Shown: positions 1 to 64,000 of the stretch, piece after piece | Layout: every line of letters starts with the position of its first letter | How positions within the stretch are numbered: the first letter of the stretch is position 1 | Source of the DNA: Guyparkeria sp. SCN-R1 | GTDB taxonomy: Bacteria > Pseudomonadota > Gammaproteobacteria > Halothiobacillales > Halothiobacillaceae | Length of the DNA stretch: 64,000 nucleotides | Assembly: GCF_003932495.1 (NCBI RefSeq) | Contig: NZ_QZMT01000009.1 | Span: 1-64,000 of the forward strand | Direction: 5' to 3' | Made by a program: the position numbers and the translations under genes | The notes under the pieces: generated by a model | Database searches by the model: none | What the model saw: only the letters and a program-made list of their open reading frames with translations | Told to the model about the DNA's origin: nothing

Positions 1-151
1 CTCGGAACCCTCATTGTGAGGCTCTTGAGGTGTCTAGGAAAGTCGGGGCGATTCACCTTTCCCGACGACAGCGTCGTCAACTGATTGAGGCCGCGCGGAA
101 CTGAACCCGTCGACCATCACGCACAATCGATACATCACGGAACACGGACAC

Positions 152-1678
152 ATGCTCGATTACTTCCTGAGTTCAGACTGGGCCATCATCGCCACCGAAT
201 TGCTGGCGGGATTCATCGTGATCTCACTGATCCTCGCCATCCTGGTCTGGCGGGGGCAGCGACGGCATACCGGGGCCGCCGAACGTCTGCTGGACGATCG
301 CGCCCCGATCATGCGCGCCTCCGAGGAGATGCTCGACCGCCAGATCCAGCGCACGTGGCCCGAACTGACGATCGATGACGAGCAGCGCGAGAGCTATGCC
401 GAACGCAGCCTCGATGCCGTCGAGGCGATGGTCGAGCCCTGGCTTGAACCCAAACGATACGAGCTGGCGGCAGTCGCCCGGCGTTTCCTGCAGGTGCGGC
501 AGGCCGACCTGGACCAGTTGTTGACCCTGGCCCGTGCCCAGGCCGAACAAAGCGAGGGTGACGATCCACGGCTCGCCGAGCTCGAAAAAGACATCGAGGA
601 ACTGCGCGACCAACGTGACCGACAGGCCAAGCATCTCGCGGAGAGCCTGGAAACGGTCAATGTCATGGTGCGGGAGTACGGCCGCAAGTTTGACTACAAC
701 AACGAGCCGCGTGTCGCCACGGTGCTCAAGGCCATCGTCATGGTCCAGGAGATGGATGCCGGGGCGGATTGCGAAACCGCCAAGAGCCGTGCCGACGAGG
801 TGTTCACCGAGGATCTGGTTGCCACCCCGTCGACGCCTGCAGAGGAGAGCGAACCATCTCCCGCTGCGGGCGAGGACAGTCCGGCTGCCACGGGGGCCCA
901 ACCGGTCGAGGAAACCGATACGGACGCCGACACCCCTGATCTCTCTGCTGAAGACGAGATGGCCGCCGCCATGGCAGCCGAGGGCGTTTCGAACGAGAAG
1001 ACCGAGGCGATGGAGGCCGCGTCGAGGGAACGTGAAGAGCAAGCCACCGCCGAGGCACAGGCCACCACCGGGACGGACACGGCAGACGACGCCGAAACGG
1101 ATGAGCGGACCGCGGAACAAACCACCGACGAGCTAACTGACGTCCAAGCCGAGGAGCAAGGTATCGACTCCACGGCAGAGCCGGACAACACGGTCGCGAA
1201 TAGCGACGACCTGGATGAACTGATCGAGTCGGCCGCCAAAACACAACCCGGAGCTCAACCCGAGCCCCCCGAGTCGCAACGCATCGACGGGCCCACTCGG
1301 GCCGACGAGGCGGAAACGACCGGTCCAGACGAGGAAGTCGCCCAACCCTCGGGTGAAGGCCAACCAGGCGAGAAGGAAACGTCCCCTTCCTCCATCGACG
1401 GTGAGGACCAGGAGATTGCCAGCGCCCGGCCGGATGAGCCGCAAGTCCCGGGCGAAACCTCGGCGTCACCCGAAGAGACCGAATCGCGGCAAGACGAAAG
1501 GTGCGATGATGGGCAAGAAGAAGGTGAGAACGGCGTGATCGATCTCGATGATGTCGAGATCCCCAAGGAAGACGAAAACGACAAGGACGACGGCAAGGAT
1601 CAAGAATTTGATCTCGACGACATCGACGCCCTCCTCGACGCCGAGATTGCCCGCAAACACGGCAAGGGCAACGATTAA
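152..1678 (+). CDS. Membrane-anchored protein with coiled coil and long acidic tail, function unknown
   Basis: The family is not recognised. The 508-residue product has one N-terminal membrane segment (about residues 9-33), a charged helical region likely to form a coiled coil (about 115-185), and from about residue 225 a very acidic, low-complexity tail rich in Glu, Asp, Ala and Thr. With a short N-terminus and a positively charged stretch after the membrane segment, the tail most likely lies in the cytoplasm. The last 25 residues contain DLDDIDALLD, which resembles the EIDALL motif at the N-terminus of the flagellar switch protein FliM; an internal DDLDELI is a weaker copy. The ATG is the first one after two small hairpins in the leader (stems 42-47/61-66 and 64-69/73-78). 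It converges with murB. Base composition matches its neighbours. Reality as a gene is clear; any role is inference. Confidence 0.8.
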   Translation: MLDYFLSSDWAIIATELLAGFIVISLILAILVWRGQRRHTGAAERLLDDRAPIMRASEEMLDRQIQRTWPELTIDDEQRESYAERSLDAVEAMVEPWLEPKRYELAAVARRFLQVRQADLDQLLTLARAQAEQSEGDDPRLAELEKDIEELRDQRDRQAKHLAESLETVNVMVREYGRKFDYNNEPRVATVLKAIVMVQEMDAGADCETAKSRADEVFTEDLVATPSTPAEESEPSPAAGEDSPAATGAQPVEETDTDADTPDLSAEDEMAAAMAAEGVSNEKTEAMEAASREREEQATAEAQATTGTDTADDAETDERTAEQTTDELTDVQAEEQGIDSTAEPDNTVANSDDLDELIESAAKTQPGAQPEPPESQRIDGPTRADEAETTGPDEEVAQPSGEGQPGEKETSPSSIDGEDQEIASARPDEPQVPGETSASPEETESRQDERCDDGQEEGENGVIDLDDVEIPKEDENDKDDGKDQEFDLDDIDALLDAEIARKHGKGND

Positions 1679-1902
1679 TCATCCCAAAACCCCGGAGATT
1701 GTCCGGGGTCGTGATGTTCAGGTTTTGGCGTCGCCGCCTTAGAGCGACTTCTCGAGAAGTACCAGTCGTTGCACTCGTAGCCCTCGCTCAGGCGCTTTTG
1801 CGCCTCCCCGGTGGTATGCGGCGGCATGATCTCCATGTCACATGGCTTACACGCCTCGGCCTTGTCAACACCATGGAGAACTCCTATCGATCGGTGACAC
1901 AC
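1675..1902 (-). CDS. Possible small hypothetical protein downstream of murB
   Basis: A 75-codon reading frame whose ATG overlaps the last codons of murB in another frame. The predicted product contains a CKPC pair, is hydrophilic, and ends FWDD. Its 3' end runs through the hairpin that looks like the murB terminator, which weighs against a separate transcript. No family is recognised. A shorter start at an internal Met-Glu-Ile-Met is also possible. It may be chance. Confidence 0.3.
   Translation of the reverse strand: MCHRSIGVLHGVDKAEACKPCDMEIMPPHTTGEAQKRLSEGYECNDWYFSRSRSKAATPKPEHHDPGQSPGFWDD
1686..1708 (-). terminator. Rho-independent terminator after murB
   Basis: Read on the minus strand, a 6-bp GC stem (CCCCGG / CCGGGG, 7-base loop) is followed by TTTT. 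It lies between the convergent ends of the acidic-tail gene and murB. The stem is short, so strength is uncertain. Confidence 0.5.
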
Positions 1903-2993
1903 TCCGGCTCCACCACCAGACGAATACCCGTCTCGTCTTCTACCCGGTCACGCACCGACTCGGCAAAACGGAGAAATTCCGCGCCGCTCGCCCCACCGTG
2001 GTGCTCGAGCACCAAGGCATGCCGTGATGACACGGCTACCGCTCCCTCGCGACGACCCTTCAGGCCCGCCGTTTCGATCAACCACCCAGCGGGGATCTTC
2101 ACCCCACCCGGGGCATCGAAACGCGGCATGTCCGGCCAGCGCCGCGACAAGCGCGCGGCCACTTCCGGCGCCACGACCGGGTTGTGAAAGAAACTGCCGG
2201 CACTGCCGGGCCACCCACCGCGCCAGTCGGGCAGCTTGGCCAGGCGAACCGTGGTGATCACATCCGCGTACTCCGCCGGTGACATCGCCGAGCGCGCCCG
2301 GCCGGTCCGTGCACTCCAGTCGGCCACGGCCTTGTCCACCCCCGGATAGGCCACGGGCGGCCAGTCAGCCGGTGGCGTTGCCGACAGGCGCAGCCCGACC
2401 CTCAGGATCAGCCAGCGGTCCGGTTCGCGCTTGAAGCGACTGCTGCGATAGGAAAAGTCACAGGCGTTACGAGCGAATCGTTCGATACGTCGTTCCCGAC
2501 GATCCCACACCTCGACCCAACGCGTCCGGTCGGCGATTTCCGTTCCGTACGCCCCGACGTTCTGCATCGGGGCCGCACCGACCGTGCCGGGTATTTCGGC
2601 AAGCGCCTCCAGTCCGAACCAGCCACGCCCGGCAGTGGCCCGCACAAGCGCGTCCAATCCCATGCCCGCCTCTACGGACAACTCGATCGCGCCGGCATCC
2701 GTGGGCACGGCCGACCAATCGGTCGCGGTGATGATCGCGGCTTTAGCGATTCGTGGCGTGGCGAAGACAACGTTCGAGCCGCCGGCGGCGACCCGGGTGT
2801 CGGGATCGGCCAGCCAGCCGGCCACCTGGGGAGTGGCCAGTGTGGCCTCGGAGACGTCATTGAGCACGAGCATGCGCTCGGCCTTGGCCGGCAACCGAAG
2901 GGTGTTCGGCAGGGAGGCATCGTCGACCCATTCAAAGGCCGGCCGTTCGGCAGCACCCGTCTGTGTCTCGGTCCCCATGCTGGTCGATTTCAT
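1884..2993 (-). CDS. murB: UDP-N-acetylenolpyruvoylglucosamine reductase MurB
   Basis: FAD-dependent enzyme that reduces UDP-GlcNAc-enolpyruvate to UDP-MurNAc, the second committed step of peptidoglycan precursor synthesis in the cytoplasm. Visible type I MurB features are an N-terminal NTLRLPAKA segment, the FAD/diphosphate loop AGGSNVVF, the GLEALAEIPGTVGAAPMQNVGAYG region, the tyrosine-containing SYRSSRFK loop, and GSAGSFFHNPVV with the serine expected to protonate the product, followed by PAGWLIETAGLKG. At 369 residues it is slightly longer than the E. coli enzyme. Its ATG overlaps the stop of the upstream glycosyltransferase gene (ATGA), so the two are translationally coupled; an ATG five codons further in is an alternative start. 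Confidence 0.95.
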   Translation of the reverse strand: MKSTSMGTETQTGAAERPAFEWVDDASLPNTLRLPAKAERMLVLNDVSEATLATPQVAGWLADPDTRVAAGGSNVVFATPRIAKAAIITATDWSAVPTDAGAIELSVEAGMGLDALVRATAGRGWFGLEALAEIPGTVGAAPMQNVGAYGTEIADRTRWVEVWDRRERRIERFARNACDFSYRSSRFKREPDRWLILRVGLRLSATPPADWPPVAYPGVDKAVADWSARTGRARSAMSPAEYADVITTVRLAKLPDWRGGWPGSAGSFFHNPVVAPEVAARLSRRWPDMPRFDAPGGVKIPAGWLIETAGLKGRREGAVAVSSRHALVLEHHGGASGAEFLRFAESVRDRVEDETGIRLVVEPECVTDR

Positions 2994-3958
2994 GGGCGTT
3001 CGGGTGTGACCTCGACGCCTTCCGGGCTGGACGACGGCTCTTCCGGCAGCTCGATCGGCGCCTTGCCTTGCGTGATGACCTGGATGATCGATTCCACCAC
3101 GATCTCCGGCTGGTTCATCGGCGGATGATCGACGTTGATCAACTTCTGCCGCGAGCGCCGTGTGGTGATCACGCCCTCATGCTTGGCCTCGCCATCACGA
3201 CAGACGCAGACCCCGGGGATGCCGAGTGCGGCCGCGAGCCAGCCGCAACGATTGTTCCCGACCAGCACGTAACGGCTCTGCGTCAGCCGGCGTTGCCATT
3301 CCTCCATGTCGGCGGGGGGATGGGCCGAGACATCATCCAGGCTCACCCCGGTTTCGCCGAGACGGCGTCGGATCAACTCGATGCCCGCGTCGTCAAAAGG
3401 CAGCCCGCGGGTGTCGACCAACAGGTCGGTGACCACCGGCTCGGCCTCGATCGACAGCCCGTAATCCGGGTTGAGATCGTGCAGCGAATACTCCAGTACC
3501 GCGGCGAACAGCACGCGCACAGCCTGCACCCGATGCAGGTCATCCGGCACCGGGTATTGTGAATCGTAGGGTTGCCGTCTCGGCAGTCGCCCTTTGGTCG
3601 GTCGGGCGATACCCACTGAGGTGGCGGGGACGCGCTTTGCCATCGCCAGGGTTTCGGGGCGACCGAACGGGTCGATCACGTACTCGACCTGCTCCAGTTG
3701 CGGGTGCGCGCGCAAGGTGTCTTTCCAGGCACGACTAGCCCGCCAGCCCGCCGGCGTCCAGCCCGATGCGAGCAACACCGTACCGTCGAACACCACGACC
3801 TCGTCGACATCCGGGTGACGGCGGAACCAGCCGGCCGCCTCTGGGCCGGTAATCACGCTGAACTTGAGTCCCGGCCGGGCGCGGACCGCATCGGTCAGGG
3901 CGGGAAAGGTAGGGATGACCTCGTCCGGGAGGTCAGGGGCGACAATCGCAATACGCAT
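2990..3958 (-). CDS. Glycosyltransferase family 9 / heptosyltransferase-like protein
   Basis: The 322-residue product starts MRIAIVAPDLPDEVIPTFPA, close to the N-terminal pattern of LPS heptosyltransferases (WaaC/WaaF, GT9), and later has an LVGNNRCGWLAAALGIPGV segment that fits the nucleotide-sugar site of the GT-B fold (normally with His/Thr/Gly). The reading frame is open 37 codons further upstream, but that segment lacks family similarity, so I place the start at the ATG at 3958. It is probably a cytoplasmic or membrane-peripheral enzyme adding a sugar to a cell-surface glycan, consistent with its overlap with murB. The canonical catalytic Asp and donor motifs are not obvious, so this may be a divergent or repurposed member. 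Confidence 0.65.
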   Translation of the reverse strand: MRIAIVAPDLPDEVIPTFPALTDAVRARPGLKFSVITGPEAAGWFRRHPDVDEVVVFDGTVLLASGWTPAGWRASRAWKDTLRAHPQLEQVEYVIDPFGRPETLAMAKRVPATSVGIARPTKGRLPRRQPYDSQYPVPDDLHRVQAVRVLFAAVLEYSLHDLNPDYGLSIEAEPVVTDLLVDTRGLPFDDAGIELIRRRLGETGVSLDDVSAHPPADMEEWQRRLTQSRYVLVGNNRCGWLAAALGIPGVCVCRDGEAKHEGVITTRRSRQKLINVDHPPMNQPEIVVESIIQVITQGKAPIELPEEPSSSPEGVEVTPERP

Positions 3959-4030
3959 GCACTCGGGCGTCCTGACGAGAATGGGCGGGTTTTCGGTGGT
4001 ACGGCACCGGAATCTGGCAACGTCGCTGCA

Positions 4031-4039
4031 TGCTAAACT
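4031..4039 (+). promoter_or_regulatory. Candidate extended -10 promoter of metG
   Basis: TGCTAAACT is an extended -10 element (TGn plus TAAACT, 5 of 6 to consensus) about 106 bases before the metG ATG, in the divergent gap with the glycosyltransferase gene. No good -35 is seen. Confidence 0.35.
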
Positions 4040-4144
4040 GCCGCGCCCTGAATAACCAATCGTCAGCAATGCCGCCTCCGGGGCGGGCCCTCCGGGGCAC
4101 CGACTACCGGTCCGACAACCCTCATTTCAAGACAGCGCTCTCGC

Positions 4145-6199
4145 ATGGACAAACAACGCCGGATTCTCGTCACCTCTGCCCTGCCCTACGCCAACGGTCC
4201 GTTACACCTCGGGCATATCATCGAGACGATCCAGACCGACATCTGGGTGCGTGCACAGAAGCTGTTCGGCAACGAGTGCCGCTACGTCTGTGCCGATGAC
4301 ACCCACGGCACGCCGATCATGCTGCGCGCCAAGCAGGAAGGCATGACGCCCGAGGAACTGATCGCCAAGATCCACCAGCTGCACGAGGCGGATTTCCAGG
4401 GATTCGGCATCGGTTTCGACAATTTCGGCAGCACGCATACCGACGACAACCGCAAGATGGCCGAGGAAATCTTCGGCAAGCTGGATGCCGCCGGCCTGAT
4501 CAGTCGCAAGACCATCAAGCAGGCCTTTGACGAGACCGAACAGATGTTCCTCCCGGACCGGTTCATCAAGGGCACCTGCCCGAAGTGCGGGGCGGATGAT
4601 CAGTATGGCGACAACTGCGAGGCCTGCGGCGCGACCTACTCGCCTACCGAGCTGAAGCACCCGAAGTCGGTACTCTCTGGGACCACCCCGGTCGAGCGCG
4701 ACTCCGAGCACTACTTCTTCGACCTGCCCAAGATCGGCGACCGGCTCAAGGCCTGGCTCGACGACGCGCAAGTCCAGCCCTCCATCAAGGCCAAGCTCAA
4801 CGAGTGGTTCGAATCCGGCCTGCAATCCTGGGATATCTCGCGCGACGCCCCCTACTTCGGCTTCGAGATCCCGGGCGCCCCGGGCAAGTTCTTCTACGTC
4901 TGGCTGGACGCACCGATCGGCTACATCGGCTCGTTCATCGAACTGGCGCGCCGCGAGGGCTTGGACTTCGACCAATTCTGGGGCAAAGATGCCGACACCG
5001 AGCTGGTGCACTTCATCGGCAAGGACATCGCCTACTTCCACACCCTGTTCTGGCCGGCGACCCTGATGGGCGCAGGCATGCGCACCCCAGATGCGATCCA
5101 CGCCCACGGCTTTCTCACCCTGAACGGCGAGAAGATGAGCAAGTCACGTGGCACCTTCATCAAGGCCAAGACCTACCTCGAACACCTCGACCCAGAGGCC
5201 CTGCGCTACTATTTCGCCGCCAAGCTCGGTTCGGGCATCGACGACATTGACCTCAACCTCGAGGACTTCCGCTACCGCGTCAATGCGGATCTGGTCGGCA
5301 AGGTGGTCAATATCGCCAGCCGCTGCGCGGGCTTTATCAAGAAGCATTTTGACGGCCGGCTGGCTGCGGAACTGGAGCGCCCGGAACTCCACCGCGAGAT
5401 GACGCAGGCCGCCGCCGGCATCGCCCAGCGCTACGAGCGCCGCGAATACTCGGCGGCGATGCGCGAGATCATGGCGCTGGCCGACCGGGCCAACCAGTAC
5501 ATCGACGAGCGCAAGCCCTGGGTGCTTGCCAAGGACGAAGCCACCCGTGCCGAAGTCCAGTCGATCTGCACCGATGGGATCAATGCCTTCGCCGTGCTGA
5601 TGACCTACCTCTCGCCGGTGCTGCCCAAGCTTTCCGCCAAGGCGGCCGACTTCCTCAATGTGGAGGCATTGACCTGGCAGGGACTGAACGAGCCGCTGCT
5701 CGATCACCCGGTCAACAAGTTCAAGCCCATGATGCAGCGGATCGAGGAATCCTCGCTCGAGGCACTGCTCGAGGCGGCCAAGCAGGACGCGGCCGACGAG
5801 GCCAAGACCAAGGCCGGTGAAAACGCCACGAAGGAGAAGGTCGAGAAGCGCGAGATCGAGCCGATCGCCGAGACCGTCGACATCAATCAATTCATGAGCG
5901 TCGATCTGCGTATTGCGAAGATTCTCGAGGCCGACCACGTCGAGGGGGCCGACAAGCTGCTGCGCCTGTCGCTGGATATTGGCGAGGACAAGCCCCGTCA
6001 GGTGTTCGCCGGCATCAAGGCCGCCTACGATCCCGCCTCGCTGGTCGGGCGGCATACCGTGATGGTGGCCAACCTGGCCCCGCGCAAGATGAAGTTCGGT
6101 GTCTCAGAAGGCATGGTGCTGGCCGCAGGTTCCGGCGGCTCAGACCTGCACATCTTGGCGCCCGACGAAGGTGCCACGCCGGGCACCCGCGTGAAGTAA
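4145..6199 (+). CDS. metG: Methionyl-tRNA synthetase
   Basis: Class I aminoacyl-tRNA synthetase that charges initiator and elongator tRNA-Met. The 684-residue protein has the HIGH-type motif HLGH (residues 21-24), a zinc knuckle CPKC...CEAC at about 146-163, the KMSKS loop at 330-334, the anticodon-binding helical domain, and a C-terminal EMAP/Trbp111-like tRNA-binding domain from about residue 580 that also dimerises the enzyme. Length and architecture match the E. coli type. It is followed 58 bases later by an initiator tRNA gene, its own substrate. The upstream gap is shared with a divergent glycosyltransferase gene. The Shine-Dalgarno sequence is weak. Confidence 0.97.
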
Positions 6200-6223
6200 C
6201 GCGGATGACAAGGTAACGAGTTC

Positions 6224-6251
6224 GTGACGCCGACCCCGAATTGTGTATAAT
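6224..6251 (+). promoter_or_regulatory. Promoter of the first initiator tRNA gene
   Basis: A perfect -10 TATAAT at 6246-6251 with GTGACG at 6224-6229 (16-bp spacer) lies just before the tRNA. The stretch after the -10 is GC-rich, as in stringently controlled stable-RNA promoters. Confidence 0.7.
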
Positions 6252-6257
6252 GCGTCT

Positions 6258-6334
<77 letters not shown>

Positions 6335-6340
6335 GATTCT

Positions 6341-6374
6341 AAAAAGCCCCGGGGCCTGGCCTCGGGGCTTTTTT
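6341..6374 (+). terminator. Rho-independent terminator of tRNA-fMet copy 1
   Basis: An AAAAAGCCCCG / CGGGGCTTTTTT hairpin begins six bases after the tRNA CCA end. The A-run on the 5' side makes it usable in both directions. Confidence 0.85.
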
Positions 6375-6413
6375 CATGCCCAGTGCATTACGCCAGATTC
6401 GTGCGGGGTTTCC

Positions 6414-6417
6414 CTTG
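6414..6417. repeat. Left CTTG target-site duplication
   Basis: CTTG directly abuts the left inverted repeat of the 338-bp element and is repeated at 6756-6759 directly after the right inverted repeat. Confidence 0.7.
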
Positions 6418-6755
6418 GGAAGGTCTGCACGAATGGCATACCGCTCTGCGCGCCTTGAGCCGGGCAGATGCACGGCGCTCGTCCGCCGCGGAAGAGTCAT
6501 TCTCTTTCCAAGGACGAAACCGGATCGGCAGAACGCCGATCCGGCCGGCGCGAGCCGGCCCGAAGGGCGAGGTCCAAGGACGGACCTCGCGACGCAGCAG
6601 ATGTCCGGCTCAAGGCGCGCCCAGCGGGGCTTAGCGAGTCGCCCGTGCTCCGCGTTGCGCTGTCTTGACGTGGCCACCGGCACGCCGGTGACGCCGCGCC
6701 TGGATCACGAACGACTCGCCGAGCCAGAGTGATATCACATTCGTGCAGACCTTCC
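6418..6755. mobile_element. MITE-like non-autonomous element between two tRNA-fMet genes
   Basis: This 338-bp segment has perfect 18-bp terminal inverted repeats (GGAAGGTCTGCACGAATG at 6418-6435, its complement at 6738-6755) flanked by a CTTG duplication. A second inverted pair of 16 bp lies inside (6448-6463 and 6605-6620). Its core holds three consecutive perfect hairpins: 6520-6529/6535-6544, 6543-6549/6554-6560 and 6567-6575/6582-6590. No credible protein is encoded. The GGAAGGT ends and 4-bp duplication resemble IS5-family elements, so it is probably mobilised in trans by such a transposase; that family assignment is inference. Confidence 0.75.
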
Positions 6756-6756
6756 C

Positions 6757-6784
6757 TTGACAGCATTGCGGGGCTGCGTACAAT
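6757..6784 (+). promoter_or_regulatory. Promoter of the second initiator tRNA gene
   Basis: A perfect -35 TTGACA (6757-6762), 16-bp spacer and -10 TACAAT (6779-6784), followed by a GC-rich discriminator. The TTG of the -35 box is supplied by the right CTTG duplication of the neighbouring MITE. Confidence 0.85.
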
Positions 6785-6799
6785 GCGCGCCATACCAGA

Positions 6800-6876
<77 letters not shown>

Positions 6877-6881
6877 GATCG

Positions 6882-6915
6882 AAAAAGCCCCGGGGCATCG
6901 CCCTCGGGGCTTTTT
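6882..6915. terminator. Bidirectional terminator between tRNA-fMet copy 2 and the RND pump gene
   Basis: An AAAAAGCCCCG / CGGGGCTTTTT hairpin with poly-A on one side and poly-T on the other lies between convergent genes and can serve both. Confidence 0.85.
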
Positions 6916-6927
6916 GTTTGTGCCGTG

Positions 6928-9900
6928 TCAGGCCACCCGTGCCCGCCGCCGCTGGGCCACCCCGAGCACGCTCGCCGTCAGGGCGGGCAGGAACGTCAGG
7001 GTCACGATGGTCGCGCCCAGCAGACCAAACATCACAATCGCCCCGACCCCGCGATAGAGCTCGGTCCCCTCCCCCGGGATCAGCACCAGCGGCGAGAGCC
7101 CGCTGATGGTGGTCAGGGTGGTCATCACGATCGGGCGCAATCGCACCGCGACGGCGTCCATCACCACCTGAACCGCATCACGCCCCTCGGCGAAGCTCCG
7201 CCGCGCCTGCTCGACCAGCAGGATGGGGTTGTTGACCACCGTGCCCATCAGGATGAGAAAGCCGAGCATGGTGATCATGTCGAACGGCTGACTGATGGCC
7301 TTCACACCGATCAACGGAAGCAGGCCGCCCACCAGGTTCATCAACGCCAGCCCGGCAATCCCGCCGGCGATACCTAGCGGAATGGCGGTCATGATCAGCA
7401 ACGGGTAGCGCCAGTGCGTGAAGATCGCCACCAGTAACAGGTAGATGATCGCCAGAGCGATGACAAAGTTGCCGGAAAGGGCCTCGCGGGTGGCATTGAG
7501 CTGGTCGGAGGCCCCGGAGATTGACAGGCTGACACCCGCTGGGATCTCGCCCGCGTCACGCATCTCGCCAACCAGTTCCTCGCGCACTTGCTCAACCCCG
7601 GCTTCCAGGGCCACGGACTCCGGCGGGATGATGTCCAGGGTCACCATCCGCTTGCCATCCACCCGTCGAACGATGCTCGTATCCACCCGGGTGTCGATGC
7701 GAGCCACCGATGACAGCGGCAGGCTCGCTCCCTGCGGACTTTTCAGCAGGATCTCGTCGAGTCGAGCCAGGCGCGGATCACGCCCGCCCGCCCCGTAGAG
7801 ATAGATGTCGATCTTGTCGTCGTCGAGGAAGAAGTCGTCGACGTAGGCGCCCTCGGTGAGCGCGGAGACCGAAAAACCGATCGCGTCCATGCTCAACCCC
7901 AGTTCTGCTGCCCGGTCCCAGTCGGGGCGGATCTCGACCAGCGGCTGGGCGAGTTCCAGTGTCGACGGTCGCGTCTGAATGCGGGGGTTGTCGAAGATGA
8001 CTTCGGCCCGTTCATACGCACGATTCGCGACCTCGTAGATATCGGCCAGATCGGATCCGGCGATATCCAGCGAGATGCTGCGGGTGCCGCCATCGTTGCT
8101 CGAGATGATCGATCCCTTGGCCGCAAATGCCCGCATCCCCGGGTACTGCTCGTAGAACCGGGTGATCTCGTCCATCAACGGTCCGATGTGATCGGGATCA
8201 ATCGTCTCCGAGATCACCCGGATCTGAGTGGGCTGGACCTGCATCACCAGGTTCCGGATCGGCGGTACCGGTGTGTCGCCGCGCTCGAAAGCACCGGGGT
8301 CGGCGTCCACCGCCGGCAGCAGGTGCGCCTCGACCTCCTCCGCAATACGGGCCATCTCGTCGAGGTTGTAGCCCGGCGGGGCGTTCATGACCGCGAAAGT
8401 CTTGGGTTCCTCCCCCTCGGGAAGATATGCCGCCGGCGGGGTGAGAAACACCACGATCGAGACACTGCCTGCCAGCATCACGGCCATGGTCAACCAGCGG
8501 CGTGGCCGTGACCCGATCATCCCCTTCACCCCGGTCTCGACCGCACGCGCCCAACCGGGCGTCCGGTCGCCCTCCCGCCCCGAGCGCCCGAAATCAAGAT
8601 GCGCACTTAGGGTGGGGATCAGCATGACCGCCACCAGCATCGAGGCAACGATCGCCGCGGCGATCGCAATGGCCACGTCCGAGTACAACTGACCCGCTTC
8701 TTCCTGGATAAACAGGATCGGCAGGAAGACCAATACCGTGGTCGCCGTCGAGGCCAGCACCGCCGGCCAGACTTCCCGCACTCCCTCGACCGCGGATTCC
8801 AGTCGGGCCATGCCGCGCCGACGCAAGCGCTCGATGTTCTCGAGCACCACGATACTGTTGTCGACGGTCATGCCGATGGCGAAGGCGACACCGGCGAGCG
8901 AAATCACGTTGATTGTCCGCCCGGTTATCAGCAGCCCGAGGAACGCGGCGATGGCACACAATGGAATCCCGATCACACCGACCAGGGTCGCGCGGGTCGA
9001 CCTCAGGAACAGGAACATCACCAGGGTGGCGAACGCCGCACCCAGTCCCAGGTTGGTCCAGACGTTCTTGACCGAGGCCTGCACGTAGCGTGCGTCGTCG
9101 GTGTTGAGTTCCAGGACCATCCCGGCCGGCTCGAGCACCTCCTCGTTGATGCGCTCGACCTCCTCGATCATCGCGTACTTGATATCGATGACGTTCGAGC
9201 CACTCTCGCGCCGTACCTGCAACCCGATGACCTTCTGACCATTGGTGAAGGCCAGCGAACGCTGACGCGAGCCGCCCTGCTCGACCTCGGCCACGTCGCC
9301 CAGGCGGATCACCGCATCGCCACGCCGGGTGATCACCAGTTGCTCCAGCTCCTCGGCACTGGCAAAACGGCCCACCGTGCGCAACAGATACCGTCGTTTG
9401 CCCGCATCCACCTCCCCGCCGGAAATGTCCTGGTTGCGCGCGCGGATGGCATCACGCAGATCGATCAGGGTCAGTCCCCGTCGCGCAAGCTGCCGTTCGT
9501 CGACGTGAATCTGCATCTGCCGCTCGGCGCCGCCACGCATGGTGATCTCCGAGACCCCAGGCACGCTTTCCATGCGCGGCCGGACCTCGTCATAGACGAA
9601 GTCACGCATCAGATCGATGTCCAGACCGCGCGGGTTATCCGGCAACGTCGCGACCCGGAAGTACATGAAGGCATTGGAGGAAAACGAGGTGGCCGCGATG
9701 CGCGGCTCGTCGACATTACGCGGGTAATCGGGCACCTGGCTCAGGGCATTGTTGACCTCGATCAGCGCCTCGGTGATGTCGGTGCCGAAGGGAAACTCCA
9801 GCTCGATCTCCGCCGCATCACTGGTGGCGGTGGCATTGAGTTCCGCCAAGCCCGGGATGTTGCGCAGGTACCGTTCCTGCTCGATCAGGATGTCCTTCTC

Positions 9901-10071
9901 GATGTCCTGTGGCGTCGCGCCCGGCCAGCGGGTTTCGACGGTGATGGTGCGGACATCGAGATCCGGGATCATCTGCACGGGAATCCGCAAAGCGGCGACC
10001 GCCCCGAGAATGGCCATGATCAAGGTGACGACGGTGACCAGGGTGCCGTGACGGACAACCGCAGCGAACAT
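6928..10071 (-). CDS. RND-family efflux transporter, inner-membrane permease
   Basis: The 1047-residue protein is a full-length proton-driven resistance-nodulation-division pump (HAE1/AcrB-MexF-type). It has an N-terminal membrane helix, a large periplasmic porter domain, a six-helix bundle with FAIGMTVDNSIVVLENIERL at the helix-4 region (proton-relay Asp), a second periplasmic half and a second helix bundle near the C-terminus with MGTVVNNPILLVEQARRSF. It probably exports drugs, detergents or metabolites from the periplasm or inner membrane. The ATG overlaps the stop of the adaptor gene by one base (TGATG), so both are made from one mRNA. No outer-membrane channel or regulator is encoded nearby, so the pair probably uses a TolC-like protein encoded elsewhere. 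Substrate is not predictable. Confidence 0.92.
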   Translation of the reverse strand: MFAAVVRHGTLVTVVTLIMAILGAVAALRIPVQMIPDLDVRTITVETRWPGATPQDIEKDILIEQERYLRNIPGLAELNATATSDAAEIELEFPFGTDITEALIEVNNALSQVPDYPRNVDEPRIAATSFSSNAFMYFRVATLPDNPRGLDIDLMRDFVYDEVRPRMESVPGVSEITMRGGAERQMQIHVDERQLARRGLTLIDLRDAIRARNQDISGGEVDAGKRRYLLRTVGRFASAEELEQLVITRRGDAVIRLGDVAEVEQGGSRQRSLAFTNGQKVIGLQVRRESGSNVIDIKYAMIEEVERINEEVLEPAGMVLELNTDDARYVQASVKNVWTNLGLGAAFATLVMFLFLRSTRATLVGVIGIPLCAIAAFLGLLITGRTINVISLAGVAFAIGMTVDNSIVVLENIERLRRRGMARLESAVEGVREVWPAVLASTATTVLVFLPILFIQEEAGQLYSDVAIAIAAAIVASMLVAVMLIPTLSAHLDFGRSGREGDRTPGWARAVETGVKGMIGSRPRRWLTMAVMLAGSVSIVVFLTPPAAYLPEGEEPKTFAVMNAPPGYNLDEMARIAEEVEAHLLPAVDADPGAFERGDTPVPPIRNLVMQVQPTQIRVISETIDPDHIGPLMDEITRFYEQYPGMRAFAAKGSIISSNDGGTRSISLDIAGSDLADIYEVANRAYERAEVIFDNPRIQTRPSTLELAQPLVEIRPDWDRAAELGLSMDAIGFSVSALTEGAYVDDFFLDDDKIDIYLYGAGGRDPRLARLDEILLKSPQGASLPLSSVARIDTRVDTSIVRRVDGKRMVTLDIIPPESVALEAGVEQVREELVGEMRDAGEIPAGVSLSISGASDQLNATREALSGNFVIALAIIYLLLVAIFTHWRYPLLIMTAIPLGIAGGIAGLALMNLVGGLLPLIGVKAISQPFDMITMLGFLILMGTVVNNPILLVEQARRSFAEGRDAVQVVMDAVAVRLRPIVMTTLTTISGLSPLVLIPGEGTELYRGVGAIVMFGLLGATIVTLTFLPALTASVLGVAQRRRARVA

Positions 10072-11180
10072 CAGTCGGCCTCCCCCTCGGCATCGCGGTC
10101 ATCGATGCGCACTTCCATGCCCGCTTCCAGCACCTCGTTACCCCGCACGATCACTTGGGCGCCCGCATCAAGCCCCTTGGTCACGACCACGCGGTCATCG
10201 AAGCCCTCGGCCAGTTCGACCTGCCGCTCGGCCACCGTCCGCTCGGCGTCGGCGTCGAGCACCCACACGGTGGTACGCCCGTCCGGATAGCGCTGCACGG
10301 CATCCCGTGCGACGGTCAGGCCCTCACGGCCGGTCGGCAACCGCAGGCGTCCTTCCACTGCCATGCCGGGCAGCAATGCCATGGTCTCGGTCACTTGTCC
10401 CCGCAGCAGGAAAGTCCGCGAGGTCGGGTCGGTGACCGGCACCACGGTGGCGATCTCGGCAGACCGCCAGTCCATGGACGAGCCATCGACGCGATATTCG
10501 AGCATCGCATTCTCACCGAGCAGCGGGTAATACCGCTGAGGAACGGGGTAATCGAGGCGCAGCTCTTCTCGATCGACCAGATTGACCAATGCCTCTCCCG
10601 GGTCGACCCATTCACCCCGTTCGGCGTGCCGTTCGGTCACCACGCCTTCGAACGGGGCAACCAGGCGATGCCGATCCAGCCGCGCCCGACCGCTTTCGAG
10701 ATTTGCGGTCAGCCGTGCCACCCGGGCCTCCGTCTGCCGAACCGCACTGGCCCGGGCCTGAACCTCGGTCTCGGGGATATTGCGACCGGCCCCGACCGAT
10801 CTCGCCTCCTCAAGACGCCGAGCCGCTTCCTGACGAGCCGCGACCGCCTCACGCCGCTCGGCCTCGAGGCTCGTCACGGACAAACGCTCCAATTCGTCAT
10901 CCAGTTCGAACAGTGGCGTACCGGCCGTGACCCGGTCACCGGTTTCGACCAGGACGGCATCGACCAATCCGGCGATTTCCACCGACAGCGCCGCCGTGTG
11001 AAGGCTGCTGACCGTGCCATCAAGTGACACCAACTCGATGATCTCGGTCGGCTCGGCTGTTTCGGTCACCACGCGGGGACCCTCGGCCGCCACGGCGAAG
11101 CCGGACGCAAACACCACACTCGCCATGACAAGACCAAGGGAGTGAACAACGGCGCGTGGGAAACGAGAACAAGGATTCAT
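10071..11180 (-). CDS. RND efflux periplasmic adaptor (membrane fusion protein)
   Basis: The 369-residue protein starts with a signal peptide (hydrophobic core around residues 14-28, cleavage probably after AVAA). It then has the biotinyl-lipoyl-like half motif GLVDAVLVETGDRVTAGTPL, a helical hairpin rich in Glu, Arg and Ala (about 95-160), the second lipoyl half VAPFEGVVTERHAERGEWV, and beta-barrel and membrane-proximal domains. It links the inner-membrane pump encoded next to it to an outer-membrane channel. No lipobox cysteine is evident at the cleavage site, so it is probably a soluble periplasmic protein. It is first in the two-gene operon and divergent from prlC. Confidence 0.9.
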   Translation of the reverse strand: MNPCSRFPRAVVHSLGLVMASVVFASGFAVAAEGPRVVTETAEPTEIIELVSLDGTVSSLHTAALSVEIAGLVDAVLVETGDRVTAGTPLFELDDELERLSVTSLEAERREAVAARQEAARRLEEARSVGAGRNIPETEVQARASAVRQTEARVARLTANLESGRARLDRHRLVAPFEGVVTERHAERGEWVDPGEALVNLVDREELRLDYPVPQRYYPLLGENAMLEYRVDGSSMDWRSAEIATVVPVTDPTSRTFLLRGQVTETMALLPGMAVEGRLRLPTGREGLTVARDAVQRYPDGRTTVWVLDADAERTVAERQVELAEGFDDRVVVTKGLDAGAQVIVRGNEVLEAGMEVRIDDRDAEGEAD

Positions 11181-11365
11181 TTCGGTAGTGGGTCCAACGG
11201 TGGAACGGAATTGTTTCGGCCTTCAACGGAGACGGCTTGAATGAATTCACGAAAACGCATTCAGCGTAGTCGCATCCCCGGTCACATGCCATGCACCGGC
11301 CGGGCGATCGGGCAAAAATGCTAATCTGAGCGGCCAATCGCAAAATCATTCGTCGAGAGTCACGC

Positions 11366-13426
11366 ATGTCCAATCCCTTGCTGGATACCCCGGATCTTCC
11401 GGCCTTCGATCGCATCCTGCCGGACCACGTCGAACCGGCCATCGACCGCATCCTCAGCGAGAATCGGGCCGCCATTGCCGAGCGCCTGGAACAGGACGCC
11501 CCGTTCACCTGGGAGAACTTCGTCGCCCCGATGGAGACACTGGAAGACCGGATCGACCGTGCCTGGTCCCCCGTCAGCCACCTCAATGCCGTGGTCAACA
11601 CCCCGGAGCTGCGCGCGGCCTACGAGGCCTGCCTGCCCAAGCTGTCCGACTACTCGACCGACCTCGGGCAGAACGAGCGCCTGTTTGCGGCCTACCGGGA
11701 GGTCAGCGAGCGAGACGATTTCCAGACGCTATCCGTTGCCGAGCGCCGAGTGGTGGAAAACGCGATCCGCGACTTCCAGCTCGCCGGGGTCGACCTGGAG
11801 CCAGCAGAGAAGGAAAGATTCAAGGCGCTCAAGAGTGAGCTGTCCCAGTTGAGCACGCGCTTTGCCAACAACCTGCTGGATGCCACGAATGCCTGGTCGC
11901 TGGACATCGAGGACGAGTCGCGCCTGACCGGATTGCCGGAATCGTCTCGTGCCCTGTTCCGTGCGGCAGCCGAACGCGCCGAACGACCCGGTTGGCGAAT
12001 CACGCTCGACATGCCGAGCTTCATCGCGGTCATGACCCATGCCGAGGACCGCGATCTGCGCGAGACGCTCTACGAGGCGTTCGTCACGCGCGCCTCCGAT
12101 GTCGGACCACATGCCGGACGGTGGGACAACGGCCCGGTCATGGATCGCATCCTCGCCATCCGCCACGAACTGGCGCAGTTGCTCGGTTTCGACAATTACG
12201 CGCAGCGTTCTCTGGAAACCAAGATGGCCGGCAACCCGGCCGAGGTGCTCGCATTCCTGCAGGAGTTGGCCCAACAGGCCGTCCCCAAGGCGCGCCAGGA
12301 ACTCGCCGACCTGCAGGCCTTCGCCCGGGAGATCGGCGGCCCAGCAGAATTGCAGCCTTGGGACCTGGCCTTCTACGGCGAGAAGCTGCGCGAGGCCCGT
12401 TTCGCAATCTCCCAGGAGCAATTGAAGCCCTACTTCCCCGCCGATCGGGTCGTCGAGGGTCTGTTTACCGTGGTCGGGCGCCTGTTCGGCATCCAGGTAC
12501 GCGAACGCGACGACGTGCCGACCTGGCACCCGGACGTGCGTTTCTTTGAAATCGAGGACCGCGAGGGCAAGCCACGCGGCCGTTTCTACCTGGACCTGTA
12601 CGCGCGGGCGCACAAGCGCGGCGGCGCGTGGATGGCGGGGGCGATCCAGCGGCGCCGACTGCCGGACGGGAGCATCCAGCAGCCAGCTGCCTTCCTGACC
12701 TGCAATTTCACCCCGCCGGTGGGCGGCGATCCCGCCCTGTTGACCCACGACGAGGTCACCACCCTGTTCCACGAGTTCGGCCATGGCCTGCACCACCTGC
12801 TGACCCAGGTGGACGCCGCCAGCGTGTCGGGGATCAGCGGGGTCGCCTGGGATGCGGTGGAGCTGCCCAGCCAGTTTCTTGAGAACTGGTGCTGGGAGCG
12901 CGAGGCGCTCGACCTGTTCGCCCATCACGTTGATACCGGTGAGCCACTGCCGGCCGAGCTGTTCGATCGCCTGCGCACCGCTCGTCAGTTCCAGGCCGGC
13001 ATGCAGATCGTTCGCCAACTGGAATTCTCACTGTTCGACCTGCTCCTGCACCAGGACTTCGACCCGGCCACCGGTGCCCGCATCCAGGACACGCTCGATC
13101 AGGTGCGCCAGTCGGTAGCCGTGATCCAGCCGCCCGCCTACAACCGCTTCCAACACGGCTTCGCGCATATCTTCGCCGGTGGTTACGCGGCGGGTTACTA
13201 CAGCTACAAGTGGGCCGAGGTCCTCTCGGCGGACGCCTGGTCACGCTTCGAGGAAGACGGGGTGTTCAACGAGCGCGCCGGCTCGGATTTCCTCGTCCAT
13301 GTCCTCGAACGCGGCGGCAGCGAAGACCCGATGGCCTTGTTCAAGGCCTTCCGCGGTCGGGAACCGAGCATCGAGCCGCTGCTGAAACAGCACGGCATTG
13401 CCACCTCCGAGGGGGCGACACGATGA
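11366..13426 (+). CDS. prlC: Oligopeptidase A (M3 family zinc metallopeptidase)
   Basis: Cytoplasmic zinc endopeptidase that degrades short peptides, including cleaved signal peptides. The 686-residue protein is the usual family length; the HExxH zinc site is HEFGH at residues 469-473 inside TLFHEFGHGLHHLL, and the C-terminal YKWAEVLSADAW region carries the family's substrate-binding tyrosines. The opening MSNPLLDTPDLPAFDRI matches the E. coli OpdA pattern, supporting this start. Its stop overlaps the ATG of the next gene (ATGA). Confidence 0.96.
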   Translation: MSNPLLDTPDLPAFDRILPDHVEPAIDRILSENRAAIAERLEQDAPFTWENFVAPMETLEDRIDRAWSPVSHLNAVVNTPELRAAYEACLPKLSDYSTDLGQNERLFAAYREVSERDDFQTLSVAERRVVENAIRDFQLAGVDLEPAEKERFKALKSELSQLSTRFANNLLDATNAWSLDIEDESRLTGLPESSRALFRAAAERAERPGWRITLDMPSFIAVMTHAEDRDLRETLYEAFVTRASDVGPHAGRWDNGPVMDRILAIRHELAQLLGFDNYAQRSLETKMAGNPAEVLAFLQELAQQAVPKARQELADLQAFAREIGGPAELQPWDLAFYGEKLREARFAISQEQLKPYFPADRVVEGLFTVVGRLFGIQVRERDDVPTWHPDVRFFEIEDREGKPRGRFYLDLYARAHKRGGAWMAGAIQRRRLPDGSIQQPAAFLTCNFTPPVGGDPALLTHDEVTTLFHEFGHGLHHLLTQVDAASVSGISGVAWDAVELPSQFLENWCWEREALDLFAHHVDTGEPLPAELFDRLRTARQFQAGMQIVRQLEFSLFDLLLHQDFDPATGARIQDTLDQVRQSVAVIQPPAYNRFQHGFAHIFAGGYAAGYYSYKWAEVLSADAWSRFEEDGVFNERAGSDFLVHVLERGGSEDPMALFKAFRGREPSIEPLLKQHGIATSEGATR

Positions 13427-14499
13427 CACTCGATGCCCCCCACTCGCACAAGCCGAGCGCCCTGGCGTGGCTTCTTGGGGCGGCGTCCGTGTTCATCCTG
13501 CTGGCCGGGCTGAAGACCGTCAGCCACATCGTGACCCCGTTCCTGCTGGCGGCCTTTCTCGCGATTATCAGCGCCCCGCCGATGGCCTGGATGCAGCGCC
13601 GTGGCGTGCCGGGCCTGGTCTCGATCCTGTTCCTGTTCTCGTTGGTGGGCATCGCCTTCTTCCTGCTTTTCCTCGCCCTGCAGGGCGCGGCCGAGAGTCT
13701 GGCCAATCAGGCACCCGCCTACCAGGCAAAGCTTGCCGGCTGGCTCGAACAGATACGTACGATGCTCGCCGAGCGTGGCGCGCCGCCCGAACTGCTGCCA
13801 GCCCAGATCCCGTTGCCGGCGACCAGTACCATCACCGGCACGGCCACCGGCATCGCCACGGGTCTGGGCCAGTTCACGGCCAGCACCTTGCTCGTGCTGC
13901 TGGCCTTCATGTTCCTGCTGCTCGAGGAGCGTACGCTGGCCCACAAGCTGGCCGCGGCGTTTCCGGGGCGCCGCCGGGCACGCGTACGCACGCGTCGGTT
14001 CCTGCGCTCGGTCTACCGCTACCTGTTGATCAAGACCGGGGCCAGTGTGCTCACCGGCCTGCTGGTGGGCGTTGGCTTGAGTTGGCTAGGCATCGATTTC
14101 GCCATTCTCTGGGGCATTCTCGCCGGCCTGCTCAACTTCATCCCCACGATCGGCTCGTTCATCGCCGCAGTGCCCGCCCTGCTGGTCACGGTAGTCAGCG
14201 GCTCGCCGCTGGATCTCCTGCTGGTCGGCACGTTGTACCTGGTGGTCAACATCACCATCGGCAGCATCCTCGAGCCCCGTCTGCTCGGACGCACGCTCGG
14301 GCTTTCGCCGGTAATCGTGCTGATCTCGCTCCTGGTCTGGGGTTGGGTCTTCGGGCCGATCGGAATGCTCCTTGCCGTTCCGCTGACCATGATCGCCAAG
14401 CTGGCGCTGGACTCCAGCCCCCAGACACGCTGGGCGGGCATCCTGTTGAGTGATCGCGTTCGTCGCCAACCGATTGCCGCGACCAACCCCGATGACTGA
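13423..14499 (+). CDS. AI-2E family / PerM-like membrane protein
   Basis: The 358-residue protein has about eight hydrophobic segments in the arrangement of the AI-2E (PerM/YhhT/TqsA) family: two or three helices at the N-terminus, a cytoplasmic or periplasmic middle region (about 85-135), then the characteristic C-terminal block with NFIPTIGSFIAAVPA and EPRLLGRTLGLSPVIVLISLLVWGW. Members export autoinducer-2, sodium or other small solutes; the substrate here is unknown. The frame is open further upstream inside prlC, but the ATG at 13423, overlapping the prlC stop, gives the family N-terminus. It overlaps the following methyltransferase gene by 8 bases. Confidence 0.85.
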   Translation: MTLDAPHSHKPSALAWLLGAASVFILLAGLKTVSHIVTPFLLAAFLAIISAPPMAWMQRRGVPGLVSILFLFSLVGIAFFLLFLALQGAAESLANQAPAYQAKLAGWLEQIRTMLAERGAPPELLPAQIPLPATSTITGTATGIATGLGQFTASTLLVLLAFMFLLLEERTLAHKLAAAFPGRRRARVRTRRFLRSVYRYLLIKTGASVLTGLLVGVGLSWLGIDFAILWGILAGLLNFIPTIGSFIAAVPALLVTVVSGSPLDLLLVGTLYLVVNITIGSILEPRLLGRTLGLSPVIVLISLLVWGWVFGPIGMLLAVPLTMIAKLALDSSPQTRWAGILLSDRVRRQPIAATNPDD

Positions 14500-15202
14500 A
14501 CCGGGTGAGCCGACGCCCAATCTGACCGGCAGTGTATCCGCAGTGGTGGACACTCCATCGCGGCGGGTCACCTCGAGCCAGACGGCACCGCACGACGACC
14601 TCGAACGCCAACTGCTCCGGCATGCGCAACGACCGTTCGCAAAGCCGATCGCCGCGTACAACCGCGAGGCATTCGACTTCGTTGCAGGCCGACTGGCGTC
14701 AATCGAACGACCATTGATACTGGATTCGGGCTGCGGCACGGGGGACAGCAGCCGGCTGCTTGCTCACCGCTACCCGGATCACTGGGTCGTGGGCGTGGAC
14801 CGATCCGCCGACCGGTTATCGCGCCAACGCGCGGACACCCCGTCAAACTGCCTGCTGATTCGGGCCGATCTGGTCGATTTCTGGCGCCTGGCCCATGAAC
14901 ATGGCTGGGAGCCAGTTCAGCATTACCTGCTCTATCCCAACCCGGAACCCAAACCCCGACATCTAAAGCGACGATTTCACGCCCACCCGGTTTTCCCAAC
15001 CTTCGTCGCCCTGGGCGGGCGAATCGAGTCACGCAGCAACTGGCGGATCTACCTGGAGGAGCTGGCGCAGGCATTGGCGTTCCATGGGCGAGCCAGTCAT
15101 ATCGAGACCATCCCGACCGACGAGCCGCCCATGACGCTATTTGAGCGAAAATACCGGGCAAGTGGTCAACCGTTATGGCGTTTGATCAGCGTCGATAAAT
15201 AA
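14492..15202 (+). CDS. TrmB-like SAM-dependent methyltransferase with altered active-site motifs
   Basis: The 236-residue protein has a class I SAM-binding motif (LILDSGCGTGDSS, acidic VVGVDRS) and a C-terminal layout like tRNA m7G46 methyltransferase TrmB. However the signature FPDPW.K..H.KRR is here LLYPNPEPKPRHLKRRF, and TrmB's ATDW..Y is RSNWRIY: both aspartates are asparagine. It is therefore better called a TrmB paralogue of unknown substrate than TrmB itself. The ATG at 14492 overlaps the end of the PerM-like gene; the frame continues upstream without similarity. A weak hairpin plus T-run follows at 15260. Confidence 0.7.
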   Translation: MTEPGEPTPNLTGSVSAVVDTPSRRVTSSQTAPHDDLERQLLRHAQRPFAKPIAAYNREAFDFVAGRLASIERPLILDSGCGTGDSSRLLAHRYPDHWVVGVDRSADRLSRQRADTPSNCLLIRADLVDFWRLAHEHGWEPVQHYLLYPNPEPKPRHLKRRFHAHPVFPTFVALGGRIESRSNWRIYLEELAQALAFHGRASHIETIPTDEPPMTLFERKYRASGQPLWRLISVDK

Positions 15203-15259
15203 AACGTTTGATTATCAAAAAACCGTACGCTTCATGCGGCTCCGCCGGGACGGCATTTC

Positions 15260-15280
15260 AAATAGCCATACTATTTTTTT
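15260..15280 (+). terminator. Weak candidate terminator after the TrmB-like gene
   Basis: AAATAG / CTATTT with a 5-base loop followed by further T residues. The stem is only A/T-rich, so it is weak. The rest of the 15203-15518 gap shows a TTTGATTATCAAA palindrome (15209-15221) and no convincing promoter. Confidence 0.3.
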
Positions 15281-15518
15281 GGCATGCAGTATCCCCTGAT
15301 GGCGGACAGATTTGACAAGGCCGCTACCCTGTCCACTGGCAGTTACGAAATCCCCCCGAGTTCGCAGAGCTTTTGGCCTGTGCCTATACTCGGGCGTGTC
15401 TTGAAGGCCGCCCTGCCGAAAGAGAATCAATTAAGGGTAGTGGCGGCCATTTAACGTCTCGTTCATGAAACAGGCCATTGGGCCTGCACTCATGGGAATT
15501 CCAGGAGGAGCCGATCGC

Positions 15519-15935
15519 ATGTACCAATCGATAATGGTCCCGGTGGATCTCGCGCACCTCGACGCGCTGGAAAAGCCGCTGACAGTGGCAGCCGACATGG
15601 CTCGCCACTACAACGCCCAACTCTGCTACGTGGGTGTCACCACCTCCCAGCCCAGCTCGGTGGCCAGAACCCCCGAGGAATACGAGCAGAAGCTCATGGC
15701 CTTCGCCCGGGAGCACGCGCCGGACAACGGCCAGGCCCCGACGGCTCGCGTCTACAACAGTCACGACCCGGTGACCGACCTGGACGACATCCTGCTCAAG
15801 GCCATCGACGACGTCGGCGCCGATCTCGTGGTGATGGGCACGCACCTGCCGCACCACATCGACGCGATCATGCCGGCCAACGGCAGCAAGGTCGCCGCGC
15901 ACTCGAACGTCTCGGTCTTCCTCGTTCGGCCCTGA
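15519..15935 (+). CDS. Universal stress protein, UspA family
   Basis: The 138-residue product opens MYQSIMVPVDLAHLDALEK and has the UspA alpha/beta fold pattern, ending with VVMGTH...NGSKVAAHSNVSVFLV. The ATP-binding G-2x-G-9x-GS motif is only partly kept (the second glycine is missing), so nucleotide binding is uncertain. An AGGAGGAG ribosome-binding site eight or nine bases before the ATG at 15519 decides the start over an upstream in-frame ATG at 15465. It lies 57 bases before the BCCT transporter gene and is probably co-transcribed. In Halomonas, the UspA-type TeaD modulates an ectoine transporter; a similar role here is inference. Confidence 0.88.
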   Translation: MYQSIMVPVDLAHLDALEKPLTVAADMARHYNAQLCYVGVTTSQPSSVARTPEEYEQKLMAFAREHAPDNGQAPTARVYNSHDPVTDLDDILLKAIDDVGADLVVMGTHLPHHIDAIMPANGSKVAAHSNVSVFLVRP

Positions 15936-15992
15936 ACGCCCGACGATCAAACGAACTGACCTGGTCAACCAGAAACCGACGGAGAGACACAC

Positions 15993-17657
15993 GTGGACAA
16001 CAAACCCGATAACGCACCGGACACGCATAGCGAATCGGTCGGCGTCCCGGCACCCGAAGGGGCAGCCAACCTGATCGACACCGATTACAAGATCGGGCAA
16101 GACAACTACCAGGCCACACCGATGGGCGTGAACATCGACATCCATGGCGCGGTGTTCGCCTTTTCCTCCCTGATCATCCTGGCGTTCGTCGTGCTGACAC
16201 TCGCCCTGCCCGACCAGTCGACCGCTTGGTTCGATGGTGCCAAGAACTGGATCAACAACAACATGACCTGGTTCTTCCTGCTGGCGGCCAACATCTTCGT
16301 CGTCCTGAGCCTCGTCCTGATCGTCACGCCATTGGGCAAGATCCGCATCGGTGGGGCCAACGCCACGCCCGACTTCAGCTACCTCGGCTGGTTCTCGATG
16401 TTGTTCGCCGCGGGCATGGGCATCGGCCTGATGTTCTACGGCGTCTCCGAACCGCTTACCCACTACGGCACCGCGCTGGGTGGCACAAGCGTGGGCGAAG
16501 ACGGCCTGCGGACCGATTGGGCACCGCTGGGTGCGGCCGCCGACAATCCCGCCGCAGCCTACACCCTCAGTATGGCCGCCACGATCTTTCATTGGGGCCT
16601 GCACCCGTGGGCGATCTACGCCATCGTGGCGCTGTCGCTGGCGATCTTCGCCTACAACAAGGGGCTGCCGCTGACGGTCCGCTCGATTTTCTACCCGCTG
16701 CTGGGCGAGCGCATCTGGGGCTGGCCGGGCCATCTGATCGATATCCTGGCGGTATTCGCGACCCTCTTCGGCCTGGCGACCTCGCTTGGCATCGGTGCCC
16801 AGCAGGCATCCGCCGGGCTGAGCCACCTGTTCGACATACCGGGCGGCACGACCACGCTGGTACTGCTGATCACCGGCATCACGGCGGTGGCCATCGTGTC
16901 CATCGTGGCCGGTGTCGACAAGGGCGTGAAGCGGCTGTCCGAGATCAACATGGTGCTGGCGTTCCTGCTGCTGATGTTCGTGATCTTCGTCGGCCCGACG
17001 CTCCTGATCGCGACCGGATTCTTCAAGAACCTCGGCGCGTACGTCACCGAACTGCCGTTCCTTTCCAATCCGTTCGCCCGCGACGACGCCAACTTCAGTC
17101 AGGGCTGGACCACGTTCTACTGGGCCTGGTGGATCAGCTGGTCGCCGTTCGTCGGCATGTTCATTGCCCGGGTCTCCCGCGGTCGCACGGTGCGTGAATT
17201 CCTGGCTGCCGTGCTGCTCGTGCCGTCGACCGTGTCGGTGCTGTGGATGACCGCCTTCGGCACCACCGCCATCGAGCAGCTGAAGAACGGTTTTGAAGGC
17301 GCCAAGAACTCCGACCTGCCGGTCCAGCTCTTCGAAGTGCTGAGCCAGCTGCCCTTGGCCGAGATCACCTCGTTCATTGGCATCGTGCTCGTGATCGTGT
17401 TCTTCGTGACCTCGTCGGATTCCGGTTCGCTGGTCATCGACACCATCACCGCCGGCGGCAAGATCGACGCCCCCAAACCCCAGCGTGTGTTCTGGGGCGT
17501 GATCGAGGGCGCGATCGCGATCGCCCTGCTGGTGGGTGGCGGCCTCGCGGCACTGCAGTCCGCGGCCGTCGCCGCGGGCCTGCCGTTCACGGTGGTCCTG
17601 CTGGTGGGCTGTTATGCCATCGTCAAGGGACTGATGAGCGAGCCCCGCGGTAAATGA
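15993..17657 (+). CDS. BCCT-family betaine/choline/carnitine-type transporter
   Basis: The 554-residue inner-membrane protein has about twelve membrane helices and the BCCT hallmarks GMGIGLMFYGVSEPL (glycine-rich helix) and WTTFYWAWWISWSPFVGMFIARVSRGRTVREF with the aromatic betaine-box tryptophans. It takes up a quaternary ammonium or related compatible solute coupled to sodium or protons, so it is probably an osmoprotectant importer. It starts with GTG behind a GGAGAGA ribosome-binding site; the 55-residue hydrophilic N-terminus and short C-terminus suggest limited cytoplasmic regulatory tails. Its original terminator is split by the IS inserted 80 bases downstream. Confidence 0.93.
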   Translation: MDNKPDNAPDTHSESVGVPAPEGAANLIDTDYKIGQDNYQATPMGVNIDIHGAVFAFSSLIILAFVVLTLALPDQSTAWFDGAKNWINNNMTWFFLLAANIFVVLSLVLIVTPLGKIRIGGANATPDFSYLGWFSMLFAAGMGIGLMFYGVSEPLTHYGTALGGTSVGEDGLRTDWAPLGAAADNPAAAYTLSMAATIFHWGLHPWAIYAIVALSLAIFAYNKGLPLTVRSIFYPLLGERIWGWPGHLIDILAVFATLFGLATSLGIGAQQASAGLSHLFDIPGGTTTLVLLITGITAVAIVSIVAGVDKGVKRLSEINMVLAFLLLMFVIFVGPTLLIATGFFKNLGAYVTELPFLSNPFARDDANFSQGWTTFYWAWWISWSPFVGMFIARVSRGRTVREFLAAVLLVPSTVSVLWMTAFGTTAIEQLKNGFEGAKNSDLPVQLFEVLSQLPLAEITSFIGIVLVIVFFVTSSDSGSLVIDTITAGGKIDAPKPQRVFWGVIEGAIAIALLVGGGLAALQSAAVAAGLPFTVVLLVGCYAIVKGLMSEPRGK

Positions 17658-17723
17658 TGGACTGAGGTCCGATCTTATTGACGGCGAACTGGAACTGGCC
17701 GTCATCCATAGCCCAAAAACCAG

Positions 17724-17733
17724 AAAGGCGGCC
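17724..17733 (+). terminator. Left arm of the IS-split BCCT terminator
   Basis: AAAGGCGGCC here and GGCCGCC plus eight T residues at 19196-19210 form a perfect terminator with loop AATC when the IS is removed. AATC is exactly the target duplication at 17734-17737 and 19192-19195. Confidence 0.8.
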
Positions 17734-17745
17734 AATCTGAAGTGA

Positions 17746-17786
17746 CCCCTGAAAGTTGGACACCCATCCAACTGACAGGGGTTTTT
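17746..17786 (+). terminator. Terminator-like hairpin in the IS left end, covering the orfA ribosome-binding site
   Basis: CCCCTG and AGTTGGA pair with TCCAACT and CAGGGG (stem arms 17746-17760 and 17767-17781, small internal loop), followed by TTTTT. The AGGGG in the 3' arm is also the only plausible Shine-Dalgarno sequence for orfA, whose ATG is at 17789. The hairpin can both end read-through transcripts and hide the ribosome-binding site. Confidence 0.6.
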
Positions 17787-17788
17787 CT

Positions 17789-18322
17789 ATGGCCAAATAT
17801 TCCTTGGCATTCAAGCTATGCGTGGTCCGGCATCGAGAGCACGACGGTTTCGGTAGCCGAACGACAGCCACGCACTTTGGTATTGATCATGGCACGGTCG
17901 ATAAGTGGTGCGCAGCGTATCGGGCACATGGGGAAGATGGACTGAGAAAGCGCTATCGACGCTACTCGTCGGCTTTCAAGGCCGCCGTCTTACACCGCAT
18001 GACCAGTGAAGGCTGGTCCACGCGCCAGACTTGCGCCATATTCGATATTCCAGCGCAAAGAACGCTTCAGCAATGGCAACGTGCTTTTGCCCAAGGTGGC
18101 ATGGCAGCACTGGAGCCCAAACGCCGCGGGAGACCACCCAAGATGGCCAAGCACAAGCCCCACTCGCCGCCGCTTACCCAGCGCCCCAAGGCGCCAGAGA
18201 ACATGACGACGGACGAGCTGCATGAACGTTTGGCGTATTTGGAAGCGGAGAATGCGTACTTAAAAAAGTTGAAGGCCTTGGCCCAGGAAAAGCGATCCGC
18301 CGAGAAGAAAAAGCGCGGCTGA
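17789..18322 (+). CDS. IS3-family transposase OrfA (helix-turn-helix protein)
   Basis: The 177-residue product has two N-terminal helix-turn-helix units typical of IS150-type OrfA (about residues 5-55 and 60-110), a proline-rich linker, and a C-terminal leucine-zipper-like segment (LHERLAYLEAENAYLKKLKAL) for multimerisation. It binds the terminal repeats. Start at ATG 17789; an upstream in-frame ATG at 17756 lies in the terminal repeat and is unlikely. Near its end, leucine-lysine-lysine codons form the A AAA AAG frameshift site that yields the OrfAB transposase. Confidence 0.9.
   Translation: MAKYSLAFKLCVVRHREHDGFGSRTTATHFGIDHGTVDKWCAAYRAHGEDGLRKRYRRYSSAFKAAVLHRMTSEGWSTRQTCAIFDIPAQRTLQQWQRAFAQGGMAALEPKRRGRPPKMAKHKPHSPPLTQRPKAPENMTTDELHERLAYLEAENAYLKKLKALAQEKRSAEKKKRG
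18262..18268 (+). other. Programmed -1 frameshift site A AAA AAG
   Basis: The heptamer is in the correct phase (TTA AAA AAG in the orfA frame). Slipping back one base continues without stop into the orfB frame for about 37 codons before its first ATG, giving an OrfAB fusion. Confidence 0.85.
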
Positions 18323-18375
18323 TCACCGAACTGAGACCAAGGCACGCCCTCAAGTGGCTGCTCAAGGCGGCCGGA

Positions 18376-19161
18376 ATGCCCCGCAGCGTGTATTACTACT
18401 GGTGCCGGGCTGCTGCCCGGCCAGATCGGTATGCCGATGAGAAGCGGCGCATCACTGCCATCTTCCATCAGCACCGGGGGCGCTACGGCTACCGGCGCAT
18501 CACCTGGACATTGCGCCGTCAGGGCCATCCGCTGAACCACAAGACGGTGCAGCGCTTGATGGGACGGCTGGGGCTTGCCTGCCGCCTCCGGCCGAAGCGC
18601 TACCGCTCCTATCGGGGTAAAGAGGGACTGACGGCTCCGAATCGATTGCAACGACAGTTCGAGACGGATCGGCCCAACCACAAGTGGGTCACGGACGTGA
18701 CCGAGTTCAAAGTGCGAGGCGAGCGCCTCTACCTGTCGCCAATCCTGGACCTATACAACCAGGAAGTCGTGTCCTACGAGATTGCCCGCAGTCCGAGGTT
18801 GCCCTTGGTGATGACGATGCTGAAACGAGCTGCCAAGCGGCTGGCGCACGGTGAGACGCCGATGCTGCACTCGGATCAGGGGTGGCAGTATCGGATGGCG
18901 CTATACCGCCGAACTTTGAGCCAGCACGGGATCGAGCCGAGCATGTCACGCAAGGGAAACTGCCTTGATAACGCCGTCATGGAGAACTTCTTTGGGATCC
19001 TGAAGACCGAGTGCTTTCATGGACGGACGTTCCGGAGCGTCGAGTCGCTCATCGCCGAGCTCAAGCGATACATCCGCTACTACAACCACGACCGAATCAA
19101 AGAGAAACTAAAAGGCCTGAGCCCCGTGGAATACAGGACTCAGGCCTTGGTGACCGGCTAA
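18376..19161 (+). CDS. IS3-family transposase OrfB (DDE integrase core)
   Basis: The 261 residues counted from the first ATG carry the catalytic triad: D107 in WVTDVTEF, D167 in LHSDQGWQY and E203 in NAVMENFFGILKTE, with the IS3-typical 35 residues between the last two. The YGYRRI segment near residue 40 is the HTH_21 region. The frame is open upstream to the slippery site at 18262, and family members include that upstream part, so the active protein is the OrfAB fusion rather than this ATG form. Confidence 0.92.
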   Translation: MPRSVYYYWCRAAARPDRYADEKRRITAIFHQHRGRYGYRRITWTLRRQGHPLNHKTVQRLMGRLGLACRLRPKRYRSYRGKEGLTAPNRLQRQFETDRPNHKWVTDVTEFKVRGERLYLSPILDLYNQEVVSYEIARSPRLPLVMTMLKRAAKRLAHGETPMLHSDQGWQYRMALYRRTLSQHGIEPSMSRKGNCLDNAVMENFFGILKTECFHGRTFRSVESLIAELKRYIRYYNHDRIKEKLKGLSPVEYRTQALVTG

Positions 19162-19195
19162 CCAACCGTCCAACTTTTGGGGGTCAGTTCAAATC

Positions 19196-19210
19196 GGCCG
19201 CCTTTTTTTT
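19196..19210 (+). terminator. Right arm and T-run of the IS-split BCCT terminator
   Basis: GGCCGCC followed by eight T residues is the 3' half of the terminator whose 5' arm is at 17724-17733. Before the insertion it would have separated the BCCT gene from the convergent exonuclease gene. Confidence 0.75.
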
Positions 19211-19247
19211 CTTGCTCAGGCACAAATCATTTCAGTCTCGCGCTAGG

Positions 19248-19961
19248 TTATTCCCAAAGCTCACTCACGGGCGTATCGGGTGAATAGTGCCTCGCGATCT
19301 GCGCCTGCAGCAACTCGGCGGTTGCCAGCGCGTCAATCTTGGCGTGGTGTGCCGAGTAGGTTGGCAAGCCGTAGCGTGTCCGGGTGTCAGACAGCCGGAT
19401 CGACGTACGCGCTCCCAGCAGCATCCCCTTGAGACGGTTCCATCCCCCTTGGCGCACCTCACGGGCCTCGATGCTCATGGTGTCGATCAACGGAAACAGG
19501 CAGCGTTCACCGCGACGCGCCTGGACGGCGGCATCCAGGAACGGCCGTTCGATCCCGCGAAAGTGGACGACCACGAGGCAGCCCGCCAGTTCGGCCAGCA
19601 ACTCGTCGAGGATCTCGTCGAGATCCGGTGCGTGGGCGACTTCGGCATGCGTAATCCGATGGAACCGGATCGAGGCCTCGTCCAGCGGCCGTTGCGGACG
19701 GACGACCCAGTAACGCCCCGCCGACGGGCGGATTCGTGTCAGGTCGAATGGCACCAGGCCGATCGACACGATGGCATGGCGATGGACGTCCATCCCGGTG
19801 GTCTCGAAATCCAATGCCACCAGCGGCACGTCACGTATGGGAGACTGTGGTGCCGGCACCCCCGCCGCGTAAAACATCCGCAGCGCCGGATCCTGACAAC
19901 GCTTGGACTGGTCGGCAAAGAAAGCGGGCCAGGTGGATTCTTCTTGTTGTGGGTTCGACAT
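19248..19961 (-). CDS. DnaQ-like 3'-5' exonuclease (DEDDh)
   Basis: The 237-residue protein has the three exonuclease motifs: ALDFETTG (ExoI, about 47-54), HFRGIERPFLDAA (ExoII) and HHAKIDALATAEL (ExoIII with His and Asp), as in the proofreading subunit of DNA polymerase III and RNase T. It lacks the polymerase-binding C-terminus of DnaQ, so it is probably a separate nuclease acting on DNA or RNA ends. It starts 8 bases after the DUF294 gene and forms a two-gene operon with it, a pairing known in other proteobacteria. The conserved ExoII Asn is replaced by Arg (HFRGIERPF), which is a little unusual. Confidence 0.85.
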   Translation of the reverse strand: MSNPQQEESTWPAFFADQSKRCQDPALRMFYAAGVPAPQSPIRDVPLVALDFETTGMDVHRHAIVSIGLVPFDLTRIRPSAGRYWVVRPQRPLDEASIRFHRITHAEVAHAPDLDEILDELLAELAGCLVVVHFRGIERPFLDAAVQARRGERCLFPLIDTMSIEAREVRQGGWNRLKGMLLGARTSIRLSDTRTRYGLPTYSAHHAKIDALATAELLQAQIARHYSPDTPVSELWE

Positions 19962-19969
19962 GGGGACGA

Positions 19970-21835
19970 TCAGCGACTGGGCATCGGGTAACGAAACCTC
20001 AGGAATTTCTGTGCGTTGCTCAACACGTGAAAGGCATCCTTGAGGTTGTGGCGTTCGCCATCCGACACGTTCTCCGGTTCGATGTTGTTGTCGGGCGCGT
20101 GGTGATGCTTGAGATCATGCGCCTGGTGCCGGATGCGGACCATCGAGATGAACTCCAGCGCGTAACGCAGCTTGTCGGCCTGGCCTGCCGGCAACGAGTT
20201 TGCCTGGACGATATCGTCGAGGCGATCGAACGAAGTCTGCGAACGCGAACCGACCGCCAGGGCATGCACACGGATGACGTCCACCAGCGGCGCCGTGCCA
20301 CGCCGTTTGAGATTGATGGAATTGTTGTGCTGCCCGTCCTTTTCCATGACGAAGGTCCGGAAAAAGCCCAGCGGCGGCGTGCGATTGAGTGCATTGCGCG
20401 CCAGGGCGGCAAGAAACAACGGGCTTTGACTGGCGCGTTGCGCGATCAGATCCTGTAGCTGTTCGACGAAACACTCCTCCCCGTGCACGGCCTCGAGGTC
20501 GAAGAAGATCGAGCTGTGCAACAGTTTTTCCGGATCCGGCTTATCGATCCACTCCTCGAAGTAACGCCGCCACACCGACAGCGGTTGGCGCCACTTCTGG
20601 TTGGTGCCCATGATCCCGCCGCTGCAATAGGGATAACCGCAGGCATGCAGGCCGTCGCTCACGCGTTTGGCCAATGCAGCGAACCACGCATCGTGCTGCT
20701 CGGGATCGAAGGAATCATCCAGGATCAGGGCGTTGTCCTGGTCCGTGGCGATGGTCTGATCGTTTCGCGCCATCGAGCCATTGACCATGAAGCAATAGGG
20801 CACCGGCGGCGGGCCCAACTCCGCCTCGGCCAGTTCGATCAACCGTCTGATCAGGCTTCGACCGATACTGGACATCGCCTGACCGATCATCTGCGAGGTC
20901 GCTCCGTCATCCACCAGCCGCACGAAGGCCGCCCGGACGTCCGGCATCAAACGAGCAAGCCCCTTAACCGACCCCTGGCTGAATATATTGCTGACGAGAT
21001 ACATGCTGCTGTGCGTTTCGTAACGCACGATATCCGACAGATGCACCACACCCACCGGGCGCCGCCGATGCAGCACTGGCAGGTGGTGGACGTTGTTGCG
21101 CAACATCGCGAGCATGGCCTCGTAGACCGACTCGTCCGACTGGATGGTGATCAGCCGGTCGTGCATGATCTCGGACAGCGGGGTTTCCCCCGACAGCCCG
21201 GCGGCCAGTATCCGGCCACGCAGGTCCTGATCCGTCAGGATACCGGTCAGGTGCCAATGGCCGTGATCCTCGCCAACGAAGGCACGCTCATCCCCCTCCT
21301 CGGCCCGAGCCAGCAACAGGATGGAGGAGACTTGCTGTTCGGTCATCAACCGTGCCGCCTCATGCACTGAGGCGTTTTCCTCGATGTTTACTGGAGCCCG
21401 GGTCAGCAAGCGCCGAACACGGCTGACCATCAGGTCGTTTTCGCGCTCGTTCTGTTCCACCGTGGACTGGAGACGAGGACCGGACAGCTCGACGAAATCG
21501 GCGAACTGGTCGTCTTCCTCGCAGAGACGGTCAAAGACCTCCACCGGGATCAGGTAGATCAGCGTGTCCTCGATTGCGCGAACCGGGAACCGCACTCGGC
21601 GATTGTGCAGGAGGCCGGTGTGACCAAAGATATCGCCCTCCCCGATCCGGTTGTACAACTCGCCGTTGTGGCGATAGACCTCGACCGCCCCGCTACGGAT
21701 GTAACGCAGCGTGTCTATCGGCTCGCCGTACTCCTGAATCATCGAGCCTTCACGGTAATAGGCCACGTCCGTGCGGGCTGCAATCTGGTCCAGCCATTTC
21801 CGGTCGAGTCGATCGAACGGCGGGTAGTGACGCAA
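19970..21835 (-). CDS. Cyclic-nucleotide-binding / CBS / DUF294 nucleotidyltransferase-like protein
   Basis: The 621-residue protein has in order: a cNMP-binding-type beta-barrel (about 1-120), a pair of CBS domains (about 150-285), a GlnD-like nucleotidyltransferase core (MVNGSMARNDQTIATDQDNALI, about 350-372) and the DUF294 C-terminal helical domain. The layout fits a cytoplasmic sensor that reads adenine nucleotides and may modify a partner protein; the target is unknown. The start is a problem: the only nearby initiation codon in frame is TTG at 21835, and the family-like sequence QEISEHLRHYPPF extends about 15 codons upstream of it with no ATG, GTG or TTG. The exonuclease gene follows 8 bases later. 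Confidence 0.8.
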   Translation of the reverse strand: MRHYPPFDRLDRKWLDQIAARTDVAYYREGSMIQEYGEPIDTLRYIRSGAVEVYRHNGELYNRIGEGDIFGHTGLLHNRRVRFPVRAIEDTLIYLIPVEVFDRLCEEDDQFADFVELSGPRLQSTVEQNERENDLMVSRVRRLLTRAPVNIEENASVHEAARLMTEQQVSSILLLARAEEGDERAFVGEDHGHWHLTGILTDQDLRGRILAAGLSGETPLSEIMHDRLITIQSDESVYEAMLAMLRNNVHHLPVLHRRRPVGVVHLSDIVRYETHSSMYLVSNIFSQGSVKGLARLMPDVRAAFVRLVDDGATSQMIGQAMSSIGRSLIRRLIELAEAELGPPPVPYCFMVNGSMARNDQTIATDQDNALILDDSFDPEQHDAWFAALAKRVSDGLHACGYPYCSGGIMGTNQKWRQPLSVWRRYFEEWIDKPDPEKLLHSSIFFDLEAVHGEECFVEQLQDLIAQRASQSPLFLAALARNALNRTPPLGFFRTFVMEKDGQHNNSINLKRRGTAPLVDVIRVHALAVGSRSQTSFDRLDDIVQANSLPAGQADKLRYALEFISMVRIRHQAHDLKHHHAPDNNIEPENVSDGERHNLKDAFHVLSNAQKFLRFRYPMPSR

Positions 21836-21939
21836 GTGTTCGCTGATTTCCTGGACTTCCCCATCTACTGCCTCTGCCGATGGTGGGTACCTGCTCTGCG
21901 GTCGCTGTCGGACGCACGCCTGCCCCGAGAGGTTGGCAC

Positions 21940-21963
21940 AAAAAAGGCGGGCTTTCGCCCGCC
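21940..21963 (-). terminator. Rho-independent terminator of the porin gene
   Basis: On the minus strand GGCGGGC, loop GAAA, GCCCGCC, then TTTTTT. It lies 28 bases after the porin stop. Confidence 0.9.
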
Positions 21964-21991
21964 TCTCGCTTCGGTCCGAACTTTCAGAGCC

Positions 21992-23293
21992 TTAGAAGTA
22001 GTAACCGACGTTGATATTGAAGATCGTGTTGCTGCCGCCATCAGAGGTCATGCCGTCGGCAACAAACGGCTGGTTCTGACCGTTGATGATGTCGAAGTAG
22101 GTGTACAGACCACCTGCAGCCACGGCCATGCCCGTGACGTTCATGTAGGTGTCTTCGTAGTCGTTGTTCTTGTCGTAAATGAGGCTGTAATCATTGTAGA
22201 ACGTCAACGAAGACACCGGGCCCCATTCAACCGGCAACGTGTAGGCCAGGTTTGCCGTAATCGCCTTGGCGGATAGCGGGCCGGTATACAAGCCAGCGTA
22301 ATAGCCATAGTTCATGAACTGAGCATCGGAGTCATCCAGATCGTATTCCCAGTCGGTGTACTGCAGTTGCAGGTTCCAGCGGTCATAGTCAGCCACAAGG
22401 TGTGCTGCTGCCGCGTAATAGTCACCGTCACCACCGGGGCTCGCACCATCCAACTGGCCATATTTCACTGACGCGCCTGGTTTAAGTGTGAGTTGATCGC
22501 TCACCTTGTAATCGTATTCGGCCCGAGCCGCCAACGTATTTACGGTTTGAGAATCTCTGGCTCCGTCAACGTCATCAATAGCGGCCGTATCTTCGTAATC
22601 GTAACCAACGACATTCGAGGAATAAGACTCAAGGCTAGAGCCACCGCGCTCGTCGTTCTTCAACAGCGCGAGGTCGAAACGCCAATCACCCGGCGTGTAT
22701 GTGGTGCCCACCCCAAAATCATAGTTGTCCTCAAGACCCACGTAATAAAGCGAGGAGAAGTAGAAGTTGTGGGAGTTATACGGCAGTACGCCAAAAGGCA
22801 CTTGGAAGATACCGGCACGCGCCATCAGGTCATCCGTGAACTCGTAACCAACCCAAGCATGATGGATCACGGACATGTACTCGTACCAACGCCATTCGGC
22901 GGACAAGATCACGTCATTGATTTCACCATCGAAGTTCAGGCGGAACGTGTCAAAGGCCAAGTCACCGCCTCGGTCGTTCCCTTCGTTGGCGTCGTTATAG
23001 GTGTAATTAAACCGCACCGCGCCGCCAACATTGATATCCGGCTCGGAGGCTTCTGCCTTCTCTTCAGCCTTGGCGACTTGCTCGGCCTGATCTGCCTGTT
23101 TCTGTTCGATCTGGTCGTTGCGTGCGCGCTCTTTCTCCAATTCACCCTGCAGGGTTTCGACGCGCTGCTTTAGTGCCTCGAGCTCCTGCATGATGCGTTC
23201 GGCACTGGCATCACTGGTCGCCGCCGTCGCGGACAGCGGCGAGGTTCCGAGCGCCACACCGATGGAGATTGCTAACAACTGCTTCTTCATCAT
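21992..23293 (-). CDS. Outer-membrane porin with N-terminal coiled coil
   Basis: The 433-residue protein has a signal peptide (about 1-25, ending SATAA), an alpha-helical heptad region (about 30-85, MQELEALKQRVETLQGELEK) that would trimerise in the periplasm or anchor to peptidoglycan, and then alternating amphipathic beta strands rich in Tyr, Asp and Asn ending in the terminal Phe (NVGYYF) recognised by the BAM complex. It is a beta-barrel porin of the coiled-coil type; substrate selectivity cannot be read. It is monocistronic, with its own promoter and terminator. Base composition is less GC-rich than its neighbours, as is common for highly expressed porins. Confidence 0.9.
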   Translation of the reverse strand: MMKKQLLAISIGVALGTSPLSATAATSDASAERIMQELEALKQRVETLQGELEKERARNDQIEQKQADQAEQVAKAEEKAEASEPDINVGGAVRFNYTYNDANEGNDRGGDLAFDTFRLNFDGEINDVILSAEWRWYEYMSVIHHAWVGYEFTDDLMARAGIFQVPFGVLPYNSHNFYFSSLYYVGLEDNYDFGVGTTYTPGDWRFDLALLKNDERGGSSLESYSSNVVGYDYEDTAAIDDVDGARDSQTVNTLAARAEYDYKVSDQLTLKPGASVKYGQLDGASPGGDGDYYAAAAHLVADYDRWNLQLQYTDWEYDLDDSDAQFMNYGYYAGLYTGPLSAKAITANLAYTLPVEWGPVSSLTFYNDYSLIYDKNNDYEDTYMNVTGMAVAAGGLYTYFDIINGQNQPFVADGMTSDGGSNTIFNINVGYYF

Positions 23294-23332
23294 CGATCCC
23301 TCTTTCTTCGTTGTTTATCAACGGCTCTGATC

Positions 23333-23361
23333 GTTTTATTTTGTGGCCGACGCCACGTTAA
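23333..23361 (-). promoter_or_regulatory. Candidate porin promoter
   Basis: On the minus strand TTAACG (23361-23356), a 17-bp spacer and TAAAAC (23338-23333), each 4 of 6 to consensus, about 40 bases before the porin ATG. Confidence 0.4.
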
Positions 23362-23417
23362 CACGGCGTGCAAGCCCCCTTAGCGCGGCCCCTCGGGCTC
23401 TGCCAATATCAGCACCC

Positions 23418-24407
23418 TTACTCTGTTTCGCCCGCCGGCGCGCAAGGATCCTCCCGAGACACTTCCGGCATGATCAATCGCAAGTCGAACGCGTCGTCCG
23501 GTCCGGGGGTGTCACTCAAATGATTTATCGGCACCATGCCGACGGACATGACGTCCAAACGCGTCTTTCCCGCCACCTGGGCCAACCAATACCCAACGCC
23601 TCGATCCAGCCGGGCGTGCTGGTTGCCCATCACGGCAATGATCTGGCGGTCGGGGTAGGCTTCCCGTGCGGCCATGATCGCCTTGGCCATCAACACGTCG
23701 CGCGCGACCTGCGCCCGAACCATGCGGCTGGACATGTCGGCCGGTATCTCCTGGCAATGCGATTGCTCGAGGACCTCGACCAAACCGCGCTGCTGCTCGG
23801 TCGGCAGGGACAGCTCCGGGGCAATTTCATCGACCCATGCGAGCGCGTCGGCATCCAGCTCGGCACGCCAGCCGACACCGTCTGCCATGGCCACCGCCAT
23901 GGCCTTCTCCCGCGACAGGTTCAGTGGCCAAAGCGGCACTCGACCTTCGGTTGCCCAGTCGAACAACGGGCCGTAGTGTTCCCACCCCCAGCCGTCGAAA
24001 TCGAACCCACCCGCTTGGGCTCGCGCTCGACCGTTTTCAAAGCTCTCGGCATTGAGACGATCGATCTCGCCGTCCCCGCCCAGATCGAGTTGTTCGAGGG
24101 CCAGCACGAGTGGAGCGTTTAAAGCATTAAGAAGCTCGATCTGTCGCCGATGGATAGGCTGGGAATCATGAACTTCGCCGAGGAGAATCACGGGGGCATC
24201 ACGCAAGCGATCCAGTGCCTGGTCGTCCGTGACACTCTGACCCTGGAGATCCCACCAGCTACCAACAAGCGTTGATGCCTCAGCCCGAGCGCAGGAAAAC
24301 GCCAGCAAAACGGCAAGCCCACAAAGCAGAGGCACAATTCGGGAAACCATCCGGCGAAACCGGACCACCACTGGAGTCAATTTGTCCGGGGATGCCATCG
24401 GGTCCAT
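23418..24407 (-). CDS. ChaN-family (heme-regulated / Tiki-like fold) exported protein
   Basis: The product resembles ChaN/DUF399: after a signal sequence (VSRIVPLLCGLAVLLAFSCA) comes VILLGEVHDSQPIHRRQIELL, then LALEQLDLG, and near the end IIAVMGNQHARLDRGVGYWL, which carry the conserved Glu/His pairs of the family. ChaN of Campylobacter is a heme-binding lipoprotein linked to iron uptake; here the cysteine before the mature part does not form a good lipobox, so a periplasmic or outer-membrane-attached protein is possible. The start is uncertain: ATG at 24407 (AAAGGAG 14 bases before) or ATG at 24350, directly before the signal sequence. The frame opens further upstream without support. Confidence 0.75.
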   Translation of the reverse strand: MDPMASPDKLTPVVVRFRRMVSRIVPLLCGLAVLLAFSCARAEASTLVGSWWDLQGQSVTDDQALDRLRDAPVILLGEVHDSQPIHRRQIELLNALNAPLVLALEQLDLGGDGEIDRLNAESFENGRARAQAGGFDFDGWGWEHYGPLFDWATEGRVPLWPLNLSREKAMAVAMADGVGWRAELDADALAWVDEIAPELSLPTEQQRGLVEVLEQSHCQEIPADMSSRMVRAQVARDVLMAKAIMAAREAYPDRQIIAVMGNQHARLDRGVGYWLAQVAGKTRLDVMSVGMVPINHLSDTPGPDDAFDLRLIMPEVSREDPCAPAGETE

Positions 24408-24870
24408 GCGTGACAGATCGACTCCTTTCAGCTGGGGCATAGAGTGGGCGGGCAAAAGCAATTTGAACCGGAGCTTAGTAAATCGAGGGCGATTTGCCTC
24501 ACGTGCAACGCCCTCACCCTGCTTTAAAGGGGGAAATACCTGATTCAAAGGTACCGATAGTGGAACGATTGCGCGTTTCTGTCTAACCATCGGAAACCGC
24601 CCAGCGGCGGACCTGATGCACCCCAAAACATTCCAAAGGGGCGCTCCAAAGGCGGCTGACGCAGGAAAACCACACACCATTAGATCCACTGAAAACACTG
24701 CTTGCGTTCGCGCCCGAATGGTTTACTGTCAATCGGATGAAGGATCCGATCCCTAGCCTGGCGCAAGCCTGGTGTGGTGAGTTCGTTACCTTCATCCGAC
24801 CGGGGTGGATGCGTGCTGAACACCCCGGCCGGTCGCCAGATCAGCACGGTTTTGAGAGTTTGTTTTCGAG
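24408..24870. other. Intergenic region with structured leader of the RRM gene
   Basis: This 463-bp divergent gap encodes no credible protein. Its right half, the presumed leader of the RRM gene, has a 10-bp long-range stem (CGGATGAAGG at 24734-24743 with CCTTCATCCG at 24789-24798) and a second 8-bp hairpin (CCGGGGTG 24800-24807 with CACCCCGG 24821-24828). The left half is plain, with no good promoter seen. Confidence 0.55.
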
Positions 24871-25155
24871 ATGATCAATATTTACGTGGGCAACCTGCCC
24901 TACTCCCAGGATGATCAGGGCCTTCAGGCCGCCTTCGAAGCCTTCGGCGAAGTCAAATCCGCCAAGGTGATCAAGGACATGGCCACTGGTCGTTCCAAGG
25001 GCTTCGGCTTTGTCGAGATGACCGACAAGGACGCCGGCATGAAGGCCATCGAAGCGCTGAACGATACCGACATGGACGGCCGCACCGTTCGTGTCAACGA
25101 AGCGCGTCCGCGCGAGCGTACCAACGACCGCGGTGGTTTCGGTTCGCGTTACTAA
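24871..25155 (+). CDS. RRM-type RNA-binding protein
   Basis: A single RNA-recognition motif of 94 residues with RNP2 IYVGNL (4-9) and RNP1 KGFGFVEM (43-50), including the aromatic residues that stack on RNA bases, followed by a short Arg/Gly-rich tail (RERTNDRGGFGSRY). Small stand-alone RRM proteins of this kind are often cold-induced in bacteria and bind mRNA. It is monocistronic, with a strong terminator, and sits behind an unusually structured leader of at least 130 bases. There is no clear Shine-Dalgarno sequence before the ATG, so translation may depend on the leader fold. Confidence 0.93.
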   Translation: MINIYVGNLPYSQDDQGLQAAFEAFGEVKSAKVIKDMATGRSKGFGFVEMTDKDAGMKAIEALNDTDMDGRTVRVNEARPRERTNDRGGFGSRY

Positions 25156-25176
25156 GACGCCCTCCGGGAGATGACG

Positions 25177-25203
25177 AAAAGCCGGCCATTATGGCCGGCT
25201 TTT
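25177..25203. terminator. Bidirectional terminator between the RRM and membrane methyltransferase genes
   Basis: AAAAGCCGGCCAT / ATGGCCGGCTTTT, a 13-bp near-perfect hairpin with A- and T-runs on its two sides, between convergent genes. Confidence 0.9.
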
Positions 25204-25254
25204 CTGTTTCTGGATGATCGAGTGCCGCCCTAGCCGGCGATCGCGAGTTGCCGT

Positions 25255-26070
25255 TCACTCGGGTTCAGATATCGTCGATTGCCGCGGCAGTCGGGGATAA
25301 CGATACAAGTCGAACCGCCCCGCACCGATCAAGGACTCGGCCTCGACCCCAGGCACCTCGAAGGCCAGCGAGTACAGGGCGCCCTCTTCGGGCAACTCGC
25401 GTTGACACTTGCGCCAGATCCGCAACATCGGTTCGGGTGAAAGAAAGGTGAATACCGCATCCTGTTCACGCCATGACACGCGCCAAAAATCACGGAACAT
25501 CACCTGGCAATTCGACAGGTGACGGCAGCGCCATCGAGCCAGCAAATAGAGCAACGGCGCGGTCTCAAAGCCGGTAAATTGCGTCTCGGGAAAACGTCTG
25601 GCCAAGGCCGCTATCACGTGGCCGTCGCCACAGCCCACGTCGGCCAGTTGACGAAGACCGCGTTGTTGAATTTCCTCGGACAATGCCTCGATCACCGCCG
25701 TCCCAGAGCGATATAGCGGCACCCGGTGGCGAATGGCGTTGAACTGAATCAGCAACAGGATCACAGCCGCGGCAAGGAACCAGCCCGGATGGATCTGTAA
25801 CCCACCCCACATGACCAGCGGGGCCACCAGCAGCACGCCACGCCACCACGGCGGCAACAGGCGCCACCCCATCAACATGGCCAACACGCCGGCTAGCAAC
25901 GCGATTAGCCACGCGTCCGGCATTTCACCCTGCCACTGCATCCAGGCCCGCGAAATCAAGAGACTCGCCAATATTGCGAGTGCCAGAATGGCAAACCCGA
26001 TCAACAGGGCCAGATGACGACGCACGGTGAGATTACGGACTGGTTTCGGCGTCGGTCGGGCTGGCGGCAT
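25255..26070 (-). CDS. Membrane-anchored SAM-dependent methyltransferase
   Basis: The first 110 of 271 residues contain about three or four hydrophobic helices; the rest is a class I methyltransferase domain with motif I LADVGCGDGHVIAAL and acidic motif II FTGFETA, followed by a post-motif FTFLSPEPML. The substrate is unknown; the membrane anchor suggests a lipid, quinone-like or membrane-protein target, which is inference. The ATG lies 38 bases inside the 3' end of motB in another frame, so it is probably co-transcribed with motAB, although no functional link is evident. Confidence 0.75.
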   Translation of the reverse strand: MPPARPTPKPVRNLTVRRHLALLIGFAILALAILASLLISRAWMQWQGEMPDAWLIALLAGVLAMLMGWRLLPPWWRGVLLVAPLVMWGGLQIHPGWFLAAAVILLLIQFNAIRHRVPLYRSGTAVIEALSEEIQQRGLRQLADVGCGDGHVIAALARRFPETQFTGFETAPLLYLLARWRCRHLSNCQVMFRDFWRVSWREQDAVFTFLSPEPMLRIWRKCQRELPEEGALYSLAFEVPGVEAESLIGAGRFDLYRYPRLPRQSTISEPE

Positions 26071-27058
26071 CGGGGGTGTCGCTCACCCCGGTACCCTGGC
26101 CCGCTGCGCCCATCGGGCGATCAAGGAGATCCTCGACATTCACCCCGCCCTCTCGAGAGGGTTCCAGTATTCGGCGGGTTGCAGACTCCCTCATCACCGT
26201 CATCGAGATCCGACGGTTCTGCGGGTCGAGCGGGTCCTCAGCAACGAACGGCAAAGCGTCCGCCATACCAATGACCTGCAGGAACTTGTCTTGCTGGTAC
26301 CCATACTCCGCCAGTGAGCGACGAGCCGAATTGGCACGCTCGGCGGACAACTCCCAGTTGCTTCGCTCTTCCCGACCGAAGGGACGAGCGTCGGTATGAC
26401 CCTCGATCGACAGGCGGTTGGGCATATCGTTTAACACCGGTGCCAGCGAATGCAGTATCTCGTCGGCATAACCTTGCAGGTCATCGGATCCCAACTCGAA
26501 CATCGGGCGGTTTTCCTTGTCGATGATCTGGATACGCAGACCATCGCGGGTAATGTCGAGTTTTATCTGGTCCTTGTAGGCCTTGAGCGCGGGATCGACC
26601 TCGATCAATGACTCCAGGCGTTCCTTGAGCTCTTCGATCTGTTCACGTTCCAGCGCCTCGATCTGCTCCTGGATCTCTTCCTGGGTCATTTCCGACGGGT
26701 CGGCCGTCTTGTCCTCGGATCGGGTATCCCGCTTTTCGGGCGTGGGCTTATCGCCGGCCTGTACCTGCCCTTCCTGGCGGGTGAGGTCGTCCCCGCCGCC
26801 GTCGATCAGGCTTTCGCTCATGCCCGCGCTGTTACCACCCTCAAGTGTCACCTTGGTCGGGTTGGAGAAATACTCCGAGATACCCTTGAGTTCTTCCTCT
26901 CCCATGGAGCCCAGCAGCCACATGAGCAGGAAGAACGCCATCATCGCGGTCACAAAATCGGCATAGGCAATCTTCCAGGCACCACCGTGATGACCACCGT
27001 GGCGCTTCTTGACCTTCTTGATGACGATCTGTTGGTTTTGATCCGGTTGTTCGGCCAC
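26033..27058 (-). CDS. motB: Flagellar stator protein MotB
   Basis: The 341-residue protein has a short basic cytoplasmic N-terminus, one membrane helix with the essential proton-accepting aspartate in YADFVTAMMAFFLLMWLL (about 32-49), a Glu/Lys-rich plug and linker region, and a periplasmic OmpA-like peptidoglycan-binding domain with IEGHTDARPF and NWELSAERANSARRSL. It anchors the MotAB proton channel to the cell wall and drives flagellar rotation. It follows motA by 27 bases; no other flagellar or chemotaxis genes lie in the window. Confidence 0.96.
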   Translation of the reverse strand: MAEQPDQNQQIVIKKVKKRHGGHHGGAWKIAYADFVTAMMAFFLLMWLLGSMGEEELKGISEYFSNPTKVTLEGGNSAGMSESLIDGGGDDLTRQEGQVQAGDKPTPEKRDTRSEDKTADPSEMTQEEIQEQIEALEREQIEELKERLESLIEVDPALKAYKDQIKLDITRDGLRIQIIDKENRPMFELGSDDLQGYADEILHSLAPVLNDMPNRLSIEGHTDARPFGREERSNWELSAERANSARRSLAEYGYQQDKFLQVIGMADALPFVAEDPLDPQNRRISMTVMRESATRRILEPSREGGVNVEDLLDRPMGAAGQGTGVSDTPDAASPTDAETSP

Positions 27059-27085
27059 CGTGTTTCTACCCCGTCCTCAACCGGT

Positions 27086-27940
27086 TCACTTGTTTTCCTT
27101 TAGAAACGTCTCGAGTTCCGTGAAGCTCGGCCGATCAGAGGAAAACAACACCTTGCGACCGAACTCGACCGCCACCTGCGGCGGGTAACCGTTCATGAAC
27201 GCAATCAACGCCGCCTTGATGCTTTGCTGGTACTTGGTCGAGTCGTTGATCTTGTGCTCAAGGTTGTTCGCCACCGGGTTGACGAAGGCGTAGGCCGCGA
27301 GAATACCGAGGAACGTCCCCACCAGTGCTGCGGCGATCAGTTTGCCAAGCTCCGACGGCGGCAGGTGGACCGACTCGAGGGTATGTACCACGCCGAGAAC
27401 CGCGGCAACGATACCGAAAGCCGGCAGGGCCTCGCCCAACTTGGCTATCGCCGAACGAGGCAAGTCAGCCTCTTCGTGGTGGGTATCAATGTCCAGGTCC
27501 ATCAAGTTGTCGATCTGGTGCACGTCGAGCGTACTTGAGACCATCAACCGCAGGTAATCGGTAATAAACTCGACGGTGTGATGGTCCTTCATCACGGTGG
27601 GAGCACTCTTGAACAACTCGCTGTTTTCAGGGTCGTCAATGTCCTCCTCGATCGCCATCAACCCCTCTTTGCGCGCACGAGTAAATATCGTGTAAAGCAG
27701 CGCAAGCGTTTCCATGTTGAGCTTCTTGCCATGACGCGAGCCCCTAAAGGCCGTGCCGAAACCGCCCATGGTGGCCTTGAGGGTTTTCGGCGAGTTGCCT
27801 GCCACCAGCGCCGCTGCGGCGGCCCCGAAAATGATCAGGTATTCGATCGGCTGGAAGAGAATGATCAGGTGCCCACCGGCGAGCATGAACCCGCCGATCA
27901 CACTTGCCAGCACCACGAGCCAGCCAATTGCAACCATCAT
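27086..27940 (-). CDS. motA: Flagellar stator protein MotA
   Basis: The 284-residue inner-membrane protein has four membrane helices (two near the N-terminus, two at about 170-225) and the large cytoplasmic loop with charged residues (RARKEGLMAIEEDIDD) that pushes on FliG. The helix-3 start GEALPAFGIVAAVLGVVHTL carries the conserved proline. GGAGACGA lies before the tandem ATG codons, of which either could be the start. It begins 36 bases after pepN and probably has its own promoter in the AT-rich gap. Confidence 0.96.
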   Translation of the reverse strand: MMVAIGWLVVLASVIGGFMLAGGHLIILFQPIEYLIIFGAAAAALVAGNSPKTLKATMGGFGTAFRGSRHGKKLNMETLALLYTIFTRARKEGLMAIEEDIDDPENSELFKSAPTVMKDHHTVEFITDYLRLMVSSTLDVHQIDNLMDLDIDTHHEEADLPRSAIAKLGEALPAFGIVAAVLGVVHTLESVHLPPSELGKLIAAALVGTFLGILAAYAFVNPVANNLEHKINDSTKYQQSIKAALIAFMNGYPPQVAVEFGRKVLFSSDRPSFTELETFLKENK

Positions 27941-27976
27941 GGTCTAATCGTCTCCAATTCACGGATCATTATTATT

Positions 27977-30634
27977 TTATTTCAGCGCCTTACCAACAAT
28001 TTCTGCCAGATCGGGTGAACAATCGGGGCGATCCAGCATGCGCTCGAGTTCCCCTCGCATCCGATCGGCACGCCCGCCATCATATCGGCGCCAACGACTG
28101 AAAACCGTCGCCATTCGGGCGGAGATTTGCGGGTTGAAGCCGTCGATCTCAATGATCTTGTCGGCAACCCAGCGATATCCTGAACCCGTCGCGGCATGAA
28201 ACGCGACCGGATTGCCCCGCGAGAACGTGCCGACAAGGGCACGCACCCGGTTCGGATTGCGGATCGAAAACGCCGGATGCGCCTCGAGTGCCGCCAATGT
28301 CTCCATGTCATCCGGGTCGACGATCCGCGCCCGCAAGGCAAGCCACTTGTCCATGACCAGCGGGTCGTCTTTCCACTCGTTGGCGAAGGCCTCGAGCGCC
28401 TCGTCACGTTCAGCGGTCGCCCGCAGCGACAGCGCCGTTAGCGCGTTGAAGCGCTCCGTCATGTTGTCGGCTTCGCGGAATTGCTCGGCCGCAAGGCGAC
28501 GCCAAGCCGGGTGATCGAGCGCATTCAGGTACGACAATGCCTGCGCGCGCAATGACCGGCGGCCGACATCCACCCCATCGAAACGGTAAATGCCCTCGAC
28601 GGCGAGCTTCTCGAACACCAGAACCAAGGTCTGGGACCACTCGTTGGCCAATTGCTCCCGCAATTCGACACGCGCCTGGTGGATGGCATCCACCGGGATG
28701 TCCTGCGTGAATTGCTCGGCGATGTAATTCTCGCTCGGCAGCGTCAGGCACTCGGCGACAAAGCGCGGATCGGCACTTCCCTGCGTGCCCACCGCCGAGT
28801 GCAGTAATCGCCCGAAGGCCTCGCTCAAACCGTCGGGTAACCGGGTTTCCGGCCACTCTCCATGTTCCTCGGCGTCACGCACTCGTTCGACCAGTGTCTT
28901 CATCACCAGGCGCTGGTAGGCATCCCAGCGATTGAATTCATCGGTATCGGCACCGGCAAGCAACGCCAGATCCGCGGCATCGTAATCGTGTTCGATCTTG
29001 ACCGGTGCGGTAAAACCGCGATTGAGCGAGAGCACCGGCAATTCGGACCCGCCCGGCAGGGAGTAACGTCGAGTTTCCTGCTTTTTGGCCAGCACCAGGG
29101 TCAATGCTTGTTCGCCGTTGCCGTCCGGTCCGCCGAGTGCAACGGGTTGGCCGTCACGATCAAAGGCCGCCAGCCCGAGTGGAATCACGAACGGCTCGTC
29201 ATCGTCCTGCCCGGCGACCTTTGGTACCTCTTGTCGGAAGTCGACTACCAGCTCGTCACCTTCCAGGTGTTTGCTCACGTGCACGACCGGCGTACCCGCC
29301 CGGTCGTACCAACGTCGGAACTGGGCGGTATCGAAATCCGCCTGCTCGGCCATCGCGTCGATGAAGTCCTCGATGGTGACTGCCTGACCGTCGAAACGCT
29401 CGAAGTAGCGGTCGGTGCCACGGCGAAACGCGTCCCAGCCGAGCAGGTTGTGCCACATCCGCACCACTTCAGCGCCCTTGTTGTAGACGGTTGCGGTGTA
29501 GAAATTGTTGATCTGTTCGTATTCCTTGGGCTGCACGGGATGGGCCTGCGGACCGGCATCCTCGGGGAACTGAACCTGACGGAGCAGATTGACCTCCTCG
29601 ATGCGCTTGACGGCCCGTGACCCCATGTCCGCCGAGAACTCCTGGTCGCGGAAGACCGTGAAGCCCTCCTTGAGCGACAGCTGGAACCAGTCGCGGCAGG
29701 TCACCCGGTTGCCGGACCAGTTGTGGAAGTATTCGTGGGCCACGACCGACTCGATGCCCTCGTAGTCGTGGTCGGTGGCCGTCTCCGAGCGAGCGAGGAT
29801 GAACTTGGAGTTGAAGACGTTCAGCCCCTTGTTCTCCATCGCGCCCATGTTGAAGTCGTCGACCGCGACGATATTGAACACGTCCAGGTCGTATTCACGC
29901 CCGTAGGTCTCCTCATCCCAGACCATCGACTTGATCAGCGAGCGCATGGCGTGATCGCAACGATCGATGTTGTGGGGCTCCACGTAGATCCCCAGGTCGA
30001 TCGTCCGGCCCGAGCAGGTCGTGAACTGATCGTGGATCGACTTGAGGTCACCCGCGACCAGTGCGAACAGGTAGGAGGGCTTGGGGTGCGGGTCTTCCCA
30101 GACGGCCAGGTGGCGGCCGCCCTCGAGATCGCGAGACTCGACCGGGTTGCCGTTGCTGAGCAGCACCGGAGAGCTCGACTTGTCGGCTATCAACGTCACC
30201 CGGTAACGACTCAGCACGTCGGGCCGATCGGGGAAAAACGTGATCCGCCGAAAGCCTTCAGCCTCGCACTGGGTGCAGAAATTCCCGGATGACTGGTAGA
30301 GCCCATCGAGCGTGGTGTTGTCGACCGGGTCGACACGGCAGACCACGGTCAATCGGCACTGATCCGGCAAACCGGTGATCGACAAGCCGTTATCCCGCTC
30401 GTCGATCTGGTCCTTGGCCAACGGCTCACCGTCGAGCTCGATCGATTCGAGCGACAGCTCGTCGCCGTCCAGCCACAGTGGCTCGTCGTGGGCCCCGTTG
30501 CGCCGGATGGTCAGGGTTGACTCCACTCGGGTCCCGCGAGCGGCCAGCTCGAAGGTCAGGTCGACATGGTCAATCAGGTAGTTCGGCGGGCGGTAGTCGG
30601 CGAGGCGGACGATATGCGATTGACGTTCGGTCAT
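27977..30634 (-). CDS. pepN: Aminopeptidase N (M1 family)
   Basis: Cytoplasmic zinc aminopeptidase that finishes protein turnover by removing N-terminal residues from peptides. The 885-residue protein shows the exopeptidase motif GAMEN (about residue 264), the zinc site HEYFH at 300-304 with the third ligand Glu about 18 residues on in LKEGFTVFRDQEF, and the long helical C-terminal domain typical of the proteobacterial PepN. The N-terminus RLADYRPPNYLIDHVDLTF matches the family. It is divergent from rdgC across 203 bases. Confidence 0.97.
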   Translation of the reverse strand: MTERQSHIVRLADYRPPNYLIDHVDLTFELAARGTRVESTLTIRRNGAHDEPLWLDGDELSLESIELDGEPLAKDQIDERDNGLSITGLPDQCRLTVVCRVDPVDNTTLDGLYQSSGNFCTQCEAEGFRRITFFPDRPDVLSRYRVTLIADKSSSPVLLSNGNPVESRDLEGGRHLAVWEDPHPKPSYLFALVAGDLKSIHDQFTTCSGRTIDLGIYVEPHNIDRCDHAMRSLIKSMVWDEETYGREYDLDVFNIVAVDDFNMGAMENKGLNVFNSKFILARSETATDHDYEGIESVVAHEYFHNWSGNRVTCRDWFQLSLKEGFTVFRDQEFSADMGSRAVKRIEEVNLLRQVQFPEDAGPQAHPVQPKEYEQINNFYTATVYNKGAEVVRMWHNLLGWDAFRRGTDRYFERFDGQAVTIEDFIDAMAEQADFDTAQFRRWYDRAGTPVVHVSKHLEGDELVVDFRQEVPKVAGQDDDEPFVIPLGLAAFDRDGQPVALGGPDGNGEQALTLVLAKKQETRRYSLPGGSELPVLSLNRGFTAPVKIEHDYDAADLALLAGADTDEFNRWDAYQRLVMKTLVERVRDAEEHGEWPETRLPDGLSEAFGRLLHSAVGTQGSADPRFVAECLTLPSENYIAEQFTQDIPVDAIHQARVELREQLANEWSQTLVLVFEKLAVEGIYRFDGVDVGRRSLRAQALSYLNALDHPAWRRLAAEQFREADNMTERFNALTALSLRATAERDEALEAFANEWKDDPLVMDKWLALRARIVDPDDMETLAALEAHPAFSIRNPNRVRALVGTFSRGNPVAFHAATGSGYRWVADKIIEIDGFNPQISARMATVFSRWRRYDGGRADRMRGELERMLDRPDCSPDLAEIVGKALK

Positions 30635-30837
30635 GGTGGCCTTGTAGATAACAGCAAAAATAGAGTTTCAAGTCTCGTGAGCATATCAGGAACCGAATCA
30701 ATTCCGTGCCCGCGGCCTGCGAGCAATGCCGCCAAAGCAATGACTCTGGGCATCAGGCATAATGCGCCCCGACCTGACCCCAGTAGACCCGCCGCGGGTT
30801 TTTCATTTGCCAACCGTTTATCGGAGTCGCCGACGCC

Positions 30838-31728
30838 ATGCTTTTTTCCCAGATTGCCGCCTTCGACCTGGCCGACTGGCCGGAACCGTCGCTGGATACG
30901 CTATCCGAACAGCTGGCCGAGAAGCGCTTTGCCCCTACCCTGTCGCAGCAGGTCGAATCCATGGGCTGGGCCCCGGTAGTCGCCGAGGCACTGGCCATCG
31001 AAACCGACGGGGCCTTCGGCTTGTTGTTCCGCCGCGAGGAACGCGCCGTGCCGCCGCGGGTGATTCAGGACCACGCGGCCAAGAAACTGGCCGAGGAGTC
31101 CGGCGAGCGCGAACCCTCCCGCGACGAACTTCGCCAGGCCCGTGAGAACGCCCTGCTGGAACTGTTGCCACAGGCCTTCCCGCGACAGGCGGAGACCCGG
31201 CTGATCATCGACGCGCGCAACAAGCAGGCGTGGCTGGCCAACGCCGGCGAGAAGCGCAACAGCCAGATCAATTCCCTGCTCCGCGAGACGCTCGGCCAGT
31301 GGCGCGTCACCCCGGCGTTCGGCTCCGAGGAGCACGGTAGCCGATTGTCGCGCTGGCTGCTCGAGGGCCCGCCGGCCGGCTTCGAGCTGGGCGACTCGGC
31401 CAAACTGCTTGAACCGCGCGACGGTGGCAGCATCACGGTCACTCGTCTGGGCCTACCGGACGAGAACGTGCTGGCCCACTTGCGCGACGGCATGACAGTC
31501 GAGCAGCTTGAACTCGTCTGGCGAGATCGGCTGCGGTTTACCATCCGGGCCGACGGCGCGCTGACCAAGGTGAAGGCGCTCGATACACTCGATGACGAGT
31601 TCGACGACGATGGTCTGGACGATCCGGCGACCCGCCTCGAGGCTGAGCAACGCCTGACGCTCGACGTGTTGCGTGAACTGACCCGTGTGCTGCACGAGGC
31701 CCTGGCCCGGCCCGATGCCACAAGCTGA
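30838..31728 (+). CDS. rdgC: Recombination-associated protein RdgC
   Basis: Ring-shaped dimeric DNA-binding protein that limits RecA loading and is nucleoid-associated. The 296-residue protein is near the E. coli length (303) and starts MLFSQIAAFDLAD; internal segments GWAPVV, LLPQAFPR and DGMTVEQLELVWRDRLRFTI fit the family. It is the first gene after a divergent gap with pepN. A long imperfect inverted repeat separates it from purB. Confidence 0.93.
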   Translation: MLFSQIAAFDLADWPEPSLDTLSEQLAEKRFAPTLSQQVESMGWAPVVAEALAIETDGAFGLLFRREERAVPPRVIQDHAAKKLAEESGEREPSRDELRQARENALLELLPQAFPRQAETRLIIDARNKQAWLANAGEKRNSQINSLLRETLGQWRVTPAFGSEEHGSRLSRWLLEGPPAGFELGDSAKLLEPRDGGSITVTRLGLPDENVLAHLRDGMTVEQLELVWRDRLRFTIRADGALTKVKALDTLDDEFDDDGLDDPATRLEAEQRLTLDVLRELTRVLHEALARPDATS

Positions 31729-31741
31729 CCGATACGAGTAA

Positions 31742-33286
<1,545 letters not shown>

Positions 33287-33473
33287 CGCCGGCGGTTGGG
33301 CATTGGATACGCGGGGATGCCAGTCTGGGCGAGGAGCCCGCTCTCGACCCGATCAAGGCTTGGGTAAGCCACACCGGCTATTGCGCCCGGCGCGAAAAGC
33401 CCGCAATGTGGCGCTGATGGCCATGGAGTGACGTCCAGCGACTGGGTTGAGGGACTACGTGGGGGAAGCCGGC

Positions 33474-34892
33474 ATGACGCTGCCCGATAACTGGAGCGAG
33501 TACCTGCTCGATCACCCGTTGCCTGTCAGGCGGGCGATTCATCAGGGCATGTGCCGGGAACTGCTGAGCGAATCTCCTGATTTCCCGCGACTGGTCGGCT
33601 GGCTGCGGCGTGACCCGGCGGCTGCCAGCTTCGTTCTCGGCGCGGCGGCCAGTGGTCAGCGCAAGCGCGAACGCAGCGCACCACACAACCTCGAGCACGC
33701 CCTGTCGCTTCTGGGCAGCAACTGGGCACGAAACCAGTTGCCGCAACTCCCTATCCTCGAGAACACCCTGACCGACGAGGCGCAGCGGGCCGGCTACCTG
33801 GCCGCCTCCTCTCGAGCCATGCGTGCCGCGCGCCTGACCGAAACCTGGCTGATCGAGCGCCACGAAACCGGCCATGACATGGTCTCGGTCGCCGCCCTGC
33901 TCCACAACCTGGTCGAACTCGCCCTGTGGCGTGACGCCCCGGAACTGGCCCGACAGGCATTGGCGATCGCGCGAAAAAGCTTGATCGATTTCACGCAGGA
34001 ACACGCCGAAAACGGCAGCCTCGATAGCTGTTTCTCGGTTGGCCGCGCCTTCGAAATGGTCCTGGGGGAGGCTGGCATCGATCTCCACGAACTGGAGACG
34101 GCCTTGACCGAGCGTTACTACCTGCCGGTCATGCTTCTGGCCGAGGAGGCAAGCATTCCCACCCTCGGGGCCCACCACGAAGCCATTCTCGTGCTGGCTC
34201 GCCGCCTCGCCTTTGCCAGCGAGTTCGGCTGGTATCACCCCGTGATCCGACGCCTGACGATCAGCATTGCCGAGCAGCTCCACCTGTCCCCGCAGGCAGC
34301 ATGGCGCGTGTCGGTCAAAAAGACCCTTGCCGATGCCCGTGAATTCATCGAGATCCCGCTCTATCACCCCGGTCACCTGCTCGTTCAGCAGGAAGACGGT
34401 CGCGACCTGCTCTGGCCGCTGACTGCCGACTACGGGCTCGACGATGACGATAACGGCTGCCACGCCAGTGGCACGGCTAATCGAACTGCGCCCTCGGCCA
34501 CGCCGGGACGTCAGTTGGGCGACACCATCCGGCAACTGAGTCGGCTTGAGGGCGTCGAGGAGATCGCGCTCTACGAAAATGGCGAGGACAGCCAGTCAAA
34601 GCGACGCTTCCACTGGAGTCGTAACGGGGAGGTGGCGCTCCCGGATCGACTGGCATTGGCCCAATCTCCGCTACTCTCCCGCCTCCAGTCGCGCCTGGAA
34701 AGCCTGGGTATCGATGCGCAGAATCTCGAGCGCCTGGCCCCTCACCTGGAGCCAAGTCTGGGCCAGGCCGCGCAATCGGGCCTGGTGATTGCCCCGCTGG
34801 CCGTCGACGGTGCGTTGATCTCGACCCTGTTCGTCCGGGGCCCTCGGGGCGAGCAACAGCGCGAAATCCTGGCAGTACTGGACCGCGGCTGA
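33474..34892 (+). CDS. HDOD-domain protein
   Basis: The 472-residue protein carries an HDOD domain (roughly residues 20-220), a helical HD-related fold lacking the phosphodiesterase metal residues: the HD-like spot reads VAALLHNLVELALW. HDOD proteins act in signalling, often linked to c-di-GMP, competence or stress. The C-terminal 150 residues, after an Asp-rich linker (YGLDDDDNG), form a small alpha/beta domain not recognised, possibly GAF-like. The ATG at 33474 follows GGGGGAAG; an in-frame ATG at 33447 is less likely. It converges with queG. Confidence 0.78.
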   Translation: MTLPDNWSEYLLDHPLPVRRAIHQGMCRELLSESPDFPRLVGWLRRDPAAASFVLGAAASGQRKRERSAPHNLEHALSLLGSNWARNQLPQLPILENTLTDEAQRAGYLAASSRAMRAARLTETWLIERHETGHDMVSVAALLHNLVELALWRDAPELARQALAIARKSLIDFTQEHAENGSLDSCFSVGRAFEMVLGEAGIDLHELETALTERYYLPVMLLAEEASIPTLGAHHEAILVLARRLAFASEFGWYHPVIRRLTISIAEQLHLSPQAAWRVSVKKTLADAREFIEIPLYHPGHLLVQQEDGRDLLWPLTADYGLDDDDNGCHASGTANRTAPSATPGRQLGDTIRQLSRLEGVEEIALYENGEDSQSKRRFHWSRNGEVALPDRLALAQSPLLSRLQSRLESLGIDAQNLERLAPHLEPSLGQAAQSGLVIAPLAVDGALISTLFVRGPRGEQQREILAVLDRG

Positions 34893-34923
34893 CGATCCAC
34901 GGCATGCGTTTTGCCGCGGCCAG

Positions 34924-36015
34924 TTAGTCCGCCAGCCGCGCCAACGCCCAGTTAATGTGTCGATCGACCTGATCGCCCGCCTCCCCCAATCCACCACGCA
35001 AGACCGCCAAGGCGGCCGGGACGCGCGGATGCCCTGCCGGCAGGTTACCCAGAGCGACGGCCAGGTTGCGCCGCCACCGCCACCAAGCGATACGCCGAAT
35101 CGCCGAGCCTTCCGTGCGCGTCAGGAACGTCTGTTCGTCCCAGCCGAACAGCTCGACCAGGTCCGGCGCATCCAACCCCTGCCTGGCGTGAAAGTCCGCG
35201 TCGTCGGTCGTCCGGGCGAATCGATTCCACGGGCAGACCAACTGGCAATCGTCGCAGCCGTAGATCCGATTGCCCATCAATGGACGGAGCGATTCGGGTA
35301 TGTCGTCGTGCGACTCGATGGTGAGATAGGAAATGCAGCGGCGCGCGTCGACCACGCCGTCGGCTACGATCGCCCCGGTCGGGCAGACGTCCAGGCAGGC
35401 CGTGCAACTGCCGCAATGCGGCTGCACGGGCTCGTCGACCGGAAGGTCGATATCGAGAAAGAGTGCACCGAGGAAGAACCAAGACCCGCCGGAACGGTTA
35501 AGCACCAGCGAGTGCTTGCCTTTCCAGCCTACCCCCGCCCGTTCGGCAAGGCCGGTCTCGTAGACCGGCGCGGAGTCGCAGAACGCCCGGTAAGTGAATG
35601 GCCCGACCGACTCGCTGATCCGCTGGGCCAGTTGGGCCAGGCGCTTGCGTACCAGCTTGTGATAATCCCGACCCAATGCGTATCGGCTTACATAGCCCAG
35701 CTCCGGCTCGCCCAGGACTTTCGACGGGCCGAGGGATTCAGGCGGCAGGTAGTCGCGCGTGACCATCAGCACCCGACGAGTCCCAGGCACGAGTTCCTCG
35801 GGGTGAAAACGCATCAGGCCATGACGCTGGAAGAACCCCATCGTGCCGGCGTGTCCCTCCGCGAGCCAACGTTCAAAACCCGCCTCGTAGGCAGACAGGT
35901 CGGTATCGGTTACCCGCGCCTCGGTAAAACCCAGTTCGGCGGCCCAGTCCCGGATCGATTCCTTGAGTCGCTGCGGCGAGAGCCGAGTCGTCATGTCATC
36001 CCGGGAATCGGTCAT
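34924..36015 (-). CDS. queG: Epoxyqueuosine reductase QueG
   Basis: Cobalamin- and iron-sulfur-dependent enzyme that makes the last step to queuosine at position 34 of GUN tRNAs. The 363-residue protein has two 4Fe-4S motifs, CGSCTACLDVCPTGAI and CDDCQLVCPWNRF, the N-terminal cobalamin-binding domain (YRAFCDSAPVYE, WKGKHSL), and a C-terminal HEAT-like tail (WWRWRRNLAVALGN) for tRNA. The frame stays open another 165 codons upstream through crcB in a different register; the ATG at 36015, overlapping the crcB stop, gives the family start. Confidence 0.95.
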   Translation of the reverse strand: MTDSRDDMTTRLSPQRLKESIRDWAAELGFTEARVTDTDLSAYEAGFERWLAEGHAGTMGFFQRHGLMRFHPEELVPGTRRVLMVTRDYLPPESLGPSKVLGEPELGYVSRYALGRDYHKLVRKRLAQLAQRISESVGPFTYRAFCDSAPVYETGLAERAGVGWKGKHSLVLNRSGGSWFFLGALFLDIDLPVDEPVQPHCGSCTACLDVCPTGAIVADGVVDARRCISYLTIESHDDIPESLRPLMGNRIYGCDDCQLVCPWNRFARTTDDADFHARQGLDAPDLVELFGWDEQTFLTRTEGSAIRRIAWWRWRRNLAVALGNLPAGHPRVPAALAVLRGGLGEAGDQVDRHINWALARLAD

Positions 36016-36392
36016 CCGGCGAGGCGCTTGCCCAGCAACATCCCGCCGCGCGCCGCCACCAGACACAGGGTCACCGTCGCCACCACGTACAGGCCGGCCC
36101 AGAGCCACGCCTGGCGCTGCATCAGGGCCAACGTGTCGATGGAGAAGGCGGACATGGTGGTGAACGCGCCGAGAAAGCCGGTCAGGATCGCGAGCCGATA
36201 CTCGAGCGGCATGTGCCAGCGTGTCAGCAGCCAGACCCCGAGGAATCCCATCAATCCCGAGCCGATCACGTTGACGCTCAGCGTGCCCCAGGGGAAGGCA
36301 CGCCCGCCGAATTGCGTGATCGCGGCAGTCAGACCGTAGCGGGCCATGGCGCCAAGGCCGCCGGCCAATCCAATCAACAGATACAGTTTCAT
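36012..36392 (-). CDS. crcB: Fluoride channel CrcB/Fluc
   Basis: The 126-residue membrane protein has four helices and the Fluc hallmarks GGLGAMARYG in helix 1, the helix-2 segment VNVIGSGLMGFL, and the pore-forming break GFLGAFTTMSAFSIDTL in helix 3. As a dual-topology dimer it exports fluoride and prevents its build-up. The start at 36392 gives the conserved N-terminus MKLYLLIGLAGG; the upstream in-frame extension is not conserved. No fluoride riboswitch could be recognised upstream. Its stop overlaps the queG start. Confidence 0.93.
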   Translation of the reverse strand: MKLYLLIGLAGGLGAMARYGLTAAITQFGGRAFPWGTLSVNVIGSGLMGFLGVWLLTRWHMPLEYRLAILTGFLGAFTTMSAFSIDTLALMQRQAWLWAGLYVVATVTLCLVAARGGMLLGKRLAG

Positions 36393-36711
36393 TCCAACCA
36401 GCATTCTCCAGGGCGAACGACCACACGATCGATCGACGACCAACGGCAAAGCCGCGCCCAATGCAGCCCATCCTAACGCCATGGGCGTGAGTCCGACGGC
36501 AGGTTATCACGCTCGATCGTCACGCCCGGCAGCTCCATTCCACCCCAGTCGCAACCCGTGCGCCGCGTCGGGAGGACACTGCTTGCAACCGCGGGCAAGT
36601 GTCCTAAGCTCCAATCCAGACCGGCAAGGCGAGTACGGGGCATTTGTTTTTCAAACTCCCAGCCGCTTGGCCGCCGAACGTTTTCAACCAAAGCACAGTC
36701 AAGGAGATCGC
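36393..36711. other. Intergenic region upstream of crcB and the exported protein gene
   Basis: A 319-bp divergent gap. It holds an imperfect hairpin (AGGACACT near 36575 with AGTGTCCT near 36600) and a good AAGGAG ribosome-binding site at its right end. No promoter, riboswitch or further gene is convincing. Confidence 0.4.
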
Positions 36712-37137
36712 ATGAAGAAATTGCTACTCGCCAGTGCAATCGCTGGGCTCTCCGTGGGTCTGACCACGCCGACCATGGCGGCAGAAGACAACTACGAGCA
36801 GTACCAGGCCGCCATCGATCAGCGCGGTGACTCAGGCGTCTCCGGCACGGCCATCTTCATTCCCCAGAACGGAGAGATGACGGTGAAGCTGAATGTGGAG
36901 AATGCCGACGGCATGTCAGCGGGCCTCCACAAAGGCATCTGCCGCTACGCCGAGGACAGTGACGGTGCACCGGACCTGCTGGCCTTCGACGACGATCCGT
37001 TGTTCGAACTCAGCGCCGTTGACGGTAACGAATCCTCCACCACGATCGAGTTGTCCGCGGAAGGCCTGATGGGTGATCCTCAGTCCGTTGCCATCCATGA
37101 CGGCAGTTCCATCGTCGCCTGCGGCAACATCCAGTAA
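36712..37137 (+). CDS. Small exported protein with Cu/Zn-superoxide-dismutase-like C-terminus
   Basis: A 141-residue protein with a clear signal peptide (MKKLLLASAIAGLSVGLTTP, cleavage after TMAA). The mature part has beta-rich sequence and ends SVAIHDGSSIVACGNIQ, resembling the end of Cu/Zn superoxide dismutases (ACGVI). Two cysteines, in KGICRY and VACGNI, could form the equivalent disulfide. Most of the metal-binding histidines of SOD are missing (one in AGLHKG, one in AIHDG), so it is probably not an active SOD. AAGGAGATCGC precedes the ATG. It is monocistronic with its own terminator; function unknown. Confidence 0.75.
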   Translation: MKKLLLASAIAGLSVGLTTPTMAAEDNYEQYQAAIDQRGDSGVSGTAIFIPQNGEMTVKLNVENADGMSAGLHKGICRYAEDSDGAPDLLAFDDDPLFELSAVDGNESSTTIELSAEGLMGDPQSVAIHDGSSIVACGNIQ

Positions 37138-37174
37138 CCCGCGGCATCCGGTCGGTCAACCGGCCGAAAACGAG

Positions 37175-37206
37175 AACGCCCCGAAAGCGATTCGGGGCGT
37201 TTTTTA
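37175..37206 (+). terminator. Rho-independent terminator of the small exported protein gene
   Basis: AACGCCCCGAA, loop AGCGA, TTCGGGGCGTT and further T residues, 37 bases after the stop. Confidence 0.92.
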
Positions 37207-37248
37207 TTGTTGAGCCCCCCATCGGCGCTCTGTTGGACTGCCCCGGTC

Positions 37249-37935
37249 TCAACGACCGGCGACCTTGTCACGCAGATAGCTCGGCACGGCCTCGTCGGCC
37301 GCAATGCGCTCGCTTTCCGGCAGTTTGCGAATCAGTGCCAGCGCATCCCGGGCATGCGGCAGGGCTTCCGGTTCAACCCGTATTACCTCCGAGCCCCCGC
37401 CGAGTGCCGGATACCGCCCGAAGCCGGTACCGCAAGCCACCACTCTACTGCCCTGCGCCACCGGGAACGTCGGTTCGGTCACCGCCTCCTCAACGACCGT
37501 GATCAAGCCATCCAACTCGCCCAGACGATAGGCCGCACGGTAAATCTCGCCCATGCGGGCATCGATCGCGACCCGCACCTCGACGTCCCGGGTGTTCTCG
37601 CCGGATTCCTCCAGCCGCCGGAAAGCCCCGGCTGCCAGACAGGCCAGCGACGAAATCCCGACCATCGGCAGGTCACGCGCGATGGCAATACCCTGAGCCA
37701 TTGCCGTGGCGATACGCACACCGGTGAACGACCCCGGCCCGCGGCCGAAGCCGATCAGGTCCAGGTCGGCAAAATCGATCTGCGCTTGCTCCAGGAGCCC
37801 TTCGGCCATTGGCAACAATTTTTCGGCATGGCCACGGGGGGCGATCTCGAAGTCGGTAACCACTCGGTCGCCAGCGAGGACACCGGCGGTACAAGCTTCC
37901 GTCGAGGAATCGAGATAGAGAATGTTCACACTCAC
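37249..37935 (-). CDS. tsaB: tRNA threonylcarbamoyladenosine synthesis protein TsaB
   Basis: Scaffold partner of TsaD in the complex that makes t6A37 in ANN-decoding tRNAs. The 228-residue protein has the ASKHA-type opening VNILYLDSSTEAC and the family signature GFGRGPGSFTGVRIA, and the C-terminal half expected of full-length TsaB. It begins with GTG at 37935 (or GTG two codons on, at 37929) after CAGGGG; the frame opens upstream without similarity. It converges with the exported-protein gene and lies 134 bases after pgi. Confidence 0.9.
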   Translation of the reverse strand: MSVNILYLDSSTEACTAGVLAGDRVVTDFEIAPRGHAEKLLPMAEGLLEQAQIDFADLDLIGFGRGPGSFTGVRIATAMAQGIAIARDLPMVGISSLACLAAGAFRRLEESGENTRDVEVRVAIDARMGEIYRAAYRLGELDGLITVVEEAVTEPTFPVAQGSRVVACGTGFGRYPALGGGSEVIRVEPEALPHARDALALIRKLPESERIAADEAVPSYLRDKVAGR

Positions 37936-38069
37936 CCCTGGGTGTTGAAGTCGATCAGCCGACGGTCGGTCTGGCAGCACGACGATGAGTCGGCCTTTTT
38001 TGTGGCGGGGATTCTATCGGAAACAGCAGCGACACCGCGAGGCAGTCATCACCGGGACGCGAGGTGAAA

Positions 38070-39752
38070 TCAGTCGCCCTCCGCGCCCTTCTGCTCGGCG
38101 GTCCAGTGCTGGCGAATCTCGTCGAGTAGCCAGCGGGTGGAGCCGTCAAAGTCACCGTCCTCGAGATCAGTGCCGACGAACGGCTCGAGCTCATTGGCCA
38201 TCTGCTTGCCCAATTCCACGCCCCACTGGTCGAAGGAATCGATCTGCCATACCGCTCCGGCCACGAACACCCGATGCTCGTAGAGCGCCAGCAGTGCGCC
38301 GACTGCCTCCGGAGTCATCTGCGGGAACAAGATGGTATTGGACGGCTGGCCACCGGGGCAGACCCGGTGCGGGGCGATCCGCTCGATGGTTGCCTCATCG
38401 GCACCTTCGGCACGCATCTGCGCTTCGATGTCCTCGCGTGTGCGCCCCAACATCAATGCCCGGCTCTGAGCGACCAGGTTGGCCAGCAGTTGCTGTTGCT
38501 GGCTACCGATCGGGGAATGGGTGCGTATCGCGCTGATGAAATCGGAGGGGATCAGTCGGGTGCCCTGGTGCAGCAACTGGTAGAAAGCGTGCTGCCCGTT
38601 GGTACCCAGCCCCCCCCAAAGCACCGCGCTGGTATGCGAGTCGACCGGCTGGCCATCGATGCGCACGCGCTTGCCGTTGGATTCCATCATCACCTGCTGG
38701 AGGTGGGCGGGCAGGAAGCCGAGCCGCGTTCCATAGGGAAAGATGGCCAGCGAGTCCGATCCGAGGAAATCGGCATTCCAGACATCGATCAGCCCGAGGA
38801 TCAGCGGCAAGTTGTCCCGTCCCGTGTTCAGCCGGAAGTTCTCGTCGAGGGCATGTGCCCCGTCAAGCAGTCGCTTGAAGCGATCCATGCCGAGATAAAG
38901 CGCGATCGGCAGGCCGATCGCGGACCACAAGGAATAACGGCCGCCCACCCAGTCCCAGATGGGAAACATGTTTTCCGGGTCGATGCCGAAGTCGCGCACG
39001 CGCTCGGTGTGGGTGGAAACGGCGACGAAATGCTTCTTGATCGCCTCCTCGTCCGGCGCAGTTTCGAGGAACCAGCGCCGGGCCGAGCGCGCATTGGCAA
39101 GCGTTTCCTGCGTGCCGAAGCTCTTGGAGGACACCACGAACAAGGTGGTCTTCGGGTCGAGCACGGCAAGCTTCGAGGCCAGATCGCTGGGCGCGATATT
39201 GGAGACGAAATGCACGCGGATGCCACGATCGGCATAGGAACCCAGTGCCCGGCACACCATGCGCGTGCCGAGATCCGAACCGCCGACGCCGATATTCACC
39301 ACGTCGGTGATCGGGTCACCGGCATACCCCTTCCATTCGCCCGACTGGACCGAGTCAACGAAGGTTTCCATGTGGTCGAGGACGGCGTTGACCTCGGGCA
39401 TCACGTCCTTGCCATCGAAGAAGATCGGCCGGTTCGACCGATTGCGCAGTGCCACGTGCAGCACCGCCCGATCCTCGCTGCCGTTGATGTGCACGCCGTT
39501 GAACATGTCGTCGCGCAGCTCCAACACGCCACGCTCCTCCGCCAGCGCCAGCAGACCGTCGATCACGTCATCGGTGACACGTTGTTTTGAGTAGTCGATC
39601 GACAGTCCCGCGGCGTGCCCCGAGAGGCGCGACGTCCTGTTGCCATCGGTCTGGAACCACTCATTCGGGTGGCGGCGGATGTGTTCGGTCGCCTTGACCT
39701 CGAGCAACTGCCAGATGGGGCTCATCCGGCCGACATACCGTTCCTGTCGCAT
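38070..39752 (-). CDS. pgi: Glucose-6-phosphate isomerase
   Basis: Interconverts glucose 6-phosphate and fructose 6-phosphate. The 560-residue protein has the conserved segments DVVNIGVGGSDLGTRMV, VSSKSFGTQETLANA, WDWVGGRYSLWSAIGLPIAL and the C-terminal DSFDQWGVELGKQMA, with the catalytic Glu/His/Lys regions in place. Its ATG overlaps the zwf stop (TGATG), so it is the last gene of gnd-zwf-pgi, and at this point the operon feeds sugar phosphates between glycogen, glycolysis and the pentose phosphate route. Confidence 0.97.
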   Translation of the reverse strand: MRQERYVGRMSPIWQLLEVKATEHIRRHPNEWFQTDGNRTSRLSGHAAGLSIDYSKQRVTDDVIDGLLALAEERGVLELRDDMFNGVHINGSEDRAVLHVALRNRSNRPIFFDGKDVMPEVNAVLDHMETFVDSVQSGEWKGYAGDPITDVVNIGVGGSDLGTRMVCRALGSYADRGIRVHFVSNIAPSDLASKLAVLDPKTTLFVVSSKSFGTQETLANARSARRWFLETAPDEEAIKKHFVAVSTHTERVRDFGIDPENMFPIWDWVGGRYSLWSAIGLPIALYLGMDRFKRLLDGAHALDENFRLNTGRDNLPLILGLIDVWNADFLGSDSLAIFPYGTRLGFLPAHLQQVMMESNGKRVRIDGQPVDSHTSAVLWGGLGTNGQHAFYQLLHQGTRLIPSDFISAIRTHSPIGSQQQQLLANLVAQSRALMLGRTREDIEAQMRAEGADEATIERIAPHRVCPGGQPSNTILFPQMTPEAVGALLALYEHRVFVAGAVWQIDSFDQWGVELGKQMANELEPFVGTDLEDGDFDGSTRWLLDEIRQHWTAEQKGAEGD

Positions 39753-41269
39753 CAATCCTCCCCGGGGATCTTGAGATTGTTTCGCCAGCGGTGCGAATCG
39801 GCATCGAACAGCCGGTCGGCTTCCGGCGGCCCCCAGCTGCCCGCGGGGTACGTCGGAATGTAGTCTCGCTCGACCGCCCAGTTACGCAGGATCGGATCGA
39901 CCACCCGCCAGGCCCAAGACACCTCATCATACCGAAGGAAGAGCGTCTGATCGCCGTTCATCACGTCGAGCAGCAGTGTCGCGTAGGCATCCAGGTTGGG
40001 CGGTTCCTCCCCGGTATAGGTCGCATCCATCTGCACCGTGCGGGTGCGCATTTCCAGGCCCTCGGTCTTGATCTGCATCTCGAAGCGGAAGTTTTCCTCC
40101 GGCTGGATGCCGATCAGCAACCAGTTGGGGGCGGTGTTGGCGACCTGGGTCTCACGGAAAAGTTGCTGCGGGGGCTCGCGAAAACGAATCGAGATCTGCG
40201 AGTGGCTCTTTTTCATGCGCTTGCCGGTACGCAGGTAAAACGGCACGTCGCGCCACCGCCAGTTGTCGATGTAGAGCTTGAGAGCGGCATACGTTTCGGT
40301 GACGGAGTCATCCGGCACGCCTGGTTCATCCAGGTAGCCGGGCTCGTTCGTTCCGTCGACCACGCCGCGGGCGTACTGGGCACGGAATGCCTGCGCATGA
40401 ACGCTCCGATGCGAAATCGGACGAATGCAGCGCAGCACCTTGACCTTCTCGTCACGGACCGCCTCTGCGTCCATCGAGGCCGGCGGCTCCATGGCCGTCA
40501 GCGCCAACATCTGCATCAGGTGACTCTGCACCATGTCGCGCAGCGCACCGGCCGAGTCGTAGTACTGCCCTCGCCCCTCGATGCCCTGTTGCTCAGCGTG
40601 TGAAATCTGGACGTGATCGATGTAATTGCGATTCCACAACGGCTCGAGCAGCAGGTTGGCAAAACGCATCACCATGATGTTCTGCACCGTGCCTTTGCCC
40701 AGATAATGATCGATTCGGAAGATCTGGTGTTCGTCGAAGTACTGGTGCAGCAGGCCATCGAGGGCATGCGCACTGTCGATATCGTGCCCGAATGGCTTTT
40801 CGATGACCACGTGCCGGCAGCCAAGGGTCTCGTCGGTCAACCCACAGGCGCCGAGGTTCCGACAGATCGCGCCAAAGGCCGACGGGGAAACCGCGAAGTA
40901 AAACACCACGCAATCGGGATACTCCGCGTGCGTCAACCGGTCGGCCAGGTCCTCGAAGCTGCTGGTCTCGTCGAGATCGCCGTTGTGGAAATGCAGCTTG
41001 GCAAGCAGGCGCTCGATCGCGGCATCCGACGAACAACTGTCCCCGTCACCGCTACCGGCGAGACACAGCCGACGTACCTCCTTTCGCCAGGTGTCATCGT
41101 CCCAATCCCGACGACCGAAGCCGATGATGCGGCTGCCCTCCGCGAGGCGGCCGGCCACTTCCAACTGGTAGAGCGCCGGCAGAAGCTTCTTACGGGACAG
41201 GCTGCCTGTTGCCCCGAAGATGACGATGGTCACCGGTCGTGGCGGTTCGCTGCGAATCGGCTTACGCAT
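39752..41269 (-). CDS. zwf: Glucose-6-phosphate 1-dehydrogenase
   Basis: First enzyme of the oxidative pentose phosphate and Entner-Doudoroff routes, making 6-phosphogluconolactone and NADPH. The 505-residue protein has the nucleotide-binding GATGSLSRKKLLPALYQL and the substrate-site signature RIDHYLGKGTVQNI. The fingerprint GATGSL has Ser-Arg where many members have Ala-Lys, a small variation. It lies between gnd (42 bases upstream) and pgi (overlapping); no pgl gene is present in the window. Confidence 0.97.
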   Translation of the reverse strand: MRKPIRSEPPRPVTIVIFGATGSLSRKKLLPALYQLEVAGRLAEGSRIIGFGRRDWDDDTWRKEVRRLCLAGSGDGDSCSSDAAIERLLAKLHFHNGDLDETSSFEDLADRLTHAEYPDCVVFYFAVSPSAFGAICRNLGACGLTDETLGCRHVVIEKPFGHDIDSAHALDGLLHQYFDEHQIFRIDHYLGKGTVQNIMVMRFANLLLEPLWNRNYIDHVQISHAEQQGIEGRGQYYDSAGALRDMVQSHLMQMLALTAMEPPASMDAEAVRDEKVKVLRCIRPISHRSVHAQAFRAQYARGVVDGTNEPGYLDEPGVPDDSVTETYAALKLYIDNWRWRDVPFYLRTGKRMKKSHSQISIRFREPPQQLFRETQVANTAPNWLLIGIQPEENFRFEMQIKTEGLEMRTRTVQMDATYTGEEPPNLDAYATLLLDVMNGDQTLFLRYDEVSWAWRVVDPILRNWAVERDYIPTYPAGSWGPPEADRLFDADSHRWRNNLKIPGED

Positions 41270-41311
41270 GGTGCCGGCTCCTTTCCTGCCGAGCCCTTAC
41301 GGCATGGTTGC

Positions 41312-42235
<924 letters not shown>

Positions 42236-42258
42236 CGGCTCACACTCCTGTAATCGTG

Positions 42259-42281
42259 CAACGGTTAACCGTCCAACGGTT
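42259..42281. promoter_or_regulatory. Candidate operator upstream of gnd: ACGGTT palindrome and direct repeat
   Basis: Half-sites ACGGTT, AACCGT and ACGGTT occur in a row: the first two form the perfect palindrome ACGGTTAACCGT and the first and third are CAACGGTT direct repeats 15 bases apart, about 25 bases before the gnd ATG. The regulator is unknown. Confidence 0.4.
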
Positions 42282-42654
42282 GAAAAACGGCGGGATACAA
42301 AACAACTCAACCCCCGGCCAAAACGACCGAGCGCACGCCCTGCCAGGTTATGCCAAGCCCCTGACATTGCGCCCGGATCGATCGACGGTCAACGATTGAT
42401 CGGCCCTGAAGGCACGTCCCCGACAACCGCCTCAACGCGTTGGTTGAGAAAACATCTCTCACACATGGGAGCAAGCTTCGCGCCAGTTCGGCGTGCTCCG
42501 GTCGTGATCGACTAATTCAAGCGTAGCCAACGCGGTTTCGATTTCCATGAAGCCCACGTGGAAAGTGGGAACCCACGGGGCAAGCAAGCACGACACATGG
42601 AGCCCGCCATGGCGGGGCTTGCGGTGCAAACCGGCAAGAGCGGCCAGAAATCGC

Positions 42655-42660
42655 TATAAT
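42655..42660 (+). promoter_or_regulatory. -10 box of the ppc promoter
   Basis: Perfect TATAAT. The -35 region is poor (CCGGCA at best with an 18-bp spacer). Because transcription would start near 42667, the in-frame ATG at 42659 cannot be the ppc start. Confidence 0.5.
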
Positions 42661-42799
42661 GCCCGCGATTTTGCCCGACGATCCCGACCCCCTTCCCACG
42701 GGCCAACCCCAGGGTCCCCGCGGTCGGGCGGGCCACTCCGGGCCGGGGCAACCCCCGGTCTCGGAGCCGCAACCATCAATGCGCGAGAACTCATACGCG

Positions 42800-45622
42800 A
42801 TGACGACAAGCAAAGACAAGGACAAGGCCCTGCGCGCCCGAGTGCGCCTTTTCGGCAACCTGCTCGGTGAAGTGCTCCGCGAACAAGCTGGCGAGACGGT
42901 CTTCGACACCGTCGAAAGCCTGCGTCGTGGCTTCATCCGCCTGCGCAAGAGCTACGACCCCGAGCTCTACCGCGAACTGATGGACGAGATCGAAGCGCTG
43001 GACGCCGACAGCCTCAACCTGGTCGTGCGTGCCTATGGCCTGTACTTCAACCTCGTCAACATCGCCGAGGAAGACTATTCCCACCAGCATCGCCGCCGCC
43101 AGATCCGTCGCGGCCTGCGACTGTGGCGCGGGTCGTTCTACGACACCATCCGCGGCTTTGCCCGCGAGGGCATGACCTCGGAACAGCTTCAGGGGCTGCT
43201 CGACCAGTTGGTGTACATGCCGGTCTTCACCGCTCACCCGACCGAGGCCAAGCGCCGCACGGTCATGGATCTGCAGCGACGCATCTTCCTCCTGTGCGGG
43301 GAACTCGACCGTCCGGAATCCACCGGTGTCGAGCGCGAGCGGCTGCTGGATGAAGTGAAATCGATCATTCTCGCCCTGCTTCGCACCAACGAGGTGCGCA
43401 CGACGCGCCCCGAGGTGTCCGACGAGATACGCCTGGGCATGTACTACTTCCGCACCTCAATCTTCGCGGCGGTGCCCAAGGCCTACCGCTACCTCGAGCG
43501 CGCGGTCAACCTCAATTACAACGCCACCAATCCCGACAACCCGGTCACGGTGCCCAGCCTGTTCAAGTTCGGCTCCTGGATTGGCGGTGATCGCGACGGC
43601 AATCCCTACGTCACCCACGACGTCACGATCCAGGCCGTCTGTCTAGCCTCCGAGACCATCCTCAAGGAATACCTGGATCGGCTCGAGACGCTCAAGCGCA
43701 TCCTGACCCACTCCCTGCAGCTGGTGCCGGAGATCGACTGCGAGCAGTTGCAGCTCAAGGCCGATGCCGAGGCGCTCGGCATGCTGGAGGCCAACCAGCA
43801 CAATGGGGAGTTCTTCCCCGAGGAACCCTATCGCCTGAAGCTGCGCGCCATCCGCCAGCGACTGCGCTACAACCTTGCCTACATCCACAGCGAACTGGAT
43901 GGCAAACCGACCGCCCTCGACTCGCGCGCCTACCAGAGCAAGGACGCCTTCCTCGACGACCTCTACCGCCTGCGCGACTCGCTGATCGGTATTGGTGATC
44001 GGCTACTGGCCGAGGGTGATCTCAAGGACCTGACCCGCCTGGCCGAGACCTTCGGCTGGCATCTGGTGCGCCTGGACATCCGCCAGGAATCCACCGAGCA
44101 CACCGAGACCGTCGCCGAGGTCTTGAAGCAACTGGCCCCGGAAATCGATTACGCGAATCTGGCCGAGGACGACCGCACCCGCGTGCTGGGCGAGCTGATT
44201 GAGGCCGGCAAGCACCGCGCCGAGGCGCTCGGCGGCAACGGGTTGAGCGAAAAGGCCCGCGAGGTGATCAAGGTCCTCGAGGTCAAACGCCAGCTGATCG
44301 ATCACATCAGCCGCGAATGTTTCGGTACCTACGTCATCTCGATGACCCACTCGGCCAGCCACGTGATGGAGGTGATGTACCTCGCCTCGCTGACCGGCTT
44401 GGTGGGCAAGACCAATGACGGCGAATGGTTCAGCGACATCCAGGTCTCGCCGCTGTTCGAGACCATCGAGGATCTCAAGCACATCGAGCACGTGCTGGGC
44501 ACGCTGTTCGACAACCCCACCTACCGAGGTCTGGTACGCGCCTCCGGCGAGCTGCAAGAGGTGATGCTGGGCTACTCGGACTCGTGCAAGGACGGGGGCT
44601 CGCTCGCCTCGGTCTGGAGTCTGTACAACTCCCAGAAGCGCGTCATCCGCCTGACCCGCAGCCACGGCATTCGGTGCCGCCTGTTCCATGGTCGTGGTGG
44701 CACGGTCGCGCGCGGCGGCGGTCCCACCCACGAGTCGATCCTCTCGCTGCCGCAGGGCACCGTCGAAGGCCAGATCAAGTTCACCGAACAGGGTGAGGTG
44801 CTGTCCTCGAAGTACAGCAACAACGAGACGGCCATCTACGAGCTGACCATGGGCGCAACCGGCCTGATGAAGGCCTCGCAGCACCAGGTGGTCGATGAGC
44901 ATCCGGTGCCGGAGGAATACGAGCACGTGGTCGGCGATCTCGCGCGCTTCGGTGAAGAGGCCTATCGTGACCTGACCGACCACACGCCGTTCTTCTTCCA
45001 CTACTTCCACGAGGCCACCCCGGTTCGCGAACTCGGCCTGCTGAACATCGGTTCGCGCCCGACCTCGCGCAAGAAGGGCGATCTTTCCAAGGCATCGGTA
45101 CGCGCGATTCCCTGGGTGTTTGGCTGGTCGCAGTCACGGCACACCCTGCCGGCGTGGTACGGCATGGGCTCGGCGCTCAAGCGATGGCGGGAGGAAAACC
45201 CGGGCCGCGAGGAGCTGCTTCACGACCTGTTCGCGCAGTGGCCGTTCTTCCATAGCATGCTGCGCAACACGCAGCTGTCGCTGACCAAGGGCGAGATGAA
45301 CATCGCGCGGGAATACGCCGGTCTGGTATCCGACCAGGAGCAGGCCCGAGCGGTCTACGAAAAGATCCGGAAGGAATACGAGTGTGCCGTCGAGCAGCTG
45401 CTGGAGGTGGCCCACGCCGACTCGTTGGTGGAAATCGACGAGTACATCGGCACGTCGATGATGCGACGCAACCCCTATCTGGACGTGCTCAACCACATCC
45501 AGATCACGCTGCTGTCGCGCCATCGTGACGAAAGCGTGCCGGAAGGCGATCGCGAGCAGTGGCTGCCGCCGCTGCTGCGCAGTATCAACGCGATAGCCGC
45601 CGGGATGCGTAACACGGGCTGA
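42800..45622 (+). CDS. ppc: Phosphoenolpyruvate carboxylase
   Basis: Adds bicarbonate to PEP to make oxaloacetate, refilling the TCA cycle. The 940-residue protein has all main motifs: VFTAHPTEAKRRTVM with the catalytic His, GSWIGGDRDGNP, GYSDSCKDGG, and FHGRGGTVARGGGPTHESIL for PEP and metal binding. The family C-terminal Asn-Thr-Gly (RNTG) is present as MRNTG. Starts at 42800 (MTTSKDKDK) and 42779 are both possible; the -10 box at 42655 excludes the far-upstream ATG. A strong terminator follows. Confidence 0.97.
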   Translation: MTTSKDKDKALRARVRLFGNLLGEVLREQAGETVFDTVESLRRGFIRLRKSYDPELYRELMDEIEALDADSLNLVVRAYGLYFNLVNIAEEDYSHQHRRRQIRRGLRLWRGSFYDTIRGFAREGMTSEQLQGLLDQLVYMPVFTAHPTEAKRRTVMDLQRRIFLLCGELDRPESTGVERERLLDEVKSIILALLRTNEVRTTRPEVSDEIRLGMYYFRTSIFAAVPKAYRYLERAVNLNYNATNPDNPVTVPSLFKFGSWIGGDRDGNPYVTHDVTIQAVCLASETILKEYLDRLETLKRILTHSLQLVPEIDCEQLQLKADAEALGMLEANQHNGEFFPEEPYRLKLRAIRQRLRYNLAYIHSELDGKPTALDSRAYQSKDAFLDDLYRLRDSLIGIGDRLLAEGDLKDLTRLAETFGWHLVRLDIRQESTEHTETVAEVLKQLAPEIDYANLAEDDRTRVLGELIEAGKHRAEALGGNGLSEKAREVIKVLEVKRQLIDHISRECFGTYVISMTHSASHVMEVMYLASLTGLVGKTNDGEWFSDIQVSPLFETIEDLKHIEHVLGTLFDNPTYRGLVRASGELQEVMLGYSDSCKDGGSLASVWSLYNSQKRVIRLTRSHGIRCRLFHGRGGTVARGGGPTHESILSLPQGTVEGQIKFTEQGEVLSSKYSNNETAIYELTMGATGLMKASQHQVVDEHPVPEEYEHVVGDLARFGEEAYRDLTDHTPFFFHYFHEATPVRELGLLNIGSRPTSRKKGDLSKASVRAIPWVFGWSQSRHTLPAWYGMGSALKRWREENPGREELLHDLFAQWPFFHSMLRNTQLSLTKGEMNIAREYAGLVSDQEQARAVYEKIRKEYECAVEQLLEVAHADSLVEIDEYIGTSMMRRNPYLDVLNHIQITLLSRHRDESVPEGDREQWLPPLLRSINAIAAGMRNTG

Positions 45623-45646
45623 TCGACCGGCCCTCGCGATCTACCG

Positions 45647-45680
45647 AGGCCACCACCCGCACGCGGGCGGTGGCCTTTTT
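45647..45680 (+). terminator. Rho-independent terminator of ppc
   Basis: GGCCACCACCCGC pairs with CGGGCGGTGGCC (one bulge) and is followed by five T residues. It lies between convergent ppc and malQ. Confidence 0.88.
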
Positions 45681-45708
45681 CTTTGGCGGGGTTAGAGGGC
45701 GGCGTCCG

Positions 45709-47160
45709 TCAGGCAAGTCGATCGTGACGGGCCAGGCGGACACGCATACCTTGGGCAAGCGCGTCAGCCAGCGCACCGTCGGACAACCGCCAACACCAGT
45801 TGCCCTCGCGGGTTCCGGGGACATTGATGCGCGCCTCCGAGCCCAGGCCGAGCAAATCACCGACCGGCAGCATGGCCAGATTGGACGGCGAGGCCAATGC
45901 CGAGTCGATCATGGCCTCGGGCATGGGCGTGGCCGGGTCGATGTCCTGCATCGCCTCGAGCCACCGACGCACGCGCGCCCGCCCCGCCTCGTCGAGCGAA
46001 CGCCACCATCCCAGGGTGGTGTCGTTGTCGTGCGTGCCGGTGTAGACGACGCAATCGGGCCGATGGTGTCTGGGCAGGTGAGGATTGTCCTCGTCACCGT
46101 CAAAGGCGAAATGCAGCACCACCATCCCGGGCAACCCGAAGCGGTCGCGCAATTCGGTCACATCGGGCGTAATCACGCCCAAGTCTTCTGCCACCAGGGG
46201 CAAATCGTCACCGCCGACGGTCTCCAGGGCCTCGAGTAGGGCCGCGCCGGGACCCGGCACCCATTGCCCGCCGGTGGCATCCGGGTCGTCAACGGGGATC
46301 GCCCAGTAAGCGGCAAGCCCGCGGAAGTGATCGATCCGGACCCAGTCATACAAGGCCAAGTGGCGAGCCAGCCGCTGTTTCCACCAGGCGAACCCGTCCT
46401 CGGCCATTCGCTGAAAATCGAACAGGGGGTTGCCCCAGCGTTGCCCACTGGCAGAAAAGTAATCCGGTGGCACGCCAGCGACCACCGTCGGTCGGCCACT
46501 CGCATCCAGCTGAAACAACGATCGGTGCGCCCAGACATCGGCCGAGTCGCCGGCCACGAAGATCGGCAGATCGCCAAACAGAAAAATCGACCGCTCGCGG
46601 GCCTCGTCGCGCACCGCCTGCCATTGCCGTTCCAGCAAAAACTGCTCGAAGGCGATCGCCTCGATACGCGACGCATGCTCCTGTTCGAACGCCAACATGG
46701 CGTGGGACTCACGATCGCGGAGACCCACCGGCCAGTCCAGCCAGCAACGCCCGTCCTGCACCTCGCGAATGGCCATGAACCGCGCGTAGTCTTCGATCCA
46801 GTGCGATTCCCGGTCGCGGAAACCGGCAAATGCCGCGCGCAAGGCCTCGCTGGCACCTTCCCCCTGCCGGCGGGCGCTCACCGGGGTCGAGCGCTCGAAC
46901 CCCGGGTCGGCGGCCAATTCGCGTTCGTCGAGGTACGCCGGTTCTAGGGCAAACGACGACAGGCACTGGTAGGGACTCTTGTCGGGGTGGGTCGGGCCCA
47001 GTGGCAACACCTGCCAGACGGACAACCCCGACTTTTGCAGGAAAGCCAGTACCTCGCGGGCATCCTTGCCGAAGCCGGGCGAGGTCAGGCTGCCGATAGG
47101 CAGGAGAAGACCCGCGCGACGCCGCGTAGCCGGCGGCTCGCTCTGGGCCTCGATGCTCAT
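45709..47160 (-). CDS. malQ: 4-alpha-glucanotransferase (amylomaltase)
   Basis: GH77 enzyme that transfers maltooligosaccharide units between glucans. The 483-residue protein is the short bacterial form rather than the 690-residue E. coli MalQ. It has the nucleophile region DWVRIDHFRGLAAYW, the acid/base LVAEDLGVITPDV and YTGTHDNDTTLGWW. Its ATG overlaps the stop of the upstream GH57 gene (ATGA), so the two act together in remodelling glycogen or its breakdown products. Confidence 0.96.
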   Translation of the reverse strand: MSIEAQSEPPATRRRAGLLLPIGSLTSPGFGKDAREVLAFLQKSGLSVWQVLPLGPTHPDKSPYQCLSSFALEPAYLDERELAADPGFERSTPVSARRQGEGASEALRAAFAGFRDRESHWIEDYARFMAIREVQDGRCWLDWPVGLRDRESHAMLAFEQEHASRIEAIAFEQFLLERQWQAVRDEARERSIFLFGDLPIFVAGDSADVWAHRSLFQLDASGRPTVVAGVPPDYFSASGQRWGNPLFDFQRMAEDGFAWWKQRLARHLALYDWVRIDHFRGLAAYWAIPVDDPDATGGQWVPGPGAALLEALETVGGDDLPLVAEDLGVITPDVTELRDRFGLPGMVVLHFAFDGDEDNPHLPRHHRPDCVVYTGTHDNDTTLGWWRSLDEAGRARVRRWLEAMQDIDPATPMPEAMIDSALASPSNLAMLPVGDLLGLGSEARINVPGTREGNWCWRLSDGALADALAQGMRVRLARHDRLA

Positions 47161-48875
47161 GCCTGTCCTCGACGCATCGTGCCACCACCGGTGACCCGAT
47201 CGCCTGCTTCGGACGGCACGCTGATGGGCTCGTCCAATATCACCGGTACCGGCACGTCGATCAGTTCATACAGGCGTGCCAGTTGCAGACGAAACAGCCG
47301 GTCGAAATCACGTGTCGCCTCAGCGGGATTGTCATCCCCGAACCACCAGAACCAGTCCGATCCCTCGCAGACAGCGAGTTGCTGGGCATTTCGGGCTCGG
47401 GTCGTGTCGTCCCATTCACCATGGGTTTCGGAATCGAGATAGGCCTGACGGGCCTCGATCAGCCGATCCCAGGCCCGGTTCTTGGCGGTCTCGCCCACCC
47501 AAGTCGCGAGATTGCCGTAAACCCAGCTGCCGGCAACCAGCGCCTTGAGCTCCACGGCTGGCGGCTGCTCGTCCAGAAAGCTGGAGAAGGTGCTCATCTC
47601 GATACGCGGGTGGGCAGATAGTCGTTTGTAAAGACCATCAAGCAGCCAGAAGCCGTTATCCGGGTAATGCTCCCAGGCGTTCTCGCCGTCGAGGATGATC
47701 GGTACCAGCGGTGCCTCCACCCCGAGGTGCTCACAGGTATCAGCAATCGACACCAGGTGATGCACCAGGTCCTCGACCGCATCGTCGGCGTGCCAGTTCT
47801 GGTAATCGAAGCCGATGCGATCGGAGAGCCCATCGTCGCGGAAGAACAACCGCAATCCCTGGCCAGGTCGCGAGAACACCTGGTGGTCGCAGTGCAGTGT
47901 CTGGTGGGCGTGATTCAGACTGTTGCGCAGCACCTGCTGACCGCTGGCCGCCCACGCGAAGCCTGCCTGATCGAGCAGGCGGCAGGTGGCATCCGATATG
48001 GCCCCCTCGGCGGGCCAGCAACCGGCGGGATCACGCCCCAACAGCCGCCGGAAGACGGCACGCCCCTGTTCGATGTGCCAGCGCGAACGCTGCTCGCCAT
48101 CCGGATAGTCCTCGGCGTCCGGCTGCGGGGCTGCCGGTTCGGCTTCCTGCCCGGCACGCATGTCCTGCAACAACGGCATGATCGGATGCGCGTAGGGCGT
48201 CATGGAGAGTTCGATCTGGCCCCTATCGGCAAGCGCCTGGAAGCGTTCGAACAACCCCCCAATCGTTTCGCCGATCACGCCGAGCAACGATCGGCGTGAC
48301 TGAGCATCGAAATCGCCGTCGCGCTCGAGCAACTCGCCGGCCAGCGGATTTGATTGGCGCAGGGTCTCGCCCAACCACGCCAGGTGATACCAGGTCGAGA
48401 GATCACCGATGAACGCATCCGTGGCGTATCCGCCCGGATCGCGGGTTTGCAACAGGGTCTCGGCGGCATCGACCAGCCGGGCGAGCGGCTCGAACCGATC
48501 GATCATCCGCTCGCGATTGGCCCGCAATAGCGCTTCGATCACCCCGCGGCGCTGGTCACCGACCAGTTCGCTTGGCTCGGCGAGACTGACCAGCAGCGGA
48601 TCGCGCAGATCGGTGACCTCGCCGCCACGCTGAAACGCATCGATCTGTGCCGCGTAATCCTCAAGTTGCTCGAGAAGTATGGGGACGAAATTGACCACCA
48701 CTCGAGCATCGGGCCAGCGCTCGAGGTGCGCGGCCATGTCAGCGTAGTCCTTGATCGCATGCAGGTAGGTCCAGGGTTGCTGGTATACCCCGTCACGCGG
48801 ATCGCGGTACTCCGGCTGATGCATATGCCAGAGGAACACGACCGGCAGCGGTCTTGATGGAAGCGTGGTTGGCAT
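47157..48875 (-). CDS. Glycoside hydrolase family 57 protein (alpha-amylase/glucanotransferase type)
   Basis: The 572-residue protein opens with the GH57 motif LWHMHQPEYRDP and has the later family motif IILDGENAWEHYPDNG; GWPAEG-like CWPAEGAISD and a C-terminal WFWWFGDDNPAEATRDFD are also seen. GH57 members hydrolyse or transfer alpha-1,4 or alpha-1,6 glucans; which reaction occurs here cannot be told, though an amylase or debranching-related role in glycogen turnover fits the place between glgC and malQ. There is no signal peptide, so it is cytoplasmic. It starts 110 bases after glgC. Confidence 0.9.
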   Translation of the reverse strand: MPTTLPSRPLPVVFLWHMHQPEYRDPRDGVYQQPWTYLHAIKDYADMAAHLERWPDARVVVNFVPILLEQLEDYAAQIDAFQRGGEVTDLRDPLLVSLAEPSELVGDQRRGVIEALLRANRERMIDRFEPLARLVDAAETLLQTRDPGGYATDAFIGDLSTWYHLAWLGETLRQSNPLAGELLERDGDFDAQSRRSLLGVIGETIGGLFERFQALADRGQIELSMTPYAHPIMPLLQDMRAGQEAEPAAPQPDAEDYPDGEQRSRWHIEQGRAVFRRLLGRDPAGCWPAEGAISDATCRLLDQAGFAWAASGQQVLRNSLNHAHQTLHCDHQVFSRPGQGLRLFFRDDGLSDRIGFDYQNWHADDAVEDLVHHLVSIADTCEHLGVEAPLVPIILDGENAWEHYPDNGFWLLDGLYKRLSAHPRIEMSTFSSFLDEQPPAVELKALVAGSWVYGNLATWVGETAKNRAWDRLIEARQAYLDSETHGEWDDTTRARNAQQLAVCEGSDWFWWFGDDNPAEATRDFDRLFRLQLARLYELIDVPVPVILDEPISVPSEAGDRVTGGGTMRRGQA

Positions 48876-48985
48876 GCCGAATCACCCAGCTGGGCGCCCA
48901 GGCGCCCGGTTTGTCACGAAAGACGCTGTCCCGGAATCATTCAGGGAAAATGCCCCGAGGCACCCCGGATCAACCAGGATCGCTA

Positions 48986-50257
48986 TCAGCGCACCATGTG
49001 CAGTTTTTGTCCCAACATCTGGGGCGTGACGAGTACCACGCCCCCGGGGCTGACCTCGAATCGCTCCCGATCCGCCTCGAGATCGACCCCGATCTGCATG
49101 CCCGGCGGGATCAGGCAGCCCTTGTCGATTACCGCCCGTCGCACCTCGGCACCTTCGCCCACCTGCACGTTGGGCAGGATCACGGCATCTTCGACGTAGG
49201 CCTGCTCGCGCACCATCACGTTCGAGAACAGCAGCGAATGGCGCACCACCGCACCGGAGATGATGCAGCCGCCGCTGACCATCGAATCGATGGCCATGCC
49301 GCGGCGGCCGTCCTCATCGAAGACGAACTTCGCCGGCGGCAACTGCTCCTGGTAGGTCCAGATCGGCCAGTCGGTGTCGTAGAGATTGAGATCGGGCTGC
49401 ACGCCGATCAGCTCGAGGTTGGCCGACCAATAGGCATCGATGGTGCCCACGTCGCGCCAGTAGGGTTGATCGGTCAGCCCCGGTTCGCGGAATGGGTAGG
49501 CGTAGACCTGATTCTCCTCGATCAGGCGCGGGATGACGTTCTTGCCGAAATCGTGCTCGGAGTCGGGATCGTCGGCATCGAGGATCAACTGCTCGAACAG
49601 GAAATCGGTGCGAAAGACGTAGATACCCATCGAGGCGAGCGACGAGTCGGGCGAACTCGGCATGCGCGGCGGGTCGTCGGGTTTCTCGACGAAGCTCTCG
49701 ATACGGCCCTCGCGATCGATGCCCATCACGCCGAAGGCACGGGCCTGATCGATCGGCACCTCGATGCAGCCGATGGTCAGGTCCGCGCCCTTCTCGACGT
49801 GGTAGGCGATCATGGGACCGTAATCCATCTTGTAGACGTGATCACCCGCGAGGATCAGGGTGTATTCCGACTCGTGCGCGCGCAGGATGTCGATGTTCTG
49901 GTAAACGGCGTCCGCGGTGCCGCTGTACCACGACTGGTCGTTCATGCGCTGCTGGGCGGGAAGCAACTCGACGAACTCACCACGGGCGACGTGATTGCCG
50001 CCCCAACCAAGCTGGACGTGCTTGATTAGCGAATGGGCCTTGTATTGCGTCAGCACCCCCATGCGGCGAATGCCGGAATTGACGCAATTGGACAGCGGGA
50101 AGTCGATGATGCGGAACTTGCCCCCGAACGGCACGGCCGGCTTGGCACGCCAGTCGGTCAACTGACGCAGCCGCGAGCCGCGTCCACCGGCAAGGACCAG
50201 GGCCAATGTATCCCTGGTGATTCGACTGACCAGTCGCTTGGGGCTGTCGACAATCAT
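48986..50257 (-). CDS. glgC: Glucose-1-phosphate adenylyltransferase (ADP-glucose pyrophosphorylase)
   Basis: Makes ADP-glucose from glucose 1-phosphate and ATP, the committed step of glycogen synthesis. The 423-residue protein has [63 protein letters not shown], and the glucose-binding FVEKPDDPP, plus the C-terminal left-handed beta-helix repeats. The start at 50257 follows AGAGGAAA eight bases away; the upstream open frame has no family similarity. Activity is normally allosteric. It is divergent from glgB and heads glgC-GH57-malQ. Confidence 0.97.
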
Positions 50258-50581
50258 CCCGAGTTTCCTCTCGCGTTCCATGTGGTCGAAACAGCGGCTA
50301 ACCGCCAGTCGAAAGCCTAGCGCATCCGTGTTTCCGGGGTATAACAATTTCGAGTCGAGGGAGACCATCGCAGGAAACGCCGGGCCTTGCGAACCTGCCC
50401 TGCTCTTTTCCAGGCCCTGCACACAGAGCCCCGGCAACGAGGCCACGGCACGCGTCATCCCGGAACCGGAGACCCGATCCGGGCTCGCTGCGACCCCGCG
50501 CCTATGCCATAGTCGGGTCAGCGAATCCGCCTGGCATCGCCGACAGTGCGCACCAGCGCCAACTACCGGGATCGAAACCGC
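50258..50581. other. Divergent glgC/glgB intergenic region
   Basis: A 324-bp gap without a credible gene. A TATAAC at 50340-50345 lacks a matching -35, and a CATAGT before glgB is weak. No riboswitch or repeat is recognised. Confidence 0.4.
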
Positions 50582-52753
50582 ATGGAAAACGACCTGCAAG
50601 CCATTGTCGATGCGCGCCACCACGACCCGCACCGGGTTCTGGGCGTGCATGCCATCGACAACGAAAACCTCCAGCTACGCACCTATCAGCCGCACGCCGC
50701 ATCGGTCGAGACCGTCGATCAGGACGGCGAGCCCATGGCATTGACGGCCCACCCGGAATGCCCCGGCCTGTTCGAGGCCTCCCTGCCGCGTGCCTGGGTT
50801 CCCAAGCATCCGGCCTATACCGTCGTCATGCCAGACGGGCATCGGTACGAGATCGTCGATCCATACAGTTTCCTGCCGACGGTCGGCGAACTCGACCTGC
50901 ACCTGTTCGCCGAGGGCCGACATCTGCAGTTGTGGCAAATGCTCGGTGCCCAGGTTCTTTCGGTCGACGAGGTGGTCGGCACCCGTTTTGCGGTGTGGGC
51001 CCCCAATGCCGAGCGTGTCAGCCTGGTCGGCAGCTTCAACGACTGGGACGGTCGTCGTCATCCCATGCGCGTGCTGGGTGACAGCGGCGTCTGGGAACTG
51101 TTCGTCCCGGGGGTAACGGTCGGCGATCTCTATAAGTTCGAGATCACCAGCCGCCTCACCGGCGAGACCCAGCTGCGCACAGACCCGGTCGGCCGCGCCT
51201 TCGAAATGCGCCCCGACACGGCCGCCATCGTGCCGGCCTTCCAGCCCTTCGAATGGCACGATGACGACTGGATGGCCCGCCGCGAGCAATGGCAATGGGA
51301 CCAGGCGCCCATGGCGACCTACGAGGTGCATCTGGGTTCCTGGCGATTGCCCGACGGGCGCTTTCCCAGTTACGACGAACTGGCCGATCAACTGATCCCC
51401 TACGTCCAGGAACGCGGCTTTACCCACATCGAATTGCTGCCGGTCACCGAGCATCCCTTCGATGCCTCCTGGGGTTACCAGACCACCGGGTATTTCGCTC
51501 CGACCAGTCGCTTCGGCAGCCCGACCGCCTTCTGCCGTTTCGTCGACCGGGCCCATGCCGCGGGCATCGGCGTGATCCTGGACTGGGTCCCCGCTCATTT
51601 CCCGCGTGACGAATTCGCCCTGGCGCGCTTCGACGGCAGCGCGCTCTACGAACACGAGGACCCCCGTCGCGGCGAACACCGGGACTGGGGCACCCTGATC
51701 TTCAACTACGGCCGGCGCGAGGTGCAGAACTTCCTGATCGCCTCGGCACAGTACTGGGTCGAGCAACTACACCTCGACGGCCTGCGCGTCGACGCGGTCG
51801 CCTCGATGCTCTACCTCGACTACTCCCGCCAGGCCGACGACTGGCTACCCAATCGGCACGGCGGGCGGGAGAACCTCGAGGCGATCGATTTCCTGCAGCG
51901 GCTCAACCACACGATTCTCTCGCGCAACCCCGGCACCCTGATGATGGCCGAGGAATCCACCGCCTGGCCGATGGTCTCCCGGCCACCGGAACACGGCGGA
52001 CTGGGTTTTTCCATGAAGTGGAACATGGGCTGGATGAACGACTCGCTCGCCTACTTCAGCGAGGATCCGCTGCACCGGCCCTATCACCACAACCTACTGA
52101 CCTTCGGGCTGCTGTACGCCTTTTCGGAAAACTTCGTGCTGCCGCTCTCCCACGACGAGGTCGTGCACGGCAAGCGCTCCTTGCCCGGCAAGATGCCGGG
52201 TGACGAATGGCAGCGTTTCGCCAATCTGCGCCTGCTGCTCGCCTGGCAGTACACCTTCCCCGGCAAGAAGCTCCTGTTCATGGGCACCGAGTTCGGCCAG
52301 GGCAACGAGTGGTCACATGCGCGAGAACTCGACTGGTGGATGCTCGACTACCCGTTGCACCAGGGCATCCAGGCCCTGGTCGACCAGCTCAATTTCCGCT
52401 ACCGGCACGAACCCGCTTTGCACGAACGCGACTTCGATGCCGGCGGCTTTGCCTGGATCGACTGCAACGACCGCAACCAGTCGGTGATCAGCTTCCTTCG
52501 TCATGGCCATTTCGAGACCGTGGTGGTGGTCTTCAACTTCACCCCGGTCGACCGCCCCGGCTACCGCATCGGCGTACCCGAGGCCGGGCGGTACCAGGTG
52601 CTCCTGAGTACCGACGGCGAGGGCTTCGGTGGCGCGGGCCACAACCCATCGCCCGGCACGGCCGAGGCCACCCCGTGGCACGATCAGCCGGCGAGCCTTA
52701 CGCTCGATCTGCCCGGCCTGTCGGCGGTCGTGCTCAAGCACGGCGGCGACTGA
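50582..52753 (+). CDS. glgB: 1,4-alpha-glucan branching enzyme
   Basis: GH13 enzyme that moves alpha-1,4 chains to alpha-1,6 branch points. The 723-residue protein has the N-terminal GlgB domains, a carbohydrate-binding CBM48 domain ([20 protein letters not shown]) and the TIM barrel with nucleophile D404 in [11 protein letters not shown], acid/base Glu at about 457 in MMAEEST and the transition-state Asp in [13 protein letters not shown]. The ATG at 50582 is preferred to one twelve codons upstream. It leads the glgB-glgA operon. Confidence 0.97.
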
Positions 52754-52883
52754 TGACTCCCGCTGTGCCGAACCACCACGGTCCGATAACATGCGATACT
52801 TGGCGGTTTGGGGCGCACATCCAAAGTGCCCCCTTGGCGTGACGCCAACCGGCCGCCCTAACCGATATCAAGGAGATACCGAC

Positions 52884-54338
52884 GTGTCGCTGTCTGTGCT
52901 GTTTGCGACGAGTGAAGCCTATCCCCTGATCAAGACCGGGGGACTCGCCGACGTCTCCGGCGCGTTGCCCGCCGCGCTGACCGAGCTGGGTATCGACGTA
53001 CGCCTGGTCCTGCCGCGCTACGGCGACCTGGCCCTGCGCGAGGACCAGACCACCGAGCATCTCGCGCGCCTCGACGTCCTTGGCCAGCCGGTCGACATCC
53101 TGCAGACCGTCATGCCCGACAGCGGTGTACGCGTCTACCTGGTGGACCACCCCACCTTCTCCGCCCGCCAGGGCAATCCCTACATGGGTCCGGACGGCAA
53201 CTCCTGGCACGACAACCCCGACCGATTCGCCCTGTTCGCCCGCGCGGCCGTCGCCGTCGCTACCGGCGAGGTCGACCCCGACTGGCACCCGGACGTGGTA
53301 CATGCCAATGACTGGCAAACCGGCCTGATCCCGGCCCTGCTCCACGAGGCAGAAAAGCCGCAGACCGTCTTCACCCTGCACAACCTGGCCTATCAGGGCG
53401 TGTTCGACCGATCGACCTTTGAGCGCCTGGGGCTGCCATGGAGCCTGTGGCGACCCGACGGGCTCGAGTTCTGGGGCAACATGTCATTCATCAAGGGCGG
53501 CATCGTATTTGCCGACCGCATCACCACGGTGAGCCCCAACTACGCCCGGGAAATCCAGACCGCGGAGTTCGGTTACGGCCTCGATGGACTGCTACGCCAT
53601 CGCAGTGATTCGCTGGTCGGCATCCTCAACGGCATCGGCTCGGACTGGAACCCGGAGACCGACCCCGCCCTGGTCACGCCCTATTCGCGCGACAAACTCG
53701 ACGGCAAGGCGGCAAACAAGGCAGCCCTTCAGAAAGAGCTCGGCCTGCCGATACGGGATGACGTGCCCCTGATCGTGCATGTCGGTCGGCTGGTGGAACA
53801 GAAAGGGATCGACCTGCTCATCCAGGCCCTTTCCATGCTCGGGCAGCGCGACGTGCAGTTCGCCTGCCTGGGCAGCGGCGAGCGGCGCTTCGAACAGGCC
53901 CTGCGGGCACGTGCCGAGGCCGATCCCGAGCGCATCGCCGTACGCATCGGCTACGACGAGGGACTGGCCCATCGACTGGAAGGAGGTGGCGATGCGTTCA
54001 TCATGCCGAGTCGGTTCGAGCCCTGCGGGCTCAACCAGCTTTACAGTCTCAAGTACGGCACCGTACCGATCGTTCACAGCGTCGGTGGCCTGGCCGACAC
54101 GGTTACCCCCGTCACGCCGGCGACCCTCCGCGACGGCAGCGCCACCGGCATCGTGATGAACCAGGTCGATGTCACCTCGATCCTCTGGTCGATCGACGAA
54201 TTCAAGGCGTTGTTCAAGCGACCGGACGACCTGATACAGGTCCGCCAACAGGCAATGAGCCAGGAGTACGACTGGGGGGCCAGCGCCCGTTCCTATCTCG
54301 AGCTCTATCGAGCGATATCGAACCCTGACACAAAATGA
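52884..54338 (+). CDS. glgA: Glycogen synthase (ADP-glucose type)
   Basis: GT5 retaining glycosyltransferase that extends alpha-1,4-glucan from ADP-glucose. The 484-residue protein has the N-terminal ADP-glucose site KTGGLADV (17-24), HANDWQTGLIP, and the C-terminal SRFEPCGLNQLYSLKYGTVPIV with the catalytic Glu. It starts with GTG behind AAGGAG; the frame is open upstream into glgB without similarity. The next gene overlaps its stop (ATGATGA), so DUF1631 is coupled to glycogen synthesis. Confidence 0.97.
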   Translation: MSLSVLFATSEAYPLIKTGGLADVSGALPAALTELGIDVRLVLPRYGDLALREDQTTEHLARLDVLGQPVDILQTVMPDSGVRVYLVDHPTFSARQGNPYMGPDGNSWHDNPDRFALFARAAVAVATGEVDPDWHPDVVHANDWQTGLIPALLHEAEKPQTVFTLHNLAYQGVFDRSTFERLGLPWSLWRPDGLEFWGNMSFIKGGIVFADRITTVSPNYAREIQTAEFGYGLDGLLRHRSDSLVGILNGIGSDWNPETDPALVTPYSRDKLDGKAANKAALQKELGLPIRDDVPLIVHVGRLVEQKGIDLLIQALSMLGQRDVQFACLGSGERRFEQALRARAEADPERIAVRIGYDEGLAHRLEGGGDAFIMPSRFEPCGLNQLYSLKYGTVPIVHSVGGLADTVTPVTPATLRDGSATGIVMNQVDVTSILWSIDEFKALFKRPDDLIQVRQQAMSQEYDWGASARSYLELYRAISNPDTK

Positions 54339-56479
54339 TGAATCGATTCCAGACCAGCCCTGCCCAGGTCCGCGACGAACTGACCCGCCTAATGGGGGCC
54401 GCGTTGCACGAGGGCGTCAAACGGCTGTTTGCCCAAGTCGAGCGGCAGCTGTTCGATCAGGCCTCGTCCGAGACCGACAACGATCGACGGGCCGAGGCAT
54501 TTGAAGCCATCGCCCTATGTCGAAGCGAGCAGGAGGACTTCTACCGCGCCTTTGCCCAGACCCTGCTGGAGCCGGCGGCGGACTGGCGGCAGGCCGAATG
54601 GCATCAACTGATCGGCGATCGCGCTCGCGCGCTGACGTTCGAAGACAAGCTTGCCGAGGCCGGCCAGCGCTGCGGCATCGAGCACACCCAGTTCGAGGCA
54701 CGCATCGGTCAATTGCACAACGATGACCCGGAGAACGTTCCCGCCGGCCTGTTCACACTCGAATCGATCAGCCGGGCCTTTCTCGCCCGAACCCGCGACT
54801 TGCCGGACAGCGTCCGCCAACGATTGATCGCCCACTGGGCCGAACAGGTGCTGTTCCGGCTCACCCCGATCTACTCGGTACTCAACGACTACCTGATCCA
54901 GGTGGGTGTCCTGCCCGGCATCAAGCGGCTGCGCGACCCGCTGGCCGACGCAACCCCGCTCGGCACGCCGCCAACTGCCCGACCGACCGTCCCCGACGTG
55001 CCGCAACACGCCGGCCCCTCACCCGAAGCACTGGCCGACCGGTTGGTGCCGTTGGTTCGCGCCAGCATTGCCGGCGACGACCAGTATCAGTTCCGCTTCG
55101 AGCGCGACCAGGACTGGCGTCCCGACGATTTCGCCGCGTTCATTCGCGACCGCCTCGAGCCCACCCTGCCGGCCGCCAACTGGCCGACCCGCAGCCGGGA
55201 AGTGATTCGCCTGGTCGGCATGACCTTGGGCGACGTACTCAATGACGAGTTGATCGATCCGCGCCACCGCCGACAGATCGCCACGCTGCAACTCGCGGTG
55301 TTGCTGCTCGCATCGAAAGATCGCCATTTCCTCTCCGATGCCGATCACCCGATGCGTCGCATCCTCAACCTGCTTGCCCTGATCGGCTCGGACCCGGATC
55401 TCAAGCCGGATATCGAGTCGACCGCGTCGATCCTTGGCCCCATCCAGCAGGCCGTGCTCGACAACCCCGCCGAGCTCGACACATTCGCCGATCACCTGCG
55501 AGATATCTCGCGCGGCAAGCCGACCGAGTCGCCCGAGCCGGCGGTCACCCCGGCGCACGAGCGTCTGGCCCAGATCGAGGAACGATGCCGAATCCGCGTC
55601 GGCAAGATCCTGGCCGGTCATACCAACGAGATGCCGGTGCGCGCGCCGACACGCGCCCTACTCGACGACGTATTCCAGCCCTTCATGGTCCGCACCATGA
55701 TCAACCAGGGCCGGCAAAGCGCACCGTGGGCCGGAATTATCGGCCTGCTCCAGGATGCACTGACCCTGCAACCCGACCCCACCCTGGGTCCGGATGACGT
55801 CAAGGCATTCAGCCGCGAGGCCTCGCGGGTGTTCAACGACAGGACCAGCGACGGGCTGCTCGGCGAAGAGCAGCAGACCCTGGATGCCTTCATCGAGTAT
55901 CTCGACGCCCAGAGCCGCGACAGCCTGGACGTGCCCGTAGTGTCCCGGTCGAAACCGGCAGGTGCCGAGCAAACGCCAACCCATGCCACCGTCGACGGCC
56001 CGAAGGCCGAAGCGGTGTCTGTCGAAGCGCTGACGATTCCCTCGCCGGTCGTCGAGGCGGACTCGCCGCCGACCACCCCGGATCACGTGGCGTGCGCGGA
56101 GGAGGATTCGCAGGCAGACGTGGTCGCCAACGAACCGGAAACCACCGCAAGCCACATCCCCACCGACGGGCTACTGCTCGCCTCGCTCGACGTCGTTCAA
56201 GCATTTTTCGAGCAGCAGAGCACGAGCGAGGAATGGTTCGAGGTATACACCGGGCCCGGGCGTGCGCTGCGTCGCCTGAAAGTCCGGGATCTCGACATCG
56301 ACAACGGCGTGGTCAACTTCGCCAATCGCACCGGGCAAGCCAAGCTGAACCTCCCCGTCGCTCAGGTACTCGATGACCTGTTCGCCGATCGCACGCGGCT
56401 TGTGTTCGGTAACCCACGATTCGCCCGCTCGCTTACCGAGTTGCGCGGCCAACTGGAGGAGCATCGCGATGAACACTGA
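54335..56479 (+). CDS. DUF1631-type protein
   Basis: The 714-residue protein is largely helical and matches the pattern of DUF1631 proteins: an N-terminal LFDQASSETDNDRRAEAFEAIALCR...FYRAFAQTLL region, a long helical middle and, after an acidic linker (about 520-610), a C-terminal PilZ-like beta domain (EWFEVYTGPGRALRRLKVRD). DUF1631 members have no settled function. It overlaps the glgA stop and the following PilZ gene, so all three form one transcript; a link of c-di-GMP to glycogen is suggested, not shown. There is no signal peptide. Confidence 0.7.
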   Translation: MMNRFQTSPAQVRDELTRLMGAALHEGVKRLFAQVERQLFDQASSETDNDRRAEAFEAIALCRSEQEDFYRAFAQTLLEPAADWRQAEWHQLIGDRARALTFEDKLAEAGQRCGIEHTQFEARIGQLHNDDPENVPAGLFTLESISRAFLARTRDLPDSVRQRLIAHWAEQVLFRLTPIYSVLNDYLIQVGVLPGIKRLRDPLADATPLGTPPTARPTVPDVPQHAGPSPEALADRLVPLVRASIAGDDQYQFRFERDQDWRPDDFAAFIRDRLEPTLPAANWPTRSREVIRLVGMTLGDVLNDELIDPRHRRQIATLQLAVLLLASKDRHFLSDADHPMRRILNLLALIGSDPDLKPDIESTASILGPIQQAVLDNPAELDTFADHLRDISRGKPTESPEPAVTPAHERLAQIEERCRIRVGKILAGHTNEMPVRAPTRALLDDVFQPFMVRTMINQGRQSAPWAGIIGLLQDALTLQPDPTLGPDDVKAFSREASRVFNDRTSDGLLGEEQQTLDAFIEYLDAQSRDSLDVPVVSRSKPAGAEQTPTHATVDGPKAEAVSVEALTIPSPVVEADSPPTTPDHVACAEEDSQADVVANEPETTASHIPTDGLLLASLDVVQAFFEQQSTSEEWFEVYTGPGRALRRLKVRDLDIDNGVVNFANRTGQAKLNLPVAQVLDDLFADRTRLVFGNPRFARSLTELRGQLEEHRDEH

Positions 56480-56864
56480 ACACGCGACTCGCCCCAGTGG
56501 TGACGAGCACCACCGCGACCGCCGCGACTTCCTGCGGCTCGACAAGACCGGCTCCGGCCTGCTGCGCCTCACCGGTGAATCCCACCCGGTGGGCAGCGGA
56601 AGCATCATCGATATCAGCGCCAACGGCCTGAATCTCTGCTGCGACGCCGACTGGGCCGACCGGGTACGCCCCGGCACACCGGTCGAGGTGGTTGCGCGCC
56701 TGGAGGAGAATGCCGAGCCGTTCTACCTGCTTGGCGAGGTGATCTGGCATCGTCCCCTGGAAAATGGCGAATGCCAGATCGGCATCGAACTGCCTCTGCC
56801 CGGGGAAAAACCCGACCTGCCACGCAACGACAACCGCGACTGGCGGGCCCTTTTTCTGGCCTGA
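56469..56864 (+). CDS. PilZ-domain protein
   Basis: The 131-residue protein has the PilZ c-di-GMP motifs: RRDFLRL (RxxxR type, about 17-23) and DISANGLNL (D/NxSxxG), then the beta-barrel. It is probably a small c-di-GMP receptor acting on a partner, most likely its overlapping neighbour DUF1631. The ATG at 56469 overlaps the end of that gene by 11 bases; the upstream open frame is unsupported. The gap to purL (263 bases) holds a TACAAT -10-like element near 57013. Confidence 0.85.
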   Translation: MNTEHATRPSGDEHHRDRRDFLRLDKTGSGLLRLTGESHPVGSGSIIDISANGLNLCCDADWADRVRPGTPVEVVARLEENAEPFYLLGEVIWHRPLENGECQIGIELPLPGEKPDLPRNDNRDWRALFLA

Positions 56865-57127
56865 GAATGCGAGGGGCGATTTGAACTGCCGGCGAGCCTG
56901 CCCCCACGGCCGACTGGCTCTCACCAGAACCCTGCGCAACCGCTCAGCCGAACTGCGGCCATTCGTCCAACGATCTGCCCGCAGACCCTACCGAGGTTGG
57001 CGCCAGGCTGTTGTACAATTCACGCCCTCAGCACGCGCCGCCCGACGACTGCCTTCCGCGTCCGCCATGCGCGACCCGTGCCTGCCACCCGACACACACC
57101 GACCCAGGCGACCAGCCCGACCGACCT

Positions 57128-60100
57128 ATGCGAATTATTACCGGCAACGCCGCTCGATCCCCGTTTCGACTCGCCAAGCTCCAGCAGCGACTGGCGGCCA
57201 TCCATCCCGGGATCGAGGCCGTGCATGCCCGGTTCGTGCACCTGGTCGATACCAAGGATGGCTCGCAGGTCGACGAGGCCCGCCTGGAGGAACTCCTCGA
57301 CTACGGCGAGCCGGCGGAAGACTGGTCGGACGTCTGGCCGCGAGTCGTCGTCGCCCCGCGGGCCGGCACCATCTCGCCATGGTCGAGCAAGGCCACGGAC
57401 ATTGCCCGCATCTGCGGCCTGGACGGCATCGATCGCATCGAGCGGGGCATCGAATTCGCGGTGTCCGGGCACTCGATCAATACCGATGACTTCGACTGGC
57501 GCCCGGCCCTCCTCGAGGTGCTGCACGACCGCATGACCGAGTCGGTCTACCACGACGAGCAGTCACTCGAGGCTCTGTTCACCCACGCGCAACCCGCCCC
57601 GCTCTCGCGCATCGCTCTGGGCGACGATGCCCAGGGCGCGATTGCCGCGGCCAACCAGCGCATGGGCCTGGCCCTGAGTGGCGACGAGGTCGATTACCTC
57701 GCCGACGCCTATCGTCGACTCGAGCGCGATCCCACCGACGTCGAGCTGATGATGTTCGCGCAGGCGAACTCCGAGCACTGCCGGCACAAGATCTTCAACG
57801 CCGACTGGACCATTGACGGCGAGGAGCGCGAGCTGTCGCTGTTCGCGATGATCCGCAACACCCACAAGCGCCACCCCGAGGGCACGCTGTCGGCCTACAA
57901 GGACAACGCCGCGGTCCTCCAGGGCCAGGATGGCACCCGCTTTGCCGTCAATCCCGTCACCGGCAACTACGAGACGGTCGACGAGCGTATCGACTTTCTC
58001 GCCAAGGTCGAGACACACAACCACCCCACCGCCATCTCGCCCGATCCGGGTGCCGCCACTGGCGCCGGCGGCGAGATTCGCGACGAGGGCGCGACCGGCC
58101 GCGGCGGCAAGCCCAAGGCCGGCCTGACTGGCTTTTCGGTCTCCAACCTGCGCATCCCGGAGCTGCCTCAGCCCTGGGAGGCGGCCACCGCGGACATCGG
58201 CCGTCCGGACCGCATCGTCAGCCCGCTGGAGATCATGCTCGACGGCCCGATCGGCGCCGCCGCGTTCAACAACGAATTCGGCCGCCCGGCACTGGGCGGC
58301 TATTTCCGCACGCTCGAGATGAACACCGGCGAGGACGAAGGTGTGCACCAACGCCACGCCTGGGGGTACCACAAGCCGATCATGATCGCCGGCGGCGTCG
58401 GCGTGATCCGCCCCAACCTGATCGAGAAGGAACCCATCGCTCCGGGCCACCTGTTGATCGTGCTAGGCGGCCCGGCCATGCAGATCGGTCTTGGCGGGGG
58501 CGCGGCCTCCTCGCAGGATTCGGGCGCCGGCCATGCCGAGCTCGATTTCGCGTCCGTGCAGCGCGCCAACCCGGAGATGGAACGGCGCGTCCAGGAAGTG
58601 ATCGATCGCTGCATCTCGCTCGGCGATACCAACCCGATCGTATCGATCCACGACGTCGGCGCCGGCGGGTTGTCCAACGCCCTGCCCGAGCTGATCAACG
58701 ATGCTGGTATGGGTGGCACCTTCGACCTGCGCAAGATCCCCAACGACGAGCCGGGCATGACGCCTCTGGCCATCTGGTGCAACGAATCCCAGGAACGCTA
58801 CGTGCTGGCGATCCAGCCCGGCGACCTCGAGCGCTTTGCCGCCCTGTGCGACCGTGAACGTGCGCCGTTCGCGGTCGTCGGCACGGCCACCGCGGAGCAG
58901 CACCTGCAGGTCGCCGACCCGCACTTCGGCGACAACCCGGTCGATCTGCCGATGCAGACGCTGTTCGGCCATCCGCCAAAGATGCACCGTGACGTCAAGC
59001 ACCAGCCGCACGCCGCCGTCGAGCTCGATCTCGACGGCGTGGAGGTCAACACCGCGCTCGATCGCGTACTCGCCCTGCCGGGCGTCGGTGACAAGAGCTT
59101 TCTGATTACCATCGGCGACCGCTCGGTCGGCGGCCTGGTCGCGCGCGACCAGATGGTCGGGCCGGCGCAGGTGCCGGTGGCCGACAGCGCGGTCACCTCG
59201 ACCGATTTCTACCACCATCACGGCGAGGCGATGGCCATGGGCGAGCGCGCCCCGGTCGCCCTGCTCGATGCGCCGGCATCTGCGCGGCTGGCACTGGCCG
59301 AGGTGGTCACCAACCTGGCCGGCACGGCGATCGACGGCACCGACCGCATCAAGCTGTCGGCCAACTGGATGGCTGCCTGCGGGCACGAGGGCGAGGATGC
59401 ACGCCTGTTCGACACCGTGCGCACCGTCGGCATGGAGTTCTGCCCGGCGCTGGGGATCAGCATCCCGGTGGGCAAGGACTCGCTGTCGATGAAGACCCGC
59501 TGGCAGGACGGCAAGACCGAAAAGACGGTTACCTCGCCGGTCTCGCTGGTTGTCACCGGCTTCGCGCCGGTGAGCGACGTGCGCCGGACCCTGACGCCGG
59601 AACTGGTTTCGGATACCGACAACCGCCTGTTCCTGGTCGACCTTGGCCTCGGGCAGAACCGCCTGGGCGGCTCGGCGCTTGCCCAGGTCTTTAATGCGAC
59701 CGGCACGACCACGCCGGACATCGCGCCGGCGCCGCTCAAGGCCTTCTTCGACCTGACTCAGGAGCTCAACCGCCTCGGCTATCTGACCGCGTACCACGAC
59801 CGCAGTGACGGCGGGGCGATCACCACCCTGCTGGAGATGGCCTTTGCCGGCCGTTGCGGGCTGGACCTCTCCATCGACGGGCTTGGCGGCGACCCGATGG
59901 CCGGGCTGTTCGCCGAGGAAGTCGGTGCCGTCTTCCAGGTCAAGGCCGGTGATGCCGACTTCATCCGCGAGCAGTTCGAGGCCTCCGGCCTGGGCGAGGC
60001 CCTGATCGAGCTGGGCCAGGCGGTCACCAAGCCGCAGGTCCACGTCGACTGGCGCGGCAAGACCGTGATCGACCGTTCGCTGACCGATCTCAAGGCCATC

Positions 60101-61057
60101 TGGTCCGCGACCTCGTTCCACATGAGCGCCTTGCGCGATAACCCGGAAACCGCCGATCAGGCCTATGCCGCGGCAACCGACCTCGACGACCCGCAACTCG
60201 CCGGCGCCGAGGCGCGCTTCGATGTCAGCGAATCCGTCGCCGCGCCGATGATCGCCACCGGCACACGCCCGCGGATCGCGATCCTGCGCGAACAGGGCGT
60301 CAATGGCGAGGTCGAGATGGCCGCGGCCTTCACTGCCGCCGGTTTCGAGGCCGTCGACGTGCACATGGCCGACCTGATTGCTGGCCACCACGACCTGACC
60401 GACATGAAGGGGCTGGTCGCCTGCGGTGGTTTCTCCTTCGGTGACGTGCTCGGCGCCGGTTCGGGCTGGGCGCACGCGATCCGATACAACACTCGGGCCA
60501 GTGACGCCATGCAGGCGTTCTTCGAGCGCGACGACACATTCGGTCTGGGGGTGTGCAACGGCTGCCAGATGTTCTCGCAGCTTTCCGACCTGATCCCGGG
60601 CGCGGCCCACTGGCCCCGTTTTCTGCGTAACCGCTCCGAGCAGTTCGAGGCACGGCTGTCGCTGGTAGAAATCCCGCAGTCGCCGTCCGTCCTGCTCGCC
60701 GGCATGGCCGGCTCGCGTCTGCCGATCACCGTCGCCCACGGCGAGGGCCGGGTGGCGTACCGCCGTCCGGAGGATGCCGAGCAGGCCTTCACCGCCCTGC
60801 GCTACGTCAATGGGCACGGCATCGCCACGGAAGCGTACCCGGCGAACCCCAATGGCTCGGCGGCCGGCGAGACCGGCTTTACCACCGAGGACGGCCGCTT
60901 CACCATCATGATGCCGCATCCCGAGCGCGTCTGGCGGGCGAGTCAGTTCTCCTGGCGTCCGGACCGCTGGTCCGCGGATCAGCGTGATCCGGACACCGAT
61001 CGCGGCCCGTGGCTGCGTCTGTTCGAGAACGCGCGGGTCTGGGTCGACGGCTCGTGA
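57128..61057 (+). CDS. purL: Phosphoribosylformylglycinamidine synthase
   Basis: Fourth step of purine synthesis: FGAR plus glutamine and ATP to FGAM. The 1309-residue single-chain form has the N-terminal PurS-like domain, two AIRS-related domains (GTISPWSSKATDIARIC, VETHNHPTAISP, GGGAASSQDSGAGHAELDF) and a C-terminal glutaminase with nucleophile Cys1143 in GVCNGCQMF and HPERVWR. The frame opens 39 codons earlier; the ATG at 57128 gives the E. coli-type N-terminus. It is one of the longest genes in the window and has no defects. Confidence 0.98.
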   Translation: MRIITGNAARSPFRLAKLQQRLAAIHPGIEAVHARFVHLVDTKDGSQVDEARLEELLDYGEPAEDWSDVWPRVVVAPRAGTISPWSSKATDIARICGLDGIDRIERGIEFAVSGHSINTDDFDWRPALLEVLHDRMTESVYHDEQSLEALFTHAQPAPLSRIALGDDAQGAIAAANQRMGLALSGDEVDYLADAYRRLERDPTDVELMMFAQANSEHCRHKIFNADWTIDGEERELSLFAMIRNTHKRHPEGTLSAYKDNAAVLQGQDGTRFAVNPVTGNYETVDERIDFLAKVETHNHPTAISPDPGAATGAGGEIRDEGATGRGGKPKAGLTGFSVSNLRIPELPQPWEAATADIGRPDRIVSPLEIMLDGPIGAAAFNNEFGRPALGGYFRTLEMNTGEDEGVHQRHAWGYHKPIMIAGGVGVIRPNLIEKEPIAPGHLLIVLGGPAMQIGLGGGAASSQDSGAGHAELDFASVQRANPEMERRVQEVIDRCISLGDTNPIVSIHDVGAGGLSNALPELINDAGMGGTFDLRKIPNDEPGMTPLAIWCNESQERYVLAIQPGDLERFAALCDRERAPFAVVGTATAEQHLQVADPHFGDNPVDLPMQTLFGHPPKMHRDVKHQPHAAVELDLDGVEVNTALDRVLALPGVGDKSFLITIGDRSVGGLVARDQMVGPAQVPVADSAVTSTDFYHHHGEAMAMGERAPVALLDAPASARLALAEVVTNLAGTAIDGTDRIKLSANWMAACGHEGEDARLFDTVRTVGMEFCPALGISIPVGKDSLSMKTRWQDGKTEKTVTSPVSLVVTGFAPVSDVRRTLTPELVSDTDNRLFLVDLGLGQNRLGGSALAQVFNATGTTTPDIAPAPLKAFFDLTQELNRLGYLTAYHDRSDGGAITTLLEMAFAGRCGLDLSIDGLGGDPMAGLFAEEVGAVFQVKAGDADFIREQFEASGLGEALIELGQAVTKPQVHVDWRGKTVIDRSLTDLKAIWSATSFHMSALRDNPETADQAYAAATDLDDPQLAGAEARFDVSESVAAPMIATGTRPRIAILREQGVNGEVEMAAAFTAAGFEAVDVHMADLIAGHHDLTDMKGLVACGGFSFGDVLGAGSGWAHAIRYNTRASDAMQAFFERDDTFGLGVCNGCQMFSQLSDLIPGAAHWPRFLRNRSEQFEARLSLVEIPQSPSVLLAGMAGSRLPITVAHGEGRVAYRRPEDAEQAFTALRYVNGHGIATEAYPANPNGSAAGETGFTTEDGRFTIMMPHPERVWRASQFSWRPDRWSADQRDPDTDRGPWLRLFENARVWVDGS

Positions 61058-61108
61058 CGCCCGGCATGAATCGCCAACGTCTCCGGCGCGCCTAACGTGT
61101 CGCCCGCG

Positions 61109-62017
61109 ATGACAGCGGGCGAGCGCGTCCCGCCCACCCTTATCCTGATGTCAGGCTCCACTCTGTGGGGCCTGACCTGGATCTGGCTCAAATACGCCCA
61201 CTCGCTGGGCATCGGCCCGATCCTGCTCACCGTCATTGCCTACGCCGCGCAATGGCTGATCATCCTTCCATTTGCCTGGCGTGCCTGGCACGACCCGACG
61301 CGACCGCCGATCACCCGGCTGAACTGGGAATGGCTGGCCCTGCTGGCCTTCGCCGCCGGCGTCTCGGGCGTGGGGTTCACGATCGCGATGGTCTACGGCG
61401 ACGTCGTCCAGTCGATGATGCTGTTCTTTCTGATCCCCGCCTGGGGCGTGCTCTTCGGCCGCTTTTTCCTCAAGGAACCCCTGACACCCGCCCGTGTACT
61501 GGCGGTCATCAGTGCCCTGGCCGGGGCGTTTCTGATACTCGGCCCGGATTTTGGTGACGGTTTACGTGCCGCGGACCTGTTCGCGCTGGTCGCGGGCTTT
61601 ACCCTGGCCGCGGCCAACACCCTGTTCCGGTTTCTCCATGAGCAGCCGATCCCGATCAAGCTCACCCTGATGCAGGGCTCAACCGTGGTGCTCGGCCTGA
61701 TCGCCTGGGCCCTGTCCAGCGAGTTCGGCGTGGTACCGACGCTCTCGGCGGTCGGCAGCAGCGCACTCTACGGGGCGACCATGCTGCTGGCCGCCGTGCT
61801 GGCGACGCAGTACGCCGTCGAACGCCTGCCCGCCTCGCGCACCGCCATCCTGATGACCCTCGAATTGCTGGTGGCCGTCGCCTCGGCGACCTGGCTGGGT
61901 GATCGCATCCACGGTGCGCACGTCTGGACAGGGGGCGCGCTGATCCTCACCGCCGCCCTGCTCGAGGCGGCCACCGCCCGTCACCACCGCCCCCCGGTCG
62001 CGCCATGCAAGGGCTAA
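61109..62017 (+). CDS. EamA/DMT-family transporter
   Basis: About 302 residues with ten hydrophobic segments in two EamA repeats (SGSTLWGLTWIWLKYA at the start; a second repeat from about residue 155). It is an inner-membrane drug/metabolite transporter, probably an exporter of an amino acid or other metabolite; substrate unknown. Either the ATG at 61109 or a GTG at 61097 is the start. It overlaps the helicase gene by 13 bases and follows purL by about 50 bases. Confidence 0.85.
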   Translation: MTAGERVPPTLILMSGSTLWGLTWIWLKYAHSLGIGPILLTVIAYAAQWLIILPFAWRAWHDPTRPPITRLNWEWLALLAFAAGVSGVGFTIAMVYGDVVQSMMLFFLIPAWGVLFGRFFLKEPLTPARVLAVISALAGAFLILGPDFGDGLRAADLFALVAGFTLAAANTLFRFLHEQPIPIKLTLMQGSTVVLGLIAWALSSEFGVVPTLSAVGSSALYGATMLLAAVLATQYAVERLPASRTAILMTLELLVAVASATWLGDRIHGAHVWTGGALILTAALLEAATARHHRPPVAPCKG

Positions 62018-64000
62018 ACCCGCAACAACAGGCCGCCGTGCGGCACATCGACACCCCGCTGCTGGTGCTCGCCGGCGCGGGGTCGGGCAAGACGCGCGTG
62101 ATCGTCGAGAAGATCGTCCACCTGATCGAGTCCAAGGGCACGCCCGCCCGCGGCATCTGGGCGGTGACCTTCACCAACAAGGCCGCGCGCGAGATGGGCG
62201 AACGGATCGGCCAGCGCCTGCCTGCCGAGCGCCGTCGCGGGCTCAATATCTCGACCTTCCATACCCTCGGACTGAACCTGATCCGTCGCGAGATCCGCAC
62301 GCTCGGCCTGCGCCCGGGTTTCACCGTCCTCGACGCCGAAGACAGCCTCAACCTGATCAAGTCGCTACTGCAGCAGAACGAGTCGGCCGCGGGGATGATC
62401 GAGCCCAAGGAGGCCCAGTGGCAGATCTCGCAGTGGAAGAACGACCTGCTCACCCCAAAACAGGCCGCCGAGATCAGCGCCGACCAGGTCGAGGCGGCAT
62501 GCGCCTCGCTCTACAGCGACTACGCCCGGCAACTGACCGCCTGCAACGCGCTCGATTTCGACGATTTGATCAAGCGACCGGTCGAGTTGCTGCGCGACAA
62601 CCCCGAGGCGCGCGAGCGCTGGCAGCACCGCGTGCGCTACCTGCTGGTCGACGAATACCAGGACACCAACGCCAGCCAGTACGAACTGGTGCGCCTGCTG
62701 GTGGGCAAGCTGGGCCGCCTAACGGCAGTAGGCGACGACCACCAGTCGATCTACGCCTGGCGCGGGGCGCGCCCGGAGAATCTCTCCCATCTTGAGCGGG
62801 ACTTCCCCAATCTCACCACCATCAAGCTCGAGCAGAACTATCGCTCGGTGAATACCGTGCTGACCGCGGCCAACCAGCTGATCGCCAACGACCCGACCAC
62901 CCAGCCCAAGACCCTCTGGAGTGCGGTCGGCCCCGGCGAGGCACACCGGGTGCTGGTCTGCGACACCGCCGAAGACGAGGCCGAGCGCATTGCCACCGAC
63001 ATCCTGCACCGGCACTTCAAGGACGACTCGCCCTATCGCAACTTCGCGATCCTGTTCCGCGGCAACCACCAGGCGCGCCTGATCGAACAGCAACTGCGCA
63101 AGCTTTCAATCCCCTACATCCTTACCGGCGGTCAGTCGTTCTTCGAGCGCGCCGAGGTCAAGGACGCCATGGCCTACCTGCGGCTGATGGCCAACCCGTC
63201 CGACGATGCCGCGTTGCTGCGGATCATCAATACCCCGCGGCGTGGCATCGGCCCGACCACCCTCGAGCGCCTGGGCCAGATCGCCCGCGAACGTCACGTC
63301 CACCTGGGGGCCGCCGCCCGGTCGGTGACCGCCGCGCAACGGCTCGACACCCGCGTGCATCACCAGCTGACCCAGTTCCTCGACTGGCTGGACGCCACGC
63401 GGGGGCGCATGGACGAGCAGCCCGCGGCCGAGGCGATGCGCACGATGCTCGAGGAAATCGACTACTTCGGCTACCTGCGCGAGCAGGAAAACAGCGCCAA
63501 GGCCGCCGAGCGTCGCTGGACCAACCTGCAGGACTGGCTCGAATGGACCGAGCGGATCGCCGTGGACAACGACAGCGGCGAATCGCTCTCGCTGACCGAG
63601 CTGGTCCAGAAGATGAGCCTGCTGGGCATTCTCGAGCAGAAGACCCGCGACCAGGACGACAACGCCGTTCGCCTGCTGACCCTGCATGCCGCCAAGGGCC
63701 TGGAGTTCCCGCATGTCTATCTCACGGGCATGGAAGAGGATCTGCTGCCCCACCAGGACTGCCAGGAAGACGATCGGCTGGCCGAAGAGCGACGCCTGTG
63801 CTTCGTCGGCATCACCCGCGCCCAACGCAGCCTGACCTTCACGCTCACCCGGCGGCGGCGACGCTATGGCCAGTGGCGCGACATCCAGCCCAGCCGTTTT
63901 CTCGAGGAGGTCGAACCCGACCTGCTCCGCTGGGAAGGCATCGGCGTGCAGAAAAGCGAAGAAGAAAGCAAAGCGACCGCCGCCGAGGCAATGAACGCGA
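62005..64000 (+). CDS. rep: ATP-dependent DNA helicase Rep/UvrD family, cut by the window edge
   Basis: The reading frame runs from ATG 62005 to the window end with no stop (665 codons). It has the SF1A motifs in order: NPQQQAAVRHIDTPLLVLAG, AGAGSGKTR (Walker A), FTNKAAREM, LLVDEYQDTN (Walker B), VGDDHQSIYAWRGA, LEQNYRS, and VRLLTLHAAKGLEFPHVYL with EERRLCFVGITRAQ. The opening MQGLNPQQQAA and a FVGITRA end fit E. coli Rep, which helps replication forks past obstacles. About 10 residues or more are missing at the C-terminus. Confidence 0.9.
   Translation, partial: MQGLNPQQQAAVRHIDTPLLVLAGAGSGKTRVIVEKIVHLIESKGTPARGIWAVTFTNKAAREMGERIGQRLPAERRRGLNISTFHTLGLNLIRREIRTLGLRPGFTVLDAEDSLNLIKSLLQQNESAAGMIEPKEAQWQISQWKNDLLTPKQAAEISADQVEAACASLYSDYARQLTACNALDFDDLIKRPVELLRDNPEARERWQHRVRYLLVDEYQDTNASQYELVRLLVGKLGRLTAVGDDHQSIYAWRGARPENLSHLERDFPNLTTIKLEQNYRSVNTVLTAANQLIANDPTTQPKTLWSAVGPGEAHRVLVCDTAEDEAERIATDILHRHFKDDSPYRNFAILFRGNHQARLIEQQLRKLSIPYILTGGQSFFERAEVKDAMAYLRLMANPSDDAALLRIINTPRRGIGPTTLERLGQIARERHVHLGAAARSVTAAQRLDTRVHHQLTQFLDWLDATRGRMDEQPAAEAMRTMLEEIDYFGYLREQENSAKAAERRWTNLQDWLEWTERIAVDNDSGESLSLTELVQKMSLLGILEQKTRDQDDNAVRLLTLHAAKGLEFPHVYLTGMEEDLLPHQDCQEDDRLAEERRLCFVGITRAQRSLTFTLTRRRRRYGQWRDIQPSRFLEEVEPDLLRWEGIGVQKSEEESKATAAEAMNA

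Follow-up and report, generated by a model that had tools for sequence, protein, structure and literature searches.

Bacterial MITEs are usually seen as decayed insertion sequences with arbitrary interiors. The closest precedent for a mobile MITE of the IS5 type is MITEPsy1 of Pseudomonas syringae pv. phaseolicola, which, according to the part of its published account used here, has the end GGAAGGTCTGAAAAAGCC, duplicates CTAG or YTAA, is regarded as a derivative of ISPsy2, an IS5-family element, and was shown to be mobile by entrapment (PMC3189936). Its 18-nt ends, starting GGAAGGTCTG, resemble those of the element reported below, from which it differs in being only 100 nt long and in having six copies with identical ends, and that part of the account makes no mention of a conserved branched core (PMC3189936). 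Chunjie of Geobacter uraniireducens and QMITE2 of Coxiella burnetii are multicopy MITEs of about 190–235 bp, and in the portion of the source drawn on, the QMITE2 transcript is given a stable fold by single-sequence prediction (PMC10969869). The BRE repeats of Bordetella and Comamonadaceae, compared by description only, are GC-rich, scattered and present in overlapping host groups, as is our element, but are about 90 bp long and often tandem (PMC3110155). An ISPa67-type element of the IS5 family (853 bp in its Raoultella plasmid copy) has ends (G)GGTCTGTTG and a CTAG duplication; it has a different end sequence from the family reported here and, unlike it, encodes a transposase, and its ends are close to those of the Azotobacter, Pseudomonas and Halomonas relatives described below.

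We analyzed a window of 64,000 nt of Guyparkeria sp. SCN-R1, to which all coordinates refer, and which contains the following features around a short element lying between two initiator tRNA genes:

6258–6334, plus strand: first tRNA-Met(CAT) gene (ARAGORN), with a terminator-like hairpin of its own at about 6341–6374
6414–6417, no strand: left target duplication CTTG, a single CTTG in seven empty sites
6418–6755, plus strand: the MITE in its long form, 338 bp (perfect 18-bp ends, CTTG duplication, empty sites in relatives, copy number)
6418–6435, plus strand: left terminal inverted repeat, from which the outer stem runs on to about 6446
6738–6755, minus strand: right terminal inverted repeat, with the outer stem starting at about 6727
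6756–6759, no strand: right target duplication CTTG, overlapping the -35 box (direct reading and empty-site comparison)
6757–6762, plus strand: -35 box TTGACA of the second tRNA-fMet gene (direct reading; conserved in the empty-site genomes)
6779–6784, plus strand: -10 box TACAAT after a 16-bp spacer (direct reading; conserved in the empty-site genomes)
6800–6876, plus strand: second tRNA-Met(CAT) gene, a tRNA-fMet gene (ARAGORN)

The sequence-only reading had described a 338-bp segment with perfect 18-bp ends and CTTG flanks between two initiator tRNA genes. Direct reading bears this out, with both ends of the element having the sequence GGAAGGTCTGCACGAATG and being identical at 18 of 18 positions, and ARAGORN places a tRNA-Met(CAT) on either side. 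That it encodes no protein also holds, as the 114–118 aa open reading frames that overlap the element cross its palindromes into the flanks. We located the metG-tRNA region in other Guyparkeria genomes and compared the site there. A 267-bp element with CTTG on each side occupies the same site in G. hydrothermalis R3 (G002), whereas at that point seven genomes (G001, G004, G005, G006, G007, G008 and G009) carry one uninterrupted CCCTTGACAG. Because these seven related genomes hold an empty site with one CTTG, the CTTG repeats of the window are a target duplication, as had been proposed, and from the filled orthologue and the empty sites together it follows that the window element is an insertion into the -35 box. 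It is thus a genuine insertion, common to SCN-R1 and G. hydrothermalis. The CTTG target sits within the -35 box of the second tRNA-fMet gene, TTGACA is restored on the gene side by the duplication, and the insertion leaves the second tRNA promoter intact. From its place between two tRNA genes and beside a promoter, the element could have been taken for a conserved component of the tRNA operon or for regulatory DNA of the host, but the promoter is intact in seven relatives that lack it, and the family is scattered over the genome; the empty sites refute this reading, to which we give next to no chance. Neither finding named beforehand as fatal to a mobile element was made, whether a single-copy sequence with no empty site or conservation as part of the tRNA operon: copies are many, and this same locus is empty in relatives. 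Elsewhere in the window, ARAGORN reports a 91-nt tRNA-Gly(GCC) on the minus strand at 62667–62757, where the Rfam tRNA model is silent at its gathering score; this is probably a false call.

The suggestion that the element may be one of several copies agrees with 68 BLAST matches to it in the SCN-R1 genome, where GGAAGGTCTGCACGAA, allowing at most two mismatches, occurs 73 times, versus 2 when the pattern is reversed as a control; chance is thus no explanation. Near-full-length copies number at least 25, a count made up of 20 delimited copies, the window copy, and further end pairs about 265–278 bp apart. The usual copy length is 264–267 bp (canonical about 266 bp). Copies in SCN-R1 are almost all intergenic, and coding-like open frames are hit by 3 of 72 insertion sites versus 70% of random sites. 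The target consensus of the family is YTAR, with four identical flanking bases at 19 of 53 sites versus 9% for mismatched flank pairs. Matches to the element are found in nine of the ten other Guyparkeria genomes, and the similarity search returned none from any genome of another genus in the genome set examined. When the genome collection was scanned for paired ends, 53 stretches were obtained, 52 from Guyparkeria or other Halothiobacillaceae records and one from Nitrosomonas europaea ATCC 25978. Mapping to 1.82 Mb of G. hydrothermalis showed about ten SCN-R1 sites to be empty or nearly so, among them one with a 7-bp scar and one with an end remnant, and the closest aligned copies in one genome differ by about 2.3%. 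The family is genus-wide and polymorphic between species. The family therefore moved after the species split but not in a very recent burst, and no transposition burst is under way. At 338 bp, with 18-bp inverted ends, no transposase gene, many copies, a target duplication and empty sites, the window element has the properties that define a MITE.

Several individual sites show other kinds of change. The same site carries the element in opposite orientations in two species (L246:13116–13388 and L063:540–803), as if it had been flipped by recombination between the element ends. At L057, SCN-R1 has a 92-bp form where Guyparkeria sp. WRN-7 (L099) apparently has a full 266-bp element, and both arms seem to have been lost in place. 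At the ends of G. hydrothermalis contigs C5 and C4 (L224 and L214), a copy matching L034 breaks the assembly, and relative to L034 each end of that copy carries the same pair of matched transversions. L112 and L119 were considered as one locus with an inverted element and rejected, since the sequence flanking L112 has a further match, at an empty place, within one and the same genome; they are probably paralogous loci.

An IS5-type transposase acting in trans had been put forward as the source of the element. Its ends are like those of the IS5 family and its 4-bp duplication is of the YTAR type (CTTG here, YTAR family-wide), as in the IS5 group. The SCN-R1 genome contains no match to PF01609, PF13586 or PF05598, nor to DDE_Tnp_1 or DDE_Tnp_1_2, and family and protein searches of the eleven genus genomes found no IS5-type transposase with matching ends; the genomes without one include two single-contig Guyparkeria genomes that carry copies. 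PF01609 (DDE_Tnp_1) is matched in 1 of the 11 genus genomes (G001), by a gene that was rejected as a partner because it lacks such ends, as were 18 PF01609 matches of Nitrosomonas; DUF772 is represented in the genus by no more than a fragment, in a single incomplete genome. Sharing ends with an autonomous element in the same genome is usual for a MITE, not obligatory, and here the same genome held no such element. A plasmid search by end sequence led to an IS5-family element on plasmid pACDW039_1 of Acidovorax sp. DW039, in which the ends GGAAGGTCTGCACGAATC and GGATTCTCTGCACGAATC, read inward, are flanked on both sides by TTAG, and whose protein has DDE_Tnp_1 and DUF772 domains. A related element of pADP-1 has ends GGAATCTCTGCACGAATC and GGATGGTCTGCACGAATC, with TTAG on both sides. 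Both resemble the MITE in their ends GGANNNTCTGCACGAATC and their TTAG duplications, but are about 1.2 kb long with a transposase gene, and positions 4–6 are mismatched between their two ends, whereas they match in the MITE. The autonomous insertion sequence with the same ends that the sequence-only reading called for was thus found on the Acidovorax plasmid and pADP-1, but not in Guyparkeria. Its proposal of a transposase acting in trans gains from these same-ended plasmid elements and from the YTAR targets, while no such enzyme was found in the genus; we infer, with good support, that an IS5-type transposase mobilizes the family in trans.

The transposase of the IS5 group would recognize the ends GGANNNTCTGCACGAATC and duplicate a 4-bp YTAR-like target, and because no transposase was found in the genus, its source would be a visiting plasmid or an insertion sequence that has since been lost. 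A different route would be a Y1 (REP-associated) transposase acting on a folded single strand of the element. The sequence is indeed palindromic, its single-stranded DNA folds well, and Y1 transposases are present in 6 of the 11 genus genomes, SCN-R1 included, but G004, G005, G006 and G008 hold element matches and no Y1 match. Moreover, a REP element moved by a Y1 transposase inserts without a target duplication; duplications are present here and, together with the IS5-type ends, suggest a DDE enzyme. We therefore consider the Y1 route very improbable. It is highly probable that the element is a non-autonomous MITE with a conserved branched fold along its full length, moved in trans by an IS5-group transposase. 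Against this stand the absence of an ongoing burst and the failure to find a matching transposase in the genus through which the family has spread.

The fold just mentioned occupies the interior of the window copy as follows:

6448–6621, plus strand: arm 1 hairpin, with the extra module in its inner part (fold z = -11.6; helix 2 of the family fold)
6470–6477, plus strand: 5′ half of the core motif, GCACGGCG in the window copy and GCAAGGCG in most copies
6518–6591, plus strand: extra module of about 74 bp with three hairpins (roughly 6520–6544, 6545–6558 and 6568–6589)
6590–6600, plus strand: 3′ half of the core motif, CGACGCAGCAG in the window copy and CAACGCNGCAG in most copies
6620–6629, plus strand: mini-hairpin CCC-AGC-GGGG between the arms, with CCC...GG conserved across hosts
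6628–6725, plus strand: arm 2 hairpin (single-copy fold; helices 4–9 of the family fold)

The window copy folds with z values of -11.6 and -11.9 on its two strands, and two other copies, as single-stranded DNA, with -9.7 and -10.9. RNAalifold on an alignment of 67 copies gave one closed shape, consisting of the outer stem, arm 1, the mini-hairpin and arm 2, in which 46 of 82 pairs have changes on both sides and 96.9% of cells are paired. Double-changed cells number 820, versus 281 ± 16 in shuffles, and sliding the partner columns by 1–3 destroys the covariation signal. In helix 2 (arm 1), 14 of 22 pairs are changed on both sides, and the family form of the core motif pair is GCAAGGCG...CAACGCNGCA. 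A full-length branched fold is thus conserved across the family. The match between the ends of each copy extends to positions 5–6 despite several types there (GG, AC, CC, TC); since the autonomous elements are mismatched at positions 4–6, transposase recognition probably does not explain this match. The interior of this MITE is not filler but its conserved part. The sequence-only reading was right that the element exists, but did not notice that it has a conserved fold, carries an added hairpin module, overlaps a promoter and belongs to a wider family.

The extra module of about 74 bases (6518–6591) is missing from most other copies, including the orthologous G. hydrothermalis copy. Related modules, 74–98% alike, are found in other G. 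hydrothermalis copies and in other genomes, and also on the backbone of a second subfamily. Recombination with another copy is the probable source of the three hairpins in the window copy, though the G. hydrothermalis orthologue could instead have lost them. A copy without arm 2 (L209) and 85–92-bp forms without both arms also occur; from these forms and the module, gains and losses follow helix borders.

To see how the pairing is maintained, we compared copies at orthologous sites (window/L150, L043/L126, L046/L127, L063/L246, L128/L201 and L034, with L112/L119 left out). Across these six orthologue pairs only, the arms have 25 changed pairs that are unmatched and none that is matched, whereas of the 10 in the outer stem 4 are matched and 6 are not. 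When different copies are compared, matched changes in the arms go from about 6% at 4–8% divergence to 55–67% at 20–35%, so that at equally low divergence arms at different sites compensate hardly more than those at the same site. Most simply, copies decay where they reside, and pairing persists along jumping lineages. Because single uncompensated changes erode the pairing of resident copies, selection would act on those source copies that transpose, and the fold would not be retained for any benefit to the host at individual sites. The small number of orthologue pairs and the near-equal compensation at low divergence weigh against this account, and it leaves the matched outer-stem changes (4 of 10) unexplained; these changes and the L063 inversion leave room for correction within the palindrome.

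Such correction could be taken further, with matched changes arising from mutation itself, by template switching or conversion between palindrome halves that copies arm onto arm. The four matched against six unmatched changes of the outer stem lie above the expectation for independent mutation, and the element inverted in place between L063 and L246 is a sign of end-to-end recombination. A strand test that used only those pairs predicted for both strands was biased against strand preference and was replaced by a symmetric test, in which rare states comprise 42 G.T versus 45 A.C and common states 19 G.T versus 10 A.C; recent mismatches thus have no strand preference, as a mutational origin would have it. 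However, correction in place should reach the arms too, and the 0 of 25 matched there at the same sites, set beside 55–67% over deep divergence, therefore counts against this origin. Two of the four stem cases (L034) derive from contig ends, and the fold is common to elements of other genera that have otherwise diverged in sequence. We regard a mutational origin as somewhat unlikely.

The common states of the same test bear on another possibility, that the core is a structured RNA or RNA-active element riding in the MITE and acting as a plus-strand transcript. Established wobble states favor the plus strand (most clearly in arm 1), and conserved bulge motifs inside covarying helices resemble functional RNA. 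The strand lean is weak overall, though, and absent among recent changes, both strands fold about equally well, and resident copies decay; a search of the element with Rfam models matched no known structured RNA family. A role as RNA therefore seems unlikely, and we keep to selection on the jumping copies as the preferred account.

The Nitrosomonas europaea ATCC 25978 element (L113:4972–5241) is multicopy, with about five near-full copies and many pieces in that genome, and has ends, size, fold and core motifs as in Guyparkeria. Most of its length cannot be aligned to the Guyparkeria element, although size and fold are the same, and it carries the motifs ATGCAAGGCG and CAACGCNGCAG at positions 52 and 99 (51–52 and 101 in Guyparkeria), which occurred together in 0 of 20,000 shuffles. 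A motif-pair scan of viral contigs gave eight stretches, of which three lie inside 265–275-bp palindromes. These three (L298:2163–2437, L301:5058–5322 and L304:1442–1708), in viral or prophage contigs, have the same core and fold; their ends are other than those of Guyparkeria, with those of L301 being IS5-group-like. A looser core pattern returned 80 stretches from viral contigs, 1 of the 72 new ones passing a weak inverted-end filter, and a further core pattern found nothing. Plasmid searches added elements from Variovorax, Azotobacter and Comamonas, and relatives in Pseudomonas aeruginosa and Halomonas were found through similarity to the Azotobacter element.

In nine elements compared, the core starts at position 53–57 and its helices covary, with 13 of 20 pairs double-changed and 35 such cells versus 11.8 in shuffles; these nine were chosen by motif, which biases the set for the motif, not for the helices, their position or the palindromic frame. 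The ends are IS5-group-like in Guyparkeria, Nitrosomonas and L301, read GGGTCTGTTGACG or GGGCCTGTTAACG in the types from Azotobacter and Variovorax, a sequence resembling ISPa67 with its CTAG duplication, and are of GAACCTGTT types in the remaining elements. We tentatively suggest that these elements might form a superfamily of structured satellite transposons in beta- and gammaproteobacteria, in which one branched, dyad-like core of about 265–275 bp, whose arm 1 holds a conserved bulge motif, is combined with the ends of several IS5-family subgroups. The core may then outlive changes of transposase and have a function of its own, for example in aiding end pairing or in binding a host factor.

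The earlier remark that the family could be undescribed is consistent with our finding no description of this family in the literature searched, outside of which lie most subscription journals and ISfinder. It is a genuine IS5-family MITE of a familiar type, from a family apparently undescribed in that literature. The surprising part is the conserved core common to elements with different ends: its pairing survives deep divergence even though copies decay in place, and it stands between the ends of different IS5-family subgroups. If this is true, the interior of a MITE would be a selected part of its spreading.

Follow-up and report, generated by a model that had tools for sequence, protein, structure and literature searches.

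Targeting of PUs and REPs by IS3-family elements, inverted-repeat replacement by IS1272, and the use of stem-loops by group IIC introns are already known. ISKpn1 and IS1397, both of the IS3 family, insert in the PUs/REPs of Enterobacteriaceae, and their specificity is set by the transposase (Wilde et al. 2003, as summarized in PMC1525189). ISPsy8, also of the IS3 family, duplicates 3 bp when it inserts at the symmetry axis of a REP hairpin (Tobes and Pareja 2006, PMC1525189). IS1272 undergoes inverted-repeat-replacing transposition into potential stem-loops (PMC5678879), and group IIC introns target stem-loops, transcriptional terminators included (PMC7923331). In the literature covered (subscription papers and ISfinder notes lie outside this scope), we found no paper that describes terminators as what IS150-type elements generally target, and likewise none on a ruler starting from the A/T-tract or on paired inward terminators.

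The element presented here resembles ISKpn1 and IS1397 in belonging to the IS3 family and inserting into palindromes and differs in that its clade targets intrinsic terminators of any sequence (IS1397 being compared by description). ISPsy8 and the other REP-targeting ISs, likewise compared by description, use one host repeat family and not terminators generally. Inverted-repeat targets able to form stem-loops are shared with IS1272, but the latter makes no target duplication and deletes the stem-loop, whereas the present element keeps both arms and duplicates 3–4 bp. Group IIC introns are retroelements with a ribozyme and a reverse transcriptase, and their mechanism is unrelated.

The element and its split terminator

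The window, i.e., the whole stretch of 64,000 nucleotides that was analyzed, comes from Guyparkeria sp. SCN-R1, and the features of interest are collected in Table 1. A DDE transposase with the rve domain places the element in the IS3 family, and the best NCBIfam model for OrfB was transpos_IS3 (NF033516), with 350.6 bits against a cut-off of 160. Two overlapping frames with the A6G −1 slippery site correspond to the IS150-subgroup layout, and a −1 frameshift at this site would produce OrfAB. OrfB is 56% identical to InsK of E. coli IS150 over 277 aa, and E. coli IS150 falls within the OrfB tree of relatives. The termini (IRL TGAAGTGACCCC, IRR TGAACTGACCCC) also conform to IS3/IS150 ends, with inverted repeats starting with TG and ending with CA and a target duplication in the short (3–5 bp) range.

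Table 1. Features of the insertion locus, with positions counted from the first nucleotide of the window.
Feature	Position	Strand	Remarks
BCCT transporter gene	15993..17657	+	flanking gene, convergent with exonuclease
5' half-stem of split terminator, AAAGGCGGCC	17724..17733	.	intact in sister genomes G001, G006, G009
Left target-site duplication AATC	17734..17737	.	equals terminator loop
Insertion sequence, IS3 family, IS150 subgroup	17738..19191	+	1454 bp
Left terminal inverted repeat TGAAGTGACCCCTGAAAGTTGGAC	17738..17761	+	
Left-end hairpin, intrinsic-terminator-like	about 17744..17786	+	inward-facing; left inverted repeat plus T5, just before orfA ATG
orfA	17789..18322	+	two helix-turn-helix regions
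A6G slippery site	18262..18268	+	A AAA AAG in orfA frame
orfB frame, DDE transposase (HTH_21, rve)	18268..19161	+	−1 frame relative to orfA
Right-end hairpin, terminator-like	about 19110..19148	-	inward-facing, antisense; within last orfB codons, tail TTTTAG
Right terminal inverted repeat TGAACTGACCCCCAAAAGTTGGAC	19168..19191	-	
Right target-site duplication AATC	19192..19195	.	
3' half-stem GGCCGCC (19196-19202) and T8 tract (19203-19210) of split terminator	19196..19210	.	
3'-5' exonuclease gene (PRK09146 / DnaQ-like)	19248..19961	-	flanking gene, convergent with BCCT

The original prediction placed the element exactly in the loop of a terminator lying between the convergent BCCT and exonuclease genes. 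The annotation confirmed the arrangement of the genes, and removal of the IS together with one AATC copy restored the target AAAGGCGGCC-AATC-GGCCGCCTTTTTTTT, which has a perfect 10-bp stem (7 G-C and 3 A-T pairs), the AATC loop, and a T-tract. The rejoined site was predicted to fold as a hairpin of −22.7 kcal/mol (z = −3.1), and its GC-rich hairpin, the T-tract behind it, and its position where a gene ends make it a predicted intrinsic terminator. The search for the empty site in sister strains, proposed at the same time, was successful: the same terminator with the same loop (AAAGGCGGCCAATCGGCCGCC plus a T-tract) stands unoccupied at the orthologous BCCT–exonuclease junction of the genomes G001, G006, and G009, and six other members of the genus have different terminators at this junction. 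The AATC repeat therefore represents a duplication that arose on insertion into a pre-existing terminator. Both target arms were kept and AATC was duplicated, so that the event was not an inverted-repeat replacement of the IS1272 type.

The contigs of the host draft genome (2.42 Mb) are broken at copies of the same IS family, and the assembly hence shows fewer copies than the genome contains. Most of the contig ends concerned (C2, C8, C10, C11, C15, C18, C24, C25, C27, C30, and C3) retain 55–61 bp of an IS end. An A-tract and a GC half-stem lie directly outside all but one terminus of the host-genome copies. Five pairs of contig ends could be putatively joined by their matching 4-bp duplications (GCCA, CTGG, GTCA, CAAA, and CGCG). 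All six reconstructed targets, i.e., the window site and these five pairs, are terminator-like split hairpins with tracts on both sides; the exceptional terminus is the contig C10 side of the CGCG site, a long hairpin that was entered in its 3' arm. Two more half-sites in the host genome look the same. The targets are terminators of differing sequence and thus not PU/REP repeats of the ISKpn1/IS1397 type. Separately, a solitary IS-end-like sequence TGAACTGACCCCTGTCCGGTGGGTACC at positions 43163-43240 of contig C3 has no A-tract/GC half-stem flank and may be left over from a related element.

Insertion sites of relatives and the target rule

Relatives were assembled from 80 loci with OrfB 53–66% identical and from further copies in ten of those genomes; after the removal of duplicates, the set comprised 104 distinct insertions from several phyla. 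The IS ends were set from the inverted repeats and duplications only, never from the flanking hairpins. A hairpin was found at 89 of the 104 insertions (86%) and a terminator-like hairpin at 79 (76%), compared with 4.5% and 1.0%, respectively, of 11,730 random positions within the same loci judged by the same criteria. Tracts on both sides of the hairpin occurred at 60 insertions vs. 0.09% of the random positions. Among 20 control ISs (annotated E. coli IS1, IS2, IS3, IS5, and IS30 and same-genome rve ISs with canonical ends), three were in hairpins and none in a terminator-like one (Fisher P = 5e-11 for the difference in terminator-like sites). Random landing was rejected on these grounds. 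The suggestion that hairpins or terminators are recognized as targets was to be checked for hairpin preference on other copies of the IS, and these spoke in its favor both in the host (6/6 terminator-like) and overall (79/104).

About a quarter of the relatives' sites fell short of the strict terminator criteria. Strong hairpins of a non-terminator kind account for some of these sites (PU repeats in Klebsiella and the palindromes that adjoin IS66 genes), at others the ends are uncertain, and a few lack a hairpin. Apart from this set, other rve-type ISs with the ends TGTTCAGACCGG and TGTACGGTCCGG were seen in palindromes of the CCCTCTCCC...GGGAGAGGG kind that lack A/T-tracts, at L304, L305, and L306 of Cupriavidus pauculus (G397) and L295 of Kluyvera (G392); they are possibly another hairpin-targeting group.

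When the flanks were aligned on the duplication, a C-rich stretch of ~7 nt followed by an A-rich one of ~10 nt became visible, mirrored on the other side as G and then T. In 63 of 80 sites, 5–8 nt separate the duplication from the start of the nearer AAA/TTT, whereas the distance to the farther A/T-tract varies from 4 to 27 nt. In wide terminators (more than 24 nt between the tracts, n = 18), the near-tract distance is 7.9 ± 2.4 nt and uncorrelated with the width, and the insertion therefore falls off-centre, sometimes within the stem. The loop centre was accordingly rejected as the rule. The alignments indicate that not the loop but the nearer A/T-tract, on whichever side it lies, sets the insertion point, at a distance of ~5–8 nt, with the ruler and the loop-edge position being partly confounded as most GC stems have 6–7 bp. 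The observation that the duplicated bases are exactly the loop thus stands for the window site, where the insertion is in the loop because the stem is short, but does not hold as a rule; the two coincide only with a short GC stem.

The use of Klebsiella PU sites and of the palindromes near IS66 genes (L072, L084, and L127) could mean that any strong DNA hairpin suffices and terminators are merely the commonest ones, and IS1272 likewise uses inverted repeats. We consider this unlikely, given that most of the hairpins used have A/T-tracts at the right spacing and that the insertion point tracks them.

Equally to be weighed is a linear motif, in which the transposase would read an A-tract with C/G-rich duplex (e.g., AAAAGCC) that terminators happen to contain. 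The tight spacing to one tract, the asymmetric sites with only one arm near, and the strong A-then-C composition profile fit such a reading. In the Vibrionales genome G395, however, only 394 of 5474 AAAGCC half-sites (7%) are in dyads (AAAGCC-GGCTTT dyads, n = 197), whereas 21 of the 24 insertions adjoining AAAGCC half-sites are in strict dyads (P = 1.6e-21). The dyad is thus required in addition to the A/T-tract, and a lone half-site motif was rejected for this Vibrio element. A rigid double site would demand a set spacing of the two arms, whereas the arms count over a wide range of distances. Overall, a linear motif is a doubtful explanation.

Another improbable account is capture coupled to transcription, with the transpososome using paused or terminating RNA polymerase or exposed single strands and not the DNA dyad. 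Terminators are defined by transcription, and transcription may extend to the non-terminator hairpins used, namely the PU repeats and the IS66-adjoining palindromes. Against it, no preference of orientation relative to the terminator was found in the side of the near tract (15 vs. 14), nor any bias in IS orientation (43 vs. 40), and PU/REP targets are reported as not being specific terminators (PMC1525189). Recognition of the stem from both of its arms, read from the A/T base, fits the observations best.

The weakest alternative, random landing followed by the persistence of harmless intergenic insertions only (e.g., at gene ends), is hardly credible: many bacterial ISs are located between genes and insertion in an intergenic terminator should cost little, but only ~8% of insertions would be expected at terminator-like sites if intergenic DNA made up ~12% of the genome (assumed) and held all random matches, against the observed 76%, and the distance to the tract is fixed, the other IS families, mostly from the same genomes, are not in terminators (0/20), and de novo laboratory insertions of IS150 are reported in the sokC terminator region.

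In E. coli, most natural insertions of IS150 are in hok/sok loci, where they occupy the dyad at the end of the Sok RNA, which we take to be its terminator. IS150 was seen repeatedly at this dyad in unrelated E. coli replicons and in both orientations, at hokA/hokC and in the sok loci of F-type plasmids (L236-L251). In laboratory evolution, independent de novo IS150 insertions occurred at hokC positions 16,972 and 16,989 (PMC5419217). Both map in REL606 to the same sokC dyad, and 16,972 adjoins a natural site; the published positions refer to an edited reference, on which only the sokC ones near the chromosome start can be read with confidence. The authors explained the hok/sok insertions by an adaptive benefit of inactivating toxin-antitoxin systems (PMC5419217); these insertions may partly reflect a target preference for the sok terminator. 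IS150 is also known inside genes, e.g., brnQ (PMC5419217). The search of Enterobacteriaceae found no close IS150 copies. Altogether, E. coli IS150 shares with the present element the layout, the frameshift type, and natural sites at a terminator dyad and differs in also inserting inside genes and in the left end described below.

Terminator-like hairpins carried by the element

The left-end hairpin was predicted to fold with −26 kcal/mol (z = −4.2). A hairpin with a T-run was detected at the left end of 31 of 48 distinct elements and, by the same scan, at the right end of none. The hairpin with a T-run within the last orfB codons was present in 29 of 48 elements vs. 7 of 144 internal windows; its tail in the present element is weak. 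In E. coli IS150, the right hairpin is present and no left-end terminator hairpin was detected by the same scan.

The right-end stem is 86% paired in 49 aligned rows, compared with a maximum of 80% after row shuffling and at most 52% when slid, the rows being taken as independent irrespective of kinship. One pair joins the third base of a Gly codon with the first base of an Ala/Ser/Pro/Thr codon; it takes all four Watson–Crick forms and is paired in 45 of the 49 rows, so that the amino acid follows the pairing. For the Leu codon supplying the T-tract, the last base is A in 41 of 51 rows vs. 26% of the other Leu codons of the same genes (P = 6e-16, again with kinship ignored). These patterns argue strongly that the right-end hairpin is under selection and kept by compensatory changes. 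In most members, terminator-like hairpins that face inward are present at the left as well as the right end, with termination being predicted from their sequence.

Clade history and the proposed homing on terminators

In the OrfB tree, terminator-targeting copies occur in the Proteobacteria, the Firmicutes, and, less clearly, the Bacteroidetes branches. The only relatives matching PUs are Klebsiella copies (L111, L114, L154, L171, and L208 of ATCC 13883), which use PUs as described for ISKpn1. Their neighbors in the tree are elements of Kosakonia and Shimwellia that target terminators, with IS150 as the sister, and their PU use looks like a local specialization nested in the terminator-targeting clade. 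A group from Burkholderiales and Pseudomonas targets another palindrome, beside IS66-type genes (identified as IS66 by eye). The relatives L072, L084, and L127 interrupt GTGTCCACCT...AGGTGGACAC palindromes that adjoin frames resembling IS66 tnpA/tnpB, i.e., in the hairpin of another mobile element. The preference for a particular hairpin appears to shift within a generally terminator-using clade.

We consider it likely that the element belongs to a widespread IS150-subgroup clade of the IS3 family in which the transposase directs insertion to intrinsic (rho-independent) terminators, so that a host terminator is split and replaced by two that the element brings along. The OrfAB complex would recognize the terminator stem, either as an extruded hairpin/cruciform or as symmetric duplex, probably via the paired helix-turn-helix part of OrfA. 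It would then measure from the A/T-tract base of the stem and join the IS ends with a 3–4 bp stagger. After insertion, the transcripts of both convergent neighbors are predicted to meet an inward terminator inside the element, and the IS hairpins would stop transcription entering from either side. The host would consequently lose little termination and the transposase would be shielded from read-through, and the element may thus land where insertion is safe and take over the function of the site. The fuller picture of a multi-phylum clade that reads the dyad, measures from the A/T-tract, and rebuilds bidirectional termination with two selected inward terminators, with the ISKpn1-like REP/PU specificity as a later offshoot, seems to us somewhat probable.

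Neighborhoods of tRNA genes are a safe harbor for some eukaryotic elements. If the proposed homing is true, intrinsic terminators would be a recognized safe harbor for a large group of ISs, and REP/PU targeting would be explained as a special case. The dyad, the 5–8 nt ruler, and the IS-borne terminators offer testable rules, and for experimental evolution, the preference would bear on how IS150 insertions at hok/sok loci are read.
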